DNA from: a bacterium
Lineage (GTDB): Bacteria > Krumholzibacteriota > Krumholzibacteriia > Krumholzibacteriales > Krumholzibacteriaceae
NCBI GenBank assembly: GCA_020350885.1
Contig: CP070727.1
Location: 2,944,590-3,008,589 of the forward strand
Direction of reading: 5' to 3'
Length of the DNA stretch: 64,000 bases
In this document: one piece after another, positions 1 through 64,000 of the stretch
Layout of the letters: each line of letters starts with the position of its first letter
Numbering within the stretch: the first letter of the stretch is position 1
Notes under the pieces: generated by a model
Databases searched by the model: none
Seen by the model: only the letters and a program-made list of their open reading frames with translations
Told to the model about the DNA's origin: nothing
Position numbers and translations under genes: made by a program

Positions 1-42
1 CGGATTTTCAGTCCGTTGCTCTACCGACTGAGCTACCTTCCC
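1..42 (-). tRNA. tRNA-Phe (GAA), 5' part only
   Basis: Read on the minus strand, the window starts inside a tRNA whose 5' end (G1) is at position 42. Visible parts are the 7-nt acceptor strand GGGAAGG, the TAGCTCAG start of the D arm, and an anticodon arm ACGGA-CTGAAAA-TCCG whose loop puts GAA at positions 34-36, which reads Phe codons. The variable loop, T arm and 3' end lie beyond the left edge, so acceptor pairing cannot be checked. Confidence 0.9.
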
Positions 43-134
43 ACGGAAAACTATGGTACCCATCTGCCTCCTTTTGTCAACGATTTCTTAACAGAGAAGG
101 GGTTAACACCGCTGAATGAGGATTCAAAGTGCCC

Positions 135-821
135 TCACCGATCCTCATCGACGCTCGAACCCTCGACATCGAGCATCCGCCTGCCATCCACATACTCCTT
201 GAGCACCGGCCTCGTGATACGCGCCAGCCGCTCCGACACCCGTTGGATCCGAATGATCTCGGTCTCGATACTCTTGAGCTTCTTCACCATACCGGGCTCG
301 AGTCGCTCCTTCTCCATCAGGATAAGCTGTGTATTGCCGAGGATCGAACAGAGCGGATTATTGATCTCGTGATTGATACTGATCGCTGTTTCGGTAATGG
401 CGGCCAGGCGTTCCGCTTCGAGGAGTTTTGCCTGCAACTTCTGAATCTCCCTGAGATCGGTTGCCACGATAAGCACACCGAGGAGTTTATTCCGATTATC
501 GAGGAGGATTGATATCCGTACGACAACGGGAATCTCGCTGCCGTCGGCCGCACGCAGCTTTGTGATATATCCATCGGCGGTCGCCTGCGGTTTCTTTCTG
601 AGGGCATCTATGATATTGTGCAGCCGTTCGAATTCTATGATCCTCGTGGCGCGACATCCCACCACTTCGGCACAGCTCAGACCGGTAAGCTCCTGAGCCG
701 CCCGGTTGAACATCATGATGCGTAGATGTGGGTCGAACGAGATCAGAGCAAACGGTGAGCTCTCGAAGACATTGGCCAGATAGTCCGATGTCTCCGGATT
801 ATGCATACTCTTCGTATCCAT
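135..821 (-). CDS. PAS-HisKA protein lacking a kinase ATPase domain
   Basis: A 228-residue soluble protein. Residues about 12-125 form a PAS sensor fold (SSPFALISFD near the start, ADGSEIPVVV later) followed by a coiled coil and a HisKA dimerisation helix with an H-box SINHEINNPL (His151). The chain ends about 75 residues after the His, so the HATPase domain needed for autophosphorylation is absent; there is no frameshift remnant downstream because the next feature is the tRNA. It lies 50 bp downstream of a response regulator on the same strand. It may act as a phosphotransfer or dimerisation partner for a complete kinase such as the neighbouring one (inference). Domain call is fairly sure; role is not. 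Confidence 0.75.
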   Translation of the reverse strand: MDTKSMHNPETSDYLANVFESSPFALISFDPHLRIMMFNRAAQELTGLSCAEVVGCRATRIIEFERLHNIIDALRKKPQATADGYITKLRAADGSEIPVVVRISILLDNRNKLLGVLIVATDLREIQKLQAKLLEAERLAAITETAISINHEINNPLCSILGNTQLILMEKERLEPGMVKKLKSIETEIIRIQRVSERLARITRPVLKEYVDGRRMLDVEGSSVDEDR

Positions 822-872
822 TTCCCAATCCCGGCGGACGGTGCCCCCGCTTCATCCTCCTGCATTGCAGCT

Positions 873-1280
873 TCAGTTCATCGGTTGATGCTCCTCGGTG
901 ATGTGTGTCGTTATCCTATCGAGCAGATAGTTCATCTCGAACGGCTTATACATGTACTCGTCGGCTCTCGACCACGTAGAAAGAAAATCCTCCCGCTCGG
1001 CACTGTCGACCTTTCTAGCAGTGAGAACCAGAATCTTGAACGGCTTGACACTGCCTTCCTCCATCTCCTCCTTCAATATTCTCGAGACCTCGTACCCGTT
1101 CTTGCCGGGAAGCATGATATCGAGAATCATGAGATCGTACTCATTCTTCCGGGCCTTCCGAAGTGCATGGAGTCCGTCGTACGCAACATCGACGATGTAT
1201 CCACGCAGCTGGAGGCTATACTTGAGAGTTTCGACGATATCCTCATCGTCCTCGACGATCAGAATCCTTTTACCTTTCAC
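873..1280 (-). CDS. Single-domain response regulator
   Basis: A 135-residue CheY-like receiver domain with no output domain. The acidic pocket EDDED is at residues 10-14, the phospho-acceptor is Asp54 in the stretch LMILDIMLPGKNG, the switch Thr is in ILVLTAR, and the conserved Lys is in YKPF. Its ATG overlaps the stop of the sensor kinase upstream by 4 bp (ATGA), so the two are translationally coupled and very likely cognate. With no DNA-binding domain it should work through protein contacts, possibly passing phosphate to the PAS-HisKA protein encoded next. Confidence 0.88.
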   Translation of the reverse strand: MKGKRILIVEDDEDIVETLKYSLQLRGYIVDVAYDGLHALRKARKNEYDLMILDIMLPGKNGYEVSRILKEEMEEGSVKPFKILVLTARKVDSAEREDFLSTWSRADEYMYKPFEMNYLLDRITTHITEEHQPMN

Positions 1281-3817
1281 GTGATTCTCCTTTCCTCAAC
1301 TGTACTGCCACTTATGACACCGAGCCTTTCCAGCGATACGCTCATGAGTTCCGCATAGCTTTCTCCATCCTGCGGTCCGATCGCCCAGCCAAGACGTATA
1401 CCATCAAACGCACCTTCCCCCTGAGGCTGTAAGCGTACGCGCCCGTTTTGCAGTAACGACATCGGATCCCGTATGAGCTCCATGTCCGTACTCAAGGCGA
1501 TGGCACAGCGTTCACCGAGAGGCCATACATAGAAGCCGGCATCATCGATCTCACCGGCGCCCGGATTCATCATGGGTTGTATGCGCCAGGTTTCGACGAT
1601 TTCGGGCCAACACCTTTCCGTCCGCTTCAACGCTGTGTACAGCACCGGTGTCATGCCCCGGGCGATCATGCCGCTCAGATTTCCTTCGATAATGCGGGCC
1701 GTCTGCACCACGCGGACGGTCTCCAGGTCCGCAGGCATATGGAGATGGACGGAGCTCCCCCCGCCCATTCCCCTTTCAATAACAAGTGATCCGCCCTGCC
1801 TTTGAATCAGGCGCCGTGATATATAGAGCCCGAGACCATGCGCCGGGCGCATCCCGTCGCCGGTTCCGGAGTGGTTCATCATCTCCATCACCTCTTGGGG
1901 AATCCCGCTCCCCGTATCCCGCACGCAGATATCGGCGATAGCGGGGGGATCGAGATGCTTCCATGGAAGGAGTGGAAACGACTTTTGGGGCACGGCATCA
2001 CAACGTGAAACCGAAATCGAGATCTTCTGTTCTGCAACAACATTCTTCAAGCTGTTCGAAAGCAGATTCTGTATCACCTGCTCCATCCGATCACGGTCGA
2101 AGACCAGATCGCTCACCCCGCTCCCGACATCAATATCAAATTCGATTCCTCTCTTCACCATCGACTCGACGAACAGTACCGATGCATCCTCGAGAAAACT
2201 CCGCACATCTACATGCTCGAGCCTGAGCGGCTTGTCGTCACTCGCCCGTGAAGAAACATCGATCAGACTGTCGACGAGCATCCCCAGCCGCTGGAGCGTC
2301 CGTAGAGCCGTCCTGAGGAACCTGGCCCTCTGCACCCCCGTATCGGCGCCCTGCGATTTGACGATCCCCTTCGGGGCGGAGATGTCTTCCCCCAGAAGTA
2401 TCTCGAGCGAGTTCCTGAGGGCCGTCATGGGAGTGCGCAACTCGTGGGCCACCGTCGCAAGCATCTCCTCACGTGCCCGCTGGCGGTCCTTCTCGTCGGT
2501 AATATCCTTCACGAGGACGAGCGAGCCAGCATCCGCGGCAAGCCTGTCGAGCATTATCCAGGTAACGGCGATGACGCGTTCCGGCACGCCCACGCTGTGG
2601 AGTTCCCGCTCGATCAGGTTTCTGTGTATGATCTTGAATTCCTCCCACACCCCCTGAAGATGAAAGAATGAGACACGATCCATTTCCTGAATCGTCTCCG
2701 GCAGCACACTTTGTATCTGAAGTAGCTCCCTGAAGGGTTCATTTGCGTGACGGATTGTTCCCTCCGGCGAAACGAGCGCCCCGCCGTAAGGAACGGCATC
2801 GATCATGCTTTCGATGATCTCCGTCTCGCCTCCCATGCGGAAGAGGAGAGGTGCCTTATCCGATCCCTCCTCGGCAAAACCTCGAAACGCACCGATGTCT
2901 TCCCTTCCAAAGGCATCCTTTCGAATGCTGCCGACATACAGGAGCCCGCGAACCTTCGCCCCGAACGTCACCGGCACGAGAAAATAACTCTCGATCCGGG
3001 CATCGCCGAGGAGGTAGGCAAGATTGCGCTCACGCCTTCTAAGGTAAACAGTTTCATTCAGCAGGCCCGGTTCGGCGGCCTTGTTTGCGAACATGCCGAA
3101 GACCGTCCCGAGCTTATCCCGGATATGTGCAATGTGCGGCGACAGCTCTCTACCTTCGAGCAGGATGTAGAAGTCGCTCTCTACCCCGGCCGATAAGAAG
3201 GCGCAGAACTCGGATTGGGTGAGCTCCATGATATGGAGAAGGACGGAACGCATGAGATTTTCGTTGCCGACCGCCTCGAGCAGTTCGAGCTTGAGTGCAT
3301 CGCCTCCACCAGGACCGGCCCGTATGCGGGACCGTTCGGCAAAGGGATGCAGGAGAGAGGATAGTACCTCAGTGAGGATGGGAAGTGCATCTGAGCAACA
3401 ATTATCGAATGCTTCCTCCCCCTCTTTTATCAATACCAGAACACCGAATTGTCTTCTCCCGCTGAAGATCGGAATTCGCATTGTCGAATAGGGTGCCGAC
3501 GGATGATCCGCATCAGATCCGCCGGGGTCCAGTTCGAGAAGGACAAGGCGAAAATCCGATTCCCCGTGGTGATCGAGCTTACGTGCGACCGCGCTCCTGG
3601 TTGTTCCTCCGGGTACCCTCGTCAGATAGACCGTCTGTTGCGCCGGAATGATGAGTGCCGAGGCGGCAATCCCCAGAAGATCCCGAAACACCGAATCGAT
3701 CTGGAGCAATGCCGGGCGAACGCCCGCCGGTACACCTGTCCTGACCCGTTTCAGCAGAAGGACGATTGTTTCCGGTGTCATCGCTACTTCCCATCTGTTC
3801 CCTATGGATGCCTCCAT
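1277..3817 (-). CDS. Multi-domain sensor histidine kinase (GAF-GAF-PAS-HisKA-HATPase)
   Basis: A soluble 846-residue sensor kinase; no membrane segment is seen. Two GAF-like regions (about 35-160 and 175-325) precede a PAS domain (335-440). The HisKA H-box is ATVAHELRTPM with His458. The HATPase domain has an N-box near 576-592, G1 box DTGSGI at 634-639 and G2 box HGLGLYIS at 660-667. About 140 residues follow the ATPase domain; this tail has a pattern like a degenerate GGDEF domain (YVWPLGERCAIAL, then RLGWAIGPQDGESYAELM). It is coupled by a 4-bp overlap to the response regulator. A start 12 codons downstream (3781) is also possible; neither has a strong ribosome site. Confidence 0.85.
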   Translation of the reverse strand: MEASIGNRWEVAMTPETIVLLLKRVRTGVPAGVRPALLQIDSVFRDLLGIAASALIIPAQQTVYLTRVPGGTTRSAVARKLDHHGESDFRLVLLELDPGGSDADHPSAPYSTMRIPIFSGRRQFGVLVLIKEGEEAFDNCCSDALPILTEVLSSLLHPFAERSRIRAGPGGGDALKLELLEAVGNENLMRSVLLHIMELTQSEFCAFLSAGVESDFYILLEGRELSPHIAHIRDKLGTVFGMFANKAAEPGLLNETVYLRRRERNLAYLLGDARIESYFLVPVTFGAKVRGLLYVGSIRKDAFGREDIGAFRGFAEEGSDKAPLLFRMGGETEIIESMIDAVPYGGALVSPEGTIRHANEPFRELLQIQSVLPETIQEMDRVSFFHLQGVWEEFKIIHRNLIERELHSVGVPERVIAVTWIMLDRLAADAGSLVLVKDITDEKDRQRAREEMLATVAHELRTPMTALRNSLEILLGEDISAPKGIVKSQGADTGVQRARFLRTALRTLQRLGMLVDSLIDVSSRASDDKPLRLEHVDVRSFLEDASVLFVESMVKRGIEFDIDVGSGVSDLVFDRDRMEQVIQNLLSNSLKNVVAEQKISISVSRCDAVPQKSFPLLPWKHLDPPAIADICVRDTGSGIPQEVMEMMNHSGTGDGMRPAHGLGLYISRRLIQRQGGSLVIERGMGGGSSVHLHMPADLETVRVVQTARIIEGNLSGMIARGMTPVLYTALKRTERCWPEIVETWRIQPMMNPGAGEIDDAGFYVWPLGERCAIALSTDMELIRDPMSLLQNGRVRLQPQGEGAFDGIRLGWAIGPQDGESYAELMSVSLERLGVISGSTVEERRIT

Positions 3818-4156
3818 ACCCGATCAGTTCATGGGTAGACTTTGCAAGCCACACTCTTCAAACATCTTAAACGCAACATGCATGCCACGGGATGAAGCAC
3901 TGAAGGGTACCTGATTATCCTCAGAACGGAGGAGGGATGAGGTCTACAAGCTCTTGTTTTTGCATAAATTAGGTACCGGGCACAGTGACAGCCGGGTACC
4001 TGTCTCCATGGATCCGAAACCACGAATACCGTGCTGTCATGCTCTTCTGGTAAAAATCTTTACAGAGTAGATCTCCTGCACCCCTGCTACCGGGAGGTAA
4101 TACGTGGTGGGAAGCTTGTGAGTATCCCCAGGGGTGATTTCGGCAGAATGAAGACT
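3818..4156. other. Intergenic region between galE and the sensor kinase
   Basis: No credible gene is seen in this 339-bp stretch. It holds the inverted repeat at 3971-4001 and presumably the promoter of the kinase operon on the minus strand, but I found no convincing pair of -35 and -10 boxes. Confidence 0.5.
3971..4001. terminator. Imperfect hairpin downstream of galE
   Basis: The arms AGGTACCGGGC (3971-3981) and GCCGGGTACCT (3991-4001) pair over 11 bp with one G-G mismatch around a 9-nt loop. It lies about 155 bp after the galE stop. No T-run follows on the minus strand, so an intrinsic terminator is only a weak possibility; a protein-binding site is the alternative. Confidence 0.3.
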
Positions 4157-5134
4157 TCAGGAGCCATAGCCGTGCGGGTACGTCCGGTGCCACTGGTATG
4201 CATCTTCGATAATCGTTTCGATCCCGGGTTGGGCGCGTTCCCACCCGAGCAGCTCTTCCGCCCGCCGGGACGAAGCAACGAGGATCGGTGGATCCCCGGG
4301 CCGCCGTGGCCCGATACGGTACGGAATCTCCCTACCCGTAACTTCTCCCGCCGCCCGAACGACATCGAGGACCGAAAAACCCTGGCCGTTTCCGAGATTG
4401 ACGGCGCCGGTCACCCCAGCGGCGAGCCTTTCGAGCGCCAGGACGTGAGCCGTAGCCAGATCCTTCACATGGATATAGTCGCGTATGCAGGTGCCATCGG
4501 GTGTATCGTAATCGTCCCCGTATACGATGAGCTCGGTGCGCACTCCCAAAACAACCCCCAGGATGATCGGTATGAGATGTGTTTCGGGATCGTGATCCTC
4601 ACCGTGCAGCCGGCTCGCCCCGGCCGCGTTGAAGTATCTCAGTGAGAGGGACTTCAAACCCCAGGCGCCGGCGCTGTCGGCCAGGAGACGCTCGATCGCC
4701 AGCTTCGTGTTGCCGTATGCATTCACGGGCCTCAGGGGTGCATCCTCGGTGATGGGCGTCTCGTCGGGCTCGCCGTAGACCGCGGCGGTTGACGAGAAGA
4801 GGAAGTGCTCGACACCGGTCTCCGCCATAGCACCGACAAGGGAAACCGCCCCGCCGATGTTATTACGGTAGTATTTCAGCGGATCGGCAACAGACTCGGA
4901 TACCAGTGAAAAAGCGGCGAAATGGCAGACGGCCTCGATTCCGTCACCGAGCACCCCACGGATAAAGTCCCCATCGAGAAGGTCGCCGTGATGGAACGTA
5001 GCCCGCTCGTCGACAGCTTCTCGATGCCCGGTCGAAAGATTATCGACGATGACGACCTCATGGCCTGCCTCTATCAAGTATTCGGTTACAATGCTTCCGA
5101 TGTATCCGGCCCCGCCCGTCACGAGGATCTTCAT
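4157..5134 (-). CDS. galE: UDP-glucose 4-epimerase
   Basis: A 325-residue extended short-chain dehydrogenase that interconverts UDP-glucose and UDP-galactose in the cytoplasm, supplying sugars for envelope polysaccharide. The N-terminal NAD-binding motif is TGGAGYIGS; the Ser and Tyr/Lys catalytic elements appear as FSSTAAVYG and YGNTK; the family motif DYIHVKDLA follows, and length matches bacterial GalE. The ATG follows the uvrA stop with no spacer and has GGGAGG five bases upstream inside the end of uvrA, so the two genes are co-translated, an unusual pairing. Confidence 0.93.
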   Translation of the reverse strand: MKILVTGGAGYIGSIVTEYLIEAGHEVVIVDNLSTGHREAVDERATFHHGDLLDGDFIRGVLGDGIEAVCHFAAFSLVSESVADPLKYYRNNIGGAVSLVGAMAETGVEHFLFSSTAAVYGEPDETPITEDAPLRPVNAYGNTKLAIERLLADSAGAWGLKSLSLRYFNAAGASRLHGEDHDPETHLIPIILGVVLGVRTELIVYGDDYDTPDGTCIRDYIHVKDLATAHVLALERLAAGVTGAVNLGNGQGFSVLDVVRAAGEVTGREIPYRIGPRRPGDPPILVASSRRAEELLGWERAQPGIETIIEDAYQWHRTYPHGYGS

Positions 5135-7909
5135 CTATGCCTCCCGTCCGTACCTGGCTTTGTATTCCTTGAGATGTCGGCCCGTTTTCGATTTACTGCA
5201 TTGTACGATCGTTTCAGGGGGACCACAAGCAATAACCCTGCCGCCGTCCTCACCGCCCCCGGGGCCGAGATCGATGAGGTAATCCGCCCAACGGATCACC
5301 TCCATGTTATGCTCGATGACGAGCACCGTGTGACCGGCTCTGACAAGCTCGTCGAGAACACGCAGGAGGCGTTCTACATCGCTCATATGCAAACCGGTGG
5401 TCGGTTCGTCCATGATATAGAGGTTCCGTTCACCCTTCGATTCCGCAAGCTCCCTGGCGATCTTGATCCTCTGTGCCTCGCCGCCCGAGAGCGTATTCGA
5501 TGGTTGACCGAGCTGGAGGTAACCGAGGCCGACCTTCGAGAGAACCCAGAGCTTCTCTCCGAGCATCGGCGTTTCATCGAAGAAAAGAAGAGTCTCTTCT
5601 ACCGTCATATCCAGAACCTCGCTGATACTCCTGCCCTTGTACCGAATCTCGAGGGTTTCAGCGTTGTACCGCTTCCCGCCGCAGACCTCGCATGGAACGA
5701 AGACATCTGCCATGAAATGCATCTCGACCCTCCGATACCCCATCCCCTGGCACCGGGAACATCTCCCACCCGGTTTATTAAAGCTGAATCTCCCCGGCAG
5801 GTACCCACGTGCGACGGATGCCCTTTGCCGGGCAAAGATCTCCCGTATGAACGAGAAACCCTTGATGTAGGTGATCGGATTCGAGCGCGGCGAGGCACCG
5901 ATAGGGCTCTGATCGACGAGTAACACCCTGTCGAGGTCACCTTTCACCTGCATGCCGGCGAGCGATAGATGCGATGCGGCACCGCTTCGCAACAGGGCCT
6001 GATAGAGGACATCGACGACGAGTGTACTTTTGCCCGAACCGGAAACACCGGTAACACATACCATGCATCCCAGTGGTATGCTCACATCGATGTCTTTTAT
6101 GTTGTGTTCGGAAACGCCTTTGAGAACGATTGTGCCCGTCGGATGGGCACGTTTGCGTACCTTTTCGATCCTTCTCTTTCGCCGGAATATCCATTCGTAC
6201 GTTTCAGATCTCCGTATCTTCTTCTTTGACGCATGTGCAACCGATCCACTGTAGAGAACCTCCCCACCCCTGTTGCCGGCGCCCGGTCCCAGATCCACCA
6301 TATAATCGGATGAGAGTATGATATCCGGATCATGCTCGACGACGAGTACGGTATTCCCGGAGCTCTTCAAACGTTTGAGAACCTTGATGAGACGGTCGTT
6401 ATCGGCAGGGTGCAGACCGATGGACGGTTCATCCAGAACGTACAGGGCATCGACGAGATTGGCTCCGAGGGAGTTGGCAAGATTGATCCGTTGCGCTTCA
6501 CCACCGGAGAGTGTCCTCGTCAAACGCTCGAGGGTCAGATATCCGAGACCGACATCTATCATGAAACCGAGCCGGGAGGTGAGCTCGGTTATTATGTCAT
6601 GAGAGATCTGTTGTTCCCGTTCGTCGAAATCGGCAGCGCTCAAAACCTCGATTATCTCCGCCGGAACCATCCGGTTCAGTTCGACTATCGTTTTACCGGC
6701 TATTGTAACATACAGGGCCTCGGGGCGGAGCCGCCCGCCCTGGCACATCCTGCATGTTGTGAATTCCATGTACTTTCTGGTGAAGAATCGATGGCCTTTC
6801 TTGTAACTCTTCTCCCGCATCTTATCGAGGAAGGGGATTACACCGATATAGTCCTCTCCTCCTTCGAGAATCAGATTCCGGTATTTACCGGAAAGGCTGC
6901 GGTAGGGCTTATCGGTCGGGATACCCTGCTGCCGGCATACATCGAGCATCCATTCGTGAAAGTACGAGAATCTTTCACGAGACCAGGGATCGATGGCACG
7001 ATCCTCGAGGGAACGGCTCGCATCGGGAACAATCAGATCCTCGGAAAACTCCATGCGGTCGCCGAATCCGCGGCAGTCGGGACATGCACCGTACGGACTG
7101 TTGAACGAGAAGAGTAGCGGTGTCGGCATATCGAACGATCTGCCGCATTTGGTACAGGTAGGGGCATGTGTAAACCGATGCCGTTCCCTTCCGGCGGCAT
7201 CGATCACTTCGACCACACCGGTACGCTCACGGTAAGCGATCTCGACGGCTTCTGCAATTCGGATTCGCCTCGCCTCGTCCACCTCGATACGGTCGAGCAG
7301 TACCGCCAGCTCCCGTGGGGATTTCCTGCCGGGGCGGTACTCGTCGATTCGCTGCGGCCGGTCGCCGACCAAAAGCCTTATATACCCTCGCGAGAGAAGA
7401 TAGCTGCGTTTCGACTCCCAGTCCCCGTATTCCACATCCGAAACGGGAAGCAGGATAAAGACACGCCTGCCCTCGTAAAGCCTGATGACCTCCTGTGCGA
7501 CATCGCTCGGCGTATAGGAGCGAACGACCAAACGGCAGTCCGGGCAGATCGTTCTGCCGGCCCGTGCGAAGAGCAGCCGCAGGTAATCGTAGATCTCCGT
7601 GGCCGTACCCACCGTCGATCGTGCGCTCGTCACCGTGTTCTTCTGCCGAATGGCGATCGTAGGGCTTATCCCCGATATTTCGTCGACATCGGGCCGTTCG
7701 AGTTTCTCGATAAACTGACGTGCATACGTCGAGAGCGATTCGATGTACCTGCGTTGCCCCTCGGCGTAAATCGTATCGAAGGCGAGTGAGGATTTACCCG
7801 AGCCCGAGACACCGGTGACCACTATTATCTCCCGGCGTGGAAGCCGGAGATCGACATTCTTGAGATTGTGCTGGCGGGCCCCGCGAATAACGATATGTTT
7901 CAAAGCCAC
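5135..7909 (-). CDS. uvrA: Excinuclease ABC subunit A
   Basis: A 924-residue damage-recognition ATPase of nucleotide excision repair, close to the usual 940 residues. It has two ABC ATPase modules: Walker A GVSGSGKSSLAFDT near the N terminus and GVSGSGKSTL in the second half, with two LSGGEAQR signatures. Zinc-binding Cys pairs are present in both modules (CTKC with CPDC, and CSRC with CEVC). The start is GTG at 7909 with AAAGGAG seven bases upstream; a good promoter lies at 7940-7968. galE follows directly. Confidence 0.97.
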   Translation of the reverse strand: MALKHIVIRGARQHNLKNVDLRLPRREIIVVTGVSGSGKSSLAFDTIYAEGQRRYIESLSTYARQFIEKLERPDVDEISGISPTIAIRQKNTVTSARSTVGTATEIYDYLRLLFARAGRTICPDCRLVVRSYTPSDVAQEVIRLYEGRRVFILLPVSDVEYGDWESKRSYLLSRGYIRLLVGDRPQRIDEYRPGRKSPRELAVLLDRIEVDEARRIRIAEAVEIAYRERTGVVEVIDAAGRERHRFTHAPTCTKCGRSFDMPTPLLFSFNSPYGACPDCRGFGDRMEFSEDLIVPDASRSLEDRAIDPWSRERFSYFHEWMLDVCRQQGIPTDKPYRSLSGKYRNLILEGGEDYIGVIPFLDKMREKSYKKGHRFFTRKYMEFTTCRMCQGGRLRPEALYVTIAGKTIVELNRMVPAEIIEVLSAADFDEREQQISHDIITELTSRLGFMIDVGLGYLTLERLTRTLSGGEAQRINLANSLGANLVDALYVLDEPSIGLHPADNDRLIKVLKRLKSSGNTVLVVEHDPDIILSSDYMVDLGPGAGNRGGEVLYSGSVAHASKKKIRRSETYEWIFRRKRRIEKVRKRAHPTGTIVLKGVSEHNIKDIDVSIPLGCMVCVTGVSGSGKSTLVVDVLYQALLRSGAASHLSLAGMQVKGDLDRVLLVDQSPIGASPRSNPITYIKGFSFIREIFARQRASVARGYLPGRFSFNKPGGRCSRCQGMGYRRVEMHFMADVFVPCEVCGGKRYNAETLEIRYKGRSISEVLDMTVEETLLFFDETPMLGEKLWVLSKVGLGYLQLGQPSNTLSGGEAQRIKIARELAESKGERNLYIMDEPTTGLHMSDVERLLRVLDELVRAGHTVLVIEHNMEVIRWADYLIDLGPGGGEDGGRVIACGPPETIVQCSKSKTGRHLKEYKARYGREA

Positions 7910-7939
7910 CGGAGCGCTCCTTTTCGAATATAAACTGAC

Positions 7940-7968
7940 ATTGTATCAAGAATTGTCTCAATGTGCAA
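7940..7968 (-). promoter_or_regulatory. Promoter of uvrA-galE
   Basis: On the minus strand TTGCAC (7963-7968) and TACAAT (7940-7945) are separated by exactly 17 bp, a good sigma-70-type promoter. It overlaps the oppositely directed mazG promoter: the two -35 regions share the interval 7953-7968, so the two polymerases should compete. Confidence 0.65.
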
Positions 7969-7981
7969 TATCGTATATACT
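7953..7981 (+). promoter_or_regulatory. Promoter of mazG, apparently leaderless
   Basis: TTGTCT (7953-7958), a 17-bp spacer and TATACT (7976-7981) make a sigma-70-type promoter on the plus strand. The expected transcription start, about 7 bp after the -10 box, falls on the ATG at 7988, so the transcript would have no leader or a 1-3 nt one. Confidence 0.6.
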
Positions 7982-7987
7982 GACGAC

Positions 7988-8785
7988 ATGAGCGCAGATG
8001 ACAGGAATATCGAGCCTGCTATCAGAGCGTTGCGGAAGACACTGCGCCGCCTGCGCGGCGACGATGGCTGCCCGTGGGATAGGGAGCAATCGATAGACGA
8101 TCTCATCTCACACCTGATCAGTGAAGCGTACGAGCTCCTTCACGCCGAAAAATCGGGCGACTGGGACGAGGTTCAGGAGGAATTTGGAGATGTACTTTTC
8201 CTCTTGATATTTATTCACGAGCTGCTACAGGAGCACCGGCAGGTGCCACTCGCAGAGATCATCGCACAGGTTCATCGCAAGATCATAAACCGTCACCCGC
8301 ATGTATTCGGCTCATCACAGGCGCGGAATAAACAGGAGAGCATCGCCGAGTGGAATAGAATCAAGCGATCGGAGAAAAAAGAGAGCGGAAGGAAGCGTGC
8401 GTTCTCGTCGATCCCACCCGAACTCCCGTCACTGCGCAAGGCCGTGGCGATCCAGAAGGAAGCAGCCGGAACCGGATTCGACTGGCCGGACCGGACCGGA
8501 ATCATCGCCAAACTCAAGGAGGAGATCGCGGAGCTGGAAAACGAGGCCCTGCGGGGCGACCGGAAGGGGATCAAGGACGAGATCGGCGACCTCCTCTTCA
8601 CCGCGGTGAACCTCGCCCGCAGGTTCGACGTGGATCCGGTAAACGCCCTCGAACGTACATCCGTTAAGTTCTTGAACCGCTTCCGTGAGATGGAAGAGAA
8701 AGCCGAGGCGAAAGGGCGCACACTCGATACCCTCTCCCTCGACGAGATGGAAGAGCTCTGGAACGAGACCAAGAGACACGGCTAA
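7988..8785 (+). CDS. mazG: Nucleoside triphosphate pyrophosphohydrolase MazG
   Basis: MazG hydrolyses (d)NTPs to monophosphates and cleans the nucleotide pool. The protein (265 residues from this start) has the two-lobed MazG layout: first lobe with CPWDREQS, then EAYELLHAEKS and EEFGDVLF metal-binding helices; second lobe with EEIAELENEA and DEIGDLLF. I chose ATG 7988 over the in-frame ATG at 7961, because 7961 lies between the -35 and -10 boxes and the family normally starts just before the first helix. No ribosome site precedes 7988, consistent with a leaderless message. Transcription converges with the OmpA-like gene. Confidence 0.93.
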   Translation: MSADDRNIEPAIRALRKTLRRLRGDDGCPWDREQSIDDLISHLISEAYELLHAEKSGDWDEVQEEFGDVLFLLIFIHELLQEHRQVPLAEIIAQVHRKIINRHPHVFGSSQARNKQESIAEWNRIKRSEKKESGRKRAFSSIPPELPSLRKAVAIQKEAAGTGFDWPDRTGIIAKLKEEIAELENEALRGDRKGIKDEIGDLLFTAVNLARRFDVDPVNALERTSVKFLNRFREMEEKAEAKGRTLDTLSLDEMEELWNETKRHG

Positions 8786-8817
8786 CGGTTCGTCATCCAG
8801 TCGTCACCAGATACGAG

Positions 8818-8844
8818 GAGGGGGACGTTAGAAACGTCCCCCTC
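8818..8844. terminator. Hairpin between convergent mazG and ompA-like gene
   Basis: Perfect 12-bp stem GAGGGGGACGTT / AACGTCCCCCTC with a 3-nt loop, placed 30 bp from each stop codon of two convergent genes. This is the position expected of a bidirectional terminator; the flanking T-tracts are weak on both strands. Confidence 0.65.
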
Positions 8845-8874
8845 GCTCTCTTCCATGGGGCTGTTACTTGTATC

Positions 8875-10752
8875 CTAGTTGAGACGGTGGAATTCGATCC
8901 GCCTGTTCTCGGAACGGCCGGATGCAGTCTTGTTCGACGCAACCGGATCAGCCTCACCATAGCCCTTCCCTACCAACCGATCCGGACTGATACCCGAGTT
9001 CATCAGGTACTGCCGAACTGCGTCCGCCCTCCGTTGGGAGAGCTGCATATTGAATTCCCAGCTTCCCACGCTGTCCGTGTAACCGCGAATCTCGACACGG
9101 ACCTCCGGATACGCCATGAGCGAGCGTACTACCTGATCGAGAATTGCATAGGAATCAGGCGTGAGGGCCGCCGAGCCGCTCTCGAAGTTGATCCCCCGCA
9201 GAATGAATTTCTCCTCGATCGGTCGCTCATCCGGACACCCGTCCTCGTCCTTGAATCCGTTGAATGTCTCCGGTTCGTTCGGGCACTGGTCGTCGGTATC
9301 CAGGATTCCATCCAGATCGTTGTCGAGATCCGGGCACCCGTCTTCGTCCTGGAAGCCGTCGACATCCTCCGCCTTGAGCGGGCACTTATCCATATCATCG
9401 GGCACACCGTCGCTGTCGCTATCCTGCATGACATCAGGACAGCCGTCCTGGTCCTCGAAGCCGTCGAAATCCTCCGGCTCGCTCGGACACCGATCCTCGA
9501 CGTCGGGTATGCCGTCGCCATCGTTGTCGAGATCGGGACATCCGTCTTCATCCTCATACCCGTCGAAATCCTCGGCAAGATCGGGACAACCGTCGGTATC
9601 GTCTGTGATTCCGTCCTTATCGTTGTCGTAATCGGGACATCCATCCTCATCCTCATACCCGTCGAAATCCTCAGCCTCATCGGGGCACTTATCCACCTTG
9701 TCCTCGATGCCGTCGTCGTCGCGATCCTGCGGCATGACGAAGTGACCGACCGAAATCATGAAGTACAACATCCAATCGGGCGGATTGACGATGGGCAGAT
9801 TGTCCTCCGAGTTCAGGTTTATATCACCCGCAATGAGTACACCGACACCACTCTCGGATGCTATGGACGCACCCGGTGTCAGTGTGTAGACGCTCTTGTT
9901 CAGACCACCGGGATAGTCCTCCGGTAGATCGGCATTTATGAGCTGATCCCACGCAAACTCAGCGAAGAGCCTCGCCATACCGACCCTGAACTCCAAACCG
10001 GTACCGAACTGGAAGAGATCATTGAAGTTATTGCTCTCCCCGTCAGGTACAGGTGGATAGCCGGGAGGGTAGAATCCGCTAAGATCGGGATTGTTGAAGT
10101 TCGTTATTCCGTATCCATCATCCTCGTTCCTGTTGAAACGGTACCCGACGTTGAAATGCAGCCGAGTCGGCAGAAAAGCCTCAACCTTTGTGAAATCCAG
10201 TGTAATGAGCCCTTTGACGCCGAAGTCCGTGCTTTCGGTGGTGAAACCCCGTTTCTTACTACCTGAAGGGAAACTCGCCAGCCCTATGACACCCAAATGC
10301 AAATAGGGTACCGGAAGCGGTGGACAGAGTTTGACCAGGAAATCGGTATCTCCGAGCCCGCCTCGGGTTCTCGTTTTGAAATCTCTCTCCTCGAGATCCT
10401 CGTCCACCTGCATGATCCAGTTACGAACGTTCAATCCCGCAGAGAGTTCGATGAAATCACTCAGGCCGAGTGTCAAGACGGCTCGGGAGATAAAGAAGTT
10501 ATAGTCGACGGCGGCGCTATCTGTGGCATACCAGACCGGAATCTGGCTGCCCACACCCCTGTATACCATCATATCTGCCCGGCGGTAGTACGAGGTGCCC
10601 AGGGAGAAGACCAGCCTTCCCCTGCCGACCGTTCCGGCATCATAGACATGGAGCAGTCCGGATGTGCCCTTCCATGCATCTTGACCGGCAGCTCCATCGA
10701 CGAGGGACACCAGCACGACCACCATAACAAACAGACATACGAGAGATCTCAT
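8875..10752 (-). CDS. Outer-membrane OmpA-family protein with thrombospondin type-3 repeats
   Basis: About 625 residues. A signal peptide (MRSLVCLFVMVVVLVSLVDG, cleaved near AAGQ) is followed by a ~310-residue region rich in alternating aromatic strands, likely a beta-barrel. Then come five calcium-binding TSP3-type repeats (DxDxDG followed by DKCPDEAEDFDG and variants) and a C-terminal OmpA peptidoglycan-binding domain (NFESGSAALTP, RGYTDSVGS, LSQRRADAVRQYL). It should tether the outer membrane to peptidoglycan. I chose ATG 10752, which has AGGGGG six bases upstream and begins the signal peptide, over 10782. It sits 29 bp after the DUF1844 gene, probably one transcript. Confidence 0.9.
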   Translation of the reverse strand: MRSLVCLFVMVVVLVSLVDGAAGQDAWKGTSGLLHVYDAGTVGRGRLVFSLGTSYYRRADMMVYRGVGSQIPVWYATDSAAVDYNFFISRAVLTLGLSDFIELSAGLNVRNWIMQVDEDLEERDFKTRTRGGLGDTDFLVKLCPPLPVPYLHLGVIGLASFPSGSKKRGFTTESTDFGVKGLITLDFTKVEAFLPTRLHFNVGYRFNRNEDDGYGITNFNNPDLSGFYPPGYPPVPDGESNNFNDLFQFGTGLEFRVGMARLFAEFAWDQLINADLPEDYPGGLNKSVYTLTPGASIASESGVGVLIAGDINLNSEDNLPIVNPPDWMLYFMISVGHFVMPQDRDDDGIEDKVDKCPDEAEDFDGYEDEDGCPDYDNDKDGITDDTDGCPDLAEDFDGYEDEDGCPDLDNDGDGIPDVEDRCPSEPEDFDGFEDQDGCPDVMQDSDSDGVPDDMDKCPLKAEDVDGFQDEDGCPDLDNDLDGILDTDDQCPNEPETFNGFKDEDGCPDERPIEEKFILRGINFESGSAALTPDSYAILDQVVRSLMAYPEVRVEIRGYTDSVGSWEFNMQLSQRRADAVRQYLMNSGISPDRLVGKGYGEADPVASNKTASGRSENRRIEFHRLN

Positions 10753-10781
10753 ATCAAACCCCCTGGAATTGAAATCCATCA

Positions 10782-11288
10782 CTACTCCTTCTTCTTTTTG
10801 GTGCTTCTTTTCGTAGAAGCCCTTTTCGATTTGGCCTTCGCCTTGCCTCTCTTCCGCGCCCCTGTTGTGGTTGGCCCGGCGCTTGTTGCATCCTTCTCTA
10901 CCGGTCCGGCAGCGGAGGGTTTGTCCGCTTGCCCTTCCCCAGACGCTGCCTCCTCAGCAGCTGCTTCAGGTTGCTCACCCCCCACCTCTGCCTCTTCACG
11001 CTCCTTCTGGCTACGCTGCTGTTCGTCGACAAAGTTGATCTGCAGTTCCCACAGGACGTGATCGAGGAGCGATTGCTCGTCACCCGTCAGATTACCGGCT
11101 GTTTTGTCCTTTATCATCTGGAGCATATCTATCGTAATCCGTGCCTGCTGCAAATCCCGCTCCAATTTACCGGTTATCGGGCTCACTAACTTACCAAGTT
11201 GTTGCAAGGCAAGTGTTTGAAACATCGCTATAAGGTGCTGGAACAGGAATGCATTGTGAGAGCCACCTGATGTAGTGTCATCATTCAC
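10782..11288 (-). CDS. DUF1844 family protein with lysine-rich tail
   Basis: A 168-residue protein of unknown function. Residues about 12-90 match the DUF1844 pattern: a hydrophobic helix FLFQHLIAMFQTLALQQLGK, then TGKLERDLQQARITIDMLQ and KTAGNLTGDEQSLLDHVLWE. The rest is low complexity, first Glu/Ala-rich and finally a Lys/Arg/Ser/Thr tail resembling a nucleic-acid or membrane-surface binding tail. Start is GTG 11288 with GGGGGAA about 7 bases upstream, and a strong promoter ends 28 bp before it. The gene leads into the OmpA-family gene. Confidence 0.8.
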   Translation of the reverse strand: MNDDTTSGGSHNAFLFQHLIAMFQTLALQQLGKLVSPITGKLERDLQQARITIDMLQMIKDKTAGNLTGDEQSLLDHVLWELQINFVDEQQRSQKEREEAEVGGEQPEAAAEEAASGEGQADKPSAAGPVEKDATSAGPTTTGARKRGKAKAKSKRASTKRSTKKKKE

Positions 11289-11315
11289 AACAGTTCCCCC
11301 TTTCGCCTCAGCACG

Positions 11316-11345
11316 ACTATATGAGGGCTAAAAAAATTCTGTCAA
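11316..11345 (-). promoter_or_regulatory. Promoter of the DUF1844-OmpA operon
   Basis: Perfect TTGACA (11340-11345) and TATAGT (11316-11321) on the minus strand, 18 bp apart. The predicted start gives a leader of about 20 nt before the GTG at 11288. Confidence 0.75.
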
Positions 11346-11359
11346 TGAAAAAGAGATAG

Positions 11360-11391
11360 AAAAAACCGCAGGAGCCCGGGCTCCCGCAGTT
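11360..11391 (-). terminator. Intrinsic terminator of the XRE-cupin operon
   Basis: The 14-bp palindrome GGAGCCCGGGCTCC (11371-11384) extends outward by about seven further pairs, some wobble, and is followed on the minus strand by TTTTTT. It lies 25 bp downstream of the second regulator gene. Confidence 0.8.
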
Positions 11392-11416
11392 CGGAGAAGT
11401 CACAATGTCCATGCGA

Positions 11417-11989
11417 TCAATCCGCCCGCCGTTCGGATGCGAACCAAATCATCTTCGCCTCTTCTGCTGTGGAGGAGTTGCCGTACCCGTGTTCCTGCTG
11501 GGCGATATAATAGATGCTGTCCCCCTCCCCCAGCTCGTAGGTCGTGTCATTCACCTCGAACCTGACGGTACCGGTGAGAACAAGTGCCGCTTCATCACCG
11601 GCGTGCGAATGTAAACTGATTTCACTCGTACTGCTCGGAGCCAAGGTAATGAGTTGGGCATTTATCTTCCCGCTCGGTATCGAGTTGGTCAGAAGTTCCT
11701 TGATCCCCTCGGCCCTGCCGAGTGTCGATTGCACGCGATCCTCGAGCGCGATGAACGAAACATCGTCGAGCTCCTCGGTTTCAATGAAATATGCCGGATC
11801 CTTGCCGAGCGCATCGGCAATCCGCATGAGCGCGCCGATCGTCGGTGAGGTCTTCCCACGCTCGATCTCGGAGATATGTGTGGCGGAGATACCCGCTTTC
11901 GATTCAACGTTCTTCAAGGTTAGATGCTGCTCCTCGCGGACCTTCTTGATCCTTCTCCCGATCTCCTCTTTCGAAATCATCGTCTGCAT
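11417..11989 (-). CDS. XRE-family regulator with cupin domain (second paralog)
   Basis: Cytoplasmic one-component regulator of about 190 residues. An N-terminal helix-turn-helix of the XRE/HipB type is followed by a C-terminal cupin (LHSHAGDEAALVLTGTVRFEV, then GDSIYY) that normally binds a small ligand. It is a paralog of the gene just upstream: both share ATHISEIERG/ATHVSEIERG and TSPT.GAL in the recognition region. The open frame extends to 12070, but the N-terminal part there is unlike the family and overlaps the upstream gene. ATG 11989 (2 bases after GGAGG) or ATG 11980 (11 bases after it) are the candidates. Confidence 0.82.
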   Translation of the reverse strand: MQTMISKEEIGRRIKKVREEQHLTLKNVESKAGISATHISEIERGKTSPTIGALMRIADALGKDPAYFIETEELDDVSFIALEDRVQSTLGRAEGIKELLTNSIPSGKINAQLITLAPSSTSEISLHSHAGDEAALVLTGTVRFEVNDTTYELGEGDSIYYIAQQEHGYGNSSTAEEAKMIWFASERRAD

Positions 11990-12020
11990 TACCTCCAGGC
12001 GTAGCTCACCTCTGTCCGAT

Positions 12021-12581
12021 TCACAGGCTGTAGGGGGGAAGGGTGACCCAGATTGCGCGACAGCGCGCATCCCCGATGTTCCTCATCGCATGGGGCTCCG
12101 AGGCCTTGTAATGGATGCTGTCACCCTCTTTCAGTATGTACTTCTCATCTCCGATGATGATCTCCATGACTCCCTTTGTCACCAGGGCGAATTCTTCGCC
12201 GTCATGTGTGCTTGTTTCCTCCGGACGCTTGATACCGGGATCGAGTTCAACCTCGAGAAATGAGATCTTGGGATGGGGGATGTCCTTTGCGAGTGAGTAG
12301 TAGGTTGCACCCCAATCCTTGAACTGCATCTTCTTCCGGCTCGACTTGTGGATGATAGAGAGCTTCGAGACATTCTTCTTCTCGACAAAGTACGCCACGT
12401 CCGTCCCCATCGCTTCGGCGATCTTGGTGAGGGCGCCGACCGTCGGCGAGGTCATACCGCGCTCGATCTCGGATACATGGGTAGCTGATACTTTCGCTTT
12501 TACTTCTATGTCCTTCAGCGTCAATCCTTTCGAAAGGCGATACTGCTTTATTCGAGCCCCGATCTCGTTCTTTCGTTCCAT
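12021..12581 (-). CDS. XRE-family regulator with cupin domain (first paralog)
   Basis: A 186-residue regulator: XRE helix-turn-helix (about 5-62, with KVSATHVSEIERGMTSPT) followed by a cupin ligand-binding domain (THDGEEFALVTKGVMEI, then EGDSIHYKASEPHA). Proteins of this build are often autoregulators or control small-molecule metabolism; the ligand cannot be told. It is followed 31 bp later by its paralog and both end at the terminator at 11360-11391. A promoter with a perfect -10 lies about 90 bp upstream. Confidence 0.87.
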   Translation of the reverse strand: MERKNEIGARIKQYRLSKGLTLKDIEVKAKVSATHVSEIERGMTSPTVGALTKIAEAMGTDVAYFVEKKNVSKLSIIHKSSRKKMQFKDWGATYYSLAKDIPHPKISFLEVELDPGIKRPEETSTHDGEEFALVTKGVMEIIIGDEKYILKEGDSIHYKASEPHAMRNIGDARCRAIWVTLPPYSL

Positions 12582-13076
12582 ATCGCTACCCTTCTTCCTG
12601 TTGTATTTCTGCTCGTATCCTACGTTGTTAATTCTTTACTAAATTAATTCATTTTCCATTGTTTTGATTACATTATACTTAATATTAACCGAAATGCCAG
12701 ACTTCCACTGTAAAAATCGAACAATCACGAATTGACATATATATATTATAATACTAACTGCAAATTTTCAAGAACCAATTGCTGCATTATTCAATTATTG
12801 CATATTACCGCAATGCTCAACAAACAAACAAGATATGTGCCTATTTTCTTGTACGGCCGGTTTTTTCTCCTCAGGTCCATCATGCGCCGCTGACAGTCGT
12901 AACTATATTGCTTGCAGCCAAATACGATTACTGCCATCAAGGCCGAGCACGTCACCTCACAGGTAATATAGCTGTAGACGGACAGAACTCCTTACCGTAT
13001 ATTCAACTGTGCAAGCCGACGTATGGTGATCGACTGCAAAAGGCCCGGAGCACCGATGCCGCAACAAGGTGGATCT
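12582..13076. other. AT-rich divergent regulatory region
   Basis: A 495-bp stretch without a credible gene; 12620-12860 is much richer in A+T than the rest of the window, with runs such as ATATATATATTATAAT around 12737-12752. It should hold divergent promoters for the XRE-cupin genes (minus) and the lipopolysaccharide operon (plus). Small inverted repeats such as ATTGC...GCAAT (around 12797-12814) could be regulator sites. I see no RNA gene in it. Confidence 0.6.
12672..12700 (-). promoter_or_regulatory. Candidate promoter of the XRE-cupin operon
   Basis: On the minus strand CTGGCA (12695-12700, 4 of 6 to consensus), 17 bp spacer, then a perfect TATAAT (12672-12677). It would give a leader of about 85 nt. 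Confidence 0.5.
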
Positions 13077-14156
13077 ATGGATACACGCGGTTCTGCGCCC
13101 AAGGTCCTCGTGCTCAGGTTCAGCTCCCTGGGGGATCTGGTTCTGATGACACCACTGCTCTCGTCCCTGAGGCGGGGACTGCCAGGTGGTACGATCCACC
13201 TCGCCTGCAAGGAACAGTTTATGGGCCTATTCGAGGGGGGCAGGGTCCTCGATCGTCTGCACACCCTTCCCGAAGGCGGATACAGAGAGCTCTTCGAGCT
13301 CTGGTCGAAGCTCCGTAAGGAACACTTCGATATCGTGATCGATGCGCATAACGTTATACGCAGCAACATTCTCTACCATACACTTCGTGCACCGAGGAAG
13401 CTCCAGCTCACGAAGGAGCACATCAGGAAAGGAATGCTCATCAGGGGGAAACGAAACCTGTACGGAAAAATCGTACACCAAACCGAGGGGTACCTCGATC
13501 TTGCCCGGCGGCTGGGAATCGAAGAGGTTGAATGCGACCCCTCGCTGGAGATACCGGATACCGCTGCACTGAGAGCGCAGGAATTCATCGAAGGTGCCTG
13601 TATGGGCGGTAGAACGATCGTTGCAATCGCCCCGGGGGCCCGGTGGGAGACAAAGCGGTGGCCTCTCGAATGGTCAGTGCAAACCGCTCGAGCTCTCGCA
13701 AATGATAACATCGGAATCGTCCTTGTCGGAGGAGCCGACGACGAGGAGCTGGCAGGGACGATAGCCTCATCTGTGTCACCCCCTATACCGAACGCAGCGG
13801 GTGCCCTCTCGATCCTGGAAACAGCGGCACTACTCAGATCATGCCGTCTTCTCATCACCAACGATTCCGCCGCCCTGCACCTTGCCGAAGCCGTCTCTAC
13901 CCCGGTTGTCGCGATCTTCGGACCGACCGTACGGGAGTTCGGGTACTTTCCGAGACTGCCTCGAAGCATCATGCTCGAGGCCGACCTTCCGTGCCGACCG
14001 TGCTCACGAAACGGCGCGAAACCATGCCCGCTGGGAACCAAGGAGTGCCTGACGGCAATCACACCGGATGCGGTCCTTGATGCCCTGCGGCGTGTGCTCG
14101 CCGCAGGGGGATCGGGAACCGGAGTCATCGGAGAAACGAAGGGGATATCGGAATGA
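13077..14156 (+). CDS. Glycosyltransferase family 9 (heptosyltransferase-like)
   Basis: About 359 residues from ATG 13077. It has the GT9 layout: N-terminal KVLVLRFSSLGDLVLMTPLL, a central acceptor part, and a C-terminal nucleotide-sugar domain (IAPGARWETKRWP, VLVGGADDEEL, TNDSAALHLAEAVSTPVVAIFGP). Such enzymes add ADP-heptose or related sugars to the lipopolysaccharide core on the inner face of the cytoplasmic membrane. I chose ATG 13077 (AAGGTGGA just upstream) over 13023. Its stop overlaps the Kdo transferase start by 4 bp (ATGA), placing it in a core-biosynthesis operon. Confidence 0.9.
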   Translation: MDTRGSAPKVLVLRFSSLGDLVLMTPLLSSLRRGLPGGTIHLACKEQFMGLFEGGRVLDRLHTLPEGGYRELFELWSKLRKEHFDIVIDAHNVIRSNILYHTLRAPRKLQLTKEHIRKGMLIRGKRNLYGKIVHQTEGYLDLARRLGIEEVECDPSLEIPDTAALRAQEFIEGACMGGRTIVAIAPGARWETKRWPLEWSVQTARALANDNIGIVLVGGADDEELAGTIASSVSPPIPNAAGALSILETAALLRSCRLLITNDSAALHLAEAVSTPVVAIFGPTVREFGYFPRLPRSIMLEADLPCRPCSRNGAKPCPLGTKECLTAITPDAVLDALRRVLAAGGSGTGVIGETKGISE

Positions 14157-15466
14157 GCCCGGAGAGAATCATCTACAATCTCCTTCTCGTTCTCGCCTCG
14201 GGAGCAGCCCGTATCGCCGCCCGGTTCAACGCGAAGATATCGGAAGGCCTCGAGGGACGTAAGGGATTCAAGGAGCGGTGGATCGAGGGCGCTGGCACCC
14301 TTGCCAGGAAGGGGCCGCTCGTCTGGTTCCACGTCTCTTCCGTAGGCGAGTTCGAACAGGCGAAACCGGTCATGGATCTTCTCGTCGAACGCCTGGGCGG
14401 CGATGTGGAGCTGGCACTCACCTTCTATTCACCCTCCGGTATGAATTACTTCCGCAGGTTCGACCGCTCGAAGCGAAATCCCGCTATTCGCTTTTTCGAG
14501 TACCTGCCCGTCGACACCATCGGCAACATGCGCTTCTGCCTGGATACGCTCAAGCCCGATCTGATCGTGTACGTGAAGTTCGATCTCTGGCCGAATCTCA
14601 TCCTCGAGGCCCGGCGTCTCGAAGTCCCGCAGATATTGGTGTCCGGGACACTTGCTCCGAGTTCGCGCCGCCTCTGGGGGCCGGCACGGGGCTTCTTCGG
14701 CTCTCTGTACGGCAGCTTGAACGCCATCGCCGCCATCTCCGACGAGGACGCCCGGCGCTTTACAGACAATCTCAGGGGAACAACGGAGGTGATCACCGCA
14801 GGGGATACACGCTTCGACCAGGTGTGCCGGCGCATCGACGGCTCCACGGTCACGCTCCCTCCCGCCCTGAGCGCCGGCAACAGGGAATTCATAATAGCCG
14901 GGAGCACGTGGCCGAAGGACGAAGCGGTCGTTATCCCGGGATTCAAGCTCCTGCTCGACACCTTCCCGGAAATCGGTCTCATTGTGGTGCCGCACGAACC
15001 GACCCCCCAGCGGCTCGCAGAGATCGAAGGGGAGCTCTCCTCGGCACACCTCCCCTCGATTCGCCTCTCGGCCCTAGAACGATTGGATACGTTCGACGAA
15101 CAGATCGTCATCGCCGATGGGATCGGCTATCTCGCGGAGTTGTACCGTAACGGTAGTCTTGCATACGTGGGAGGAAGTTTCACAACCGGCGTACACAACG
15201 TCATGGAACCCGCCGTGCTCGGCCTTCCGATCCTCTTCGGACCGCAGATCGACAACTCATACGAGGCGCGACAACTGCTCGAACTCGGCGTTGGAGTTGT
15301 CGTGTCGGTCCCTGATGACTTCGCACGTGAGGCCGGCGCCCTGCTCACCGACCGGAGGCTTCTTCAAACGAAGGGGCAGATGGGGCGTACGTTCATACGA
15401 AATCATTGCGGAGCCGCCCTCCATTGTATAGATTTGATCGAAAGACATCTCAGAACGAAAGGGTGA
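14153..15466 (+). CDS. waaA: 3-deoxy-D-manno-octulosonic acid (Kdo) transferase
   Basis: A 437-residue GT30 enzyme that transfers Kdo from CMP-Kdo to lipid A precursor, proof that the organism makes Kdo-type lipopolysaccharide. Signature parts: an N-terminal hydrophobic anchor (LLLVLASGAARIAARF), WFHVSSVGEFEQAKP with the catalytic Glu, LTFYSPSGMN, DLWPNLI, SGTLAPSS, AGDTRFDQV, and the C-terminal GGSF...HNVMEPAVLGLPILFGP. It is coupled to the GT9 gene by a 4-bp overlap, and the radical SAM gene starts 3 bp after its stop. Confidence 0.95.
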   Translation: MSPERIIYNLLLVLASGAARIAARFNAKISEGLEGRKGFKERWIEGAGTLARKGPLVWFHVSSVGEFEQAKPVMDLLVERLGGDVELALTFYSPSGMNYFRRFDRSKRNPAIRFFEYLPVDTIGNMRFCLDTLKPDLIVYVKFDLWPNLILEARRLEVPQILVSGTLAPSSRRLWGPARGFFGSLYGSLNAIAAISDEDARRFTDNLRGTTEVITAGDTRFDQVCRRIDGSTVTLPPALSAGNREFIIAGSTWPKDEAVVIPGFKLLLDTFPEIGLIVVPHEPTPQRLAEIEGELSSAHLPSIRLSALERLDTFDEQIVIADGIGYLAELYRNGSLAYVGGSFTTGVHNVMEPAVLGLPILFGPQIDNSYEARQLLELGVGVVVSVPDDFAREAGALLTDRRLLQTKGQMGRTFIRNHCGAALHCIDLIERHLRTKG

Positions 15467-15469
15467 GAA

Positions 15470-16330
15470 TTGAGCGAGCCTGTGAAGCTACCGAGCCAAC
15501 CGCGTTACATCCAGATCGAGACCGTTATCGGCTGTGATGCGCGCTGCCCGTTCTGCCCGCAGCGCAAGATTCAACGAGGTCCGGTCCTTATGCCGGAGGA
15601 GACGTGGAAAAAGATCATCGATGATACTAGGGGATATGGTATCACCTACAGGCCGTTCCTGCAGAACGAAGCCCTCCTCGACAAGCGCCTCCCTCGAATC
15701 ATCGAGTATATCAAGCAGGATCCCACCGCACGGACCGAATTGAATACGAACGGTAACCTCCTCGACGCACGGAGGGCCGAAGAGATAATCGATGCCGGGA
15801 TTGATCTCGTGCGATTCAGCATCGACGCATTCAGTGAGGAAACATACGCCAAGTGCCGTGTGGGACTCGACTACCGGAAGGTCGTCGACAAGATCAACCG
15901 CTTCATAGAGATTGCAAACCAAAACCATCACAGCGGCGCCACCGAGATCAGAATGATCGACATGGATATCAACAAGCACGAACAGCGTGCCTTCCTGGAT
16001 TACTGGAATGAACGGGCCGACCGAGCCCTCATCGTTCCACTGTACAACTGGCCGTGGGAAGATGGCGTGGAGGTTGTTCTCAAGCCGTGTATCAAGATGC
16101 GGGAGGAGATGTTCTTCTACACGGACGGACGGGCCGTTCTCTGCTGCTGGGATATTGCCGGCAGGGCCGTGATCGGTAACGTGACGGAGCGGACGGTACT
16201 CGACATATGGAACGGCGAGGTGCGAAAGCGCTACGCCTCGCTCCTGACCCGCGGAGAACGGACGAAGATCGAACTCTGCTCACGGTGCGACGCCTACAAG
16301 GACCGTCACTTCGAGGGCTTTGAGGACTGA
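15470..16330 (+). CDS. Radical SAM/SPASM protein in the core-LPS operon
   Basis: A 286-residue radical S-adenosylmethionine enzyme. The [4Fe-4S] motif is CDARCPFC (Cys22, 26, 29), followed by the radical SAM core (TNGNLLDARRAEEII, IDLVRFSIDAFSEET). The C-terminal part (CCWD, IGNVTERTVLDIWNG, ELCSRCDAYKD) is a SPASM-type auxiliary cluster domain. Start is TTG 15470, 3 bp after the Kdo transferase stop. SPASM enzymes modify peptides or small molecules; placement in this operon suggests modification of an envelope component, which is inference. Substrate unknown. Confidence 0.85.
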   Translation: MSEPVKLPSQPRYIQIETVIGCDARCPFCPQRKIQRGPVLMPEETWKKIIDDTRGYGITYRPFLQNEALLDKRLPRIIEYIKQDPTARTELNTNGNLLDARRAEEIIDAGIDLVRFSIDAFSEETYAKCRVGLDYRKVVDKINRFIEIANQNHHSGATEIRMIDMDINKHEQRAFLDYWNERADRALIVPLYNWPWEDGVEVVLKPCIKMREEMFFYTDGRAVLCCWDIAGRAVIGNVTERTVLDIWNGEVRKRYASLLTRGERTKIELCSRCDAYKDRHFEGFED

Positions 16331-16403
16331 ATAATCCCCACCAAGAATCCCCGCGATCCCGAAACGGTGCCCCCCACTACCTCACCGCCCGGCAGTACAC
16401 ACG

Positions 16404-17288
16404 TTAGATGAATTTGTAGGTCAATCCCAGGGACAGCGTCTGTTTGAACCGTCCCGCCTTGTCGATCTCCTTGTCGTAAAGAAGCTGTATGTACAGATTC
16501 ACCATCAGGTAATTCGTGATACCTGCAGTAAATATGTTTTCCCAGTTGACATCGGGTGCCTTCCAGTAGTCTTCGTCCACCTCTCCCTTGAGCTCGTCCT
16601 TCTCGGAGTAGTAGAACGCCTTGTAAACGGTGAGCTTGCTTGAAAATGATATCCTCTCTCCCGCGAGCGGTGTCTTGAATTCGCTGTCGAAGGTAGCGCC
16701 GTAATCGCTGCTGGTCATCGTCTCCCGTTCACCGGTGTCGGCATTCAGGGCATCCCGATCGATAAACTGCCTGAGTCCGCCGCCGAGACGTACGGTCCAT
16801 TCGCGTTTCTCCTCCTTGATGAGAACGCGTGCTACACCGAAACTCTCTGTTATCTTGATAGGATTCACATACCGGTCCTTTTCCGGATCGCTCTGATCCA
16901 GAAACTGCGTTTCGATCCTCGCTGCCGCGAACGGATCGACGAAGCTTTCGAGAGTGAAACGGAATACGGATTCGAAATCGATAAGGTCTGTCGACTTCAC
17001 CGGTTTCGCCCAATCCTTCGTCTCGACATCCTGATTGTGTGTCTGCCCAAACATCAGCTTTAACGTATTCTTCGTATGAATCCATGCTGCAAGCTGTTTC
17101 TCGGCCAGTGAATTCGAATTGAATGTCCACGAGAGCGCTCCGGCTTCCCCCCCGACCCAGTTATCGCTGTAGGCGTTCTGCGTAAGTGTGAGATTAGCAT
17201 CAACCGCTAGGTTCCATGGTTCTTCTGCCTGGATCGTACCCGTAAGCGCCATGAGCACCATTACAATTGTCACGAACATCAACCTCAT
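16404..17288 (-). CDS. DUF3078 outer-membrane beta-barrel protein
   Basis: A 294-residue exported protein: signal peptide MRLMFVTIVMVLMALTGTIQ cleaved near QAEE, then the pattern typical of DUF3078 (LTLTQNAYSDNWVGGEAGALSW) and alternating strands to a C-terminal LSLGLTYKFI, an outer-membrane-insertion type ending. Function of the family is unknown. It sits 12 bp after the decarboxylase stop and converges with the plus-strand lipopolysaccharide operon. Confidence 0.8.
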   Translation of the reverse strand: MRLMFVTIVMVLMALTGTIQAEEPWNLAVDANLTLTQNAYSDNWVGGEAGALSWTFNSNSLAEKQLAAWIHTKNTLKLMFGQTHNQDVETKDWAKPVKSTDLIDFESVFRFTLESFVDPFAAARIETQFLDQSDPEKDRYVNPIKITESFGVARVLIKEEKREWTVRLGGGLRQFIDRDALNADTGERETMTSSDYGATFDSEFKTPLAGERISFSSKLTVYKAFYYSEKDELKGEVDEDYWKAPDVNWENIFTAGITNYLMVNLYIQLLYDKEIDKAGRFKQTLSLGLTYKFI

Positions 17289-17300
17289 GCCGTCCTCCTT

Positions 17301-18746
17301 TCATCTCTCTCTTCGACGTGTTTCCACGACGTCGCTCTGTTGAAGAACTTCCCACGCCATCTTTACATCGTCAAGATCCGTCCGCATCTGTCCGATGCTC
17401 AGCCGGAGGCAAAATGTTCCCCTCAGCCGCGTATGGGTGATGTATATACGACCCGACCGGTTCACATCATCCATGAGTTCTCGGTTCATCGCCTCCAGCT
17501 CTTCCTCCGGCAGTGTGGCCCCGACCGGCCTGTATCTGAAACAGACGGTGTTCAGGGGCACCGGAGCCATGAGCTCGAAATCGGCACTCCGTTCGATCCA
17601 CGACGCAAACCCGGCGGCCAATCCGATGTGCTCGCGCAGCCTCTCCTGAAGCCCTTCGACGCCGTAGTAACGGAGCACGAACCAGAGTTTGAGAGAGCGG
17701 AAACGCCTTCCGAGCTGGATGCCCCAGTCCCTGAAGTTCACGACCCTGCAATCCTGTCCGGTCTTCAGATACTCCGGCTGGATGGAAAGCGCCGATGTAA
17801 GTATATCCGGGTGCCTGCAGTAGAATGCGGAGCAGTCGAAGTTCGTAAAGAGCCACTTGTGCGGGTTGAAAACGAAAGAATCGGCCTTCTCGACGCCGTC
17901 CAGGATCCATCGCTTCTCGGGAAGAATCGCGGCACTTCCGGCAAGGGCGGCATCGACATGAAGCCAGAGACCGTAGTTTTCTGCGATCACACCAATCGGG
18001 CCCAGTGGATCGATCGCCGTCGAGGATGTCGTTCCCACGGTGGCCACCACACAACAGGGGTGCAGCCCGTTGGATCGATCCTCCTCGATACATCGTCTCA
18101 GGTTCTCCGGATTCATGGCGTTGTCCTCATCGGTCCTGACGGTCACTACGTGCTCGGAGCCGAATCCCGCTATCCTCGCCCCCTTCTCGACAGAGGAATG
18201 TCCCTCAGTCGAGGTATAGAGACGGAGTGCCGGCTCTCCTGCCCATCCGGGAATGCCCCGCTCGCTGATCCTGAAATCCGTGGCCCGCTCCCGTGCACAG
18301 ATGAGTGCACACAACGTCGCCGTCGATGCCGTATCCTGAATGACCCCGCGGAATGCCTCCGGCAGGCCGAGGAGACTGCGCAGCCAATCCATTACGACCT
18401 CCTCGAGCTCCGTCGCAGCGGGTGATGTCTGCCAGAGCATAGCATTGACGCCGAGGCCCGCCGAAAGGAGCTCGCCCAGGATCGACGGCCCGCTCGTTGT
18501 GGCGGGAAAGTACGCGAAGAAGCGCGGATGCTGCCAGTGCGTTATGCCGGGAACGATGATTTCCCGGAAATCAGCGAGAATATCCTCCATCCGCTCACCC
18601 TGCATCGGTGGCTCCGCGGGCAGGCCCTCTTTCGTCTGGCCGGGGCTCGATCTCGAAAGGACCGGATACCGTTCGGCATGATCGAGGTAATCTGCAATCC
18701 AGTCAACGAGCTCGTAACCGAAACGGCGAAAATCTCCTGAATCCAC
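17301..18746 (-). CDS. PLP-dependent aromatic L-amino acid decarboxylase
   Basis: A 481-residue group II decarboxylase. It matches animal and bacterial aromatic amino acid decarboxylases closely in HWQHPRFFAYFPA, TELEEVVMDWL, the cofactor Asp in HVDAALAGS, the PLP-binding Lys in NPHKWLFTNFDCSAF and RRFRSLKLWFVLRYYGVEGL. It should convert Tyr, Trp, DOPA or Phe to the amine and CO2; the exact substrate cannot be told. Start is GTG 18746 with GGAGG six bases upstream. It lies 44 bp after the GT39-like gene in an otherwise envelope-related unit. Confidence 0.9.
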   Translation of the reverse strand: MDSGDFRRFGYELVDWIADYLDHAERYPVLSRSSPGQTKEGLPAEPPMQGERMEDILADFREIIVPGITHWQHPRFFAYFPATTSGPSILGELLSAGLGVNAMLWQTSPAATELEEVVMDWLRSLLGLPEAFRGVIQDTASTATLCALICARERATDFRISERGIPGWAGEPALRLYTSTEGHSSVEKGARIAGFGSEHVVTVRTDEDNAMNPENLRRCIEEDRSNGLHPCCVVATVGTTSSTAIDPLGPIGVIAENYGLWLHVDAALAGSAAILPEKRWILDGVEKADSFVFNPHKWLFTNFDCSAFYCRHPDILTSALSIQPEYLKTGQDCRVVNFRDWGIQLGRRFRSLKLWFVLRYYGVEGLQERLREHIGLAAGFASWIERSADFELMAPVPLNTVCFRYRPVGATLPEEELEAMNRELMDDVNRSGRIYITHTRLRGTFCLRLSIGQMRTDLDDVKMAWEVLQQSDVVETRRRER

Positions 18747-18790
18747 AACACACCTCCGGGATGCTCTTCACAGGCACACAGCCGGACACT

Positions 18791-20908
18791 TTACCTCTCT
18801 TTGCCGAGATCCTCTATCGATTGTTGAATATAAGCGCTCTGGCGATCATCGCCCATCGATCGGTACAGATCGAGTGCCTTTTCAAGATAGCGAAGGGCTG
18901 CAGTCTCGTCACCGAGCGATTCACTATGTCGTGCACCGATGACACAGGCATTCGCAAGTATCTCGGGCTGTACGGAACCCGCGTATGGGCCGATGATACG
19001 TTCGATACAATCGATCCCTTCCCGGTTTCTTCCCTGATACAGGTAGATCCGTGCGAGGCTGAGCGTCAGCACGACGGTATGTTTGCCCGCTTCCCCGGGC
19101 TCGGTCAGCCGGCCTGCAGCCCGGATACCGGTCTCCAGGTACGTTTCGACATCATACCACCTGCCGTTCATGGAATAGAGCCCGGCTATTTGGTAACATG
19201 CATTCACGATGGAGATCGGATCGTCGTCTCTCTCTGCAGCCACGAGTGTTTCGATATAGCCTGCGAGCATTTCCTTACCCGCAGGCTTGGCAATATTGAT
19301 CCAATCGGCAAGCTGGTATATGACGATCTCGCTCTCGGTGTAGATCCGATCGACGCCTGGTGTCACATCCAGCTCTCCCAGGAAATGAACGCCCGGAAAG
19401 TGCTCTTTCTCGATAATGCTGTAAACGATATAGTCGACTCGACGTTTCACGGCATACGCAAGAAAATCATGTACGCCGTTGAACCTCTTCGGATAGTGCT
19501 GGTATTCCAGATCAGCGTAGTAGGCGATGTGTGGTTTCCGGGCCATGATGAGCGGACGGGCGATACCGTCCCTCTGGCCGGCGTGCCGCTTCAGATAGCC
19601 AGCGGCTTTGTGGATGAAGAGGGGGCGCCTACGGTAATAGTTGCGTTCCTGTATGATAATGCGCCTTCCCTGAAATAACACTGCGCCCGCCACGGCGGCT
19701 ATCGCACAATACCGTAACGTCCTGCTGCCGTATATCCTTGTCAGGAGTTGCGATCCGCCGCTTCCCCCGAAGATGAGTGCCGATGCCGCCGCAATGTAGA
19801 ATGGAACAACGGGCAGTGAAAGTCGCGGAAGGTGGAAGATGACGCACATTGAGAGAAAGTATACGAGCGGAAAGACCATGAAACCCCATTGATTCCTGCG
19901 CGGCCGTACGAATCCCAATCGCACGATCCCCAGCATCACGAGTATCCCGGTCCAGAGCTCGAACGTGAACCGCATGTCAGACCAGATATGGCGGGGAATA
20001 TTCGCCAGGTAATGTGTCACGAAATAGACGGGATCGTGCCGTATAAGCTCGAATGTCGATGTAAATCCACCGGCCGGGATCTCAGCTTCCCGCTCCCCGC
20101 CGTAAAACTCCTGTGTGACATTCTGAAGATTGCGTGTAGCGAGGAGCCGTCCCGTCTCGTGCATGGAAACGGAAAACCAGGGCACGCAGACGACACAGAA
20201 GAGACCTGCATAGACGAGCGTGACCAGCGTACGCCGGCGCCATGTCCATCGCCAGGGATTCACGGCCATGAAGAGTATGATGGCAGACACCGGCAGGAAG
20301 AAGCCGTTGTATCGTGTCAAGAACGCGAGTGCACTGACGGCCGATGCCGCCACCAAGCGCACCCAGGAGAAGCGCTCATGCACGAGAAGCGCAACGGCGC
20401 CGTAACAGAGCAGCAGGAAAAGCATATCCGACGATGCCTTATGGGCCAGCAGGAAAAACTCGTAGACGAGTGAGATGCCGATCATAGTAGGTACGGCGAC
20501 CCGTCTGCCGAAGAGACGCAGGATCAGACGGTAGATTACGACAAGACCGGCGGCGGCACAGACGAGATTCAATACAATGGCGCTCAGGTACCAATCACGG
20601 ACAAAGGTGTAGATCGCAACGAGGGCGAATGAATAGACGGGACCCTTGAAGGGATAATTTGCAACGGCAAATCCGCTCCCGTGGAGCTTCTGGGCGGCGA
20701 CGACGAGCTCTCCGTAGAAATCCGACTCGACGCCGGTATCACCGATGGGAAAATAGGTCTGTTGCACGGAGAGTGCGATTGCACAAAAGAGAACGGCGTA
20801 GCAGAGGGGTAGCAAAGAATCGATATGCCGTCCGCGTCCGGCAGGACTAGGCTGATTCCGCAACTCACGGGCATCCGTGGGCCGCTCGCCTTGGCGCCTG
20901 TGTGCCAT
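18791..20908 (-). CDS. GT39-like membrane glycosyltransferase with TPR tail
   Basis: A 705-residue protein. Residues about 28-420 contain roughly ten membrane segments with the ArnT/PMT (GT39/83) layout: an acidic first periplasmic loop (GDTGVESDFYGEL) and a later YPFKGPVYS. Such enzymes move a sugar from a lipid carrier to a protein or lipid on the periplasmic side. Residues about 540-705 form two to four TPR-like helical repeats (VNACYQIAGLYSMNG, VLTLSLARIYLYQGRN, ALRYLEKALDLYRSMG), an uncommon addition that may recruit the acceptor. It starts 23 bp after the S41 protease gene. Confidence 0.8.
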   Translation of the reverse strand: MAHRRQGERPTDARELRNQPSPAGRGRHIDSLLPLCYAVLFCAIALSVQQTYFPIGDTGVESDFYGELVVAAQKLHGSGFAVANYPFKGPVYSFALVAIYTFVRDWYLSAIVLNLVCAAAGLVVIYRLILRLFGRRVAVPTMIGISLVYEFFLLAHKASSDMLFLLLCYGAVALLVHERFSWVRLVAASAVSALAFLTRYNGFFLPVSAIILFMAVNPWRWTWRRRTLVTLVYAGLFCVVCVPWFSVSMHETGRLLATRNLQNVTQEFYGGEREAEIPAGGFTSTFELIRHDPVYFVTHYLANIPRHIWSDMRFTFELWTGILVMLGIVRLGFVRPRRNQWGFMVFPLVYFLSMCVIFHLPRLSLPVVPFYIAAASALIFGGSGGSQLLTRIYGSRTLRYCAIAAVAGAVLFQGRRIIIQERNYYRRRPLFIHKAAGYLKRHAGQRDGIARPLIMARKPHIAYYADLEYQHYPKRFNGVHDFLAYAVKRRVDYIVYSIIEKEHFPGVHFLGELDVTPGVDRIYTESEIVIYQLADWINIAKPAGKEMLAGYIETLVAAERDDDPISIVNACYQIAGLYSMNGRWYDVETYLETGIRAAGRLTEPGEAGKHTVVLTLSLARIYLYQGRNREGIDCIERIIGPYAGSVQPEILANACVIGARHSESLGDETAALRYLEKALDLYRSMGDDRQSAYIQQSIEDLGKER

Positions 20909-20931
20909 ACACCGATCCTTTCCAGCGCAAC

Positions 20932-23214
20932 CTACTCGAGCTCCAGCACAGCATCCAGAACGGGGTCCGTGATCGAAAAATAATCCTCCGATTCGACCTC
21001 AATGACGATATCGGGAATGAGTGATGGTGGATCTTCATCATCGAACAAGCGAAAGTACTTCGTCGAAAAATAGACGGTGAGACCCGAGTGGGGAAGCGTG
21101 AAGGTATCGATCTCTCCGAAACTGTTGGGTTTGCCGCCCGTCGGCTCTCCGACGAGTATCGCACCGATGTCGTCTTCGAACTGGACCGCATTGAGCACGG
21201 CCGACGAAAACGTTCGGCGGCCTACGAGGAGATACACATCACCGAGGCGTTCCTCGTTCTTCATCCTGACAAGGCCGTTTATCAGGGGCTTGATGACGGA
21301 GGAGTTACCGCCGCCGTTCTGTCGCATATCGATGATCACCTTATCAACGGTGCAGGTGTCGATGCATGCGAGCACCTCGCCTGCAAAGTCTCGAAAGACC
21401 TTGTGAGGCATCTCGGTACATGCACGGTACTGGATATAGAGGGCCCTCTGTTCAACGAGATACTCATACCAGTACGGTTCTATCGAACGGTGGCTGAGAA
21501 GCGCTTGCAATTTGTCCTTGGTGACCGCCGAGATCCACGGCGGATTCGCGGTACTGGGTATCACAGTCATTTCGACCTCATGCGTGGAACCTCCCTCGTC
21601 CTCGAGGACGAAGCGGGCCCGGTCCGTATCCGGAATTATCCCGAGGGCATGGAGGACCTCGGCATACATCAGATATCTGGGGTAGGTCGCCAGAAGGTGC
21701 GCTTCGTTTTCGTGCGGTATGACCATGCGCAACCGCTCGCACACATCCTCGACTTCGAAGTTCCCGATCCGAATGAGCCTGTATCGAAGGAGATCCCGGT
21801 GCTCCTTGGTCGTTCCGATAAGGAATGCACCGTCACCGAAGAAATGAAAATATGCCGGAAGCTTAGGCAGATCGGGAGTGACCAATCCCGTATGCGCATC
21901 ACCGATCCCGGCGAGGATTCTCATCAATCCCACGATGATCTCGTGATCCTTGAGCCGGGTAATCGATTTCCCGAGGCTATCCGTGGCTGCACGGAACTCG
22001 GTCTCCGGCATCTTCGTGAACGGATTCAAATGACTCCGTGGCAGAACATCCATGAGGAAGGTGAGATCCTGCAGCCACCGCTCCTCACGTGTCGTCGCCG
22101 GAGTCGGAAGGCTGTAGCGCTCGAGGCGAAGTCCGTCGAAATCCGCCGCTCCCGACATCGAAAGGAAGATGCCGGCCTTGAATGTCTCCGCCCCCTTCGG
22201 GATCTTGAACAGAACATCCTTGCGGTGCCAGTCCGTCGTTCCCCGTACGGTCTTCGAGCCCTTGCTCAGTAGGCGCTCCCCGTGCTTGTCGGAGCATATG
22301 GCGAAAAGCCCGCAGTTATGATACCAATGTCCGTCCTCACGTACGTCCAGGGTCCGGAGCCATCCGCTGAGGATCCATATATCGCCGGGGGTGGCCCTGA
22401 AGGTCTGTGCGATGGAATACCATAACTTCGTATCCCTCGATCCCGACAGGCGGATTGCGAAACGGCCGTCCCGCGCATCCTCTATCCGCTCGATCCTCGA
22501 GGTATCGCCGGGGGCATCTTCGTCGGCACTACGCTCCCTCGTCCATCCATCAGGCACCACACCAGGCCATACCTCAAAACTCCCATTGATGAACGAATCG
22601 GTACGCACCGGGACCATCTCGGCCGCCGGAATCGGCTCGATACGTATGCCATCGAAATCAGCGACCCCGGGCACCGACAGGAGCAGACCTATCTTGAACG
22701 TCCCGGCATCCGGTGGTACCCTGAACATGAACTCCTCGTACCGCCATCCGGTCGTCCCCGTTATGATCGCAGAATGACTCCCTCCGAGGCGCCCCCCATC
22801 TTTACTGAACGCCAAAGCGAACAGGTTGCAGTTGACGAAACGACGCCCCCGGGCATCGACATCTCGTGCCCGCACCCAACCGGATATCCTCCACGTATCC
22901 CCCGGATGTGCCGGGAAAGTTTGTCCGAGATAGTACCAGCGTTCCGTGCTTTGCGATCCCGAGAGTCGGACGGCGAAGCGGCCCTCCTTTGCATCCTCGA
23001 TCCTTTCTACCTTCGACCAATGACCGGCGTGCCCCTCCTCGGCGCCGACGCCCAAAAGCCACCCGTCGGGCAGGGAATCCGTCCAGAATTCGAAACCGCC
23101 GTTGACCAGCGAATCGGGACGAACCCCCGCACCACACCCGGCTCCATACCCGTGTGCCGCGACGGCCAGGAACACGATCATGGGAAAGGCGGTCATGCAC
23201 CGCAACACACCCAT
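20932..23214 (-). CDS. Secreted S41-family peptidase with two lectin-like modules
   Basis: About 760 residues. After a signal peptide (MGVLRCMTAFPMIVFLAVAAHG) come two homologous ~160-residue jelly-roll, carbohydrate-binding-like modules, recognisable as DSLVNGGFEFWTDSLPDGW and DSFINGSFEVWPGVVPDGW, each followed by RIEDA..GRFA.RLSGS and ending ADFDGIR. The C-terminal ~330 residues are an S41 tail-specific-protease-like domain: KVIIDMRQNGGGNSS and RRTFSSAVLNA with the likely nucleophile Ser, then GEPTGGKPN. Start ATG 23214 has GGAGG eight bases upstream and is preferred to 23250. It begins the unit running through the GT39-like, decarboxylase and DUF3078 genes. Confidence 0.83.
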   Translation of the reverse strand: MGVLRCMTAFPMIVFLAVAAHGYGAGCGAGVRPDSLVNGGFEFWTDSLPDGWLLGVGAEEGHAGHWSKVERIEDAKEGRFAVRLSGSQSTERWYYLGQTFPAHPGDTWRISGWVRARDVDARGRRFVNCNLFALAFSKDGGRLGGSHSAIITGTTGWRYEEFMFRVPPDAGTFKIGLLLSVPGVADFDGIRIEPIPAAEMVPVRTDSFINGSFEVWPGVVPDGWTRERSADEDAPGDTSRIERIEDARDGRFAIRLSGSRDTKLWYSIAQTFRATPGDIWILSGWLRTLDVREDGHWYHNCGLFAICSDKHGERLLSKGSKTVRGTTDWHRKDVLFKIPKGAETFKAGIFLSMSGAADFDGLRLERYSLPTPATTREERWLQDLTFLMDVLPRSHLNPFTKMPETEFRAATDSLGKSITRLKDHEIIVGLMRILAGIGDAHTGLVTPDLPKLPAYFHFFGDGAFLIGTTKEHRDLLRYRLIRIGNFEVEDVCERLRMVIPHENEAHLLATYPRYLMYAEVLHALGIIPDTDRARFVLEDEGGSTHEVEMTVIPSTANPPWISAVTKDKLQALLSHRSIEPYWYEYLVEQRALYIQYRACTEMPHKVFRDFAGEVLACIDTCTVDKVIIDMRQNGGGNSSVIKPLINGLVRMKNEERLGDVYLLVGRRTFSSAVLNAVQFEDDIGAILVGEPTGGKPNSFGEIDTFTLPHSGLTVYFSTKYFRLFDDEDPPSLIPDIVIEVESEDYFSITDPVLDAVLELE

Positions 23215-23339
23215 TGTCGATTCCTCCATCGAGAAGGCGGCCTGCAACAACGAGCCGGGTGCTCTCCCAACGACAACACCCTCCTCGAGACGACGTCACG
23301 GGTCATCCCGAACTCGAAAGCCGCTTCTCTATAGCAGGG

Positions 23340-23368
23340 ATTATGTCGACCAATGACCGGGATTTCAA
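23340..23368 (-). promoter_or_regulatory. Promoter of the S41 peptidase unit
   Basis: TTGAAA (23363-23368), a 17-bp spacer and CATAAT (23340-23345) on the minus strand, immediately after the hisS stop and about 125 bp before the S41 start codon. Confidence 0.55.
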
Positions 23369-23369
23369 T

Positions 23370-24785
23370 TCAATCCGAAATGATCGACTCGATCTCCTCG
23401 ACCATTCGGTCGACCGGGACCGTCTTCTGGCCGATCTTGGCTTCCACGTAATCCTTGCGATCCTTGATATCGACCGTGGTTTCCTTGATCACGCGCAGAT
23501 CCTTTATGGAGACCTCGCCCCGTTCGAACTCTTCGCTACCGGCGATGACAGCCACCGGCACACCGATGCGATCTGCATACTTCAACTGCTTGCCGATCGA
23601 TTTCGCTTTGCCCATGTACAGTTCCGTCTTTATGCCGGCGGATCGAAGCTGGTGGGCGATCCGCTGGTAATCGATCAGCCGTTCTCTATCCATGACCGTA
23701 ACGAGAACGTCTGCAATCGACGGCCGTGCTTCGACGAGACCCAGCTTCTGCATTGCGGACAACAGCCGATCGATACCGATAGAGGCCCCCGTGGCCGGAA
23801 CCTTTTCCCCTGCAAACTTCTCTATCAGGTTGTCGTACCTTCCACCGCCCATGACACTGCCGTAACCGGCGACTTCCTTCCCGGTAAGGATTGCCTCGAA
23901 GACGGGACCGGTGTAGTAGTCGAGCCCCCTTGCGATGCTCAGATCTATGACGACGCGCTCCTCGGATATCTCCATGGCATCGAGGAATCCGTTTATCTCA
24001 CGAAGCTCCGCGATTCCCTCACCGGTACCGTCTACACCGGCGAAGAGCTTTTCGAGCGTGCGTACCGTGCCGTCACGCGACTGCTGCTTCATTGAGAGGA
24101 AATCGATTATCTTCGAAACCTGCTCATCACCGAGGCCGAGCCCTGGAATCGTATCCCCCGAACTATCTTTCCGGCCTGGACCCAGTTCGAGCTTTATATT
24201 CTCGAGACCCTGTTTCTCGAGCTTGTCAATGACCCTGAAGAGGGCATGGGACATCCCCGTATCTATACCCGAGAAGATCGCCAGGCTATTGAGCACCTTG
24301 CGGCTATTATACCTGATCCTGAAATCGAGCCCGAGCCTCACGAGGCAGTCATGCATCGCCGAGATGATCTCCGCATCGGCCGCCATCGAATCGGTTCCCA
24401 CGGTATCGATATCGAACTGGACGAATTCCCTGAACCTGCCCGGATCGGGCTTGTCGTACCGCCAGACCGGTTGGATCTGGTACCGCTTGAAGGGGCGTGG
24501 AAGGTCCCGGTATTGAGCTATCACCCGCGAGAGCGGCACGGTGAGATCGAACTTCAGGCCGACCTCGCCTCCGTCCGGTTCCCTGAAGAGGTATATCTGC
24601 TTGCTCGCTTCCTCCCCGTACCCGAGGAGAATCTCCTTGTACTCGATGGCAGGGGTGGCGAGCGGAACGAAGCCGTAGGACTCGTATACCTCCCTGATCG
24701 CCGAGACGACCTTCTCCCGGGCGATGATCTCATCGGGAAGCAGGTCCCTGAATCCCTTTAGAATCTTCGGCTTGACGGCGTTCAT
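23370..24785 (-). CDS. hisS: Histidyl-tRNA synthetase
   Basis: A 471-residue class II synthetase charging tRNA-His, longer than the ~424 of E. coli. Motif 1 region LKGFRDLLPDE, motif 2 RYQIQPVWRYDKPDPGRFREF, histidine signature ARGLDYYTGPVFE, motif 3 with GGGRYDNL and GASIGIDRL, then an anticodon-binding domain. The motif 2 loop KPDPGRF resembles the alphaproteobacterial form (KPGPGRF) rather than the common bacterial RPQKGRY; this loop contacts the tRNA acceptor end in known structures. It lies 120 bp downstream of the tRNA-His gene on the same strand and probably shares its transcript. Start ATG 24785 follows GGTGGTGAT. Confidence 0.95.
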   Translation of the reverse strand: MNAVKPKILKGFRDLLPDEIIAREKVVSAIREVYESYGFVPLATPAIEYKEILLGYGEEASKQIYLFREPDGGEVGLKFDLTVPLSRVIAQYRDLPRPFKRYQIQPVWRYDKPDPGRFREFVQFDIDTVGTDSMAADAEIISAMHDCLVRLGLDFRIRYNSRKVLNSLAIFSGIDTGMSHALFRVIDKLEKQGLENIKLELGPGRKDSSGDTIPGLGLGDEQVSKIIDFLSMKQQSRDGTVRTLEKLFAGVDGTGEGIAELREINGFLDAMEISEERVVIDLSIARGLDYYTGPVFEAILTGKEVAGYGSVMGGGRYDNLIEKFAGEKVPATGASIGIDRLLSAMQKLGLVEARPSIADVLVTVMDRERLIDYQRIAHQLRSAGIKTELYMGKAKSIGKQLKYADRIGVPVAVIAGSEEFERGEVSIKDLRVIKETTVDIKDRKDYVEAKIGQKTVPVDRMVEEIESIISD

Positions 24786-24905
24786 CGATCACCACCCATC
24801 GTTCGTGCGAGGCCCCTCGACCATCCCGGGAGGATCGTACTGAGGCACCGGTATGGGACCGGCCGATCCTTCGGGATGAATCGATCACTACCGGAGAGTA
24901 AAAAA

Positions 24906-24979
24906 TACCGGCGTCGGGAATCGAACCCGAGACCTCCTGATCCACAGTCAGGCGCTCTAGCCATCTGAGCTACACCGGC
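24906..24979 (-). tRNA. tRNA-His (GTG) without G-1:C73
   Basis: A complete 74-nt cloverleaf: acceptor GCCGGTG with CGCCGGT, D arm GCTC/GAGC, anticodon arm CCTGA-CTGTGGA-TCAGG (anticodon GTG), variable loop AGGTC, T arm TCGGG-TTCGATT-CCCGA. Discriminator base 73 is A, pair 1-72 is G-U and the base before G1 is T, so the usual encoded G-1 facing C73 is absent. CCA is not encoded. hisS follows 120 bp downstream. Confidence 0.95.
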
Positions 24980-24993
24980 ATAACAGTAAATCT

Positions 24994-25013
24994 TTTTGAC
25001 ATTTGTGTCAAAA
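24994..25013. repeat. Perfect inverted repeat just upstream of tRNA-His
   Basis: The arms TTTTGACA (24994-25001) and TGTCAAAA (25006-25013) flank a 4-nt spacer in the 47-bp gap between tsaC and tRNA-His. It could be the tsaC terminator or an operator. The arms contain TTGACA-like -35 boxes for the tRNA, but a TTGACA-17-TACTGT promoter would start inside the tRNA, while TTGACT (25013-25018) gives a workable but weak one. Confidence 0.5.
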
Positions 25014-25026
25014 GTCAAGGACTTTC

Positions 25027-25623
25027 TCAGGTTACCGGATACCGCCCGGCACGCACCGTTCTCGGTGGTTTCACCGTGAACGAGATAACGGTCGACGGCA
25101 GCGATCCACCTCTCCCCCGCCGCGAGATATAGGCATCCAGTCCAGGAAAGCTGTCCCGTATCCCGGCGATCGAACGAAGCGGCTCCTCGCCGGTACGATT
25201 GACGCTCGTGGAGACGAGGGGCTGCCCGACACACGCCACGAGTGAACGGAGTCCATCGTGAGCCGGCACCCTGACAGCCACCGAATCCCTGCGAACGAGT
25301 ATCGGCGGGAGCTGGGGCGAGGCGTGCAGAATCGCCGTAAGGGTGGCCGGCCAAACGGCTGCGAGGTGCTCGCGCACGCCCGGGGGCCAGCGCGAGACCA
25401 GGCGGTCGACCATCGTGATATCCGAAGCGAGCAGGATGAATCCGCCCTTTCCTCGCTTGCCCTTCAGCGTTCGTATCCGCTCGATCGACCCGGCCGCCGA
25501 GAATACACAGTGAAAGCCATAGAGCGTATCCGTCGGGAGGACGGCGATGCCCCCCGTCTTGAGCAGGCGTGCGACTCTTCGAATGACGGATTGCTCGAGA
25601 AATCCCGTTACCGGCCCTTCCAT
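25027..25623 (-). CDS. tsaC: Threonylcarbamoyl-AMP synthase (YrdC/Sua5 family)
   Basis: A 198-residue YrdC-domain protein making L-threonylcarbamoyl-adenylate from Thr, bicarbonate and ATP, the first step of t6A37 formation on tRNAs that read ANN codons. Family marks: GGIAVLPTDTLYGFHC, KGKRGKGGFILLA, PATLTAIL, VAVRVPAHDGLRSLV and STSVNRTGEEP. It lacks the extra Sua5 domain. It overlaps the 3' end of purE by 16 bp, and tRNA-His follows 47 bp after it. Confidence 0.9.
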   Translation of the reverse strand: MEGPVTGFLEQSVIRRVARLLKTGGIAVLPTDTLYGFHCVFSAAGSIERIRTLKGKRGKGGFILLASDITMVDRLVSRWPPGVREHLAAVWPATLTAILHASPQLPPILVRRDSVAVRVPAHDGLRSLVACVGQPLVSTSVNRTGEEPLRSIAGIRDSFPGLDAYISRRGRGGSLPSTVISFTVKPPRTVRAGRYPVT

Positions 25624-26075
25624 CCCTCACGCACTTCCTCGAGCTTACCGGTAAGCTTTCCGTCCGTTATGGCAAGTATCTCCGCTGCAAGAATTGCAGC
25701 GTTCCTCGCGCCGGCCTTACCCACTGAAACGGTTGCGACCGGCACACCCGGGGGCATCTGAACCATGGAGAAGAGCGCATCGATACCGCCGGGCAGACCG
25801 CTCGCAATCGGTACACCGATAACCGGTAGTGTCGTGTGCGCGGCGATGAAGCCGGGTAGTGCCGCCGACATTCCGGCACCGGCAATGAAAATCTTCACAC
25901 CCCGCCCCACCGCCTCCCTGACATAGTCAGCCGTGGCTTCGGGCTGGCGGTGGGCCGAGGAGGTCACGAGCTCGCACCGGACACCGAGCCGCTCGAGCTC
26001 CTTCAAGCAAACCTCCATGACCTCCCGGTCGGATTCACTCCCCATGACAATCGCCACCTGCAACGCTTCGGCCAA
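25608..26075 (-). CDS. purE: N5-carboxyaminoimidazole ribonucleotide mutase
   Basis: Class I PurE, the mutase converting N5-CAIR to CAIR in purine synthesis. Visible motifs are VAIVMGSESDREVM, TSSAHRQPEAT (active-site His), FIAGAGMSAALPGFIAA and PVIGVPIASGLPGGIDALFSMVQMP. The open frame runs to 26171, but TTG 26075 is the likely start: it has GGAGAG five bases upstream and yields 155 residues, the normal family length, without a 32-residue non-homologous extension. purD lies about 100 bp upstream; purK is not in the window. Confidence 0.93.
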   Translation of the reverse strand: MAEALQVAIVMGSESDREVMEVCLKELERLGVRCELVTSSAHRQPEATADYVREAVGRGVKIFIAGAGMSAALPGFIAAHTTLPVIGVPIASGLPGGIDALFSMVQMPPGVPVATVSVGKAGARNAAILAAEILAITDGKLTGKLEEVREGWKGR

Positions 26076-26179
26076 TGGAACTCTCCTTTCGAGATGCACC
26101 GTCCGCCGTGACCGGAATGCATCAATATCTCCCGCCTGGGGAAACGGCACCGAATCCACCGCCTCCCACACGGAATCCG

Positions 26180-27451
26180 TTACACTCGCTCAAGACCCTT
26201 CTTCCCGATATCGCTTCGAGAGAAGCAATCGGTGAAGCGAACGGTCTCGACGCCACGGTATACCTTCGAGAGCGCTTCCTCGAGGTTGTCTGCGACGGCG
26301 GTTACCCCGACAACCCTCCCTCCGGACGTTACAACGGTCCCGTCCATCAGGGCGGTACCTGCATGAAATACAATACAACCGGTCTTCGAGGCTTCCCCGA
26401 GACCCTCGATCTGATACCCCTTCTTGTACGATCCCGGATATCCACCAGAGGCGATAACCACGCATGCTGCCGCCTCGTCGCTATTGGAAAAATAGACGGT
26501 ATCGAGCTTCCGTTCGGTCGAGGCGAGCATCACCTCCACGAGGTCCCCCTCGAAGAGCGGCAGGATCACCTGCGTCTCGGGATCGCCGAAACGGCAGTTG
26601 TACTCGAGTACCTTTGGTCCATCGGCGGTGATGATCAGGCCGAAATAGAGAACACCGACACCTTCGATCCCCTCCGCCCGCATCCCGTAGAAGGTCGGAT
26701 CGATGATCTCCCTGCGTATCCTCTCCGAGAGCGTATCACTAACGGACGGAACCGGTGCATAGGCACCCATCCCGCCCGTATTCGGCCCCTCGTCGTTATC
26801 GTAAGCACGCTTGTGATCCTGAGAGGGCACGAAGAGCCGGTAGCTCTCGCCATCGGATACCGCCAGAACCGAGATCTCCTCACCGGATAGAAACTCCTCC
26901 AGCACGATCCTCTCCCCCGCATCACCAAAGGCGCGGTCTACCATAACACGCTCAATGGCGGCACGACCCTCCTGGGGAGTCGTTGCGATCAGCACTCCCT
27001 TACCCGCCGCCAAACCGTCCGCCTTTACGACGCAGGGAATAGTCCCGCCCTCCATTTCCTTGAGAGCCTCGACGGGATCACTGTGAATGGTGAAGGCGCC
27101 CGTGGGGATGGCGTGGCGAGCCATGAACTGTTTCGCCCACACCTTGCTTCCTTCGAGCCGAGCACCATCAGCACGGTACCCGAAGATCCGGTGACCCTTC
27201 TCCTGGAACAGATCGGCGATACCAGCTGTAAGGGGAGCCTCCGGGCCGACGACCGTAAGATCCACATCCCTTTCCCCGGCGAACGTACACAGGGCATCAA
27301 GATCACCGACGCCGACCGATACGCATTCGGCGATGTCTGCAATGCCGGCATTGCCGGGGGCGGCGTAGATCGTATCGACGTGGGGGGATTGAGCTATCTT
27401 CCAGACCAGAGCGTGCTCCCTCCCCCCGCCTCCAACAACCAGTACCTTCAT
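26180..27451 (-). CDS. purD: Phosphoribosylamine-glycine ligase
   Basis: A 423-residue ATP-grasp enzyme (GAR synthetase), second step of purine synthesis. N-terminal VLVVGGGGREHALVWK, PGNAGIAD and VVGPEAPLTAGIAD, ATP-grasp core PCVVKADGLAAGKGV, then EEFLSGEEISVLAVSDG, DNDEGPNTGGMGAYAPV and LEYNCRFGDPETQV. Length is standard. It is the first gene of a purD-purE-tsaC run with short gaps. Confidence 0.97.
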   Translation of the reverse strand: MKVLVVGGGGREHALVWKIAQSPHVDTIYAAPGNAGIADIAECVSVGVGDLDALCTFAGERDVDLTVVGPEAPLTAGIADLFQEKGHRIFGYRADGARLEGSKVWAKQFMARHAIPTGAFTIHSDPVEALKEMEGGTIPCVVKADGLAAGKGVLIATTPQEGRAAIERVMVDRAFGDAGERIVLEEFLSGEEISVLAVSDGESYRLFVPSQDHKRAYDNDEGPNTGGMGAYAPVPSVSDTLSERIRREIIDPTFYGMRAEGIEGVGVLYFGLIITADGPKVLEYNCRFGDPETQVILPLFEGDLVEVMLASTERKLDTVYFSNSDEAAACVVIASGGYPGSYKKGYQIEGLGEASKTGCIVFHAGTALMDGTVVTSGGRVVGVTAVADNLEEALSKVYRGVETVRFTDCFSRSDIGKKGLERV

Positions 27452-27529
27452 GAAAACGTCTCTCCCCTCTATCCTTCTGCCTCGTTAGCGAAGCGTCGCA
27501 ACGGATTCGGCACTGGGTACCCGTTCGGT

Positions 27530-28765
27530 CTATACATAGATCTGCCTGAGCTCATCGATATTTCCAGCGATGTCGATAGAGTGCATGCAGCGCGCGGTGC
27601 ATTTCCGGCAGTCCGAACATGCCTCCAGTCCGCATCCCGCCGGAATCTCCGAGAGTGCGGCCCTCGCCTGGAGAAAGTTGGTATATCTGGCGGCATACAT
27701 GTGTGTCCGCATCAGGGTCGGGATGTCGACACCACGGGGGCATGTGACCCGGCAGAGCTCGCACTGCCGGCAGAATCCCATACCCACCTTCACCTTCTGG
27801 TCGGAGAGAAGCTTCTTTTCATCAGGTGTGAGGGTGAGGTCGCCAACGACCGAGAAGTCCTCCCGCATATGTTCGAAGGTGGTATAGCCGGGTACGGCCG
27901 TGGTGATGTTTTTATTATGCAAGACCCACTTGAGCGCTGCCGTAGCTATAGTCGAGCCGCTGTATTCGTCGCCGAAGTCGATCTTCGTACGCCTCTGGCT
28001 TCCGGCCTGGGTCTTCATCGCAATGATACCGACGCCCTTTGCGGCCGCGTTCTCGATCGCCGTTAAGAGCTCGGTATAATCGGCGAGGGTGAAGTTCAGG
28101 ACGGTGAGAATGACATCCCAGACGCCCGCCGATACAGCCTCGTTGATGATCCTGTGCATCTGCGTATGCGTCGTAACGCCGATATGCTTCGCCTTCCCTT
28201 TCTCCTTGAGCTTCGTCATTGCCTTCATGACCGTCTCGTCACTCGCCGTACCTGTGCTCTTCAGGTTGTGAACGTAGAGGATATCGACGTAGTCCATCTG
28301 GAGACGTTTGAGGCTCTCCTCACAGAGCCGCTCGACCGTCTTCGGGACATCCGCCTCCTTTGTTTCACTGCGGATACCGGGGTGGAATATCTTCGTTGCG
28401 ATGACGACCTTGTCCCGCCCGCCCAGCTCCTTGATCACCTTGCCAACCATCTCTTCATTCCGCCCACGCTGGTAGTAGGCGGCCGTATCGAAATGACGGA
28501 TTCCGATCTCGTATGATGCGCGTACCACCTCTGGATTATCTGAGTTCATAACACCCATACTCACAATGGGCATGCTGATGCCCGTCTTGCCGAGCTTCCG
28601 GTGGATGATTACCTTCTCGGTTTTCTCGCTCTTCGTATCATCCGGCTTCTTCTCCTGGGGAAAAGCCCGCCCCGTCAGCGAGCCAAGGAATCCCGCAGAT
28701 ACGATCCCCGTTACGGCCGTAGAGAGAAAGTTTCTCCTCGTTACACCCGTGTTCTCATCCTTCAT
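27530..28765 (-). CDS. Tat-exported aldo/keto reductase with iron-sulfur domain
   Basis: A 411-residue protein. It opens with a twin-arginine signal (TRRNFLSTAVTGIVSAGF). The aldo/keto reductase barrel follows, with FDTAAYYQRGRNEEMVG (catalytic Asp and Tyr), the Lys in KVVIATK and the His region LYVHNL. The C terminus carries two CxxCxxCxxxC motifs (CRQCELCRVTC, CSDCRKCTARC), indicating [4Fe-4S] clusters, so electrons may come from an iron-sulfur partner rather than only NAD(P)H. Substrate unknown. SD GGGAGG precedes the ATG, and a TATAAT box lies upstream. Export of a nicotinamide-family enzyme is notable. Confidence 0.88.
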   Translation of the reverse strand: MKDENTGVTRRNFLSTAVTGIVSAGFLGSLTGRAFPQEKKPDDTKSEKTEKVIIHRKLGKTGISMPIVSMGVMNSDNPEVVRASYEIGIRHFDTAAYYQRGRNEEMVGKVIKELGGRDKVVIATKIFHPGIRSETKEADVPKTVERLCEESLKRLQMDYVDILYVHNLKSTGTASDETVMKAMTKLKEKGKAKHIGVTTHTQMHRIINEAVSAGVWDVILTVLNFTLADYTELLTAIENAAAKGVGIIAMKTQAGSQRRTKIDFGDEYSGSTIATAALKWVLHNKNITTAVPGYTTFEHMREDFSVVGDLTLTPDEKKLLSDQKVKVGMGFCRQCELCRVTCPRGVDIPTLMRTHMYAARYTNFLQARAALSEIPAGCGLEACSDCRKCTARCMHSIDIAGNIDELRQIYV

Positions 28766-28809
28766 GGTAACCTCCCGTGCCGAGATTGTTCAGACCGGTA
28801 CCCGGTGCG

Positions 28810-28815
28810 ATTATA
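28810..28815 (-). promoter_or_regulatory. -10 box upstream of the aldo/keto reductase
   Basis: A perfect TATAAT on the minus strand, 45 bp before the start codon; no good -35 box is found at 16-18 bp, so an activator or alternative recognition may be needed. Confidence 0.4.
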
Positions 28816-28846
28816 CCCAAAACTTGTATGGGAGTAGAGGAAAAAG

Positions 28847-31800
28847 TTATCCCCGTTTTCCCTCAGTCAGCTTGTAGAGGACCGGAACAACGATCAGTGT
28901 CAGAAAGGTTGAAACGAGGAGACCACCGATAATCGTCCATCCCATCGGTGCCCAGAGGGATCCCCCGGCTACGGTGAGGGGCAGGAGTCCGCAAATCGTC
29001 GTTGCCGTGGTAAGAACGATCGGAGTGAAGCGTGTCTGGCCGGCCTCACGAAGCGCCTGCACCAGGTCGGTTCCTCCGATCCTGAGCTTGTTCGTGTAAT
29101 CGACAAGTATTATCGAATTGTTGATCACGATGCCCACCAGGCTGGTCAATCCGACGAAAGCCGTGAACGAAAAGGAATGTCCTGTGAGAAAGATCGCCAC
29201 GATCGATCCGATGATGGCCAGGGGAATGGCCGAAAAGACGATGAGCGGCTGCCGGTACGAGCGGAACTGGAGAACGAGCACTCCAAAGATCGCGATGAGT
29301 GCCGTAATGATTGCGCGCATGAGCCCCGAAAACGACTCCTCACGGCTTTCGAGCTCACCGCCGATCGAGAATCGGCAGCCCTTTGGTATATCGCACTCCC
29401 GGAGCCTCGCGACGATCCGCTTGGAAACCCTGTCGACCGAATAGCCGCCCAATACATCGGCGGTCACAGTGGCACTCCGCTCCAGGTTGTAGTGATTGAT
29501 CTCGGTCGGGCTCGCCTTGAGCTCTATCGCTGCCAGCTGTTTGAGCGGTATCTGCGCGCCGGTCACGGATGTGACGCGTATGGCGTCAAAATCCTCGATG
29601 ACCGGTTTTCTGCCGATGGGAAGGCGGACGACGATATCGTACTCCTTCCCCGTGGCATCATAGTACTTCGAGACGGGAATGCCCGCTATTCCTGCACGGA
29701 CAACGCGGTCGATATCGACAAGAGGGACCCCGAGCATGGCCGCTTTACCCCGGTTGATCTTGACATGGAGATCGGTCTTTGAGGTTCGGAGTGGATTGCC
29801 GACATTGACCGTCCCCGGTGTGGAATCGATGATGTGCTCGATACGCCGTGCCATTTCTTTGAGGTCGTCCAGGTCGTCACTCACCGCCTTGATGGCGATC
29901 GGTGCCTCGACGGGCGGTCCTTGCTCGAACTCCTTTACCTCGATCCGAGCGCCCGGGTATGTCTCGAAGCCCGAACGAAGCTCGGTAATCAGATCGGCCA
30001 ACTTCCTTGTATCGATATCCTCGAGCATCACGAAGATCTGCGCATGCGTGCTGCGAGCATTCTTGGGCATGACATTGTAATAGATCCGGGGATTGCCCCT
30101 TCCTACATTCGTCGCATAGTGCTTGATCTCATCACGGTCATCGAGGAAGGTCTCGACATAGCGGGCCACCTCGTCGGTCCGGTCGAGGCTCGTCCCCTTC
30201 GGTGTATCTATATTCACCACAAACTGTTTCTTTCCTGACTTCGGAAAGAGGCTGAAGCCGACGACTGGAAAGAGCGCAAGGCTCGCCGCAAAGATCACCA
30301 GTGCTATGACGATCACTCTCTTCGGTCGATCGAGTGCATATGAGAGGGCGCTGCGGTACCGCGTCTCGATGAATCGGTTGAGCCAGCGCCGAAAGAGCCC
30401 CGGCTCGGATACGGGGGTCGTCCTGAGAATCCGGCTCGAGAGGTACGGCGTGAGTGTCAACGAGATGAGAAGCGATGCCGAGAGGGCAAAGATCACCGTG
30501 AGCGGCATACTCCTGAGAAAATCCCCCGTCATGCTCCGCAGCATCGCCAGCGGCCCGAATGCAAGCACGGTCGTTGCCGTGGCACTCACGATCGCCCAGC
30601 CGATCTGGTCCGTGCCCTGCACCGCCGCCTCGGAGTTCTTGAGACCCTTTTGCATGAAGCGAGACACATTCTCGACGACAACGATCGCATTATCGACCAG
30701 AAGGCCCAGTGCGATCACGAGGCCGACGATCGACATCTGTTGGATACCGAAGCCGCTGGTATCGACGAACCCTAAGGCGATAAGGATCGAGAATGGAATC
30801 GCCAGCATCACGATCCCCGCCGCCCTGCTCCCCAAAGCGAGCAGAACGACTACACCTACGAGAATCACACCCTGAAAGAAGTTCGCGAAGAAACCGTTGA
30901 TGTTCGTTTTCACACTCTGTGACTGATCGAAGACGTAATGAAGCTCCATGCCGGATGGAAGTTGGCTCTCGAAGGCGTCGATACGCGGCCGAAGATTGCG
31001 CATGACACCGAAGATATTGGTGCCCTCCTTTTGGGCAAGCGTGAGAAACACCGCCCTTCGGCCGTTAAAGCGGGCACGGTACTGGGTATCCTCGTAATCG
31101 AATCGTACGTCTGCGACATCGTCGAGATGCACGATGCGCCCGTTGCGCGCATGAACGATCGTATTCCTCACATCATCGATAGCTCCGTAATCGCCACTCG
31201 TTTGAATACTGAATCGCTTCGAACCCATATCGATGGTGCCGCCGGGGATATCGGCGCTCTCGGCCTGGATCGCCCCTATGACCTGCCAAATCGGTATGCG
31301 CAATTCCGCCAATTTTTCAAGATCGATTGCAACACGGAGCTCCTGCTCGGGAAAGGCCCATGTTTCCACCTCGACAACCCCGGACACCACTTCGAGCTGT
31401 CTCTTCAAATTCTCAAGCTCGAACTCCAGATCGCGATACCTCGCATTATCCGAAACGAGCGCAAGCTGGAGTATATTCACATCAGAAACGGACCATTTGT
31501 GGATATCGAGGCTGTAGATACCGTCGGGGAGATCGTTGCGTATACTTGCAACCTTCTGCAAGACATCCGAATACTTGTCATCGGGATCGCTCCCCGTCTC
31601 GAACTCTACGGCTACTATCGCAAGGCCGTCCTCGATGTGCGACTCGATATCTCTCAGATCCTCGAGCTCATTTACGACCTCCTCGATTCTGTCGACGACA
31701 AGCTGCTCGAGATTGATCGGGCTGGCACCTGGATAGACGACAACGACGCTGCTCCCCGGGGCAGAGACCTGCGGATCCTCCGAACGCGGCATAGTGAAGA

Positions 31801-31885
31801 TAGAAACCACACCAGAAATGACGAGCAGGAGTATTATGACGACTGTGAATTGGTGGTGTTCGATTGCGAACCGAGGTAATCTCAT
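28847..31885 (-). CDS. RND-family efflux permease
   Basis: A 1012-residue inner-membrane proton-driven transporter of the AcrB/HAE1 type. The N-terminal anchor is followed by two large periplasmic loops and twelve membrane segments. TM4 carries GLVIALGLLVDNAIVVVENV, with Asp-Asn where AcrB has Asp-Asp, a common variation. It ends the tetR-tolC-adaptor-RND operon, 52 bp after the adaptor gene, so it should export drugs, bile-like compounds or metabolites through the TolC partner. Substrate cannot be predicted. Confidence 0.93.
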   Translation of the reverse strand: MRLPRFAIEHHQFTVVIILLLVISGVVSIFTMPRSEDPQVSAPGSSVVVVYPGASPINLEQLVVDRIEEVVNELEDLRDIESHIEDGLAIVAVEFETGSDPDDKYSDVLQKVASIRNDLPDGIYSLDIHKWSVSDVNILQLALVSDNARYRDLEFELENLKRQLEVVSGVVEVETWAFPEQELRVAIDLEKLAELRIPIWQVIGAIQAESADIPGGTIDMGSKRFSIQTSGDYGAIDDVRNTIVHARNGRIVHLDDVADVRFDYEDTQYRARFNGRRAVFLTLAQKEGTNIFGVMRNLRPRIDAFESQLPSGMELHYVFDQSQSVKTNINGFFANFFQGVILVGVVVLLALGSRAAGIVMLAIPFSILIALGFVDTSGFGIQQMSIVGLVIALGLLVDNAIVVVENVSRFMQKGLKNSEAAVQGTDQIGWAIVSATATTVLAFGPLAMLRSMTGDFLRSMPLTVIFALSASLLISLTLTPYLSSRILRTTPVSEPGLFRRWLNRFIETRYRSALSYALDRPKRVIVIALVIFAASLALFPVVGFSLFPKSGKKQFVVNIDTPKGTSLDRTDEVARYVETFLDDRDEIKHYATNVGRGNPRIYYNVMPKNARSTHAQIFVMLEDIDTRKLADLITELRSGFETYPGARIEVKEFEQGPPVEAPIAIKAVSDDLDDLKEMARRIEHIIDSTPGTVNVGNPLRTSKTDLHVKINRGKAAMLGVPLVDIDRVVRAGIAGIPVSKYYDATGKEYDIVVRLPIGRKPVIEDFDAIRVTSVTGAQIPLKQLAAIELKASPTEINHYNLERSATVTADVLGGYSVDRVSKRIVARLRECDIPKGCRFSIGGELESREESFSGLMRAIITALIAIFGVLVLQFRSYRQPLIVFSAIPLAIIGSIVAIFLTGHSFSFTAFVGLTSLVGIVINNSIILVDYTNKLRIGGTDLVQALREAGQTRFTPIVLTTATTICGLLPLTVAGGSLWAPMGWTIIGGLLVSTFLTLIVVPVLYKLTEGKRG

Positions 31886-31937
31886 ATGTATATTCCTTGT
31901 CTTGAGCCAGTCACGGGATTACGGCCCACGTTTCCGC

Positions 31938-32987
31938 TCAATCATCGCCGGGTTTGACCGCCGCCCCGTCGAATAGATAGGACGCACCCTCCTTCACTAC
32001 GCGCTCGACATCTTCAAGGCCCTCAATGACGGCGACCTCATCGCCGAGGAGCAAGCCCACCCGTACGGGAACCTTCCGGACCGTCCGGCTGCCTTCCGGC
32101 AGCTCGAAGACGTATCCCCTGTCTCCGTCTCCCTCGACGAGCGACTCGACCGGTATGATGAAATACTGCTGCCTTTTCGACGGGATGAGCTCGACCTTCG
32201 CTACGAAACCGGAGTGCAGTACGTAATCGCCGGCCTCGAGATGCAGCTCCACCTCGTAGGTGCCGCTCATCGGATCGGCGAATCCCGCGATCTCCGAAAC
32301 GGTCGCATCGAACGTAACGCCGCTATACGCATCGAAGGAGACGGTCGCCGGATCCCCCAGGGCTACCCGGACGAGCTCCCGATCGCTGACGCCGAACCGG
32401 ATAATCCAGTCCGCTCCGGTTGAACCGAAGAGAAAGATCGGCATCCCCGCCGAAACCATCTCGTCCGCCTCAACGAAGCGCTTGAGGATCGTGCCGTTCG
32501 AGGGCGCAAGGATCGTCGAATGTTTCAGGTTGAACTCGGCGACCTCAAGGTTCGCTCCGGCAACCTCCGCGCCGGTCCTCGAATCCTGCAATTGTTCGAG
32601 CGTTGCCACACTGTCCGCAAAGAGACGCTCGAGGCGAGCGAGGTCCCGCTTTGCCTTCTGATGGGCACTCCTCGCCTGAGCGACCCGTGCATGGATCTCC
32701 GAAAGGTCCAACCTGGCCAGGGCTTGGCCCTTGCCGATCGACTCCCCTTCGTCCGCCAGGATCTCGGCGACGATCCCGCCCGTCTTGAACGAAAGCTTCT
32801 TCTCGTACCGTGCGGAAAGCAGACCACTGGTCCTGATGGGAACAGCGATCTCCCTCCTGACGACGGATACGGTTCTTACATGAACGTCGGCGGGGGGACG
32901 TTCCTCTTTTCCATTCGAGCCGCACCCGATACAGGCGAAAAGGGCTGTAACAGCGGTTGCCGAGAGAGCAACACGTCTTACATTCAT
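31938..32987 (-). CDS. RND efflux periplasmic adaptor (membrane fusion protein)
   Basis: About 349 residues. A lipoprotein-type signal (MNVRRVALSATAVTALFAC) places it at the periplasmic face of the inner membrane. The barrel-sandwich/lipoyl half (LSARYEKKLSFKTGGIVAEI, EGESIGKGQALARLD) flanks a coiled-coil hairpin (ARVAQARSAHQKAKRDLARLE), followed by beta-barrel and membrane-proximal parts. ATG 32987 has GGAGGAG six bases upstream and is preferred to 33020. It links the RND pump to the TolC protein encoded just upstream. Confidence 0.92.
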   Translation of the reverse strand: MNVRRVALSATAVTALFACIGCGSNGKEERPPADVHVRTVSVVRREIAVPIRTSGLLSARYEKKLSFKTGGIVAEILADEGESIGKGQALARLDLSEIHARVAQARSAHQKAKRDLARLERLFADSVATLEQLQDSRTGAEVAGANLEVAEFNLKHSTILAPSNGTILKRFVEADEMVSAGMPIFLFGSTGADWIIRFGVSDRELVRVALGDPATVSFDAYSGVTFDATVSEIAGFADPMSGTYEVELHLEAGDYVLHSGFVAKVELIPSKRQQYFIIPVESLVEGDGDRGYVFELPEGSRTVRKVPVRVGLLLGDEVAVIEGLEDVERVVKEGASYLFDGAAVKPGDD

Positions 32988-33020
32988 TTTATCTCCTCCG
33001 CGTAACAACCGCATATCCAT

Positions 33021-34397
33021 TCACTCCCCGAAATCGTTCAGCGCGAGGACGCGTTCGAATTCTGCATACCGCACCCTGTAGTCGTAACCGGCGAGTACAA
33101 GGCTGATCTCGGCGTTGGTGAGGGTGTTGCGCGCATCCAAGAACTCGATGTGGGGAGACATCCCCTGTGTATATTTCCTCCGGACTATCTCGAACGATTT
33201 CTCCGCACTCGACACACGAGCACCGGCCGACACAATCGCACGCCGCGCTACCGCCAGGTTATCGAATGCCTCCCGTACCTGAAGCACGATCCTGCTGCCG
33301 AGCTCTTCCCTGAGTGCCTCGAGGGTCTTCCGCTCCAGCACCGCCTGGTCACGTTTCGCCTTTCTCTGGAACCCGTCGAAGATACTCCAGGAGAGAAGAA
33401 CCGATCCCATCCAGAAGTCATCCCGTTCACTGAAACGGTAGAATTCCCCCTGGATACCGTAATCGAGGACGAAGTTCACCGAAGGCAGGTAACGGCTGCC
33501 GGCGAGTCTCACGTTATGACGTGCAACCTCGAGGGCACCCTCAACCTGAAACAACTCCTCCCTCCTGGTGAGCGCAATCCTCTCCGCCTCCTCGTAGCTC
33601 ATTATCTCTTCCGGAGGCCCGGCATCGTCTCCGGTAGCTTCGATCACCTCATTCGGTGGACGATTCAGAAGGAAGTTGAAATAGGATGCCGCCAGCTTCC
33701 GATCCCTTTCCGCCTCCGCCTCCTTCTGCTCCAGGGCGCTGAGCTCGGCTTCCGCTCGAAAGACCACTTCCCGTGTCGCCTTCTCGGCTCCGAAGAGGGA
33801 TCTGCTCACGCGAAGGTTCTCTTCGAGCAGCTCGCGGGTACTTGCATACAGGTCGATGATCCGGATCGTTTTAAGGTAATTGAAGTATGCAGTCTTGATA
33901 TCGGCGACGAGCTGCCTCCGGTACACGTTCCTCTCCTCCTCCTGCACCCTCGCGAGGTTTTTCTTTATCTTGTAATTGTAATAGATCGCCGGCTGGAAAA
34001 CGGGTTGAACGAGCCGCACCTTTGTCTCCTGTTCCTCCTCCCGCAGGAAAGGAACGATCTCGTTCTGGAGGGTGGGAAAGGGCCGTGGCGGGAGCCCCTG
34101 GGCGACCAGCAACTCGTTCAGCGTCCCGTACACGGGATTCATCAGATCCCCGATGGGAATGATGATCTCGCGTCCACCCCCCGCTCTCGAATACCTGGCC
34201 TCGAAGCTGATCGATGGAAGGAAGAGCCCTTTGGCCTCGCCGAGTGCCTTCAAGCTCTTTTGCAGGGAGAAATCCCTCTGCTTCAACGCGAGGTTGTTCG
34301 AGAGACCCTCACGGATATACCGATCGAGGGGCATCGACTGTGCGAGTGTGACTGTTGGCAGGAGGAAGAGTACGAGAGCCAGCAACAACCTGTACAT
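33021..34397 (-). CDS. TolC-family outer-membrane efflux protein
   Basis: About 458 residues with signal peptide MYRLLLALVLFLLPTVTLAQ. Two repeated halves of long helices and strands follow the OEP pattern (SLQKSLKALGEAKGLFLPSISFEARY in the first, DYGIQGEFYRF and DARNTLTNAEISLVLAGYDY in the second), forming the trimeric channel of the efflux complex. ATG 34397, with AAGGAG six bases upstream, is preferred to 34448. It precedes the adaptor gene by 33 bp. Confidence 0.92.
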   Translation of the reverse strand: MYRLLLALVLFLLPTVTLAQSMPLDRYIREGLSNNLALKQRDFSLQKSLKALGEAKGLFLPSISFEARYSRAGGGREIIIPIGDLMNPVYGTLNELLVAQGLPPRPFPTLQNEIVPFLREEEQETKVRLVQPVFQPAIYYNYKIKKNLARVQEEERNVYRRQLVADIKTAYFNYLKTIRIIDLYASTRELLEENLRVSRSLFGAEKATREVVFRAEAELSALEQKEAEAERDRKLAASYFNFLLNRPPNEVIEATGDDAGPPEEIMSYEEAERIALTRREELFQVEGALEVARHNVRLAGSRYLPSVNFVLDYGIQGEFYRFSERDDFWMGSVLLSWSIFDGFQRKAKRDQAVLERKTLEALREELGSRIVLQVREAFDNLAVARRAIVSAGARVSSAEKSFEIVRRKYTQGMSPHIEFLDARNTLTNAEISLVLAGYDYRVRYAEFERVLALNDFGE

Positions 34398-34516
34398 AGC
34401 CAATCTCCTTATCCTTCGAATCGGAAGGCATCCCGATGAAAATCTCACGATCCGTCACGCTCCGGCCCACGTCGAGATCTCCCTCTTGCATTGGGCCGGA
34501 TGCACCCTTCATACGG

Positions 34517-35122
34517 CTACCCGGCCTTCAAATTGTGATAGGTCAGATCGAAGTAATACGAGATGATCTCCTCGGGATCGACCCTGTATGCGTCCCTGAT
34601 CGCCTCGCACATCGTAAAAGCGATCTGGAGCAGCCCCGTGGTTTGTCCCCACAGGATGATGGCCGTCTTCAATGGATCGAGGCCGCTTCGAATCGTTCCA
34701 TCGGCGATTCCCTCCTGGACTACATCGATCAGGACCTTGAGCGGGTCATGCTCGTAGAACGTCTCCGTCTTCTGGCCGTGATAATGGATAAGGGCATCGA
34801 AGTAGTCCGGGTGCTCCCTGTAGAAGTTCACGTACTCCGTTCCAATGGCCCACACCTTCTCGATCCCCGTTTCGTGCCGGGCGATGGCCTTTTCAAACGC
34901 GGTCGTGAGGAGCTTCAACGCCCTGAATATGATCGCACGGTACAGATCATCCTTACCGTCGAAATAGAGATAGAGCGTTCCCTTGCTCAGCTCCGCACAA
35001 TCTGCGATCTCATCCACAGTGGCCTGATCGAAGCCCTTGGCGAAGAACACCCTCTCGGCGGCATCGACGATCGCAGTTCGTCGCTGCTCCTTCTCCCGCT
35101 GCCTTCTCTCCTCGATAGTCAT
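34517..35122 (-). CDS. TetR-family repressor of the efflux operon
   Basis: A 201-residue regulator with the TetR helix-turn-helix at about 15-60 (TAIVDAAERVFFAKGFDQATVDEIA, then GTLYLYFDGKDDLY) and a helical ligand-binding domain. It heads the tolC-adaptor-RND genes on the same strand, and a perfect 25-bp palindrome lies about 75 bp upstream, so autoregulated, ligand-relieved repression of the pump is likely. The gap to tolC is 119 bp. Confidence 0.92.
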   Translation of the reverse strand: MTIEERRQREKEQRRTAIVDAAERVFFAKGFDQATVDEIADCAELSKGTLYLYFDGKDDLYRAIIFRALKLLTTAFEKAIARHETGIEKVWAIGTEYVNFYREHPDYFDALIHYHGQKTETFYEHDPLKVLIDVVQEGIADGTIRSGLDPLKTAIILWGQTTGLLQIAFTMCEAIRDAYRVDPEEIISYYFDLTYHNLKAG

Positions 35123-35193
35123 GGAAGCTCACCCCCGCAGGGACGCCTCACATACGCGCCGGGTCGATACGTCCCAATTAATGACTCAAATTC

Positions 35194-35218
35194 ATTTAAT
35201 GACTATTGGTCATTAAAT
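35194..35218. promoter_or_regulatory. Palindromic operator candidate for the TetR protein
   Basis: Arms ATTTAATGAC (35194-35203) and GTCATTAAAT (35209-35218) are perfect reverse complements around a 5-nt spacer. An extra half site AATTAATGACT sits about 20 bp away, nearer the gene. The element lies in the AT-rich tract that must contain the tetR promoter; TATACT (35229-35234 on the minus strand) is a possible -10 box. Confidence 0.7.
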
Positions 35219-35265
35219 ATATTGAAGTATAGTATATTGCCGGGGTCGGTACCAGGGAAAAAAGC

Positions 35266-35282
35266 AATTTCAATATGAAATT
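35266..35282. repeat. Short inverted repeat downstream of larA-like gene
   Basis: AATTTCA and TGAAATT are perfect 7-nt arms around a 3-nt spacer, about 45 bp after the larA-like stop. It may be a weak terminator or a second regulator site. Confidence 0.3.
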
Positions 35283-35327
35283 CTCTATTTGACTATATAA
35301 TAATTGATTAACAAATGTGCTGGATGT

Positions 35328-36611
35328 TCATTCGAGGATTATCGGTATGAGATTCGATGCATTGGGTATGACGAGGATCTCGCTCGGTGTCTCTGCATCG
35401 AGAATCGCGCTCGTCTCCTCACGGCGCCAACATGAGAATCCCAAACGTGCTACATCATCCCCTCCGAGTCGCGTCATCAGGCGAATCCTGAACCGGCGTA
35501 CAAGCCCGTATGTCGAGAGTGCCGTCTGAGAGTTCAGGGTGTAGCCGCCTCTCACCACATCCGGCACCCGCTCCAGGCCCTCGCTGAAGCTTTGTGCGTA
35601 CGAGGCCGAGCCGATACCGTCGGGGCATGAGACGGCCATCAGCATGAGACCGCCAGGCACCAGGGCATTCGAGGCGTGCCGAAGCGCCTTGTGACCTTGA
35701 ACCAGGTTGATATCCTTCGGGTCCCCTCCCGCCGATGAGATTACAACAGGGTATGGATGCTCGATCGGCACATGACAGTGATCCCACAAGAAGCGGCAGG
35801 CCCGGCGGTGAGACGTTCCCAGGTCACCGGCATTTATGAAGACGGCACTTCCACTCCCGTCGGCAACGACATTGATACAAAAGAGCGGGGTGTGAACGAG
35901 GCCGGCTGCATCGAGCATATCTTCATGTACGGGATTCCCTTCCAGTGTGGCCGAACGGCAGCCGTCGGCGAGCCCCGATCCCGGATCGGCCTTGAGTGAG
36001 AGGCGGTGGTTCGCCAGAATCGTCTCCTCACCGGCGATGCCCGGCAAGAGGAGCTTTCTTCCACCACCGAAGCCCGCGAAGTAATGAAATGAAACGGAGC
36101 CGAGTACTATCACGAGCACCGAATCGAGTACCCGCGTGTTGAAAAGGACTGGAGTTCCGGCGTGTGTCGAGCCGACCCGGTGCAGCGAATCAGTATCTCT
36201 CGCATCGTGCTGCAACACCGTCCAGCGTGCGGCGATCTCACCGCCCATATGATCATCGAGTTCCCATTGCTCCATGGCCCGGTGCATGCCGTTGGCCAGC
36301 ACGATCTCCACCCGGTCCGGTCCGCACCCAAGAGCTTCCATGAGGGAGAGAAGCGGCCGGAGGAGATCCGTAGCGCTCGTGCCTCGTGTCCGATCCGGCA
36401 CGAGAACGGATATCCGCCCCTGTGGTGGTATCATCGCTGCGAGTGGAGGTGACTGTACCGGGTGGTCGACGGCTCGGCGAAGCGCTTCTGCCGCATCCGG
36501 AACCGGTTCGGGCATCCGTGTGCCGATAACCCGAACGGAATACCGATCGGGAAGCATCACATCGACCGAACCCCGCTCATAGGGCAGTGAGAATGTACCG
36601 GTACCAGACAT
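35328..36611 (-). CDS. LarA-like nickel-pincer-dependent racemase family protein
   Basis: A 427-residue protein of the lactate racemase (LarA, DUF2088) family. It shows SVLVPDRTRGTSATDLL near residue 70-85, LANGMHR, and the core HYFAGFGGGRKLLLPGIAG with the Lys that carries the nickel-pincer cofactor in LarA, followed by the ligand-type His in ILANH. Family members racemise or epimerise various 2-hydroxy acids, so lactate is not certain. No larB/C/E cofactor genes are in the window. It follows arcC by 56 bp, at the end of an amino-acid metabolism unit. Confidence 0.82.
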   Translation of the reverse strand: MSGTGTFSLPYERGSVDVMLPDRYSVRVIGTRMPEPVPDAAEALRRAVDHPVQSPPLAAMIPPQGRISVLVPDRTRGTSATDLLRPLLSLMEALGCGPDRVEIVLANGMHRAMEQWELDDHMGGEIAARWTVLQHDARDTDSLHRVGSTHAGTPVLFNTRVLDSVLVIVLGSVSFHYFAGFGGGRKLLLPGIAGEETILANHRLSLKADPGSGLADGCRSATLEGNPVHEDMLDAAGLVHTPLFCINVVADGSGSAVFINAGDLGTSHRRACRFLWDHCHVPIEHPYPVVISSAGGDPKDINLVQGHKALRHASNALVPGGLMLMAVSCPDGIGSASYAQSFSEGLERVPDVVRGGYTLNSQTALSTYGLVRRFRIRLMTRLGGDDVARLGFSCWRREETSAILDAETPSEILVIPNASNLIPIILE

Positions 36612-36667
36612 CGCCCCTTCCCGGAGAGTACCCGAAGAAAAGGCCGTGACGGCGGAAGCGCCGTGTA

Positions 36668-37612
36668 TCAGTCATTGAAAATATGTGTTCCGGCCCCGCC
36701 TTCACAGGCTTCGAGGAGCTGTGTGGCGTGTGAAATGATAACCTCTCGTCCACCCAGCTCGAGAAACTCGATGGCCGCCTCGATCTTGGGCCCCATACTA
36801 CCGGGCGGAAACTCACCAGCTCCGTGTAATTCCTTGATCCGCGGGAGCCGGACTTCGCCGAGGGGATGCTGGTCCGGTTTGCCGAAGTTCATATAGACCT
36901 GAGGGACATCCGTGAGAATAATCAGCCGCTCCGCCTCGACCTTCTCGGCAAGCAATGCGGCGGCACGGTCCTTATCGATCACCGCCTCGACACCGATGTA
37001 TGCTCCGTTCTCCAGGACAACGGGGATACCACCGCCGCCGGCGGCGATTACGACCACCCCCATTCCCACGAGACCGGCGATCACATCCGCCTCGACGATC
37101 TCCAGTGGCCGGGGACTGGGCACAACGCGGCGAAAACCTCTATCCGCATCGTCCGTCATCCGCCACCCCCTGCTCCGCTCCAATTCCCTGGCAGCCGTCT
37201 TTGTATAGAACGGCCCGATCGGTTTGGTCGGATTCTTGAAGACGCCGTTGTCCCTCGACACGAGAACCTGGGATACGATTGAGACGACCTCACGCCGGCA
37301 GCCGCGGCCGGCAAGCTCGTTTCGAAGTGATTGCTGAAGCATATACCCGATGCCACCCTGGGAGTCCGCACCGCAGACGTCCAGCGGCATCGGCGGTATC
37401 CGATCCTTGACAGCCTCGTTCCGCTCCATGATGTTACCGACAATCGGGCCGTTTCCGTGTGTGAGCACGACGCGCCTGCCGGAGACGATGAGGTCTGCGA
37501 CCTGATTCATGGTTACAGAAACCAGCTCGCGTTGCCCCTCGATCGTCCCCCTGCCGCCAACCGGGATTATCGCGTTTCCCCCCAGCGCAACGACGTCGAT
37601 ACCATCCTTCAA
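36668..37612 (-). CDS. arcC: Carbamate kinase
   Basis: A 314-residue amino-acid kinase family enzyme that transfers phosphate between carbamoyl phosphate and ADP, usually yielding ATP in catabolism. Motifs: VVALGGNAIIP at the N terminus, VLTHGNGPIVGN, CGADSQGGIGYMLQQSL, VIAAGGGGIPVV, DVPQVYMNFGKP and SMGPKIEAAIEF. Start is TTG 37612 with GGAGG five bases upstream. No arginine deiminase or ornithine transcarbamylase gene is near, so the carbamoyl phosphate source is unknown. Confidence 0.93.
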   Translation of the reverse strand: MKDGIDVVALGGNAIIPVGGRGTIEGQRELVSVTMNQVADLIVSGRRVVLTHGNGPIVGNIMERNEAVKDRIPPMPLDVCGADSQGGIGYMLQQSLRNELAGRGCRREVVSIVSQVLVSRDNGVFKNPTKPIGPFYTKTAARELERSRGWRMTDDADRGFRRVVPSPRPLEIVEADVIAGLVGMGVVVIAAGGGGIPVVLENGAYIGVEAVIDKDRAAALLAEKVEAERLIILTDVPQVYMNFGKPDQHPLGEVRLPRIKELHGAGEFPPGSMGPKIEAAIEFLELGGREVIISHATQLLEACEGGAGTHIFND

Positions 37613-37693
37613 AGCTGCCTCCAGAAAAAAGAGTGGCCTCTGGTGAAAGTAACGACTCCCACAAGATGTTACGCGATGGATGTAGTACGGTTG

Positions 37694-38845
37694 TTACAGG
37701 ACTTCCCGGATCCGCTCCAAGGCCTTCTTGATGTTCTCCTGTGAATTGGCGTATGAGAAGCGCAGGTAGCCTTCACCGTATTCACCGAAGCTCGTACCGC
37801 TCAAACCCGCCACACCGCCCTTCTCGAGGAGGTGCTCTTCGAGCTGCTTCGAATTCATACCGGTTCCGGTGATGTTGGGGAAGACGTAAAAGGAGCCCTT
37901 CGGGCGCAGGCATTTGAATCCCGGTATCGCATTGAGTCCGTCAACGATGAGGTCCCTGCGGGCTTTGAATTCGGCCATCATCCTCCGCGATTCGTCCTGG
38001 GGTCCCGTCAGCGCCTCGACACCTGCCATCTGCGTGAAGGCCGCCGTGCATGAATTGCTGTTCGTCTGAAGCTTTGCGATCTGCTCGGCAAGAGGAACAG
38101 GCATGACACCGTATCCCAGTCGCCATCCAGTCATGGCGTACGTCTTCGAGTGGCCCTCGAGGAGGATCGTACGGTCCTTCATTTCGGGATAATCGTACAT
38201 ACTGACATGCTTACCCTCGTATACCATCTTGCTGTAGACCTCGTCGCTGAGAACCCAGACATCGTACTTGGCCGCCAGCTCTGCGATCCCCTTCATATCG
38301 TCCGATGTCAGGACACCTCCGGTCGGATTTTGCGGCGAGTTGATGATCATGAGCTTTGTCTTCTCGTTTACGAGCTCACGCAGCTCGTCGAGATCGAAGG
38401 AGAACGCCTTCTCCTCCCTGAGTGGAATGGGAACCGATTTCGCTCCACTGAAGTTGATGACCGATTCGTAGATCGGGAACCCCGGATTCGGATAAATAAC
38501 CTCATCTCCCCTACCGCAGAGCGCGAGTATGGAAAAGAATAGGATCGGCTTGGCGCCCGGCGTGATGACGACGTTCTCCGGCTTCACCTCAACACCGCGA
38601 TCCTTCGTGATGAACTCGGCGAAGATCTTCCGCGCCTCCGGAATGCCTGCGGACGGAACGTAGTGTGTATACCCGCCCTTGAGTGCATTCACCGCCGCAT
38701 CGATAATGTTGGCCGGCGTATCGAAGTCGGGCTCGCCGATCTCAAGATGGATAACCTCTCTTCCCTCGGCCTCCATCGCCTTGGCACGTGCGAGCACCTC
38801 GAAGGCCGTCTCCGTGCCCAGCCTGTTCATCCGTTCAGCAAGCAT
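37694..38845 (-). CDS. Class I PLP-dependent aminotransferase
   Basis: About 383 residues, fold type I, AspC/AlaT-like. Seen are HLEIGEPDFDTPANI, GYTHYVPSAG, NPQNPTGG, DEVYSKMVYEG, the PLP Lys in LEGHSKTYAMTGWRLGY and the C-terminal Arg in YLRFSYANS. It may act on aspartate, alanine or aromatic amino acids. ATG 38845 follows AGGAGG by 4 bases; the frame extends to 38908 without family similarity. It heads the arcC-larA-like unit, from a promoter at 38931-38957. Confidence 0.9.
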   Translation of the reverse strand: MLAERMNRLGTETAFEVLARAKAMEAEGREVIHLEIGEPDFDTPANIIDAAVNALKGGYTHYVPSAGIPEARKIFAEFITKDRGVEVKPENVVITPGAKPILFFSILALCGRGDEVIYPNPGFPIYESVINFSGAKSVPIPLREEKAFSFDLDELRELVNEKTKLMIINSPQNPTGGVLTSDDMKGIAELAAKYDVWVLSDEVYSKMVYEGKHVSMYDYPEMKDRTILLEGHSKTYAMTGWRLGYGVMPVPLAEQIAKLQTNSNSCTAAFTQMAGVEALTGPQDESRRMMAEFKARRDLIVDGLNAIPGFKCLRPKGSFYVFPNITGTGMNSKQLEEHLLEKGGVAGLSGTSFGEYGEGYLRFSYANSQENIKKALERIREVL

Positions 38846-38930
38846 GCATCCTCCTAAAGGGAAAGAAATCCGCCTATTACTATCCGATTCCCTAAATACG
38901 GCATTCACTCAAAATTTCAACAATATCTAT

Positions 38931-38957
38931 ATTATAACGGGACATACGGCTTGTCAA
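38931..38957 (-). promoter_or_regulatory. Promoter of aminotransferase-arcC-larA unit
   Basis: Perfect TTGACA (38952-38957) and perfect TATAAT (38931-38936) on the minus strand, but only 15 bp apart, shorter than the optimal 17. Such spacing usually lowers strength and invites regulation. The leader would be about 80 nt. Confidence 0.6.
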
Positions 38958-39095
38958 TAGCATAGAATCGTCCCTCAGATCGTGTATCTATCTGCGTATA
39001 AGCATCTTCGTCGATCGACCGAAGGTGTGTGCGATCCGGGGGCAGGTGCCGGTCCAAACCGGGGTCCCGATACTACGGCGGCTTCCGGTTTCATC

Positions 39096-40619
39096 TCATC
39101 TCAGGCTTCCCACCACGCTTTCGACCTCATCGAGGATCTCGCAGGATCTCACCAGCTCCCGCATCCTCGTATGGTCCGGATAGAGGGGCCGGTCCTCATC
39201 GAGGAAGTCGACGTAGCGGCGGATGACCTCCTTGGCCCTGGTGACACCCCGCCCGAATGTATAATCACGATAATCGAGGGCCTGGGCGGCCGCCATGAAC
39301 TCGATCCCCAGAACACCGTAGGCATTCTCGAGTATCTGGGCATTCTTGATCGCGGTATTCATCCCCATCGAAACAAAGTCCTCCTGGTCCGCAGCAGCGG
39401 GTATCGATTGGATGGAGGCCGGCATCGACAGGATCCGTTGCTCAACGATCAGGCTATCGGCGGTATATTGGCTGAGCATAAGTCCCGACATCATGCCGGC
39501 ACCCTTCGTCAGGAACGCCGGTAGGCCTATATTGAGGGCCGGATGGTTCAACCGGTTCATCCGTCGCTCGGACATGACGCTCACCATCGTGATCGCCGCC
39601 CCGACCATATCCATCGGGAGTGAAACGGGGGAACCCTGGAAGTTCGCCCCCGAGAGCTGGAGATTCTTCTCGGGGAAGAAGACGGGATTGTCTCCCACAC
39701 CATTGAGCTCGATCTCGACCTGGCTCCGTGCATACTCCCAGGCGTCGTGCGCCGCACCTATCACCTGCGGGGTGGAACGCATCGAATACGCGTCCTGCAC
39801 CTTGCATTTGAGCCTGCCGGCGGCGAGATCCCCGCCCTCGACACACTTGCGTATCGCTGCAGCAGCACGCACGGCCCCCTTGAAGCCGCGTATCTCATGG
39901 AGCTGCGGACTGTAGGGCCGGAAATTGGCCTTGAGCGCCTCGAGCGTCATGGCCGCTGCGATCTCGGTCTGTCGCAGCCATCGCTCACTGTCGTAGAGGA
40001 GTATGGCACTCATTGCGGTGAGCACGTTGGAGCCGTTTATCGCCGCAAGCCCATCCCGAGCCTTGAGCCCGGGGATGGCGATTCCCGCCCGGTCCATCGC
40101 CTCCTTGCCGTCCAGGAGCTCACCCTTGTAGTACGCCTGCCCCTCCCCCATAAACAGCAGCGCCAGCTGCGCCATAGGTGCCAGGTCCCCGCAGGCGCCA
40201 ACCGAGCCCTTCTGGCAGACAAACGGTGTCACTCCCTTATTCAACATCTCTGCGAAGGTAAGGGCGATCTCGGAACGGTTACCGGAGTGTCCCTGGGCGA
40301 GTACATTGATCCGGGAGGCCATTGCTCCGCGTATATACTCGATCGGTGCGGGCTCCCCGATCCCGGCGGCGTGGTTGTATATCAGGTATTTCTGGAACTG
40401 CTCGACCTGCTCGTCGTCAAGCACTACTTCCGAGAACTCACCGATTCCGGTATTCACACCGTACATGATCTCGTGTGCCTCGATCTTTTCCTCGAGCATC
40501 GCCCTGCATACACGCATCTTTTCAAGTGCATCGGAGGAGATCTCGACCTTCTCGCCATGCCGGGCGATCTCGACAAGCTTCTCTATCGTCAAACCCGTGC
40601 CGTCCAGAACAATAGCCAC
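39096..40619 (-). CDS. hutH: HAL/PAL-family (MIO) ammonia-lyase with Ala-Cys-Gly triad
   Basis: A 507-residue MIO enzyme that eliminates ammonia from His or an aromatic amino acid. It aligns with Pseudomonas histidine ammonia-lyase numbering: Tyr53 in MYGVNTGIG, His83 in YNHAAGIG, the MIO triad at 142-144, Asn195 in INGSN, YSMRSTPQVIG and Glu413 in DQEDFVSMG. The triad is Ala-Cys-Gly (codons GCC TGC GGG) where nearly all relatives have Ala-Ser-Gly. His83 and Glu413 favour histidine, but Asn82 and Phe415 depart from typical HAL, so the substrate is open. No hutU/I/G genes are adjacent. SD GGGAGG precedes the ATG. Confidence 0.88.
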   Translation of the reverse strand: MAIVLDGTGLTIEKLVEIARHGEKVEISSDALEKMRVCRAMLEEKIEAHEIMYGVNTGIGEFSEVVLDDEQVEQFQKYLIYNHAAGIGEPAPIEYIRGAMASRINVLAQGHSGNRSEIALTFAEMLNKGVTPFVCQKGSVGACGDLAPMAQLALLFMGEGQAYYKGELLDGKEAMDRAGIAIPGLKARDGLAAINGSNVLTAMSAILLYDSERWLRQTEIAAAMTLEALKANFRPYSPQLHEIRGFKGAVRAAAAIRKCVEGGDLAAGRLKCKVQDAYSMRSTPQVIGAAHDAWEYARSQVEIELNGVGDNPVFFPEKNLQLSGANFQGSPVSLPMDMVGAAITMVSVMSERRMNRLNHPALNIGLPAFLTKGAGMMSGLMLSQYTADSLIVEQRILSMPASIQSIPAAADQEDFVSMGMNTAIKNAQILENAYGVLGIEFMAAAQALDYRDYTFGRGVTRAKEVIRRYVDFLDEDRPLYPDHTRMRELVRSCEILDEVESVVGSLR

Positions 40620-40875
40620 GGTTACCTCCCGTATATCATCTCATTGCCAGATCACGGATGTGCCGTAACTTCTAAGTATCGTATTTTGTATAGATATTGC
40701 ATAGTCTTTCCGGTGTCTACAGAAAACCGATCAAAAACGGATGAATTTTGTAGCCTTACCTCGAAACTACATAAAGTAAAGGCTATAATCATTTGCTGCT
40801 TATATTTATAATGCGCATTAGGCTTCTGGCGCATCACCGGCATACCTCGGTCCATGTACGCAACGGCGGTGCATT

Positions 40876-42366
40876 CTAGAGGATCAGTTTCTCCTTGTAG
40901 AGGCGGCCCCAGCGGTCGGTTGCCTCCACAACGATCTCACGAGCGCCGGGTCCGGGAAACGCATAGAAGAGGTGATCGGTATAGAGCGGCTCGACCCAGC
41001 TCCGCTTCTTCGGTCGATCCTCCCCTTTGTAGAGCTCAACGGCAAGAGGATCCCTTCCGATACCCCTCCTCATTGCACCACGCTTCTCTCCATCCTCGAA
41101 CCAGATGACACTCCATGCATCATCGGCGCTCCACACATTGGCGATCAGCTCATCGGGGTGGGCATCATCGGAGCCGGGCGGATAGAGCCGCATCTGGTGT
41201 TCCACCGGCTTACCGAGGGATTTATACCGCCAGGAGAGGCTGTTCCCCTTGACCTCATAGATAGAATAGCCCTTGGGCGTACCGTCGTGGCATATGGGCC
41301 CGGTCCACCACGCACCGCACACGGCACCCGAGATGTGTATCTCGGCGCCGCCATCGACGAAATACTCGCTCTCGTGCATATGTCCGCACACAATGTAGGC
41401 CCTGTAGGATTCGAGCAAGCGATAGAGGAGCTCGCGGTTCGTCACGATAACGTCGAGACTGAGTCTTTCCGACCCGTGACGAAGAAATTGTAGGTTGAAT
41501 GTCGGAATGTGGACTAAGACGACAACGGTTTTTCCCGGCTCTACACACGAGAGATCCGCTTTGAGCCAATCGAGCTGGGCCTGATCGATATAGCCGATGT
41601 AACCGCCGAACCAGAAGATATCATCCAATACGACGTAATGGACCTCGCCCCGATTGAACGAGTAGTAGGTGGGCCCGAAGTAACGCATGAAGGTCTCGAA
41701 CGAGGTCGCATCGGTGAGCGCTTCCACTTCGACATCATGATTGCCGGGTACCTGAAAACAGGGAATCCCGATCGCCTTGACGGCACGCTCATACTCCGGG
41801 AAGAGATCGAGACGGTCGTACATGATATCTCCGCATGCCACACCGAAGACGTGCCGCGGGAAGAGCCCGCTTGCCGTCTCTCGGATATCGGGAACCGCTT
41901 CCCTGTGCAACAGCGAGACATCGTCCGCATCCTGTGTCTGGGGATCGGCCATCAGTAGAAAAGCATGCTCGTCATCCGCATATTCCAACCGTTCGAGTGA
42001 AAACGACACGGTCTTCTCGTCTCCGTTACCCGCCGGTACAGGCTGGTAAAAACGGGCCGTTCCCGGCGGATTCAGTGGAATCGCATATCCCGACGGCAGT
42101 GATAGATGCACGAACCGGCGAAGCGATGAAGAGACCAGGAAAAAGGTTCCGTCACGATCGGATCTGACGACCGTCAGGCCGTCGCTCACGGCCACACCGC
42201 CGATGCCGCGTCCGTTCGAACTGACCCTCCCGCGGATTCGGATCGGCCTGAAGGGTTCCGTTGTGGTCCCGGAGGGATGGAAGGCATCGGCCAGGATCCT
42301 CTCCGCCCAGAGAAGGCCCGCGGCGGAGAGACCTATCTGACTCAAGAAGGTTCTTCTGCTAGTCAT
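40876..42366 (-). CDS. Tat-exported calcineurin-like phosphoesterase
   Basis: About 496 residues. A twin-arginine signal (SRRTFLSQIGLSAAGLLWA) is followed by an N-terminal beta-sandwich (MetallophosN-like, RGRVSSNGRGIGGVAVSDG), a calcineurin-like phosphoesterase core (LMADPQ, GDIMYD, QVPGNHDVE, HIPTFN, CGHMHESEYF) and a C-terminal sandwich domain. Metal-ligating Asp, Asn and His residues are present. It should cleave phosphoesters in the periplasm; substrate unknown. ATG 42366 has GAGGTG seven bases upstream and is preferred to 42399. Confidence 0.9.
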   Translation of the reverse strand: MTSRRTFLSQIGLSAAGLLWAERILADAFHPSGTTTEPFRPIRIRGRVSSNGRGIGGVAVSDGLTVVRSDRDGTFFLVSSSLRRFVHLSLPSGYAIPLNPPGTARFYQPVPAGNGDEKTVSFSLERLEYADDEHAFLLMADPQTQDADDVSLLHREAVPDIRETASGLFPRHVFGVACGDIMYDRLDLFPEYERAVKAIGIPCFQVPGNHDVEVEALTDATSFETFMRYFGPTYYSFNRGEVHYVVLDDIFWFGGYIGYIDQAQLDWLKADLSCVEPGKTVVVLVHIPTFNLQFLRHGSERLSLDVIVTNRELLYRLLESYRAYIVCGHMHESEYFVDGGAEIHISGAVCGAWWTGPICHDGTPKGYSIYEVKGNSLSWRYKSLGKPVEHQMRLYPPGSDDAHPDELIANVWSADDAWSVIWFEDGEKRGAMRRGIGRDPLAVELYKGEDRPKKRSWVEPLYTDHLFYAFPGPGAREIVVEATDRWGRLYKEKLIL

Positions 42367-42506
42367 AGCGATACACCTCACAGGCAATGGATCATTCATC
42401 TATTACGGAGACACTAGACGGGAAAGGATTGCCGGGCAACTAAAAACCACGGTGTCTGGATAGCCCATGGAGATACGAACCGGACATGGAGCCGTGATGG
42501 TCGGCC

Positions 42507-42606
42507 GACCGTGGAACACCACAGCGGCGATGGATCAACCGAGGGAGCTCGGGTAATTGACCGTGGAACATCACAGCGGCGATGGATCAACCGAGGGAGC
42601 TCAGGT
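42507..42606. repeat. Tandem direct repeat at the 3' end of a gene
   Basis: Two copies of a ~48-bp sequence start at 42507 and 42559 (period 52 bp) and differ at two positions. The right copy covers the last six codons and stop of the helical-repeat gene plus the following 27 bp; the left copy repeats them outside the gene. It is a recent small duplication by appearance. Confidence 0.85.
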
Positions 42607-44152
42607 ATCGCTGTATCTCACGACGAATCTCTTCCCTTATATTCGCCCCCCTGCCCGCCAACCGCTGGAGTGTAGGCCTATCGACATAGCGGACGTGAAT
42701 GAACTTGCGCAGACTCATAAGGGGTATCTTCGATGGATTCATGAGAAGGTTGAATGGAACATCCTTGTTCACAATGCCTGTATAGAGGTCGCGCCTGTTC
42801 GCGATAATCGAAAGTATCCTCGAAGAGCGGGACCGCAACGCGATTGCCGAGACAACGCCTGGCTTGCTGATCGCCTGCGGATTTTCGAGGAGTTCGGCAA
42901 GGAAGTTGTCGTTGTCTATGTATGTCAAGACGAGCGACCGGTAGCTTGCACCTCCGAATTCAGGGAGTTCGGTCCAATCGATCTCACGGAAATTCTCGTC
43001 CTGATCCACGAAGGGGGCCGAAGGAGCATGCATGAAATCGATGCGCAGAATCCGGTCCCTGATATCGAATCCGGGGAGCTTGAGCATCTTGCCGGGCTTC
43101 TTACCTGCCGGGATCATGACTTCCAGTATGCCCTTTCCAGCATACTCGGTAAAGAGTGAGAGGCAGCTCATGCCATCGGGGGGTACCTTCGTTCGGCGCA
43201 TGAGGGGATGAACCATCAGCGCCCTGAGAACGGCCGTCCCCGCCACGAGCTGCGGATGGGGGTGTGTCTTGCGCATCTGACTTTCGAAGAGATCGGCAAT
43301 GACAGTGCCGGCCCCGCTCTCACGGAGTGAAGAGACGATCCGATCCCATCTGTCCCCGAGCTTCCTCTTGAGGAAAAGCGTCGAGCCCCCGAATTGCTCC
43401 CCGGCCTCCTCTACCGCCTTCATCCGCCACTTGTTCTTCTCGCTGAGTGCGAAGAGATAGACGATCTCGTTTCCCTTCTTGTCCAGGTCGAGGTTCGCGA
43501 CCGACATCTTTATGCGTAGATCGACCGCCTCGAGCTCCAGCTTGGCCCGCTCGAGCATTGCACTTTCCCAACGCCTGTCGGGGTTGTCCAGAGCGAGCTT
43601 TACACCATCGCTCCAGCCGAGCCATGGAGCATGCTCGGGCGTGGTCGCAGCGTTCGGCAGCGGCTTCGACATCGAGAGCATGAGTACCTTTTTTTTAAAC
43701 CACTCCTCGCTCTCCCGGAGACCAGTTCCCGCAACATTCTTCTTATAGATTCGCCCCATCAGTCGGGTCACGTTCCTGAATTCGGAGAGCTCCTCGATCA
43801 TCCGCTCGATCGGAGGAATTGCGAGGAGCATCGCGTACATGAGCCGCAGACCGGCGAGCTCGTTCGCCACCGTCAGGGCGGCGATCCGCAGAATCTCACG
43901 GTGGGGCTCTTCGGAGGTCGCGAGATAGTTGCTCAGGGCATTTGCTCGTTTGTATACACTGCCGCTGTTACTGAGTTCGACGAGTCGATCCCGAACGTCA
44001 CCGGCAACCTTTTCCCGGTAGAGCTCGTCCGTATGGCCGGCGAAGGGAAGATCGGGTGGGAACGGAAGAACCTTTCGTCCCGCCACCTTGTCGTCATACG
44101 ATATGGTGCGTACATTACCCATTGCCAATATACCTAGCATGAATGATTCCAA
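42587..44152 (-). CDS. Unknown helical-repeat (HEAT-like) protein
   Basis: A 521-residue soluble protein that I do not recognise by name. It is almost wholly helical, with short repeats of the type ELSNSGSVYKRANALSNYL, ALTVANELAGLRLMYAML and, at the C terminus, LAELLENPQAISKPGVVSA and KDVPFNLLMNPSKIPLMSL, suggesting HEAT/LRV-like scaffolding. No signal peptide. Start is uncertain: TTG 44152 has GGGGAA upstream, while ATG 44140 and ATG 44122 are also in frame. It follows the HhH lipoprotein gene by 15 bp. Confidence 0.7.
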   Translation of the reverse strand: MESFMLGILAMGNVRTISYDDKVAGRKVLPFPPDLPFAGHTDELYREKVAGDVRDRLVELSNSGSVYKRANALSNYLATSEEPHREILRIAALTVANELAGLRLMYAMLLAIPPIERMIEELSEFRNVTRLMGRIYKKNVAGTGLRESEEWFKKKVLMLSMSKPLPNAATTPEHAPWLGWSDGVKLALDNPDRRWESAMLERAKLELEAVDLRIKMSVANLDLDKKGNEIVYLFALSEKNKWRMKAVEEAGEQFGGSTLFLKRKLGDRWDRIVSSLRESGAGTVIADLFESQMRKTHPHPQLVAGTAVLRALMVHPLMRRTKVPPDGMSCLSLFTEYAGKGILEVMIPAGKKPGKMLKLPGFDIRDRILRIDFMHAPSAPFVDQDENFREIDWTELPEFGGASYRSLVLTYIDNDNFLAELLENPQAISKPGVVSAIALRSRSSRILSIIANRRDLYTGIVNKDVPFNLLMNPSKIPLMSLRKFIHVRYVDRPTLQRLAGRGANIREEIRREIQRYLSSLG

Positions 44153-44167
44153 ATTCCCCGCTCCTAC

Positions 44168-45862
44168 CTATAATTTTACCCGGACCTGCACATCCCCCTC
44201 GACCTTCCCCCCATGGCCGACACCGAGGCGATAGGTCGTGCGAAGTGCCCCGAACGTGCACCGAATTCTGAACACCCCCCTCCCACCGCTTCCATATGCC
44301 CTATGCCACGGATACGATCCCTCGAGGGAAGGCTCATAGATGGAAAAGGACAATCTACCGGTGAACGACCGATATACCGCATAGAGTGCCGTGCAATCGA
44401 CTCTCTTGGAAGGGATTTCAAAGTGGAGCACCGGCGCGATCATGCCCCCCGACAGGTTCGATCCCCGTTCGTATTGGCACGTGGTACCGAGGGTAACCAT
44501 ACGGAGCGCCCGCCATTCAGCCGAAATCTTCACCCGCCTCGAGGAGGAGTATTCTACATCCGGGGGACCGGGAACCGGTATGACACCATCCGACCGGTAC
44601 GAGCTCCAGCGGAACAGCGAACGAATCTTCACGGGGCCCCAGCGCTGTGCGAGCTCTATCCGTACCGCATGTCTGCCCTGTTCTTCGAACCGCTCGAAGG
44701 ATGCGCTCCGATCGAAGGCGGCGTTCAGTTTCAATCCCGACACATCCAGCCCCCTGATCACCAGTGAAACACCCTTTTGGGCAGCGTCATATTTCACCCG
44801 CCTTCCGGCGACAGACCCGAACCTGCTCGCACTTCTGTATGGAATCTCATAGAAGAGAAACCCCGTATCGAATCCCTTCCCCCGAAGCAGCACCCCCCAC
44901 CCACCGGCACGTAGCATCCCCCCAATGCCTACGGCCTCGGCTCCGATGGTAAGTCTTCCCAGGCGGTACCGTCCATCAAGGCCGTAGAGACAGTCAGTGC
45001 CATAGAATGGGTCGTTGGTCATGCTCGAACCGATCTCCCAGCACCGGCCCGTGTAGACGGCCCTGATACCGGAGACCATCATGTCCTCGTAGACGATCCC
45101 GGTCGATTTCCAGAATCGACGAACTCCACCGAAGGCCAAGAGGTGCATCCCGCCTGCATAGATATCGGCACCACCACCCCGCATCGCGGCCCCGAAGAAC
45201 GAGGTGCGCCCCATGAATCCCCGATAGATCCCGACCGGATAGCCTGTGGTAAACGGATACGACGAAACGGCGCCGCTATAAAGCAGCCCCATCGCGAAAT
45301 CCAATGCGAAATCCCCGGCATGGAAGCGAAGCCTTCCCGATAGGAGCCGCCGCGAGAGATAGAACGACGTCTGTGATCCGTGCGTATCCGCCCGGATACG
45401 GGCGGTTGCCCGGTACCCCTCTCCAGCGATGGCGATATACGCCTTTCTTCTTCGCTGGCAGCCGGAGGTGATACGTTCCTCCGCCAGCCTCGCCCTGAAT
45501 CGAAGCGGGAGCCTCTCGGGCAGCACACAGAATTCCTCGAAACGGTACAAACGCTCCCGGTCGTGCGGCGTGAGACGTCGGATCCATTGTGCCGGTGAAC
45601 CGCCGGATGCACGGGCCTCCACCACCCTTTCGGCGAGATCGATCGGGAAATCCGGTATTGAACACAGATCCTCAACGCTGGCCGTTCCGAGGTCGAGCGG
45701 GCACTCCTTGAGGCGCTCCATCATCTCGTACTCTTCCTCGGTGACACCCAGGCGGCCGCCATCGCCCGGTGAAGCATCGTGTGGTAGCGGGCTCGATCTC
45801 CGTGACGGGCGGCAGGAGGCGATCGAGAGAACGGCGAGTACAAGGCACAGGCATCTTACCAT
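44168..45862 (-). CDS. Lipoprotein with helix-hairpin-helix motif and predicted beta-barrel
   Basis: About 564 residues from ATG 45862. A lipoprotein signal MVRCLCLVLAVLSIASC gives Cys17 as lipidation site. Residues about 50-100 are a ComEA-like HhH pair (CPLDLGTASVEDLCSIPDF, DLAERVVEARASGG). The remaining ~450 residues are alternating strands rich in Arg, Gly and aromatic residues ending in QVRVKL, likely an outer-membrane barrel. Similar HhH-barrel proteins are found in Bacteroidetes-type genomes with unknown function. The frame is open to 46384, but the part above 45862 lies over the upstream barrel gene; ATG 45862 overlaps that gene's stop by 7 bp. Confidence 0.72.
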   Translation of the reverse strand: MVRCLCLVLAVLSIASCRPSRRSSPLPHDASPGDGGRLGVTEEEYEMMERLKECPLDLGTASVEDLCSIPDFPIDLAERVVEARASGGSPAQWIRRLTPHDRERLYRFEEFCVLPERLPLRFRARLAEERITSGCQRRRKAYIAIAGEGYRATARIRADTHGSQTSFYLSRRLLSGRLRFHAGDFALDFAMGLLYSGAVSSYPFTTGYPVGIYRGFMGRTSFFGAAMRGGGADIYAGGMHLLAFGGVRRFWKSTGIVYEDMMVSGIRAVYTGRCWEIGSSMTNDPFYGTDCLYGLDGRYRLGRLTIGAEAVGIGGMLRAGGWGVLLRGKGFDTGFLFYEIPYRSASRFGSVAGRRVKYDAAQKGVSLVIRGLDVSGLKLNAAFDRSASFERFEEQGRHAVRIELAQRWGPVKIRSLFRWSSYRSDGVIPVPGPPDVEYSSSRRVKISAEWRALRMVTLGTTCQYERGSNLSGGMIAPVLHFEIPSKRVDCTALYAVYRSFTGRLSFSIYEPSLEGSYPWHRAYGSGGRGVFRIRCTFGALRTTYRLGVGHGGKVEGDVQVRVKL

Positions 45863-46716
45863 GACCACACCTTCCCCGCCCCCACGGAGCGCGTCGGGCC
45901 CAGAACAGGATGGTACCGGCTGGCCACACCACACACGTAGGAGATCGGAGCCGTAACGATCCCCCACGTGACCTCGTCCGTATCCAACCGGTAGCCCGAG
46001 AGGAGCGTGAGCGATTCGCACAAATGGATCATCATACCAAAACGATGATCGTCGTGGGATGAACCCCATAGATTGCGTTGGTAGAGCAGGGATATCAATT
46101 CGATGCCGGCCGAGAGCCTGAGTATCCAGCTCGTGGATGGGGATGAACCGCTGCCGGCAAGAGCTCCTTCGAGCCCGACGGCAGCCCGGCTCAAGACCGC
46201 ACAGGAGACCGAGAGAGACACCGACATCTCCGTCTGTATGGGATATCCCTCGACCTGCATCAACGTACAGACCGGACGAACCCCCAGGCGAAGGCGATCG
46301 CAGAACAGAATCTGACGGTATTCGAGCGTAACGTGATCCTCGCGGTACAGCGTATGATCGAGGGCGGACCATCCGAACCAGCAAGCACGCTGTGGCGTGC
46401 GCATGCCTAATCGAAAGGAATAGACCAGGAGATCATCGATCGAATAGGGATTCGAGCATGTCGAAAGCAGCGCGATACAGCGGCGGTTCCCGCGTAGACC
46501 GATCCAGTCGAGATCCTCGCCCGGCGGCAGTGTACCCCCCCTCCCCTCGACCCATACCCAGGTTCCCACACATGCAGCCCGGCACCGTGCGGTCGTGAGT
46601 ACCGAGAGCACGAGAACGACGGCAAGACACCCAGTCGGCAAGAGATTCCATACCGGTCGACCTAGGGACCGCCATACCCATCGTACACCGCAAGGCAACC
46701 CGTTTCCTTCCTGCAC
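45856..46716 (-). CDS. Small exported barrel-like protein of unknown family
   Basis: A 286-residue protein. After about 28 residues comes a hydrophobic signal (NLLPTGCLAVVLVLSVLTTA), then alternating strands (HVTLEYRQILFCDRLRLGV, EMSVSLSVSCAVLS, AGIELISLLYQRN) that suggest a small outer-membrane barrel. Start is GTG 46716 with GGGAGG six bases upstream, inside the upstream lamin-tail gene, so the two genes overlap by 55 bp in different frames. Its end overlaps the next gene by 7 bp. I do not recognise the family. Confidence 0.65.
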   Translation of the reverse strand: MQEGNGLPCGVRWVWRSLGRPVWNLLPTGCLAVVLVLSVLTTARCRAACVGTWVWVEGRGGTLPPGEDLDWIGLRGNRRCIALLSTCSNPYSIDDLLVYSFRLGMRTPQRACWFGWSALDHTLYREDHVTLEYRQILFCDRLRLGVRPVCTLMQVEGYPIQTEMSVSLSVSCAVLSRAAVGLEGALAGSGSSPSTSWILRLSAGIELISLLYQRNLWGSSHDDHRFGMMIHLCESLTLLSGYRLDTDEVTWGIVTAPISYVCGVASRYHPVLGPTRSVGAGKVWSW

Positions 46717-48404
46717 ACGCCACCTCCCATCCCCAAAAACTCCACAACAACGATGTACAGACCCGTTCGTACGGGAACACCCCTCCCATCCCGTCCGTCC
46801 CAGCAGCAGGAAAATGGTCGCGCCCCACCCTCCTCACCGTACAGCCGCCGGACCTCGTAACCTTCCATGTCAAATACCCGAACGAGAAAACCATTCTCGC
46901 CGCCCCTGCATGCCCCCGCGATCTCAACCGTCCGATCCCGTTGCATGCAGAATGGATTCGGGGAGATTACAAGAGTACTTGCATCAAATCCCACCTCACC
47001 GCCCACGGAGTTCTCCCTGCCGGGCGTCGATCCGTACGCATGCCCGCACCGGTGCCACAATCCGCCCGGATAGGAACTGCAGGCATGCCCGGAGAAACGC
47101 TCGATGGAACGACCCCGTTCGTCGCCGATAACGTCTCCGTAGCCGACCCGCTCGGCCAGCCACCCCGATTCGTCCGCCAGTTCAATACGATCGGCCTCCT
47201 CCCCCGTACTTCGATCGTTGAGAACGGGCCATCCTCCGCTCACACCGTATACGGGCACCGTCCCCCCGATCCCCTCCCGGATCACCCGGTCGGGATACTG
47301 AGCTAGGATGAGATACCCTCCGGGTTCGATCCAGAGGTCATGATCCGATATCAATCGCCACATCCCCGTGCGGTCCCGCATCGACCATCCGTTGATGCAA
47401 CACGGCCGGTTCCCCCTGTTCAACAGCTCTATCCACTCGCTCCCCCCGTCGAGGGGGCGGTACATGATCTCGTTGATGACGATCGTGCCGGGTGAGGTAT
47501 GCTGTGTGGCCCGCGCCGTATCGTTCGCGGGATTCCCGTCACTCTCGCTTTCGATGATCGATTCGAACGCTACGAGTTCGGAAGGGGGAATCGATACAGT
47601 GATGGCGAACGAATCGGTACGTGCACCCGAGAGCACGCATCGTTGCCTGATACGATCGTATGCGTACGTCGCGCCGCGTACGTATACGGCGATCTCAACC
47701 TCCACCATGGAGGTAAAACGGTACAATCCGATATCCTCGATGCACAGCACCTGAGTACTCGAACCGCCGCGACACGGCGGCTCGGGCTCATTGGAGAACG
47801 CGAGCCTGAGGTCATTCGAATGGAAATTTCGTACACCCGGTGTCGGATCCGCGGGAACCAGATCCGTACCGTTGCAACCGGTATCATGACCATCGGGTCT
47901 CCGGGCTAGGCTCGATCCCGCCTCTACATCGGCCGCCGGCTCTCCCTCGAACGGTCCCTGTAATCCGAGGTCCCCATACCCGACAAGATCCACGATCCGG
48001 CCGTCGATACTGAGCCTGATCGCATCGGGACCGTTCTCCAGAGTGCCGGTAAGGAGCAGACCGGGGGACGGGTTGCGCCCGGAACCTGCAATGAGGAGAT
48101 ACCCACCGGGTACGATCTCCAATCCATCCCGGGCGTACCATACGGTGCGTGTCCCGCCGGTTCTCCCGTCTATGAACTCGAGATATGCTCCCGAGAGATC
48201 GCACACGAGGTCACCGGTCGCCAGGAGCTCGACAAACTCCCACCCCTGATCGCTCCCCGGGTGATCGTAGTAGAGTTCGTTGATTACCACTTGCGAACGA
48301 CACGCCAACGGTGTGCCCAAAACCAGGAATGAAAGAGAACAAGATACAATAACGAGTAAGTAATCTGTAATGGAGATTTTTCTTGGCAGGTTCACCCACA
48401 TCAT
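46662..48404 (-). CDS. Secreted protein with two lamin-tail domains and FlgD-Ig C terminus
   Basis: About 580 residues. A signal segment (YLLVIVSCSLSFLVLGTPLA) is followed by two lamin-tail (LTD) immunoglobulin-like domains, each starting with VVINELYYDHPGSDQGWEFVE or IVINEIMYRPLDGGSEWIE. A final FlgD-Ig-like domain (VISPNPFCMQRDRTVEIAG, VRVFDMEGYEVRRL, WDGRDGRGVPVRTGLYIV) resembles T9SS-type sorting tails. The protein is unusually rich in Cys. ATG 48404 (or 48401) follows AGAGGGG and is preferred to 48440. It is expected on the cell surface; role unknown. Confidence 0.83.
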   Translation of the reverse strand: MMWVNLPRKISITDYLLVIVSCSLSFLVLGTPLACRSQVVINELYYDHPGSDQGWEFVELLATGDLVCDLSGAYLEFIDGRTGGTRTVWYARDGLEIVPGGYLLIAGSGRNPSPGLLLTGTLENGPDAIRLSIDGRIVDLVGYGDLGLQGPFEGEPAADVEAGSSLARRPDGHDTGCNGTDLVPADPTPGVRNFHSNDLRLAFSNEPEPPCRGGSSTQVLCIEDIGLYRFTSMVEVEIAVYVRGATYAYDRIRQRCVLSGARTDSFAITVSIPPSELVAFESIIESESDGNPANDTARATQHTSPGTIVINEIMYRPLDGGSEWIELLNRGNRPCCINGWSMRDRTGMWRLISDHDLWIEPGGYLILAQYPDRVIREGIGGTVPVYGVSGGWPVLNDRSTGEEADRIELADESGWLAERVGYGDVIGDERGRSIERFSGHACSSYPGGLWHRCGHAYGSTPGRENSVGGEVGFDASTLVISPNPFCMQRDRTVEIAGACRGGENGFLVRVFDMEGYEVRRLYGEEGGARPFSCCWDGRDGRGVPVRTGLYIVVVEFLGMGGGVCRKETGCLAVYDGYGGP

Positions 48405-48476
48405 CCACCACCACCCCTCTACACGACACAGAGTGTACACCAGCCTGCTACCCGATGCAACAGATAATGTACCGCT

Positions 48477-50654
48477 CTATACCAACCCCCACACCTTTCT
48501 GAGAATCCACTCCGATGCGAGTAATAGAACGACACCGACGAAGAGCAGTGGATGTTGTCGCATTGGACGCACCGCCCGCCGCTCGATCTCCTGCGGTTCG
48601 AATCGAAGCGACTGGACAAGCGAAGGAAGCTCGTCCCCCTCCATGAATCGACCACCGGAGATACGGGCGATGTACCTGAGGAACCGGTTGTCCCTCGAGG
48701 TTCGCATGAACTCCACGGAGACCGGGACCACACTGATCGTCACATCGCCCGTGAGCCCTTCACCGGAAGCCCTCACAACCTCGGCTACCACACGGTACTC
48801 GCCCGGCGGAAGCTCTTCCAGCTCGGCCTCGAACATGCCGACCTGCCTGGGATCGGGATCGAAGAGAAAGGTGCGCACGATCCGCTCCCTTCCCTCCACC
48901 TGCTCGATCACCTCTCCCCGCACACCCTCCACCAGCCGTTGCTGGCGAAGGTAAACTGAGAGACGGATTCTGTCACCGCGCCGATACACCGTTCGATCGG
49001 AATCCACTTCCAGGGGAGGCAGATCCGCTCCCTCGGCGAGATACTGGATAAGATTTGAGAAGAATGCATCGTATACAATCCGTTCACCCGCCCCCACGAG
49101 CTTCCACCGCCAGAGGGGGAATCCGAGCACAACGGCGGAAAGCCCTTCACCGTAACGCTGAAACGCAAAGAAGGGATACGTCTTCCTCCCGCCCGTAAGT
49201 ACCAGGGGCACCCGCGCGCCGGCGGTCACCTCGAGACCCGAGACGGCGGCCGTAAGCGGCGGTAGCGCAGCCAATCCCCCATGCTCCTCGAGGGCCGCAG
49301 CAACCGGATCCATCCCCCCACCTGCAACGGCCTCCACGGCAAGCTCGCCGGTTTCTATCTCCCTCGCACCTACCGATCCGACCGGTAGAAAGTCTTCGAG
49401 TACATTCATTGCAGGTGCCCACCGTAACGGTGAATTCTCGCCCCCCAGCACCAACAGGGACCCTCCGGCCCGTACGTACGTTTCGAGTACACCGGCTGCC
49501 CGAGGATCGGTGAGTATCCTCGTGTCATCCTCGACGATTACGAGATCGAATCCGGAGAGCCCTGCCGCGGTCGCCGGGAAGCTCCAGGATCGCATACCAG
49601 GAACCGTAACAAATCCCCTCTCCGGAAGATACGTCACGAATTCCGCCTCGAACCGTTTCGTACGCTCGGTGAGATCTCGCAGAAAGGTCATATTCCAGTC
49701 CGCGTACTGATCGAGGAAAAGAAAGACGATCTTCGCCTTGAGCACCTTGATCGTTATGGACTCCGTGTTGTTCTCTTTCCATTCCTCGTCGTCGAGCGGG
49801 ACGGCGGTTATCACGAGCCGGCTGTCCCCTTCGGTGTCGGGCACGTATTGAAACGATGCATCGAACCTTTCGTCGTTGCTCTCGATGCTGACACGTTTCC
49901 TGCTCTTTGTAACGCCATCCTGTACGAGCTCTATGTCGACGTTCCTGCCGGCACAGCCCGTCGCCGAGAAGACGGCTTCGATCCCGGTTTCCGCCCCCGC
50001 ATAGGTAAGGCGATCATAGATAATATCCACCACCGAGATATCCGTGCCCTCCAGGGTATCACCGAATCCAGCCGTATACACCGGCACGGGCAACCGGGAC
50101 CCCGTTGTCGTCATACCTCTCGAAATGCGACCATCGGAAAGCAGTACGACCGCAACGAGGTTCAGGGTCCGGTACCGCTTCAGGGCCGTGGTAACGGCAC
50201 CGAGGATATCCGTTCCCTCTCCGGTAACCCTCACGGTGCTATCACTCGGGAGTGGCACCGGTGAAAGCTCGTTCGAGAAGGGTACAACCTCGATCCGGGG
50301 ATCCGACCGCCCGTGCAGCACGTCTCGAACCCGCCCGAGCTGTCTTTCCGCCTCCTCGATCCTGCTCACACCGTCACGGTTACGGATACCCATGCTCTTC
50401 GATCTGTCGAGGAGTACCACCATGAGCGGCTCCTTGACCTCACGGGAGAAAGAGATCAATACCGGATTCATCACGAACGCTGTGAGCAATATGAAAGCGA
50501 GTACACGTAATACGGTGAGCACCGCCTTCCGTGATGGAGAAAGCGGTGGAAAGGTCCGCCGGTAGATCACGATCGAAACGACCACGAGACAGGCACCGAG
50601 CACGAGCTTCCAAACCTTTAGATCGAATGCCAGTCTCTCCCCGATATCGAACAT
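48477..50654 (-). CDS. VWA-domain membrane protein with glutamine-amidotransferase-like fold
   Basis: A 725-residue inner-membrane protein. Two N-terminal membrane segments (about 16-31 and 45-65) precede a von Willebrand A domain with MIDAS motif DRSKS (Asp83, Ser85, Ser87). A middle part (about 300-480) looks like the GATase1-like fold (IVFLFLDQYADWNM, LVIVEDDTRILTD, GGSLLVLGGENSP) without a catalytic Cys that I can identify. A last membrane segment lies at about 703-720. Related proteins sit beside MoxR/Bat-type genes, but none is here. It lies 194 bp after the STAS genes. Confidence 0.82.
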   Translation of the reverse strand: MFDIGERLAFDLKVWKLVLGACLVVVSIVIYRRTFPPLSPSRKAVLTVLRVLAFILLTAFVMNPVLISFSREVKEPLMVVLLDRSKSMGIRNRDGVSRIEEAERQLGRVRDVLHGRSDPRIEVVPFSNELSPVPLPSDSTVRVTGEGTDILGAVTTALKRYRTLNLVAVVLLSDGRISRGMTTTGSRLPVPVYTAGFGDTLEGTDISVVDIIYDRLTYAGAETGIEAVFSATGCAGRNVDIELVQDGVTKSRKRVSIESNDERFDASFQYVPDTEGDSRLVITAVPLDDEEWKENNTESITIKVLKAKIVFLFLDQYADWNMTFLRDLTERTKRFEAEFVTYLPERGFVTVPGMRSWSFPATAAGLSGFDLVIVEDDTRILTDPRAAGVLETYVRAGGSLLVLGGENSPLRWAPAMNVLEDFLPVGSVGAREIETGELAVEAVAGGGMDPVAAALEEHGGLAALPPLTAAVSGLEVTAGARVPLVLTGGRKTYPFFAFQRYGEGLSAVVLGFPLWRWKLVGAGERIVYDAFFSNLIQYLAEGADLPPLEVDSDRTVYRRGDRIRLSVYLRQQRLVEGVRGEVIEQVEGRERIVRTFLFDPDPRQVGMFEAELEELPPGEYRVVAEVVRASGEGLTGDVTISVVPVSVEFMRTSRDNRFLRYIARISGGRFMEGDELPSLVQSLRFEPQEIERRAVRPMRQHPLLFVGVVLLLASEWILRKVWGLV

Positions 50655-50848
50655 AACTGCTGCCTTTCCCCCTGCTACCGATCTCAGAGTGTAAACGAGA
50701 CCGGTGGCCAGTGCAAGCCGTACGGTGCAGAGGGGATCGGCATCCTCGCTCTGAGAATTGCCTTTGCTTCATCTGGTTGGAATTGAAGTGCTCGAAGGAG
50801 TCGTGCGGACCGTTCGCCAGTGGAATAAACGCTTACATTACGGATACG

Positions 50849-51295
50849 TCAGGATTCAACGGTCGCATCGTTGGAGGATGCCACACTTGTTGCATCGTCG
50901 CGTTCTTCATCGACTCCCCCCTCCACCCTTCCCGTCGGGAGCGCACCGAAGCTCCCGACCGCATCGTCCAAGGAATCGAAGCTTTCCAGGATCGTTTGGA
51001 ACTCCAGGAGCTCAAAGACCTCGTATACATCCGCCACCATCTTTGCCAGCTTCAAATCGCCGCCATTCTCCCGGATCTTCTTGATCTCGCTGATAAAGAT
51101 GCCCCATCCCGCCGAACTGATATAGTTCACACCACCGAGATCGATAACGATATTGAACCGCCCCTTGCTGAGAAGGCGTTTGAGGCTCTCTTCTAGCTCG
51201 GATGCGGTCGTCGTGTCTATATACCCGTCAACGGATACTATCGATACGTCGGGATTGTCTTCGGGTCTCGAAAAGGCAATATTGATGTCTTCCAT
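50849..51295 (-). CDS. STAS-domain protein (anti-sigma antagonist-like), copy A
   Basis: A 148-residue protein: one STAS domain (about 15-115) with the key loop GVNYISSAGWGIFI, where the second Ser aligns with the Ser phosphorylated by RsbW/SpoIIAB kinases in RsbV and SpoIIAA. The usual Leu after the Gly is Trp. A ~35-residue acidic and Ser-rich tail follows. It is paralogous to the next gene upstream (YISSAGWGIFVGEIK against YISSAGWGIFISEIK). ATG has GAGGTC just upstream. It should be a mobile substrate of the kinase domain in the large protein at 53695-57870. Confidence 0.88.
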   Translation of the reverse strand: MEDINIAFSRPEDNPDVSIVSVDGYIDTTTASELEESLKRLLSKGRFNIVIDLGGVNYISSAGWGIFISEIKKIRENGGDLKLAKMVADVYEVFELLEFQTILESFDSLDDAVGSFGALPTGRVEGGVDEERDDATSVASSNDATVES

Positions 51296-51326
51296 TGCGA
51301 CCTCGCTCTTTCACCTTCGATCGATT

Positions 51327-51695
51327 CTACCCAAGCTTTGTATTCTCCTGTTTCGTAAAGGCGGATATCGCCTCTTCCTTTGAGCTATATGGGGTCAGCA
51401 AGGCATTGAACTCGAGAAGATCGAACACCTCGCGAACATCCGGATGCATACCAGCCAATTTGATATCACCGTTTCGCCCGCGCACACCTTTGATCTCACC
51501 CACGAAGATACCCCAGCCGGCCGAGCTGATGTAATGGACATCATTCAGATCCACCACAAACCTGACGCTGTTCGATGCGATAAGCTGCTTGAATTTCTCC
51601 TCGAGGAACTGTGCCGTTCCAGAATCCACGAGACCACGCAGCTTGAGGACAACTATATCCTCGACCCGATCTTCCTCTATCATTAATCTATCCAT
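51327..51695 (-). CDS. STAS-domain protein (anti-sigma antagonist-like), copy B
   Basis: A 122-residue, single STAS domain with DLNDVHYISSAGWGIFVGE; the candidate phospho-Ser is kept. It starts 47 bp after the TPR gene and precedes copy A by 31 bp. Both stand-alone copies resemble the three STAS domains of the large fusion, so all five probably arose by duplication within this locus and may compete for the same kinase. Confidence 0.88.
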   Translation of the reverse strand: MDRLMIEEDRVEDIVVLKLRGLVDSGTAQFLEEKFKQLIASNSVRFVVDLNDVHYISSAGWGIFVGEIKGVRGRNGDIKLAGMHPDVREVFDLLEFNALLTPYSSKEEAISAFTKQENTKLG

Positions 51696-51742
51696 ACCCT
51701 GTGTTACCCGTGTTGAGGTTCCTCATGAAAATCTAGCAAACT

Positions 51743-52861
51743 TCAGTCCAACAAGGCCTTCAGAAGGATAAAAATACCCTGCCGGTCGTTCTCCGCTAAC
51801 CTAAGGTTCTTCTGTGCTTTCTTGTAATTATTATTGATCTCAAGTGCTTTCCGGAATGCCTCGCTTGCCATATCCATTAAAATCTTGCATTTTGCAGTAT
51901 AGAGAATCCCGAGGCTGTTGTACCCATCGGCGAAAGAAGGATTCTGCTCGATGATCCCCCGAACGCGTTTCAGGTAATTCTCGATGCTCCCTTCCGAGAG
52001 CTCCTCACCGCCGTTGATGAGCATCAGGTAGAGCTCGAGTACGATATCATCGATACCCTCTCTCCTTGTGTTACCCCTGATCTCACCGAGGGCTTCGTAG
52101 GTTTCCTCGTACTGCTTCTCCTGGAACAGCCGCTTTGCCCGATCGAGTGCTTCGCCCTGCAGGAAAGGATTCAGCTGTGAGGCACGCTCGATATTCTGGG
52201 AGAACTTGGTGTCGAGATCCTTCGAGAGCTCATAGTCCTCCTTGACTATCGTATTGAGAAGATACGCCCTAACCAGGTTCAGGTAGGGTTCCCCGTAGTA
52301 GATATTGAGTGCGATGGCTCGCTTGAAGCAACTAATCGCCTCACGGCACTGCTTTCTCGATAGGTATATCTTCCCGAGCAGGTTGTGCATATCGGGGTAT
52401 TCCGGATTGATGGCGATCCCTTTCAGTATGGCCTCAAAGGCTTTCTCGTGCTCACCCATTTGCCGAAGCGACTCTCCTATCACCACATACGGCTGCGAGT
52501 CCCTGTTACCCTTTTCGATGGCGAGCCGTGCCTCCTGGGCGGCCTCGGCATAAAGATTTCTCACGAAGAGTGCCTGAGCGAGTTTCGAGTGAGGTAGCGG
52601 ATCGTTTGAGTTCTTTACTTTCTCCCGTGCCCTGAGTAGCAACCGGAATTTATCCTTGTTAAGCTTATGGGTATTTTTCGTGAGAGTTCTGAGATCGTCG
52701 GGATCGGATGATGCATCGATACCGCGTGTAACGGTGTCGAATAACGTCCCGTTCTTGAAGAATGAGCTCTGGATGACCTCCTTCTGTGGGAGCAGGCTCG
52801 TCTGCAGAAAATACTTACTCCCGCCGTGGTCTATTTCTTCTCTGAGCTCGAAGCTGTCCAC
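51743..52861 (-). CDS. TPR-repeat protein of the partner-switching cluster
   Basis: A 372-residue cytoplasmic protein. About 75 N-terminal residues (including KYFLQTSLLPQKEVIQSSFF) are unlike TPRs and may be an interaction segment. The rest holds about six TPR motifs (NLYAEAAQEARLAIEKGN, EHEKAFEAILKGIAINPEYP, QCREAISCFKRAIALNIYYG and others). Start GTG 52861 has GAGGAGG five bases upstream. It sits between parA and the STAS genes and likely scaffolds partners; no enzymatic motif is seen. Confidence 0.82.
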   Translation of the reverse strand: MDSFELREEIDHGGSKYFLQTSLLPQKEVIQSSFFKNGTLFDTVTRGIDASSDPDDLRTLTKNTHKLNKDKFRLLLRAREKVKNSNDPLPHSKLAQALFVRNLYAEAAQEARLAIEKGNRDSQPYVVIGESLRQMGEHEKAFEAILKGIAINPEYPDMHNLLGKIYLSRKQCREAISCFKRAIALNIYYGEPYLNLVRAYLLNTIVKEDYELSKDLDTKFSQNIERASQLNPFLQGEALDRAKRLFQEKQYEETYEALGEIRGNTRREGIDDIVLELYLMLINGGEELSEGSIENYLKRVRGIIEQNPSFADGYNSLGILYTAKCKILMDMASEAFRKALEINNNYKKAQKNLRLAENDRQGIFILLKALLD

Positions 52862-52953
52862 AACAACCTCCTCGGATGCTACTCATGATAGCATACCCTA
52901 CCGGCCGCCGACAAGCAAAGGAACGGCCGCCACGGTGCACGGGTCGAATCCTC

Positions 52954-53691
52954 TCAGCAGCAATCCAGAATCTCCTCCGTCAGGCGGTAGTAATCGAACG
53001 CACCCCTAGAAAGCGGGGCGTGCTCGTATATCGTTTTATTGTAATGAGGTGCTTCACTCAATGCGGTGTTTACGCGAATGACCGTATTGAATATTCTCCC
53101 CGAGAAACGCTCCCTGATCCGTCCGAGCACCTCCTTCGATATCCTAGTCCTGGCATCGTAGAATGTGGGCAGTATTCTGAAGTTCATCGAGTCATTGCCG
53201 GTACGTTCCTTGATGTCGTCGATAACCTCAACCGTCTGCCTTGCTCCTACCTGCGAGAGGTAATCCATGGCGATCGGTATAATGATGAGGTCACAGTATG
53301 CCAGTGCATTCACATTGATCAAATTGACCGAAGGCGGGCAGTCACAGAATACGAAATCACAACCCTGCAAATACCTGAGCGACTCACGTAGACGGTGCTC
53401 CCTCTGTTCGCTCCCCCCGAGCTGTAATTCCACCTCGATGAGTTTCCTTCCACCCGAGTCGATAATATAGAGGTTATCCCTGACCTGAAGGATCTCCACA
53501 TTCCCTGTGGTGAGGAGCTGAGCGAGACCCCGCCGACCGTAGACACCGAAGGTGATCGCCACGTTCCGTTGTGGATCGCAATCGATGAGCAGAACCTTAT
53601 TTCCGCACAACGAAAGCCCGTGTGCCACATTGATTGCGGTGGTGGTCTTGCCGGTGCCACCCTTCATCGTCATGACGGCGAGTTTTTTCAT
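52954..53691 (-). CDS. ParA-family ATPase
   Basis: A 245-residue deviant-Walker ATPase. The Walker A motif KGGTGKTTT (Lys10, Lys15) is intact, with LLIDCDPQRN (A') and FVFCDCPPS (Walker B). Such proteins position cargo or chromosomes by nucleotide-dependent dimerisation on DNA or membrane. No parB gene or parS site is seen nearby, which points to an orphan ParA used for positioning a protein complex. It follows the fusion gene by 3 bp, so its level is tied to that protein. Confidence 0.92.
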   Translation of the reverse strand: MKKLAVMTMKGGTGKTTTAINVAHGLSLCGNKVLLIDCDPQRNVAITFGVYGRRGLAQLLTTGNVEILQVRDNLYIIDSGGRKLIEVELQLGGSEQREHRLRESLRYLQGCDFVFCDCPPSVNLINVNALAYCDLIIIPIAMDYLSQVGARQTVEVIDDIKERTGNDSMNFRILPTFYDARTRISKEVLGRIRERFSGRIFNTVIRVNTALSEAPHYNKTIYEHAPLSRGAFDYYRLTEEILDCC

Positions 53692-53694
53692 GAA

Positions 53695-56600
53695 TCACTT
53701 CTTGCGCCGCTTCTGTTCCCTGTCCCGTTCTGCAAGTTTCCTGCCGTAATCCTCCCAACCCGTCTCCCTGATCTTCTTGTCCTTGTCTTCCCGAAGATCG
53801 ATCCCGTTGTCAAAGTCGATCACGGCCGCGCTGTCCCCCATCTGTTCCCCGGTGCGGGGGGTGAGGGGCTCGATATCGGTCTTCTCCAACCGGATCGTCC
53901 CCTTCTTGCCCATATACTTCTCATCTCCCTCTTTCTCGTCCGCTTCACCCGGCTGCGAGCTGTCCCTCCTGTGCTCATCCGAGACGATCTCTTCGATCGC
54001 TTTATCGACGTCCAGGAAATGCCGAATCAACGGCTCGAAGCCTAGATCCCTGAATATCCTGAATATCGGCTGGCTCATGCCGGTGATCGCCAGCGTGCCG
54101 CCGATCTCGCTGAAGCGCTGCACATACTTTATGATGACGCCCCATCCGCTGCTGCTGATGTATACCATCCCGGCACAATCGAGGAGGAGGTACCGATAGC
54201 TTCCATCCATGCATCTCTCGAGATGCGCTTCGAGGTACGCCGTTGTGCACGCATCGACAACACCCTGTATGTGTTGAATTATCAGGCCTTTAACCTGATT
54301 GTGGGAGATCGTGATCTCGAGATTGTTTGTCGGCTCGAAAACGGAACCGGTGGTGGAAGCCGCTTCATATCCCCCCTGGACCGGCTCGGTAGCCGCCCCG
54401 CTTATTGAAACCGCTTCCGACACGGCCGCTTCCCCCACGGATGGAGCCTCGTGCTCGAAATCGGTTATCGCCTCGGCGAGGATACTGAACGATCTCATGA
54501 TCGTATCGAATCCGAGCATGTGGAAGATGCTACCGACCTCCTGATCCATCCCGAAGATCTTGATATCCCCTCCCTCCCGACGGATGTCGTTGATCCTGGA
54601 TGCGAAGACCCCCCACCCGCTGCTGCTCACATACTCCACGCCCGACATATCGACAACCAACTTGTTCTTCCCCTGGCCGATCAAGTCGTCCATTATCGAG
54701 CGGAGACTCGAGCAGCTTACCGTATCGATGAGACCATTCAGATACAGAACCGTTATTTCGCCGTGCTCACCGACCGTACCCGCTTCTATGCGAAGCGGAG
54801 TCCACACCGCCTGCCCTTCCTCTCCCACAATCTCCGTGGGACCGACCTCGGTGATGCGATGCTCCAGAACCACCTCCTCCGCCCGTGCACGCGAGATCTG
54901 CTCTAGACGGTCTTGCCTCGCTTCGAAAGGCAGGGAGAGATACTCGACGGCTTCATCGACGTTCTGGAAGTCCATGATTATATCCTGAAATCCGAGCAGC
55001 TCGTAGATATCGTACACCTCGGGAGACATTCCAACCAGCACTACATCCCCCTCCCCCTCACGAAGCTGTTTCACCCTCCCGATAAATATCCCCCATCCAC
55101 CACTGCTGATGTACGAGACATCCTCGAGATCGACGATAACCATGCGGTAGCCGTACTCGTATATGCTCTCGAGGAATCCCTCGAACTCGCTCGCCGAGGA
55201 CGAATCGAGCGGTCCCCGAACCGTAAGCACCACGATCCCGCCCTCGAGCTCCCGTGTCTCTATAAGCATGGTGACGGCATCTTCACTCTCGATATCCATC
55301 GAACGTACAAGCTCGGTTTCCCCGGACACAGGTATGAGTTCCTCCGCTTCGGCACCCGCAGGCAGCGGTTCCGGAGCCTCAATGCGCCCGGGTTCGACCG
55401 CCGGAACCTCACCCGGTTTGAATCGTTCAATGGGAGAAGCGAGAAGCGACTCGTATTCATCATCCGTGATGATCCTGTTCCGGCGCAGATACTCGAGGCG
55501 TCTCTCGTATGTGTTCAACCTCATCCGCTTGAGCTCGTCGTAGATCAGCGAGGGGGTCAGCCGATGCCCGTCGCCCAGAATCTTGGCGATACGCTTTGCG
55601 CCATACTGCGGATAACGCTTGATGATCTCGATGATCCCTTTGCGCTGTTCGAGATTTACCCGCCTGATCTCGTGCTCCTTGCGAAGGGTCTTGTTCTTGA
55701 GGCCGCGCTCTCCCATTTCAAGGAGGCGCCGCCTGTAACGGTAGTACGTGGAAGGAGAAACCTTCATCCGTGCACATGCCTCTGCAACGGAGAGACCCTC
55801 CAGGTCGACGAGGTCGAGCAAGCGCTTGCGGATACCGAAGAGCACGTCGTCTGCCATGAGCTTCTCTTTGATGGCGACAACGGTGATATCATCGTTCTGT
55901 GCCATATTTCCGGTGAATGCCGCGATATCCTCGTTCAGGCGATCGATGAACTCTTCCGGCGCGAGCCTGCCGTATCGCTTGATCAGCCTGATCAGGCGCT
56001 CCTCGCCGTACTGCTCACGATCTTCATTCATCGCCTCCGTGACACCGTCGGTATAGATCACGAGCATATCATCCTTCTTGAGCTTGATCTTCTCCACATC
56101 GATAGATCGCCTGAAGAGCGTATCGTCCGGAAGGCTGATGCCGACGGGAAACCCCCGCGGATTCAGGAAGAATGTTTCATCGGATTCGGCCCGGTAGAGG
56201 ATCATTGGATTGTGGCCGGCGCTCGCATAACTGATGATCCTGTTCTTCGAATCGAGAATGACATAGAAGATCGTTACGAACATCCCCTTCTTCATATCCT
56301 CGGTAACGAAATCATTCATTCTGGCCATTACCTCGGCAGCCGAGAAATTACCCCTCGCCTCCATACGGAGCGCCGTCCTGATCATCGTCATAACGAGCGA
56401 GCCGGGAACCCCCTTCCCGGATACATCGGCGACCACCACACCCGTCGTATCGTCGTCGACATTGACGAAATCGAAGTAGTCGCCGCCCACCTCCTTGGCT
56501 GCGCGGTAGAGGCTGCCGATATCGTACCCGCTGACTCGCGGCACCTTCTTGGGAAGAAGGGTCTGCTGTATCTCCTGTGCGACCTGCATTTCCTTCTGGA

Positions 56601-57870
56601 GCCGCTCCTGTTCAACCACGTTCTTCTGCGCTTGACGGAACTTCGCCGTTATCTCGTTGAAGGCGCGTGCGATCTCCCCGATCTCCTTGGGGCCCTCAAT
56701 CCTGATCTCGTCATCGAGTGATCCCTCCCCGATGGCACGTACACCGTCCGTGAGCGCCTGGATCGGTTTGACCAAGACGGAGATGAGTAGATAGATCAGA
56801 GAGAGTCCCACGAGAAAGATACCCAAGAGGATAAGTGCCGTCTTGGGTCGCGGATCGCTGATCCCCTTCTCCACCGTTGCCGTCGACACGCCGAGGACCA
56901 CCCGCCCGAGAACTACACCACTTTCCGCACTCCCAGCAGAGAGTTGGATCGGTAGATGCAGCTCCTTGATCCCCCCATACTCGCGGCTTGGTATCTCGCG
57001 CCAATCCCCCTCCACCGGAACCTGGCGGACTTCGGGAGGAACATCGTACCGCTCGAAAAATTCATCGATCTCGTTCGAACATACGATGATTCCATCGTTA
57101 TTGACGATACGGGCGTAGAGTACGGCCGGTTGTTTATCGATCCGCTCGAGGATAAAATCGGTCACCTTCCGATATTCGGGATCGTAGATATCATCGAGAA
57201 CGAGGGCATTTTCACTCCTCGTCTCAAGCGCCTTGGCGAAGCTTCGCATACCCATCCATGCCGCGTTGCGCTGGACCTCAATCTCCCTCGTCTGGTTCAT
57301 GAACTGGATCACCCACAGAAAGACAACGAGACCCAGGAGACCCAGACCCGCACGAAGACCGAACTTGAACCGGAGCGTAGACGTCCATCTCGGCCTGACG
57401 GCAACCACACCGGGTCTGGCGACCGCGGCCCCCGCCGAGCTCTTGACCATGTAGAGTCGATTCCCTGCCTCGGAGGACCGGTAGTCGATATCGTCCATCA
57501 GGCGATTCATCAGGAAGATACCGAGACCGCCCTTCTTGCCTATCTCGACGTACTGTTGGAGATCCGGATCCTCGATCTTGGACCAATCAAACGCCTCACC
57601 GCGATCGAATATACTGATCTCCACCTTGCCGGGCTCCGCCTGGACATCGATCCGTATAACTCCACCCTGCTCGTGGTAGGCATGCTTTATGATGTTCGTA
57701 CATGCCTCGTCCATTGCGAGCTTCGTGTTGTTCGTCTCACGTTTCGAAAATCCGACCCGGAAACATATATCGGATATGAAATCCCTGACCTCACTGAGAT
57801 TGTTCTCGTCCGCCGGGATTTCGAGGTGGAAGGTTTCGCTTTCTGTCAGCAGTTCCCGCTTCACTGTCAC
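53695..57870 (-). CDS. All-in-one partner-switching protein: RsbW kinase + HAMP-PP2C + HTH + three STAS
   Basis: A 1391-residue membrane protein. In order: RsbW-like HATPase (about 10-145; N-box MDEACTNIIKHA with Glu55/Asn59, DRG at 89-91, GGLGIFL at 114-120); membrane segment 170-192; periplasmic sensor about 193-343; membrane segment 344-366; HAMP about 366-415; PP2C/SpoIIE phosphatase about 440-670 (GGDYFDF, DVSGKG, YTDGVTEA, NDDIT metal Asp residues present); transposase-type helix-turn-helix about 672-800; STAS domains at about 862-980, 1025-1138 and 1180-1297, each with SS[GS]GWG (Ser923, Ser1083, Ser1240); and a charged 95-residue tail. GTG 57870 overlaps the upstream stop by 4 bp. It should sense a periplasmic signal and set STAS phosphorylation. 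Confidence 0.9.
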   Translation of the reverse strand: MTVKRELLTESETFHLEIPADENNLSEVRDFISDICFRVGFSKRETNNTKLAMDEACTNIIKHAYHEQGGVIRIDVQAEPGKVEISIFDRGEAFDWSKIEDPDLQQYVEIGKKGGLGIFLMNRLMDDIDYRSSEAGNRLYMVKSSAGAAVARPGVVAVRPRWTSTLRFKFGLRAGLGLLGLVVFLWVIQFMNQTREIEVQRNAAWMGMRSFAKALETRSENALVLDDIYDPEYRKVTDFILERIDKQPAVLYARIVNNDGIIVCSNEIDEFFERYDVPPEVRQVPVEGDWREIPSREYGGIKELHLPIQLSAGSAESGVVLGRVVLGVSTATVEKGISDPRPKTALILLGIFLVGLSLIYLLISVLVKPIQALTDGVRAIGEGSLDDEIRIEGPKEIGEIARAFNEITAKFRQAQKNVVEQERLQKEMQVAQEIQQTLLPKKVPRVSGYDIGSLYRAAKEVGGDYFDFVNVDDDTTGVVVADVSGKGVPGSLVMTMIRTALRMEARGNFSAAEVMARMNDFVTEDMKKGMFVTIFYVILDSKNRIISYASAGHNPMILYRAESDETFFLNPRGFPVGISLPDDTLFRRSIDVEKIKLKKDDMLVIYTDGVTEAMNEDREQYGEERLIRLIKRYGRLAPEEFIDRLNEDIAAFTGNMAQNDDITVVAIKEKLMADDVLFGIRKRLLDLVDLEGLSVAEACARMKVSPSTYYRYRRRLLEMGERGLKNKTLRKEHEIRRVNLEQRKGIIEIIKRYPQYGAKRIAKILGDGHRLTPSLIYDELKRMRLNTYERRLEYLRRNRIITDDEYESLLASPIERFKPGEVPAVEPGRIEAPEPLPAGAEAEELIPVSGETELVRSMDIESEDAVTMLIETRELEGGIVVLTVRGPLDSSSASEFEGFLESIYEYGYRMVIVDLEDVSYISSGGWGIFIGRVKQLREGEGDVVLVGMSPEVYDIYELLGFQDIIMDFQNVDEAVEYLSLPFEARQDRLEQISRARAEEVVLEHRITEVGPTEIVGEEGQAVWTPLRIEAGTVGEHGEITVLYLNGLIDTVSCSSLRSIMDDLIGQGKNKLVVDMSGVEYVSSSGWGVFASRINDIRREGGDIKIFGMDQEVGSIFHMLGFDTIMRSFSILAEAITDFEHEAPSVGEAAVSEAVSISGAATEPVQGGYEAASTTGSVFEPTNNLEITISHNQVKGLIIQHIQGVVDACTTAYLEAHLERCMDGSYRYLLLDCAGMVYISSSGWGVIIKYVQRFSEIGGTLAITGMSQPIFRIFRDLGFEPLIRHFLDVDKAIEEIVSDEHRRDSSQPGEADEKEGDEKYMGKKGTIRLEKTDIEPLTPRTGEQMGDSAAVIDFDNGIDLREDKDKKIRETGWEDYGRKLAERDREQKRRKK

Positions 57871-59768
57871 TCCGCCTCGGGTGAACCTATCTTCTGGAGC
57901 CTGATTTCAGCCTCCTCGATATTCTTCATGACGCTCTCGTTGTCCGGATCGATCTGGAGTATCTTTTTCCATTCCTCGATGGCGGCTACATAGTCGTTCT
58001 GGGAGAAGTACTTCATGCCGGCAATATAGAGCCGCCTGATCTCCTCCTTTTCCTCGTCCGTAAGCGGTGTGATCCGCCTCTCTGCACGCCGGAGAAGCTT
58101 TCGACCCTCCTCGTGGTCGGGTTGACGCGTAAGCAGCTCGTTCAGGAACCCGACGGCCTCCGCGTACCGCCCCGCACCGAATGCGCCGACGGCTTTCTCG
58201 AACAGCTCGATCACCTCGAGTCGTGTGCTTGCGGTAGCATAATCCCTGCCGAGATTCTCCAGATATCCGCTGATCCGTTCGATGGCCCCCCTGGCTACTT
58301 CCGACTCCGGATCGATGACCAGAACGATGTTCCATTCTCCGAGTGCATCGGCATGGCGCCCGCCCCGTTCGAGCTCCCGTGCCCGCCTCCGATGTTGCTC
58401 GATACGCTCCGACAACTTCTCCTCGGTACGCGCGAGGTATTCCAACGCCTGCCCGTTCGTAGGATCGAGATCGAGGACATTCTGCCACTCGGCGCGGGCG
58501 AGCAGATACTCGTTACTGCTGTAGTATTTAAGCCCGAGATTGAAATGCTGATTGATGAGCAATGACTTCTCCGCATCCTTCGTGCGCCGCTCCTGCTCGT
58601 CGAGGATGGCGTCGCGCACGACCGAGAGTGTCTCGGCAGCCGCTGTGTTCGTCGGATCGTACTCGAGCACGATCTTCAGTTCGTCGAGGGCCCTTTCGAG
58701 CTCTCCCTCGCTCCGATAGACATCGGCGGCCCGTATATGGGACGAAATACGATCGGCGAAGAGGCTCTGGAGGCGTGTATCCTCCTCTTGCGCTCTGCGC
58801 TCGTCCCTGACCCGTATCCGTTCCTGGATCGAGGAGCCGATTCTCGCCGAGAGCGAAATCGGATGCGAGCTGCCGGCTTCCTCACGGCTGAAGTACCCGT
58901 AGTCGACCTGGAAACCGTGCCACGCAAACCCGACTCCCCCCGTGATCTGCTCAGAGTCGTAACCGACGCGTACGTGCAGCATGTCCCTGTACCGGTACTC
59001 CACCCCCGCACGCAGATCGTTGTCGGCCCGCTCCGGAACATCAAATTGCAGGGCGAGCGTCAATGCCGAGCTGTTACCGAACAGATGGAAGTAACCTGCA
59101 CCGAACATGATGGTCCTGTCCACTTTCTCGCTTTCGGATACGAGCTTCGTTTCCGCACCCACGATGTCCTGGAGGTTGAGGCCGAGAATCACACCCTTCA
59201 GGACGGGAGGGCGATAGAGAAGGCCGACATCGAGTCCCGTTCCCGTATCGGAGAAATCACCCACACGCTGGCTGAGAACCTTCACCGATGAACCGAACGT
59301 CAACCTGCCCAGGAAATTCCACCACGGGTAATCAAAAGCATACCCGAGGATCACCTGGCTTTCCCGATACGAGATCTCCCCCAGATCCAACGCGGGATTC
59401 TCCTCTTCGTAGCGGCGGATGCCACCGACACCAACCGTCATCACTCCGATACCGATGGAACCGGTGGAGAGGGTGGGATACACCATGCCGACAAAATCGT
59501 ATGAGGCATCACTGAAACCGGAGAAGAGCGGTATATGGTTTGCCATGATTGCCGGGTACTGGTTCAACCGCAGGGCGGCGGGATTGTAGTACAGGACGGC
59601 GGGATCGTTCCCGATCGCAGAGAATGCCCCGCCCATGGCGATCGCCCGTGAGCCGGCCCCAACGCTGAAGATGGATCTCGTCCCGCCGGATCCCTCCTGC
59701 GCCCGAGCTGCCTGCACCACTCCTGTAAGCAGCACCATCATCAGTACGGCAACACGTATCCTCTTCAT
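57867..59768 (-). CDS. PorV-like outer-membrane barrel fused to TPR repeats
   Basis: A 633-residue exported protein. Signal peptide MKRIRVAVLMMVLLTGVVQA, then a ~300-residue barrel of the PorV/UPF0164 type (FSVGAGSRAIAMGGAFSAIGN, DPAVLYYNPAAL, GYFHLFGN), and from about 340 on a periplasmic helical part with TPR repeats (GELERALDELKIVLEYDPTN, EYLLARAEWQNVLDLDPTN, NDYVAAIEEWKKILQIDPDN). PorV carries secreted cargo to the surface in T9SS; the TPR part could receive it. It lies 6 bp after the giant surface protein and is coupled by a 4-bp overlap to the partner-switching gene. Confidence 0.87.
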   Translation of the reverse strand: MKRIRVAVLMMVLLTGVVQAARAQEGSGGTRSIFSVGAGSRAIAMGGAFSAIGNDPAVLYYNPAALRLNQYPAIMANHIPLFSGFSDASYDFVGMVYPTLSTGSIGIGVMTVGVGGIRRYEEENPALDLGEISYRESQVILGYAFDYPWWNFLGRLTFGSSVKVLSQRVGDFSDTGTGLDVGLLYRPPVLKGVILGLNLQDIVGAETKLVSESEKVDRTIMFGAGYFHLFGNSSALTLALQFDVPERADNDLRAGVEYRYRDMLHVRVGYDSEQITGGVGFAWHGFQVDYGYFSREEAGSSHPISLSARIGSSIQERIRVRDERRAQEEDTRLQSLFADRISSHIRAADVYRSEGELERALDELKIVLEYDPTNTAAAETLSVVRDAILDEQERRTKDAEKSLLINQHFNLGLKYYSSNEYLLARAEWQNVLDLDPTNGQALEYLARTEEKLSERIEQHRRRARELERGGRHADALGEWNIVLVIDPESEVARGAIERISGYLENLGRDYATASTRLEVIELFEKAVGAFGAGRYAEAVGFLNELLTRQPDHEEGRKLLRRAERRITPLTDEEKEEIRRLYIAGMKYFSQNDYVAAIEEWKKILQIDPDNESVMKNIEEAEIRLQKIGSPEAE

Positions 59769-59774
59769 ATCATC

Positions 59775-62700
59775 CTACTTGGCGACGGCGATCTTGAATG
59801 TCGCCGAATGCGAGCCCGCCTTCACGATGCAGATATAGACACCGTTTCGTACGAGCTGTCCCCTGTCGTTTCTCCCATCCCATTCGACATCCCCGCACTC
59901 CATGTCCCCTCCCATGGCGGTCCCGCCACCTTCCTCTACCCGTTCATCATGCGTCCACACGAGACGCCCCATAAGATCGTAGATCCTGAACTGCGCCGTC
60001 GTTCCCACCGGCGCACAGTAGCTGATCTTCGTCGTCTCGCCGCCGGCCTGGAACGGATTCGGATAGTTGTGTACATAATCCTCGAACCGGGAGCTCATCA
60101 CCGAGAGCTGCTCGCTTCGGAAATGGCCGCCGATATCGTCACCGTTATGTCTCACGGCGATCCTCGGCCCCGGTTCGCCCCCGGGAAGGGTAATGGAGCA
60201 GACGACATCATCGCTGCCGGCGATGTCGAGGTACAGAATGCCTTGAGGGGCTTCTTCATCGATATCGACACGTAATAGAACGGTATCCTGTGCACCGCTC
60301 GAGACGGTGTCCACATGCCCGATGACGATCGGTACGGGATTCTCAACGGGTGAAAGAGCCGTGAATATACCGTCGTTGGTTACGAGCTCGAGAGAGGAAA
60401 TCGACCGCGATGGATCCTCCAGGAGCCCCCCACGCCTGTCTTCGATCTCGACGTAGATAATATCGAAACCAACGGTGTACACGGTACCGTTGTCGTATAC
60501 GATCCTCATGACGGGAACATCCTGCGCTCCCTGCGGCACCAGATCGGGTGGAATAGCGTCGAGATAAGAGATGTTGGACATGGATATCCAGCCCGCCTGT
60601 GTCTGAACCGGTTGCGGTTCTCCCGTTAGGGTGTCTGCAGCCATATTCGTGTTGACATCGCGTGCCAGCGGCTCGACGAAACGCACGAATATATTCTCCG
60701 GAGGTGATTCGACCGGCGAAGCCCTGAGGCGCCAGACAACCGGCTCTCCCGGATAGAACGGCTTCAGGTATGTCTCCCCCGCACCGTCGAGGCTATAGCC
60801 CTCCGGAAGCGTGATCTCGAGCCGTGCCCCCCGCCCGCCACCGGGGTCGGTGGTATCGACAGCGGCATCACCCATGTTCTCTACAGAGGCCTCCAGGGTG
60901 AACGGCAACCTGGTACTGAGAACACCGTCCAGCGCCTCCTCGGGACCCGATATTCCATAGGAACAATAGAGCACGGCCTTCCGAACGACATCGACCTGGA
61001 CCTGTGCGCCGCAGCCTGCGAACCATATCCCGGAGTTGCCGTCCCTCACATCGGTGGATAGCTCCAGCAACTCGCCGGTACGAACGTTATCGGGAGCGTC
61101 GATCGTCCAGGTTATCGTGTGCTGGATGCTCCCTCCAACGGCCGTGCTGTCGGTTCTGCCGGTAATCATGAACCCTGAAGGCACGAGTATATCCACACGC
61201 ACCGAATCCGAATTCAGGGAGCGTTCGAACGTCGCCCGCAGCTGGAACTCCTGCTCGGTCGAGAGCACGTTGTCCACGGCCCCTGTCGGCGATATGATCG
61301 AGAGGGCACAGTTGCCGACGGTCGACCGGTCCTCGGTTACGACAACGAATTCGTCGCTCCGCTCGGGCGCAGCGGCGGAATCGGCCGTGTTGGCGGCGTG
61401 AGGCAAGCGGCTGATCCCGACCGAGACCGTCTCCACCGATGCATCGTGCGGGGCGGTAAGCGTCCAGGAGAGCTCCCGGCCCGTTTGGAACGGCCTGACG
61501 CGGGGCTCGACGCCGGGATCCCGAAGGGCGAATCCCAGCGGAACCGTAATGGCGATCTCACCTGTATCGTCCACATCCGCCTGGCCGGTATTATCCACCA
61601 CCGCCGATACGGTAAGATCCTGATCCGTCGAGACGGTATCGTCTACGGCGCCGGCGGGGGATGATATCCAGGCGGTGCAATGCAGCGATGCGGGGAGCTG
61701 CACACGCAGGTACTCGACCGATTCGACGGCCTGTATCGGTGAGATACGTTCTCCGGTCGTTCGGGACACGGCTTTCTCTATTGCGGCCCTGAGTATCTCG
61801 TCACCTGGTGTCGATGAGGCGGTGACCTCGAATATGAATTCACCTGTCAGGCCCGAGTCGATCATCGGTGCGGCCGAGAGCAGGTTCGTCGTCGAGTTTC
61901 CCCCCTCGCACACGAGACTGACCTCGACACTGTCGAGATCGTCGCCGCCCGTATTGCTCACGACCACGGTTACGTTGAACACCTGCCCCGTGTCGATCAC
62001 CGATGTATTGGGATAGAGTTGATTATTCGGTGCATCACTCGAAACCGACTCGATCCGCAGACCCGAGGGCTGTGTGACGACGATGGAGGAAACCGCCTGG
62101 GATTGATCCACGAGCTCCGGCTGGTTGCCGTCAATCCAGCCGGTCGAGGCTCTGATCTCTACGTCGCCGACCGCGCTTCCTGTCGTTGAGATCAGGTAGA
62201 TCAACGAGTCGCGTGCACCGCCGGCGAGTGAGAACCCGGCACCGCCCGATCCGAACGTGTCGGGCGCCACCACGAGGTAGTCCAGGAGCTGGGAACCGTC
62301 GATATGGAAGGTGATATCGTCTGGATCGGGATCGGAGAGGATGATCGGAGCCTCCCCCTGATTGAAGAGCGAGAGCGTTACCGTCCAGTCGACCGTCTGG
62401 CCCGAACTGACCTCGGGCTGAGAAGGCTCGAACGACTCGATCAGGAGATCACCCGGTCTCTGAATGACTGCCCCGGCGGTATCGTCGGGGAACGGAGCCA
62501 TGATCAACACGAGACCGGGCTCGCCCGAGTTCGCGTCGAGCGCCGATACGATGTCGGCCGTAAAGGTCTCGGGACCGCTCGAGTCGGCGGCCCTCACGAA
62601 GAAGGTGTCTCTGTGGGATACGTTGCCTTCGAGATGGGGGATCATCTTCGGCGAATTCTCTATGACCGAGGCGCCCGAACCCGAGAGGGTAACCTCGATA

Positions 62701-64000
62701 CTGTCGACGGCGGCCTCCTCAGTATTCTCGATCTGCATCACGACGGGGAAACGCTGCGTGCGGTTCACGAACGGTGTCCTGAAGGCGCGGTTCTCGAGTG
62801 TAGTTATACGGATATGCGCCGGTTCCTGGATCTCTATCGAGCCGGAGCCGGATCCCGACTCCTCGGTATCGAAATAGGCATACAGCTGGCTGTTATTCTC
62901 GACGAAGCCCACACGTCCATGAAGGGCGAGGTTTGCTCCACCCGTTATGCGCGGTGTCGGGGTGATCTCGAAGGTGAGGTTCCTACACTCACCCCCGCCG
63001 AGTACCACACCACTCCCGTCGAATCCCGCCGGCGGCGTGTAGGTGAGCTCCGTGTCGGGATCAGCGAAGATATAGGTGCTGTCCATGAGCAGGGTCAGAT
63101 CTGCCTCACCGTTGTTGCACACTTCGAGTGTCAGTGTCCACGGCGTCACCTGAGCGGATGTGACGGTCGCATGGCTCGGTTGTGCGGAGGCTATCACGGG
63201 CAGCCCCGGTTCCTGTATGAGCATCGGGCTCCAGCCGCCGCTGAAGGTGCTGTCGGCGACGGGCAGGCCGCTGTTCACATCGAGTCCCGTGATCCGCCCG
63301 TTCACCAGGGCCGTACCGGATGTCGTGCCCGTGCTGTCGACGGTGAAGACCAGCGTATCGGTCCTGCCTCCCCACAGTGTATCAGTTTCCGCGATACTGA
63401 GAGATCCGGGAGGCACAACGGTATACTCGGCGGTGCGATCCCCCGAGCCGACTATGGAGAAGGTGATTCCCGTCCCGGGCGGATCGAGATCGACGACCAC
63501 CGCCGCCTCACCGTTGTTCTGGAGCACCATCTGCGCATACCAATCCCGTCCCTGATCCCTAGTGACGGCCGGCGGCACGAGTATGCGCTGAATGCTCAGC
63601 TTCGGTGCATCCTCGACGGTGATGCTGTCCGTCCCGGTATCGAGATCATCCGAAAACGGATTGCCGTTCTCCAGGCCTTCGAGATGGATCGCTACCGGAT
63701 AGTCCCTCCACTCGAGCGCCTGATCGATCAGCGTCTCGGTGAAGATCAGTGTAACGTCATTTCCCCCGACAAGATTTCTGTTCGACGCCGCCGAGAGGTA
63801 TGCGGTAAACGTGTCGCCGTCGGCGTCCCCGAATTCGACGTACGTCCGTTCGGGATCGAGTACGAGCATAGCATGGTCCGGATCGTCGCTTGCGATCTCG
63901 CACTCGAGCGATACGTACGTCCCACTGCTCACGACCGGCGGCCGTATGCTTCCGATGACGTAACGCGGTGCCGGCACACGCTGGAAGGTCATGGAGTCCG
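59775..64000 (-). CDS. Giant secreted repeat protein with FlgD-Ig C-terminal domain (5' end outside window)
   Basis: At least 1405 residues; the frame is open to the right edge and the first Met at 63992 shows no start features, so the true start is beyond 64000. The chain is a series of ~180-200-residue Ig-like, CARDB-type repeats, with recurring phrases such as SFEPSQPEVSSGQTVDWTV, TLSLFNQGEAPIIL and VVVSNTGGDDLDSVEVSL. It ends with a FlgD-Ig/T9SS-type domain (NYPNPFQAGGETTKISY, FRIYDLMGRLVWTH, WDGRNDRGQLVRNGVYICIV). It is a likely surface adhesin or sheath protein and cargo for the PorV-like barrel encoded 6 bp downstream. Confidence 0.85.
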   Translation of the reverse strand, partial: DSMTFQRVPAPRYVIGSIRPPVVSSGTYVSLECEIASDDPDHAMLVLDPERTYVEFGDADGDTFTAYLSAASNRNLVGGNDVTLIFTETLIDQALEWRDYPVAIHLEGLENGNPFSDDLDTGTDSITVEDAPKLSIQRILVPPAVTRDQGRDWYAQMVLQNNGEAAVVVDLDPPGTGITFSIVGSGDRTAEYTVVPPGSLSIAETDTLWGGRTDTLVFTVDSTGTTSGTALVNGRITGLDVNSGLPVADSTFSGGWSPMLIQEPGLPVIASAQPSHATVTSAQVTPWTLTLEVCNNGEADLTLLMDSTYIFADPDTELTYTPPAGFDGSGVVLGGGECRNLTFEITPTPRITGGANLALHGRVGFVENNSQLYAYFDTEESGSGSGSIEIQEPAHIRITTLENRAFRTPFVNRTQRFPVVMQIENTEEAAVDSIEVTLSGSGASVIENSPKMIPHLEGNVSHRDTFFVRAADSSGPETFTADIVSALDANSGEPGLVLIMAPFPDDTAGAVIQRPGDLLIESFEPSQPEVSSGQTVDWTVTLSLFNQGEAPIILSDPDPDDITFHIDGSQLLDYLVVAPDTFGSGGAGFSLAGGARDSLIYLISTTGSAVGDVEIRASTGWIDGNQPELVDQSQAVSSIVVTQPSGLRIESVSSDAPNNQLYPNTSVIDTGQVFNVTVVVSNTGGDDLDSVEVSLVCEGGNSTTNLLSAAPMIDSGLTGEFIFEVTASSTPGDEILRAAIEKAVSRTTGERISPIQAVESVEYLRVQLPASLHCTAWISSPAGAVDDTVSTDQDLTVSAVVDNTGQADVDDTGEIAITVPLGFALRDPGVEPRVRPFQTGRELSWTLTAPHDASVETVSVGISRLPHAANTADSAAAPERSDEFVVVTEDRSTVGNCALSIISPTGAVDNVLSTEQEFQLRATFERSLNSDSVRVDILVPSGFMITGRTDSTAVGGSIQHTITWTIDAPDNVRTGELLELSTDVRDGNSGIWFAGCGAQVQVDVVRKAVLYCSYGISGPEEALDGVLSTRLPFTLEASVENMGDAAVDTTDPGGGRGARLEITLPEGYSLDGAGETYLKPFYPGEPVVWRLRASPVESPPENIFVRFVEPLARDVNTNMAADTLTGEPQPVQTQAGWISMSNISYLDAIPPDLVPQGAQDVPVMRIVYDNGTVYTVGFDIIYVEIEDRRGGLLEDPSRSISSLELVTNDGIFTALSPVENPVPIVIGHVDTVSSGAQDTVLLRVDIDEEAPQGILYLDIAGSDDVVCSITLPGGEPGPRIAVRHNGDDIGGHFRSEQLSVMSSRFEDYVHNYPNPFQAGGETTKISYCAPVGTTAQFRIYDLMGRLVWTHDERVEEGGGTAMGGDMECGDVEWDGRNDRGQLVRNGVYICIVKAGSHSATFKIAVAK

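Follow-up and report, generated by a model that had tools for sequence, protein, structure and literature searches.

A Linked tRNA-His/hisS Gene Pair Lacking the G-1:C73 Identity Element outside Alphaproteobacteria and Its Probable Horizontal Spread

INTRODUCTION

A G-1 residue on tRNA-His is regarded as nearly universal. Bacterial loss of this residue, which "likely arose only once" according to PMC3937112, serves as a marker in alphaproteobacterial phylogeny. A 64,000-nucleotide stretch of bacterial DNA (here, the window) nevertheless contains a tRNA-His gene without this residue, and the first-pass annotation noted that other genes there do not look alphaproteobacterial and proposed a second or transferred case of G-1 loss. 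The evidence assembled below supports the proposal, and of its two words "transferred" is the better one, because the histidyl-tRNA synthetase (HisRS) belongs to the clade of the alphaproteobacterial enzyme, the tRNA gene adjoins hisS, and the operon that once held the ancestral hisS no longer contains it.

RESULTS

The sole tRNA-His gene detected adjoins a divergent hisS

ARAGORN detects one tRNA in the window, a tRNA-His(GTG) on the minus strand, and reading by hand and by script bore out every feature that had been listed for it, namely, A73, G1-U72, T at position -1, and the anticodon GTG. G1 and U72 are positions 24979 and 24907, respectively (the other coordinates are given in Table 1). 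The acceptor stem is GCCGGTG/CGCCGGT, the D loop is AGATGGCTA and includes U20a, and the CCA end is not encoded. The templated G-1 facing C73, which is the canonical bacterial mark, is absent.

Table 1 Features of the tRNA-His/hisS locus (window coordinates)
Feature	Position	Strand	Remarks
tRNA-His(GUG)	24906..24979	-	G1:U72, A73, U20a, T at -1; sole tRNA-His found in the genome
Discriminator A73	24906	-	C73 in canonical relatives
Position -1	24980	-	T; no templated G-1
Spacer, tRNA-His to hisS, 120 nt	24786..24905	-	
hisS, divergent HisRS, 471 aa	23370..24785	-	TIGR00442, 387 bits; PF13393 and PF03129
HisRS Asp114 codon, motif 2 (VWRYDKPDPGRFREF)	24444..24446	-	Position of the canonical G-1:C73-contacting Gln (role according to PMC3937112)

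The genome that contains the window (G000; other G labels denote genomes of the relatives set) is a single contig of 4.13 Mb, in which RF00005 identifies 34 tRNAs, one of them for His. No second tRNA-His with C73, the gene that the first-pass annotation had suggested looking for, was found in G000 with RF00005, with a tRNA-His covariance model, or with an exact C72-C73 pattern scanned over every base; the pattern gave one match only, which is no tRNA because its T-stem is unpaired. Phe, Tyr, Cys, and Ile tRNAs are missing from the list of 34, so that the tRNA inventory of this one-contig genome is incomplete. In the script reading, a tRNA-Glu(CTC) (L022; G000:C1:3052544-3052615) also combines G1:U72 with A73, an acceptor end like that of the odd tRNA-His.

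Beyond a 120-nt gap downstream of the tRNA, the first gene on that strand is hisS, which encodes the only HisRS matched in G000. A simple scan found neither a terminator-like nor a promoter-like site in the spacer, a result that is compatible with a single tRNA-hisS transcript without proving it; co-transcription is thus an inference. The window HisRS scores 208 bits against human HARS and 108 bits against E. coli HisRS. The motif 2 Gln of HisRS interacts with G-1:C73, and in alphaproteobacteria that have A73, Gly stands in its place (Amrine et al., PMC3937112). The window HisRS has lost the Gln of the canonical motif 2 loop and carries Asp instead, not Gly (Gly123). Motif 2 reads FRYDRPQAGRYRQF in canonical relatives, WRYDKPDPGRFREF in the window HisRS and that of G011, WRADKPDKGRFREF in G045, and FR[VI]DKPGAGRFREF in four f6 genomes, which are Gly-type members of the same class.

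Two inspections by eye concern neighboring genes. At 27530-28765 and 28847-31885 of the window, on the minus strand, a gene for an aldo/keto reductase with a Tat signal and a ferredoxin-like end lies beside an AcrB-type RND pump gene, and in G011 (L036) the translated frame that follows tRNA-His-hisS resembles histidine ammonia-lyase.

Within the phylum, the pair is rare and the canonical hisS is missing from its operon

Of 80 genomes from the window's phylum, only 7 contain the A73-type tRNA-His pattern, and these are exactly the 7 in which the divergent HisRS was found. Two kinds of HisRS occur among 58 genomes of the relatives set, a window-like kind in 7 and a canonical kind in nearly all others. 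Identity to the window enzyme is 65% for G011 and 43 to 47% for G045, G032, G028, G039, and G035; canonical enzymes are about one third identical to it, along partial stretches only. A tRNA-His gene was observed directly upstream of hisS in all seven A73 genomes of the class, compared with none of the 23 canonical HisRS loci examined. All seven of these hisS-linked tRNAs possess G1:U72 and A73; the tRNA-His of canonical relatives possesses G-1, G1:C72, and C73. The recurrence of the G1:U72/A73 tRNA in the same arrangement in six more genomes of the class rules out chance and a sequencing slip. The body of the window tRNA is closest to that of G011 and to A73 tRNAs from other phyla (92%), whereas the best same-phylum canonical tRNA-His reaches 83%.

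The former location of the canonical gene can still be recognized. In G006, G007, and G013, a canonical hisS is part of an operon with the order amidase-YbbR-phosphonate-binding-like (PBP)-VanZ-hisS-aspS-LysM-PhoH. G000 and G011 have the same operon genes in the same order, except that hisS is missing between VanZ and aspS, which in G000 are about 43 bases apart. The series YbbR-VanZ-aspS-LysM-PhoH is likewise in order and without hisS in G028, G032, and G035, so that the ancestral gene is cleanly absent from the VanZ-aspS site in 5/5 A73 genomes checked. By contig coordinates, the window hisS is about 2.7 Mb from that site. An operon without hisS together with a distant new hisS is the trace expected when a resident gene has been replaced by an unlinked newcomer.

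The pair extends to nine or more phyla besides Alphaproteobacteria

A single scan over named genomes yielded 80 HisRS loci; tRNA-His was read at the locus itself or elsewhere in the same genome. The observed covariation between enzyme and tRNA is strong: each of the 51 G1:U72/A73 tRNA-His genes that were read pairs with a HisRS that has Gly, Asp, Ala, or His for the Gln (one of the 51 motifs, left unparsed by the script, reads FRVNKPGPGRFRQF), and 12 of 13 Gln-type enzymes pair with a G1:C72/C73 tRNA-His. The C72-C73 pattern detected no canonical tRNA-His in the 46 genomes scanned with it. T occupies position -1 in 39 of the 51 A73 tRNAs. No special meaning is attached to it, since T is also the most frequent -1 base in the subset of the remaining G000 tRNAs that was parsed.

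In linked loci outside the phylum, tRNA-His usually precedes hisS on the same strand by 1 to 278 nt. Such loci were found in Acidobacteriota, Planctomycetota, Zixibacteria, Bacteroidota, Hydrogenedentota, Marinimicrobia, Nitrospirota, Actinomycetota, and one alphaproteobacterium (L127); in an Ignavibacteriota pair, the two genes are 2.5 kb apart. Alphaproteobacteria aside, the gene pair thus occurs in no fewer than nine phyla, and linked loci belong to about ten phyla in all. Linkage is not universal, however, because in 23 of the 51 sampled A73 cases (Hydrogenedentota, most Alphaproteobacteria, and some Acidobacteriota) tRNA-His lies away from hisS. Across a spread of Acidobacteriota, our own count gives the A73 type in 5 of 75 genomes with a match, a minority that makes for a patchy distribution. 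The comparison genomes are mostly MAGs, some of them mislabelled; for example, L102 carries a Nitrospiraceae label, yet RpoB groups it with Hydrogenedentota. The window locus yielded no identifiable mobile element, and no viral contigs encoding A73-type HisRS were found; plasmid matches of this HisRS are to alphaproteobacterial replicons, mostly very large ones (>0.5 Mb).

Several loci depart from these patterns. The HisRSs of L092 and L140 belong to the A73 clade described below but break the rule, as their tRNA-His combines C1:G72 with A73. In these cases (L092 for the HisRS, with L197, and L140:4834-4908) T is at -1 and the motif is RYDKPEPGRF or RYEIKLLPGRF; the L140 tRNA is linked to hisS. 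Patescibacteria with Gln-type HisRS supply further departures (tRNA-His at L103:6398-6474, L104:6402-6478, and L125:6470-6545). A tRNA-His of Buchananbacteria (Patescibacteria) has C73 yet C, not G, at -1, and that of another Patescibacteria bin, also with Gln-type HisRS, has A73 with G1:C72. On a contig labelled as a Thermoplasmata archaeon, a HisRS (L101:2396-3874) nested in the bacterial A73 clade is followed, about 2 kb past it, by a tRNA-His (L101:6070-6142) that has A73 at its end and C as its -1 base; this could reflect either transfer to archaea or a binning error.

The HisRS phylogeny departs from the species phylogeny

In a HisRS tree of 75 rows, one clade of 51 rows (100/98) holds every enzyme of the G1:U72/A73 type, and Gln-type HisRS and human HARS1 fall outside it. 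The alphaproteobacterial enzymes are nested within this clade, beside two Actinomycetota (100/99), on a branch separate from that of the window HisRS. Enzymes of the window's phylum were observed in three places: one group joins Zixibacteria and a Bacteroidetes bin, that of G045 falls within Acidobacteriota, and the f6 enzymes form a branch of their own. Forcing the A73 HisRSs of this phylum into one clade was rejected (p-AU 2.8e-5), as was forcing the alphaproteobacterial and human enzymes together (p-AU 6.9e-6). Both constrained groups were picked with the tree in view, eukaryotes are represented by one row on a long branch, and the reference rows contain only the aligned parts, taken from HMMER output.

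In an RpoB tree, by contrast, G000, G011, G045, and G035 form one clade, so that the history of HisRS differs from that of the species. The RpoB neighbors of the window's phylum are Gemmatimonadota, Zixibacteria, Marinimicrobia, and Ignavibacteria. The window genome thus belongs to an FCB-like phylum, and its distance from three Alphaproteobacteria upholds the first-pass judgment of the host. The adjoining hisS, at least three acquisitions within one phylum, and the range over many phyla had escaped that annotation.

DISCUSSION

Displacement of the canonical pair and its alternatives

The explanation that we prefer, with a probability of roughly 0.85, is horizontal spread of a linked, orthogonal tRNA-His/HisRS pair that took the place of the canonical one. 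The tRNA and the hisS behind it would constitute a matched, self-contained histidine pair. By analogy with tested alphaproteobacterial enzymes, a HisRS without the motif 2 Gln would instead read G1:U72, A73, and the anticodon, in which case the tRNA needs neither G-1 nor C73, and there is apparently no Thg1 to add G-1. Alphaproteobacterial HisRS recognizes G1:U72 and A73 (PMC7590224), and the C. crescentus enzyme reads the anticodon as well; for the window pair, charging through G1:U72/A73 remains an inference. Because the two genes adjoin, they can move together, although joint transfer of tRNA and hisS is likewise inferred. Once acquired, the pair would have taken over histidine decoding, after which the resident tRNA-His (G-1:C73) and the canonical hisS, formerly between VanZ and aspS, would have been lost. 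An enzyme with its own tRNA alongside would enter a new host with its substrate already at hand, and little cross-reaction of either half with the resident pair is expected, given that the pairs of E. coli and C. crescentus are mutually orthogonal (PMC3875453). Poor cross-reaction, with the substrate supplied, would make the swap possible without a mistranslating intermediate. As part of this explanation, the A73-type pair entered the window's phylum at least three times.

The main competitor is in-situ change, in which the genome's own tRNA-His lost G-1 and gained A73 and U72 stepwise while a foreign HisRS was accommodated and no tRNA was transferred. Ardell and Andersson reportedly put forward a stepwise in-situ model of this kind for Alphaproteobacteria. 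The tRNA is unlinked to hisS in many A73 genomes, so that this HisRS can exist apart from it, and tRNAs are so short that likeness is weak evidence of descent. Set against these points are the linkage, found in 7/7 genomes of the class and across about ten phyla, the greater similarity of the window tRNA body to foreign-phylum A73 tRNAs than to canonical tRNAs of its own phylum, and the fact that U72 accompanies A73 every time in the G1:U72/A73 type; in-situ change is therefore improbable, though not negligible. Convergence, with the alphaproteobacterial and other A73 systems arising by separate transfers of a eukaryotic HisRS, would account for the eukaryote-like A73 and for the higher score of the window enzyme against human HARS than against its E. 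coli counterpart, but it conflicts with the single bacterial clade that excludes human HARS1 and with the rejected alphaproteobacterial-human grouping. Even granting that both results depend on one long-branch eukaryotic row, convergence appears very unlikely.

Two further possibilities carry still less weight. In eukaryotes, tRNA-His likewise carries A73, and its G-1 is added once transcription is complete (PMC4284800); a Thg1-type enzyme might do the same opposite the A73 of the window tRNA, whose mature 5' end at G1 is inferred, with no measurement. Such addition is highly unlikely: PF04446 (Thg1) has no match in G000, whereas the positive control, Methanosarcina acetivorans, was matched; the alphaproteobacterial counterpart is reported to be without G-1 (PMC4284800, PMC3875453); and the Gln that contacts G-1:C73 is gone from motif 2. 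That the locus is a binning contaminant, as the rarity of the type in the phylum (7/80) might suggest, is scarcely credible given that it lies inside a one-contig genome whose sole HisRS and sole tRNA-His are both found there, that seven genomes have the arrangement in common, and that canonical hisS is missing from the operon site in five. Horizontal displacement thus remains the preferred reading.

A wider proposal, toward which we lean only modestly, is that the G-1-less identity did not originate in Alphaproteobacteria but belongs to an old, portable tRNA-His-hisS unit that brings an identity rule of its own, has passed among ten or so phyla, has repeatedly displaced the canonical pair, and gave rise to the alphaproteobacterial exception. 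Which way transfer ran between Alphaproteobacteria and other phyla is inferred solely from the nesting in the tree and is accordingly provisional. If the pair moves between phyla, a phylogenetic marker is transferable, and the origin of the alphaproteobacterial case changes. If true, displacement also offers a natural experiment with several swaps of an entire tRNA identity rule, the operon before and after being still visible, and genetic-code work gains many new candidates for orthogonal HisRS/tRNA-His pairs. What is new here is the A73 pair in a new lineage and in a linked arrangement. Later literature mentions bacterial G-1 loss only in Alphaproteobacteria (PMC3937112, PMC5370408, PMC7590224, PMC4284800); the founding papers were outside the scope of this comparison, and earlier notice of G-1-less tRNA-His in other bacteria cannot be excluded.

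Comparison with known systems

The closest known system is the alphaproteobacterial pair (RRCH clade, Caulobacter crescentus), with which the window pair shares A73, U72, the lack of a templated G-1 and of Thg1, a HisRS without the motif 2 Gln, and the HisRS clade. Alphaproteobacterial tRNA-His is also said to contain U20a (Yuan et al., 2011), as the window tRNA does. Conversely, the window host is not alphaproteobacterial, its motif 2 has Asp rather than Gly, and its tRNA and hisS are adjacent, an arrangement that L127 alone shows among the sampled Alphaproteobacteria. With neither the motif 2 Gly nor an alphaproteobacterial host, the window pair is a variant of the alphaproteobacterial kind. 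The canonical tRNA-His/HisRS of E. coli, G006, G007, and G013 agrees with it in anticodon, fold, and the TIGR00442 family; the window pair differs in lacking G-1, C73, and the Gln, in its low and partial HisRS identity, and in its genomic place. Eukaryotic tRNA-His/HARS resembles it in A73 and, somewhat more than the E. coli enzyme, in HisRS sequence, but there G-1 is mostly added by Thg1, and human HARS1 lies outside the bacterial A73 clade. Finally, the TrpRS-A/tRNA-Trp(A73) operon of candidate-phylum bacteria is likewise a linked tRNA-synthetase pair with a non-standard identity and is thought to have spread laterally (PMC5370408); it serves another amino acid and can coexist with a canonical pair, which the window genome has lost.

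Follow-up and report, generated by a model that had tools for sequence, protein, structure and literature searches.

A putative membrane-anchored partner-switching fusion protein in a PorV-linked surface gene cluster of Krumholzibacteriota

The window, the 64,000-nucleotide stretch of DNA analysed here, encodes a single polypeptide of 1391 residues (53695..57870) in which an RsbW-type kinase, a transmembrane helix, a Cache sensor, a second transmembrane helix, a HAMP domain, a SpoIIE-type PP2C phosphatase, a double helix-turn-helix (HTH) and three STAS domains follow one another. All features described below lie on the minus strand. The sequence establishes which parts this fusion protein has, in what order they stand, which key residues they carry and how far they are conserved. 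They support the view that the chain holds all the parts required to write and erase STAS phosphorylation, together with a membrane sensor. We consider the chances to be even that the fusion protein acts as a membrane-anchored partner switch and regulates the surface and secretion gene cluster around it.

The frame of the fusion gene is uninterrupted from a GTG start at 57870 to a stop at 53695 (1391 codons, minus strand), and it is kept in relatives. The Pfam search of the product gave HATPase_c_2 at residues 18-143 (2.9e-30), HAMP at 362-407 (7.3e-10), SpoIIE at 472-668 (8.1e-51), HTH_23 at 681-725 (1.7e-07) and three STAS domains (7.9e-56). All five domain types for which the sequence-only reading had proposed a search were matched, and its description of a kinase, a HAMP-coupled phosphatase and three STAS domains on one 1391-residue chain is borne out by these matches and by the open frame. 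The same architecture recurs in many independent genomes from many genera. An artefact of assembly or annotation, which would have fused separate genes, is therefore ruled out, and its probability is practically negligible: the equal frame is present in independent assemblies of many genera. Nothing in this genome points to such an artefact, although two relatives, G036 and G042, do break at scaffold gaps. An apparent natural split of the gene in G036 was rejected, since both halves stop at 100-base N runs, that is, at a scaffold gap; the missing kinase of G042 is likewise beside a scaffold gap. G045 has no fused STAS domain, but its frame carries stops in the HTH region, so that it was left out as evidence.

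The kinase domain (residues 14-145; 57436..57831) carries the N, G1 and G2 boxes, with Glu55, Asn59, Asp89 and Gly114-Gly117 in the motifs DEACTN, DRG and KKGGLG. In sequence searches it is nearest to the anti-sigma kinases RsbW (6m36, 2.1e-14) and SpoIIAB, and it stays below the cut-offs of the NCBIfam equivalogs for anti-sigma RsbW (NF003144, 88 bits against 145; TIGR01924, 79 against 155). The phosphatase domain (residues 441-670; 55861..56550) bears the metal-site motifs GGDYFD, ADVSGKG, TDG and NDD, with the metal-binding aspartates, and its fold matches those of 3ke6, SiaA, RssB and SpoIIE. Among 44 homologues, the kinase boxes and the four phosphatase motifs are invariant or nearly so in every sequence that covers them.

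Between the two enzymatic domains, membrane helix 1 (about residues 168-190; 57301..57369) is indicated by hydropathy and by a long helix in the model, and membrane helix 2 (about residues 343-365; 56776..56844) by a hydropathy of 2.86. The region enclosed by these helices (residues 191-342; 56845..57300) is modelled confidently by AlphaFold2 (pLDDT 86.7) and seems to be a periplasmic sensor of the single-Cache/PDC type. The predicted fold of residues 160-345 resembles, by Foldseek, the sensor domains of WalK (5is1) and CitA (8biy and 2j80), and the Pfam match to sCache_3_2 at residues 199-339 is weak (3.5e-4, below the cut-off). The HAMP domain is continued by a conserved coiled-coil linker with the motif AQEIQxxLLP (residues 362-440; 56551..56787). 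The two membrane segments and the periplasmic sensor proposed earlier thus agree with the hydropathy and with the predicted Cache fold.

The double HTH (residues 673-811; 55438..55854) is delineated by HTH_23, NF033577, the helices of the model and conservation. The matches to HTH_32 (residues 708-776, Pfam) and to NF033577 (1.2e-17) are under the respective cut-offs. The match to the IS481 transposase covers only positions 2-111 of 284, at 64 bits against a cut-off of 224, and a full-length match with the catalytic core is absent. As judged from these profile matches, the HTH is a conserved transposase-type (IS481-like) domain. Its resemblance to the DNA-binding part of IS481 transposases, and the strong retention of the first helix-turn-helix in the Krumholzibacteriota and Eisenbacteria-type rows, might suggest a membrane-tethered transcription factor, with the double HTH as its DNA-binding part close to the membrane and kinase/STAS exchange as its gate. 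However, the region is shortened and matches no HTH family in Goldbacteria-type relatives, and the double HTH may instead be a protein-binding domain. Such a transcription factor is considered to be improbable.

The three tethered STAS domains occupy residues 869-980 (54931..55266), 1036-1145 (54436..54765) and 1206-1318 (53917..54255), as placed by Pfam, domain searches and alignment. The two stand-alone STAS genes that had been noticed earlier are present in the same cluster: STAS a (51327..51695) and STAS b (50849..51295), both matched by Pfam, the latter with related copies elsewhere. Each tethered domain bears a motif of the YxSSxGWG type. In the domains aligned, the second serine of the motif falls on the position of the phospho-serine of SpoIIAA, the established phosphorylation site of that protein, so that Ser923, Ser1083 and Ser1240 of the fusion protein, Ser58 of STAS a and Ser61 of STAS b are the predicted phospho-acceptors. 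The key residues ascribed by the sequence-only reading to the kinase, the phosphatase and the STAS domains are confirmed by the motifs and by the alignment of homologues.

The genome contains 13 STAS domains. The SSxGWG motif is found in all five of the cluster, and GWG in none of the six others in which the motif could be read; two of the eight remaining domains were unreadable by the pattern used. GWG was considered as a strict marker of the fusion kinase, and this was weakened: it is no proof of partnership with the fusion kinase, because GWG STAS domains and a STAS-VWA-LTD trio are retained in f3 and f6 genomes from which close relatives of the kinase are missing. In the STAS tree, the grouping by the five positions is largely stable, and STAS 3 evolves fastest; the columns are too few for the deep order, and the tree was used only for these two points. 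The rapid evolution of STAS 3 and the existence of relatives without tethered STAS domains would be in line with mainly scaffolding or dimerising tethered modules, phosphorylation cycling being limited to the two free STAS proteins. This is rendered quite improbable by the acceptor serine, which is retained in all three tethered domains of every full-length homologue, even beside a substituted neighbour: in STAS 3 of family f2 the first serine is replaced by Asn and the second is kept.

The order of the cluster is conserved: a surface protein like those of the type IX secretion system (T9SS), the PorV/TPR protein, the switch, ParA, a TPR protein, STAS a, STAS b, a VWA-type protein and a lamin-tail-domain (LTD) protein. 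The fusion gene shares 4 bases with the gene upstream, and 3 bases separate its end from the next gene. The upstream gene (57867..59768) encodes an outer-membrane protein with TPR repeats that belongs to the PorV/PorQ family (NF033709, 101.7 bits against a cut-off of 90). Of the loci in which upstream sequence is available, nearly all have a gene of this family adjoining the switch, and it directly precedes the switch from Krumholzibacteriota through Goldbacteria-type genomes. Next to it lies the C-terminal part of an Ig-like surface protein (59775..63992), which extends past the window to a full length of 3439 residues with Big_1 Ig-like domains, and whose end matches the T9SS type A sorting signal just over the cut-off (TIGR04183, 24.7 bits against 23). 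On the other side of the switch are a ParA-like ATPase in a conserved position (52954..53691; AAA_31, 3.9e-35), a TPR protein of 372 residues placed by Pfam and the conserved order (51743..52861), and, after the STAS genes, a membrane protein of 725 residues (48477..50654). The last gave no Pfam match itself and is called VWA-type from the weak match of its relative L064 to VWA_2/DUF4350 and from its conserved position. The conserved LTD protein (46662..48440; LTD, 5.8e-23) has a weak FlgD_ig C-terminus.

SprA, the T9SS channel, was over the cut-off in 24 of 25 relatives. This favours a regulator of the local cluster, but the set includes genomes of families without the switch. A scan for promoters and terminators gave hits no more numerous than in shuffled sequences. 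A literature search on partner switching with PorV, or on type IX secretion with SpoIIE and STAS, found no paper. It should be mentioned that gene neighbourhood is association, not regulation.

The circuit had been called complete, which is too strong, as neither a sigma factor nor another output partner is present in the chain. The most probable output is the surface machinery encoded nearby, not a known sigma factor. In a classical anti-sigma switch, modelled on RsbW/SpoIIAB and on Rv1364c-SigF, the RsbW domain would keep a sigma factor bound at the membrane until any dephosphorylated STAS binds and frees it. That the closest matches of the kinase domain are anti-sigma RsbW and SpoIIAB is consistent with this, as are the several sigma-70-family proteins of the genome. 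However, the cluster showed no sigma gene, and none of 25 genomes had a SigBFG match above the cut-off; this cut-off is strict, being passed by only one of 14 control genomes, and may miss an unusual target sigma factor. Kinases of the same type with other outputs are also known (SypE-SypA, HsbA-HsbD). The anti-sigma switch is therefore rather unlikely.

Within the phylum, a relative at E<=1e-90 was found in 31 of 80 genomes: 19 of 20 in family f1, all five in f2, five of six in f7, the single genome of f8 and one of four in f6, with none in f3, f4 and f5. The named close relatives belong to Candidatus Krumholzibacteriota. All three tethered STAS motifs lie in one frame in 21 representative homologues. 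Simpler arrangements were also observed. Goldbacteria-type genomes have PorV and a kinase-Cache-HAMP-PP2C protein of about 770 residues with a shortened tail, and no STAS match was found near the switch in these loci; in all five such genomes searched, a STAS that shares about 52-56% identity with STAS b lies elsewhere, never adjoining the switch. Each of the six genomes sampled from outside the phylum set contains copies related to STAS b. Eisenbacteria-type genomes have PorV, a switch with the HTH and without STAS, and then separate STAS, VWA and LTD genes. Five f3 and f6 genomes have the STAS-VWA-LTD trio alone; the other cluster parts were unmatched there except for weak PorV/TPR hits. Two relatives whose records are titled Methylomirabilis and Spirochaetia show the Goldbacteria gene order, which makes these titles doubtful.

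Because of these simpler arrangements, tethering looks like a derived addition, the direction of the series being inferred rather than read from a rooted tree. The sequence-only reading had proposed that tethering would make the STAS phosphorylation state a local, self-contained readout of a periplasmic signal. This holds in so far as all parts of the phosphorylation cycle and the membrane sensor are on the chain, but tethering is not defining, as the STAS domains are separate or elsewhere in relatives.

The best relative of the fusion protein in both sequence and fold is Rv1364c of M. tuberculosis (PDB 3KE6). In Rv1364c the whole SigF toolbox is on one polypeptide, whose own domains phosphorylate and dephosphorylate the STAS serine (PMC9138534). 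The same review refers to a paper on Rv1364c with the title 'Loss of kinase activity', which cautions that an assay is necessary for a kinase domain. Both proteins combine a PP2C phosphatase, an RsbW-type kinase and STAS in one chain. Rv1364c, however, has the order PAS-PP2C-kinase-STAS, with a PAS sensor, one STAS, no HTH and no membrane part described, and acts on SigF, whereas the fusion protein has an N-terminal kinase, two membrane helices and a Cache sensor and departs from the Rv1364c order. SypE of Vibrio fischeri also has an N-terminal serine kinase and a C-terminal PP2C domain and controls the STAS protein SypA, but it has a central receiver domain, no fused STAS, no HTH and no membrane sensor described (PMC10120452). 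The fusion protein shares the succession of kinase and PP2C; the receiver domain is absent by Pfam, which sets it apart from the SypE type. HsbR/CrsR of Pseudomonas and Shewanella, which act with HsbA/CrsA, are likewise fused PP2C and kinase proteins, but in the order receiver-PP2C-kinase, with neither a fused STAS nor a membrane sensor; their STAS partner also binds FlgM and HsbD, which are not anti-sigma kinases (PMC6482189). SypE and HsbR/CrsR demonstrate that outputs besides sigma factors exist. The Rsb proteins of Bacillus (RsbU/RsbW/RsbV) and Chlamydia fill the same three biochemical roles, but as separate proteins. In the PorXY-SigP system of Porphyromonas, the surface CTD protein PorA reportedly relays a signal to a regulator of T9SS genes; this is an analogy only, since a two-component system and an ECF sigma factor are used there, without STAS (PMC7712824).

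Given Rv1364c, SypE and HsbR/CrsR, the one-chain principle is already known. The sequence-only reading had named RsbU-RsbW-like fusions as known, but none with three STAS domains and an HTH; a phosphatase, kinase and STAS on one chain are published for Rv1364c, whereas the combination of three STAS domains with an HTH is unmatched in the papers found, as are the domain order, the membrane sensor and the PorV-linked cluster. What is new is the conserved T9SS/PorV-linked cluster, the SSxGWG motif common to its five STAS domains and the simpler arrangements in relatives.

In the mechanism we propose, the periplasmic Cache domain would sense a signal from the envelope, for which the state of the PorV/T9SS-like cargo encoded directly upstream is a plausible candidate, and transmit it via membrane helix 2, the HAMP domain and the coiled coil to the phosphatase. 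The balance of kinase and phosphatase might then set the phosphorylation of Ser923, Ser1083, Ser1240 and the two free STAS proteins. The free proteins would be the diffusible output, acting on the ParA, TPR and VWA proteins and not on a classical SigB/F factor; the persistence of the trio in f3 and f6 genomes ties STAS to the VWA and LTD proteins. The three tethered domains, presumably added later, might be built-in competitors for the kinase, which impose a threshold or hold the module in an inhibited state as long as dephosphorylation is insufficient. Taken jointly, the switch would follow the state of a type-IX-like secretion/surface system and control this system directly through five STAS domains, three tethered for the threshold and two free, whose targets would be the ParA, TPR and VWA proteins and not a sigma factor; this is a tentative reading that we regard as rather unlikely.

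If the proposed mechanism is true, uncultured phyla would have a partner switch linked to a surface cluster of the PorV/T9SS-like type. The relatives provide a comparative series, from PorV with a kinase-phosphatase, through the addition of one free STAS, to two free and three tethered STAS, which makes the question of why signalling parts fuse a testable one. With one putative kinase and predicted phosphorylatable serines in five related STAS domains, the system would also be a direct test bed for specificity and buffering.

The giant surface protein of the cluster (3439 residues; L093:2365-12684) carries Big_1 and CARDB-like Ig domains and a T9SS-like C-terminus, and the PorV gene lies directly downstream of its gene. 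In the TPR protein (window 51743-52861), an N-terminal stretch of about 70 residues is conserved, being alike in this genome and in locus L089; no family match was found for this stretch.

In the relatives G036 and G042, the switch gene is interrupted by runs of 100 N bases (L079, L089, L080). A natural split of the gene was rejected, since these runs look like scaffold gaps. In two further records (L068, L072), titled Methylomirabilis and Spirochaetia, PorV, the switch and histidine-biosynthesis-like genes are in the Goldbacteria-type order. This means that these titles might be wrong.

RsbW-like kinases, PP2C proteins and STAS proteins also occur outside the cluster in this genome (L096, L097, L098). 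The motifs of these STAS proteins, wherever readable, differ from the SSxGWG motif common to the five cluster STAS. It should be mentioned that the same genome encodes, at another place (L099:1130-2125), a probable transposase to which the HTH of the fusion is related.

The trio of genes for a STAS protein with the GWG motif, a VWA protein and a lamin-tail-domain protein is kept in L168-L172, five genomes that belong to families f3 and f6, all without a close relative of the switch. This persistence suggests a functional partnership between the VWA protein and the STAS protein.
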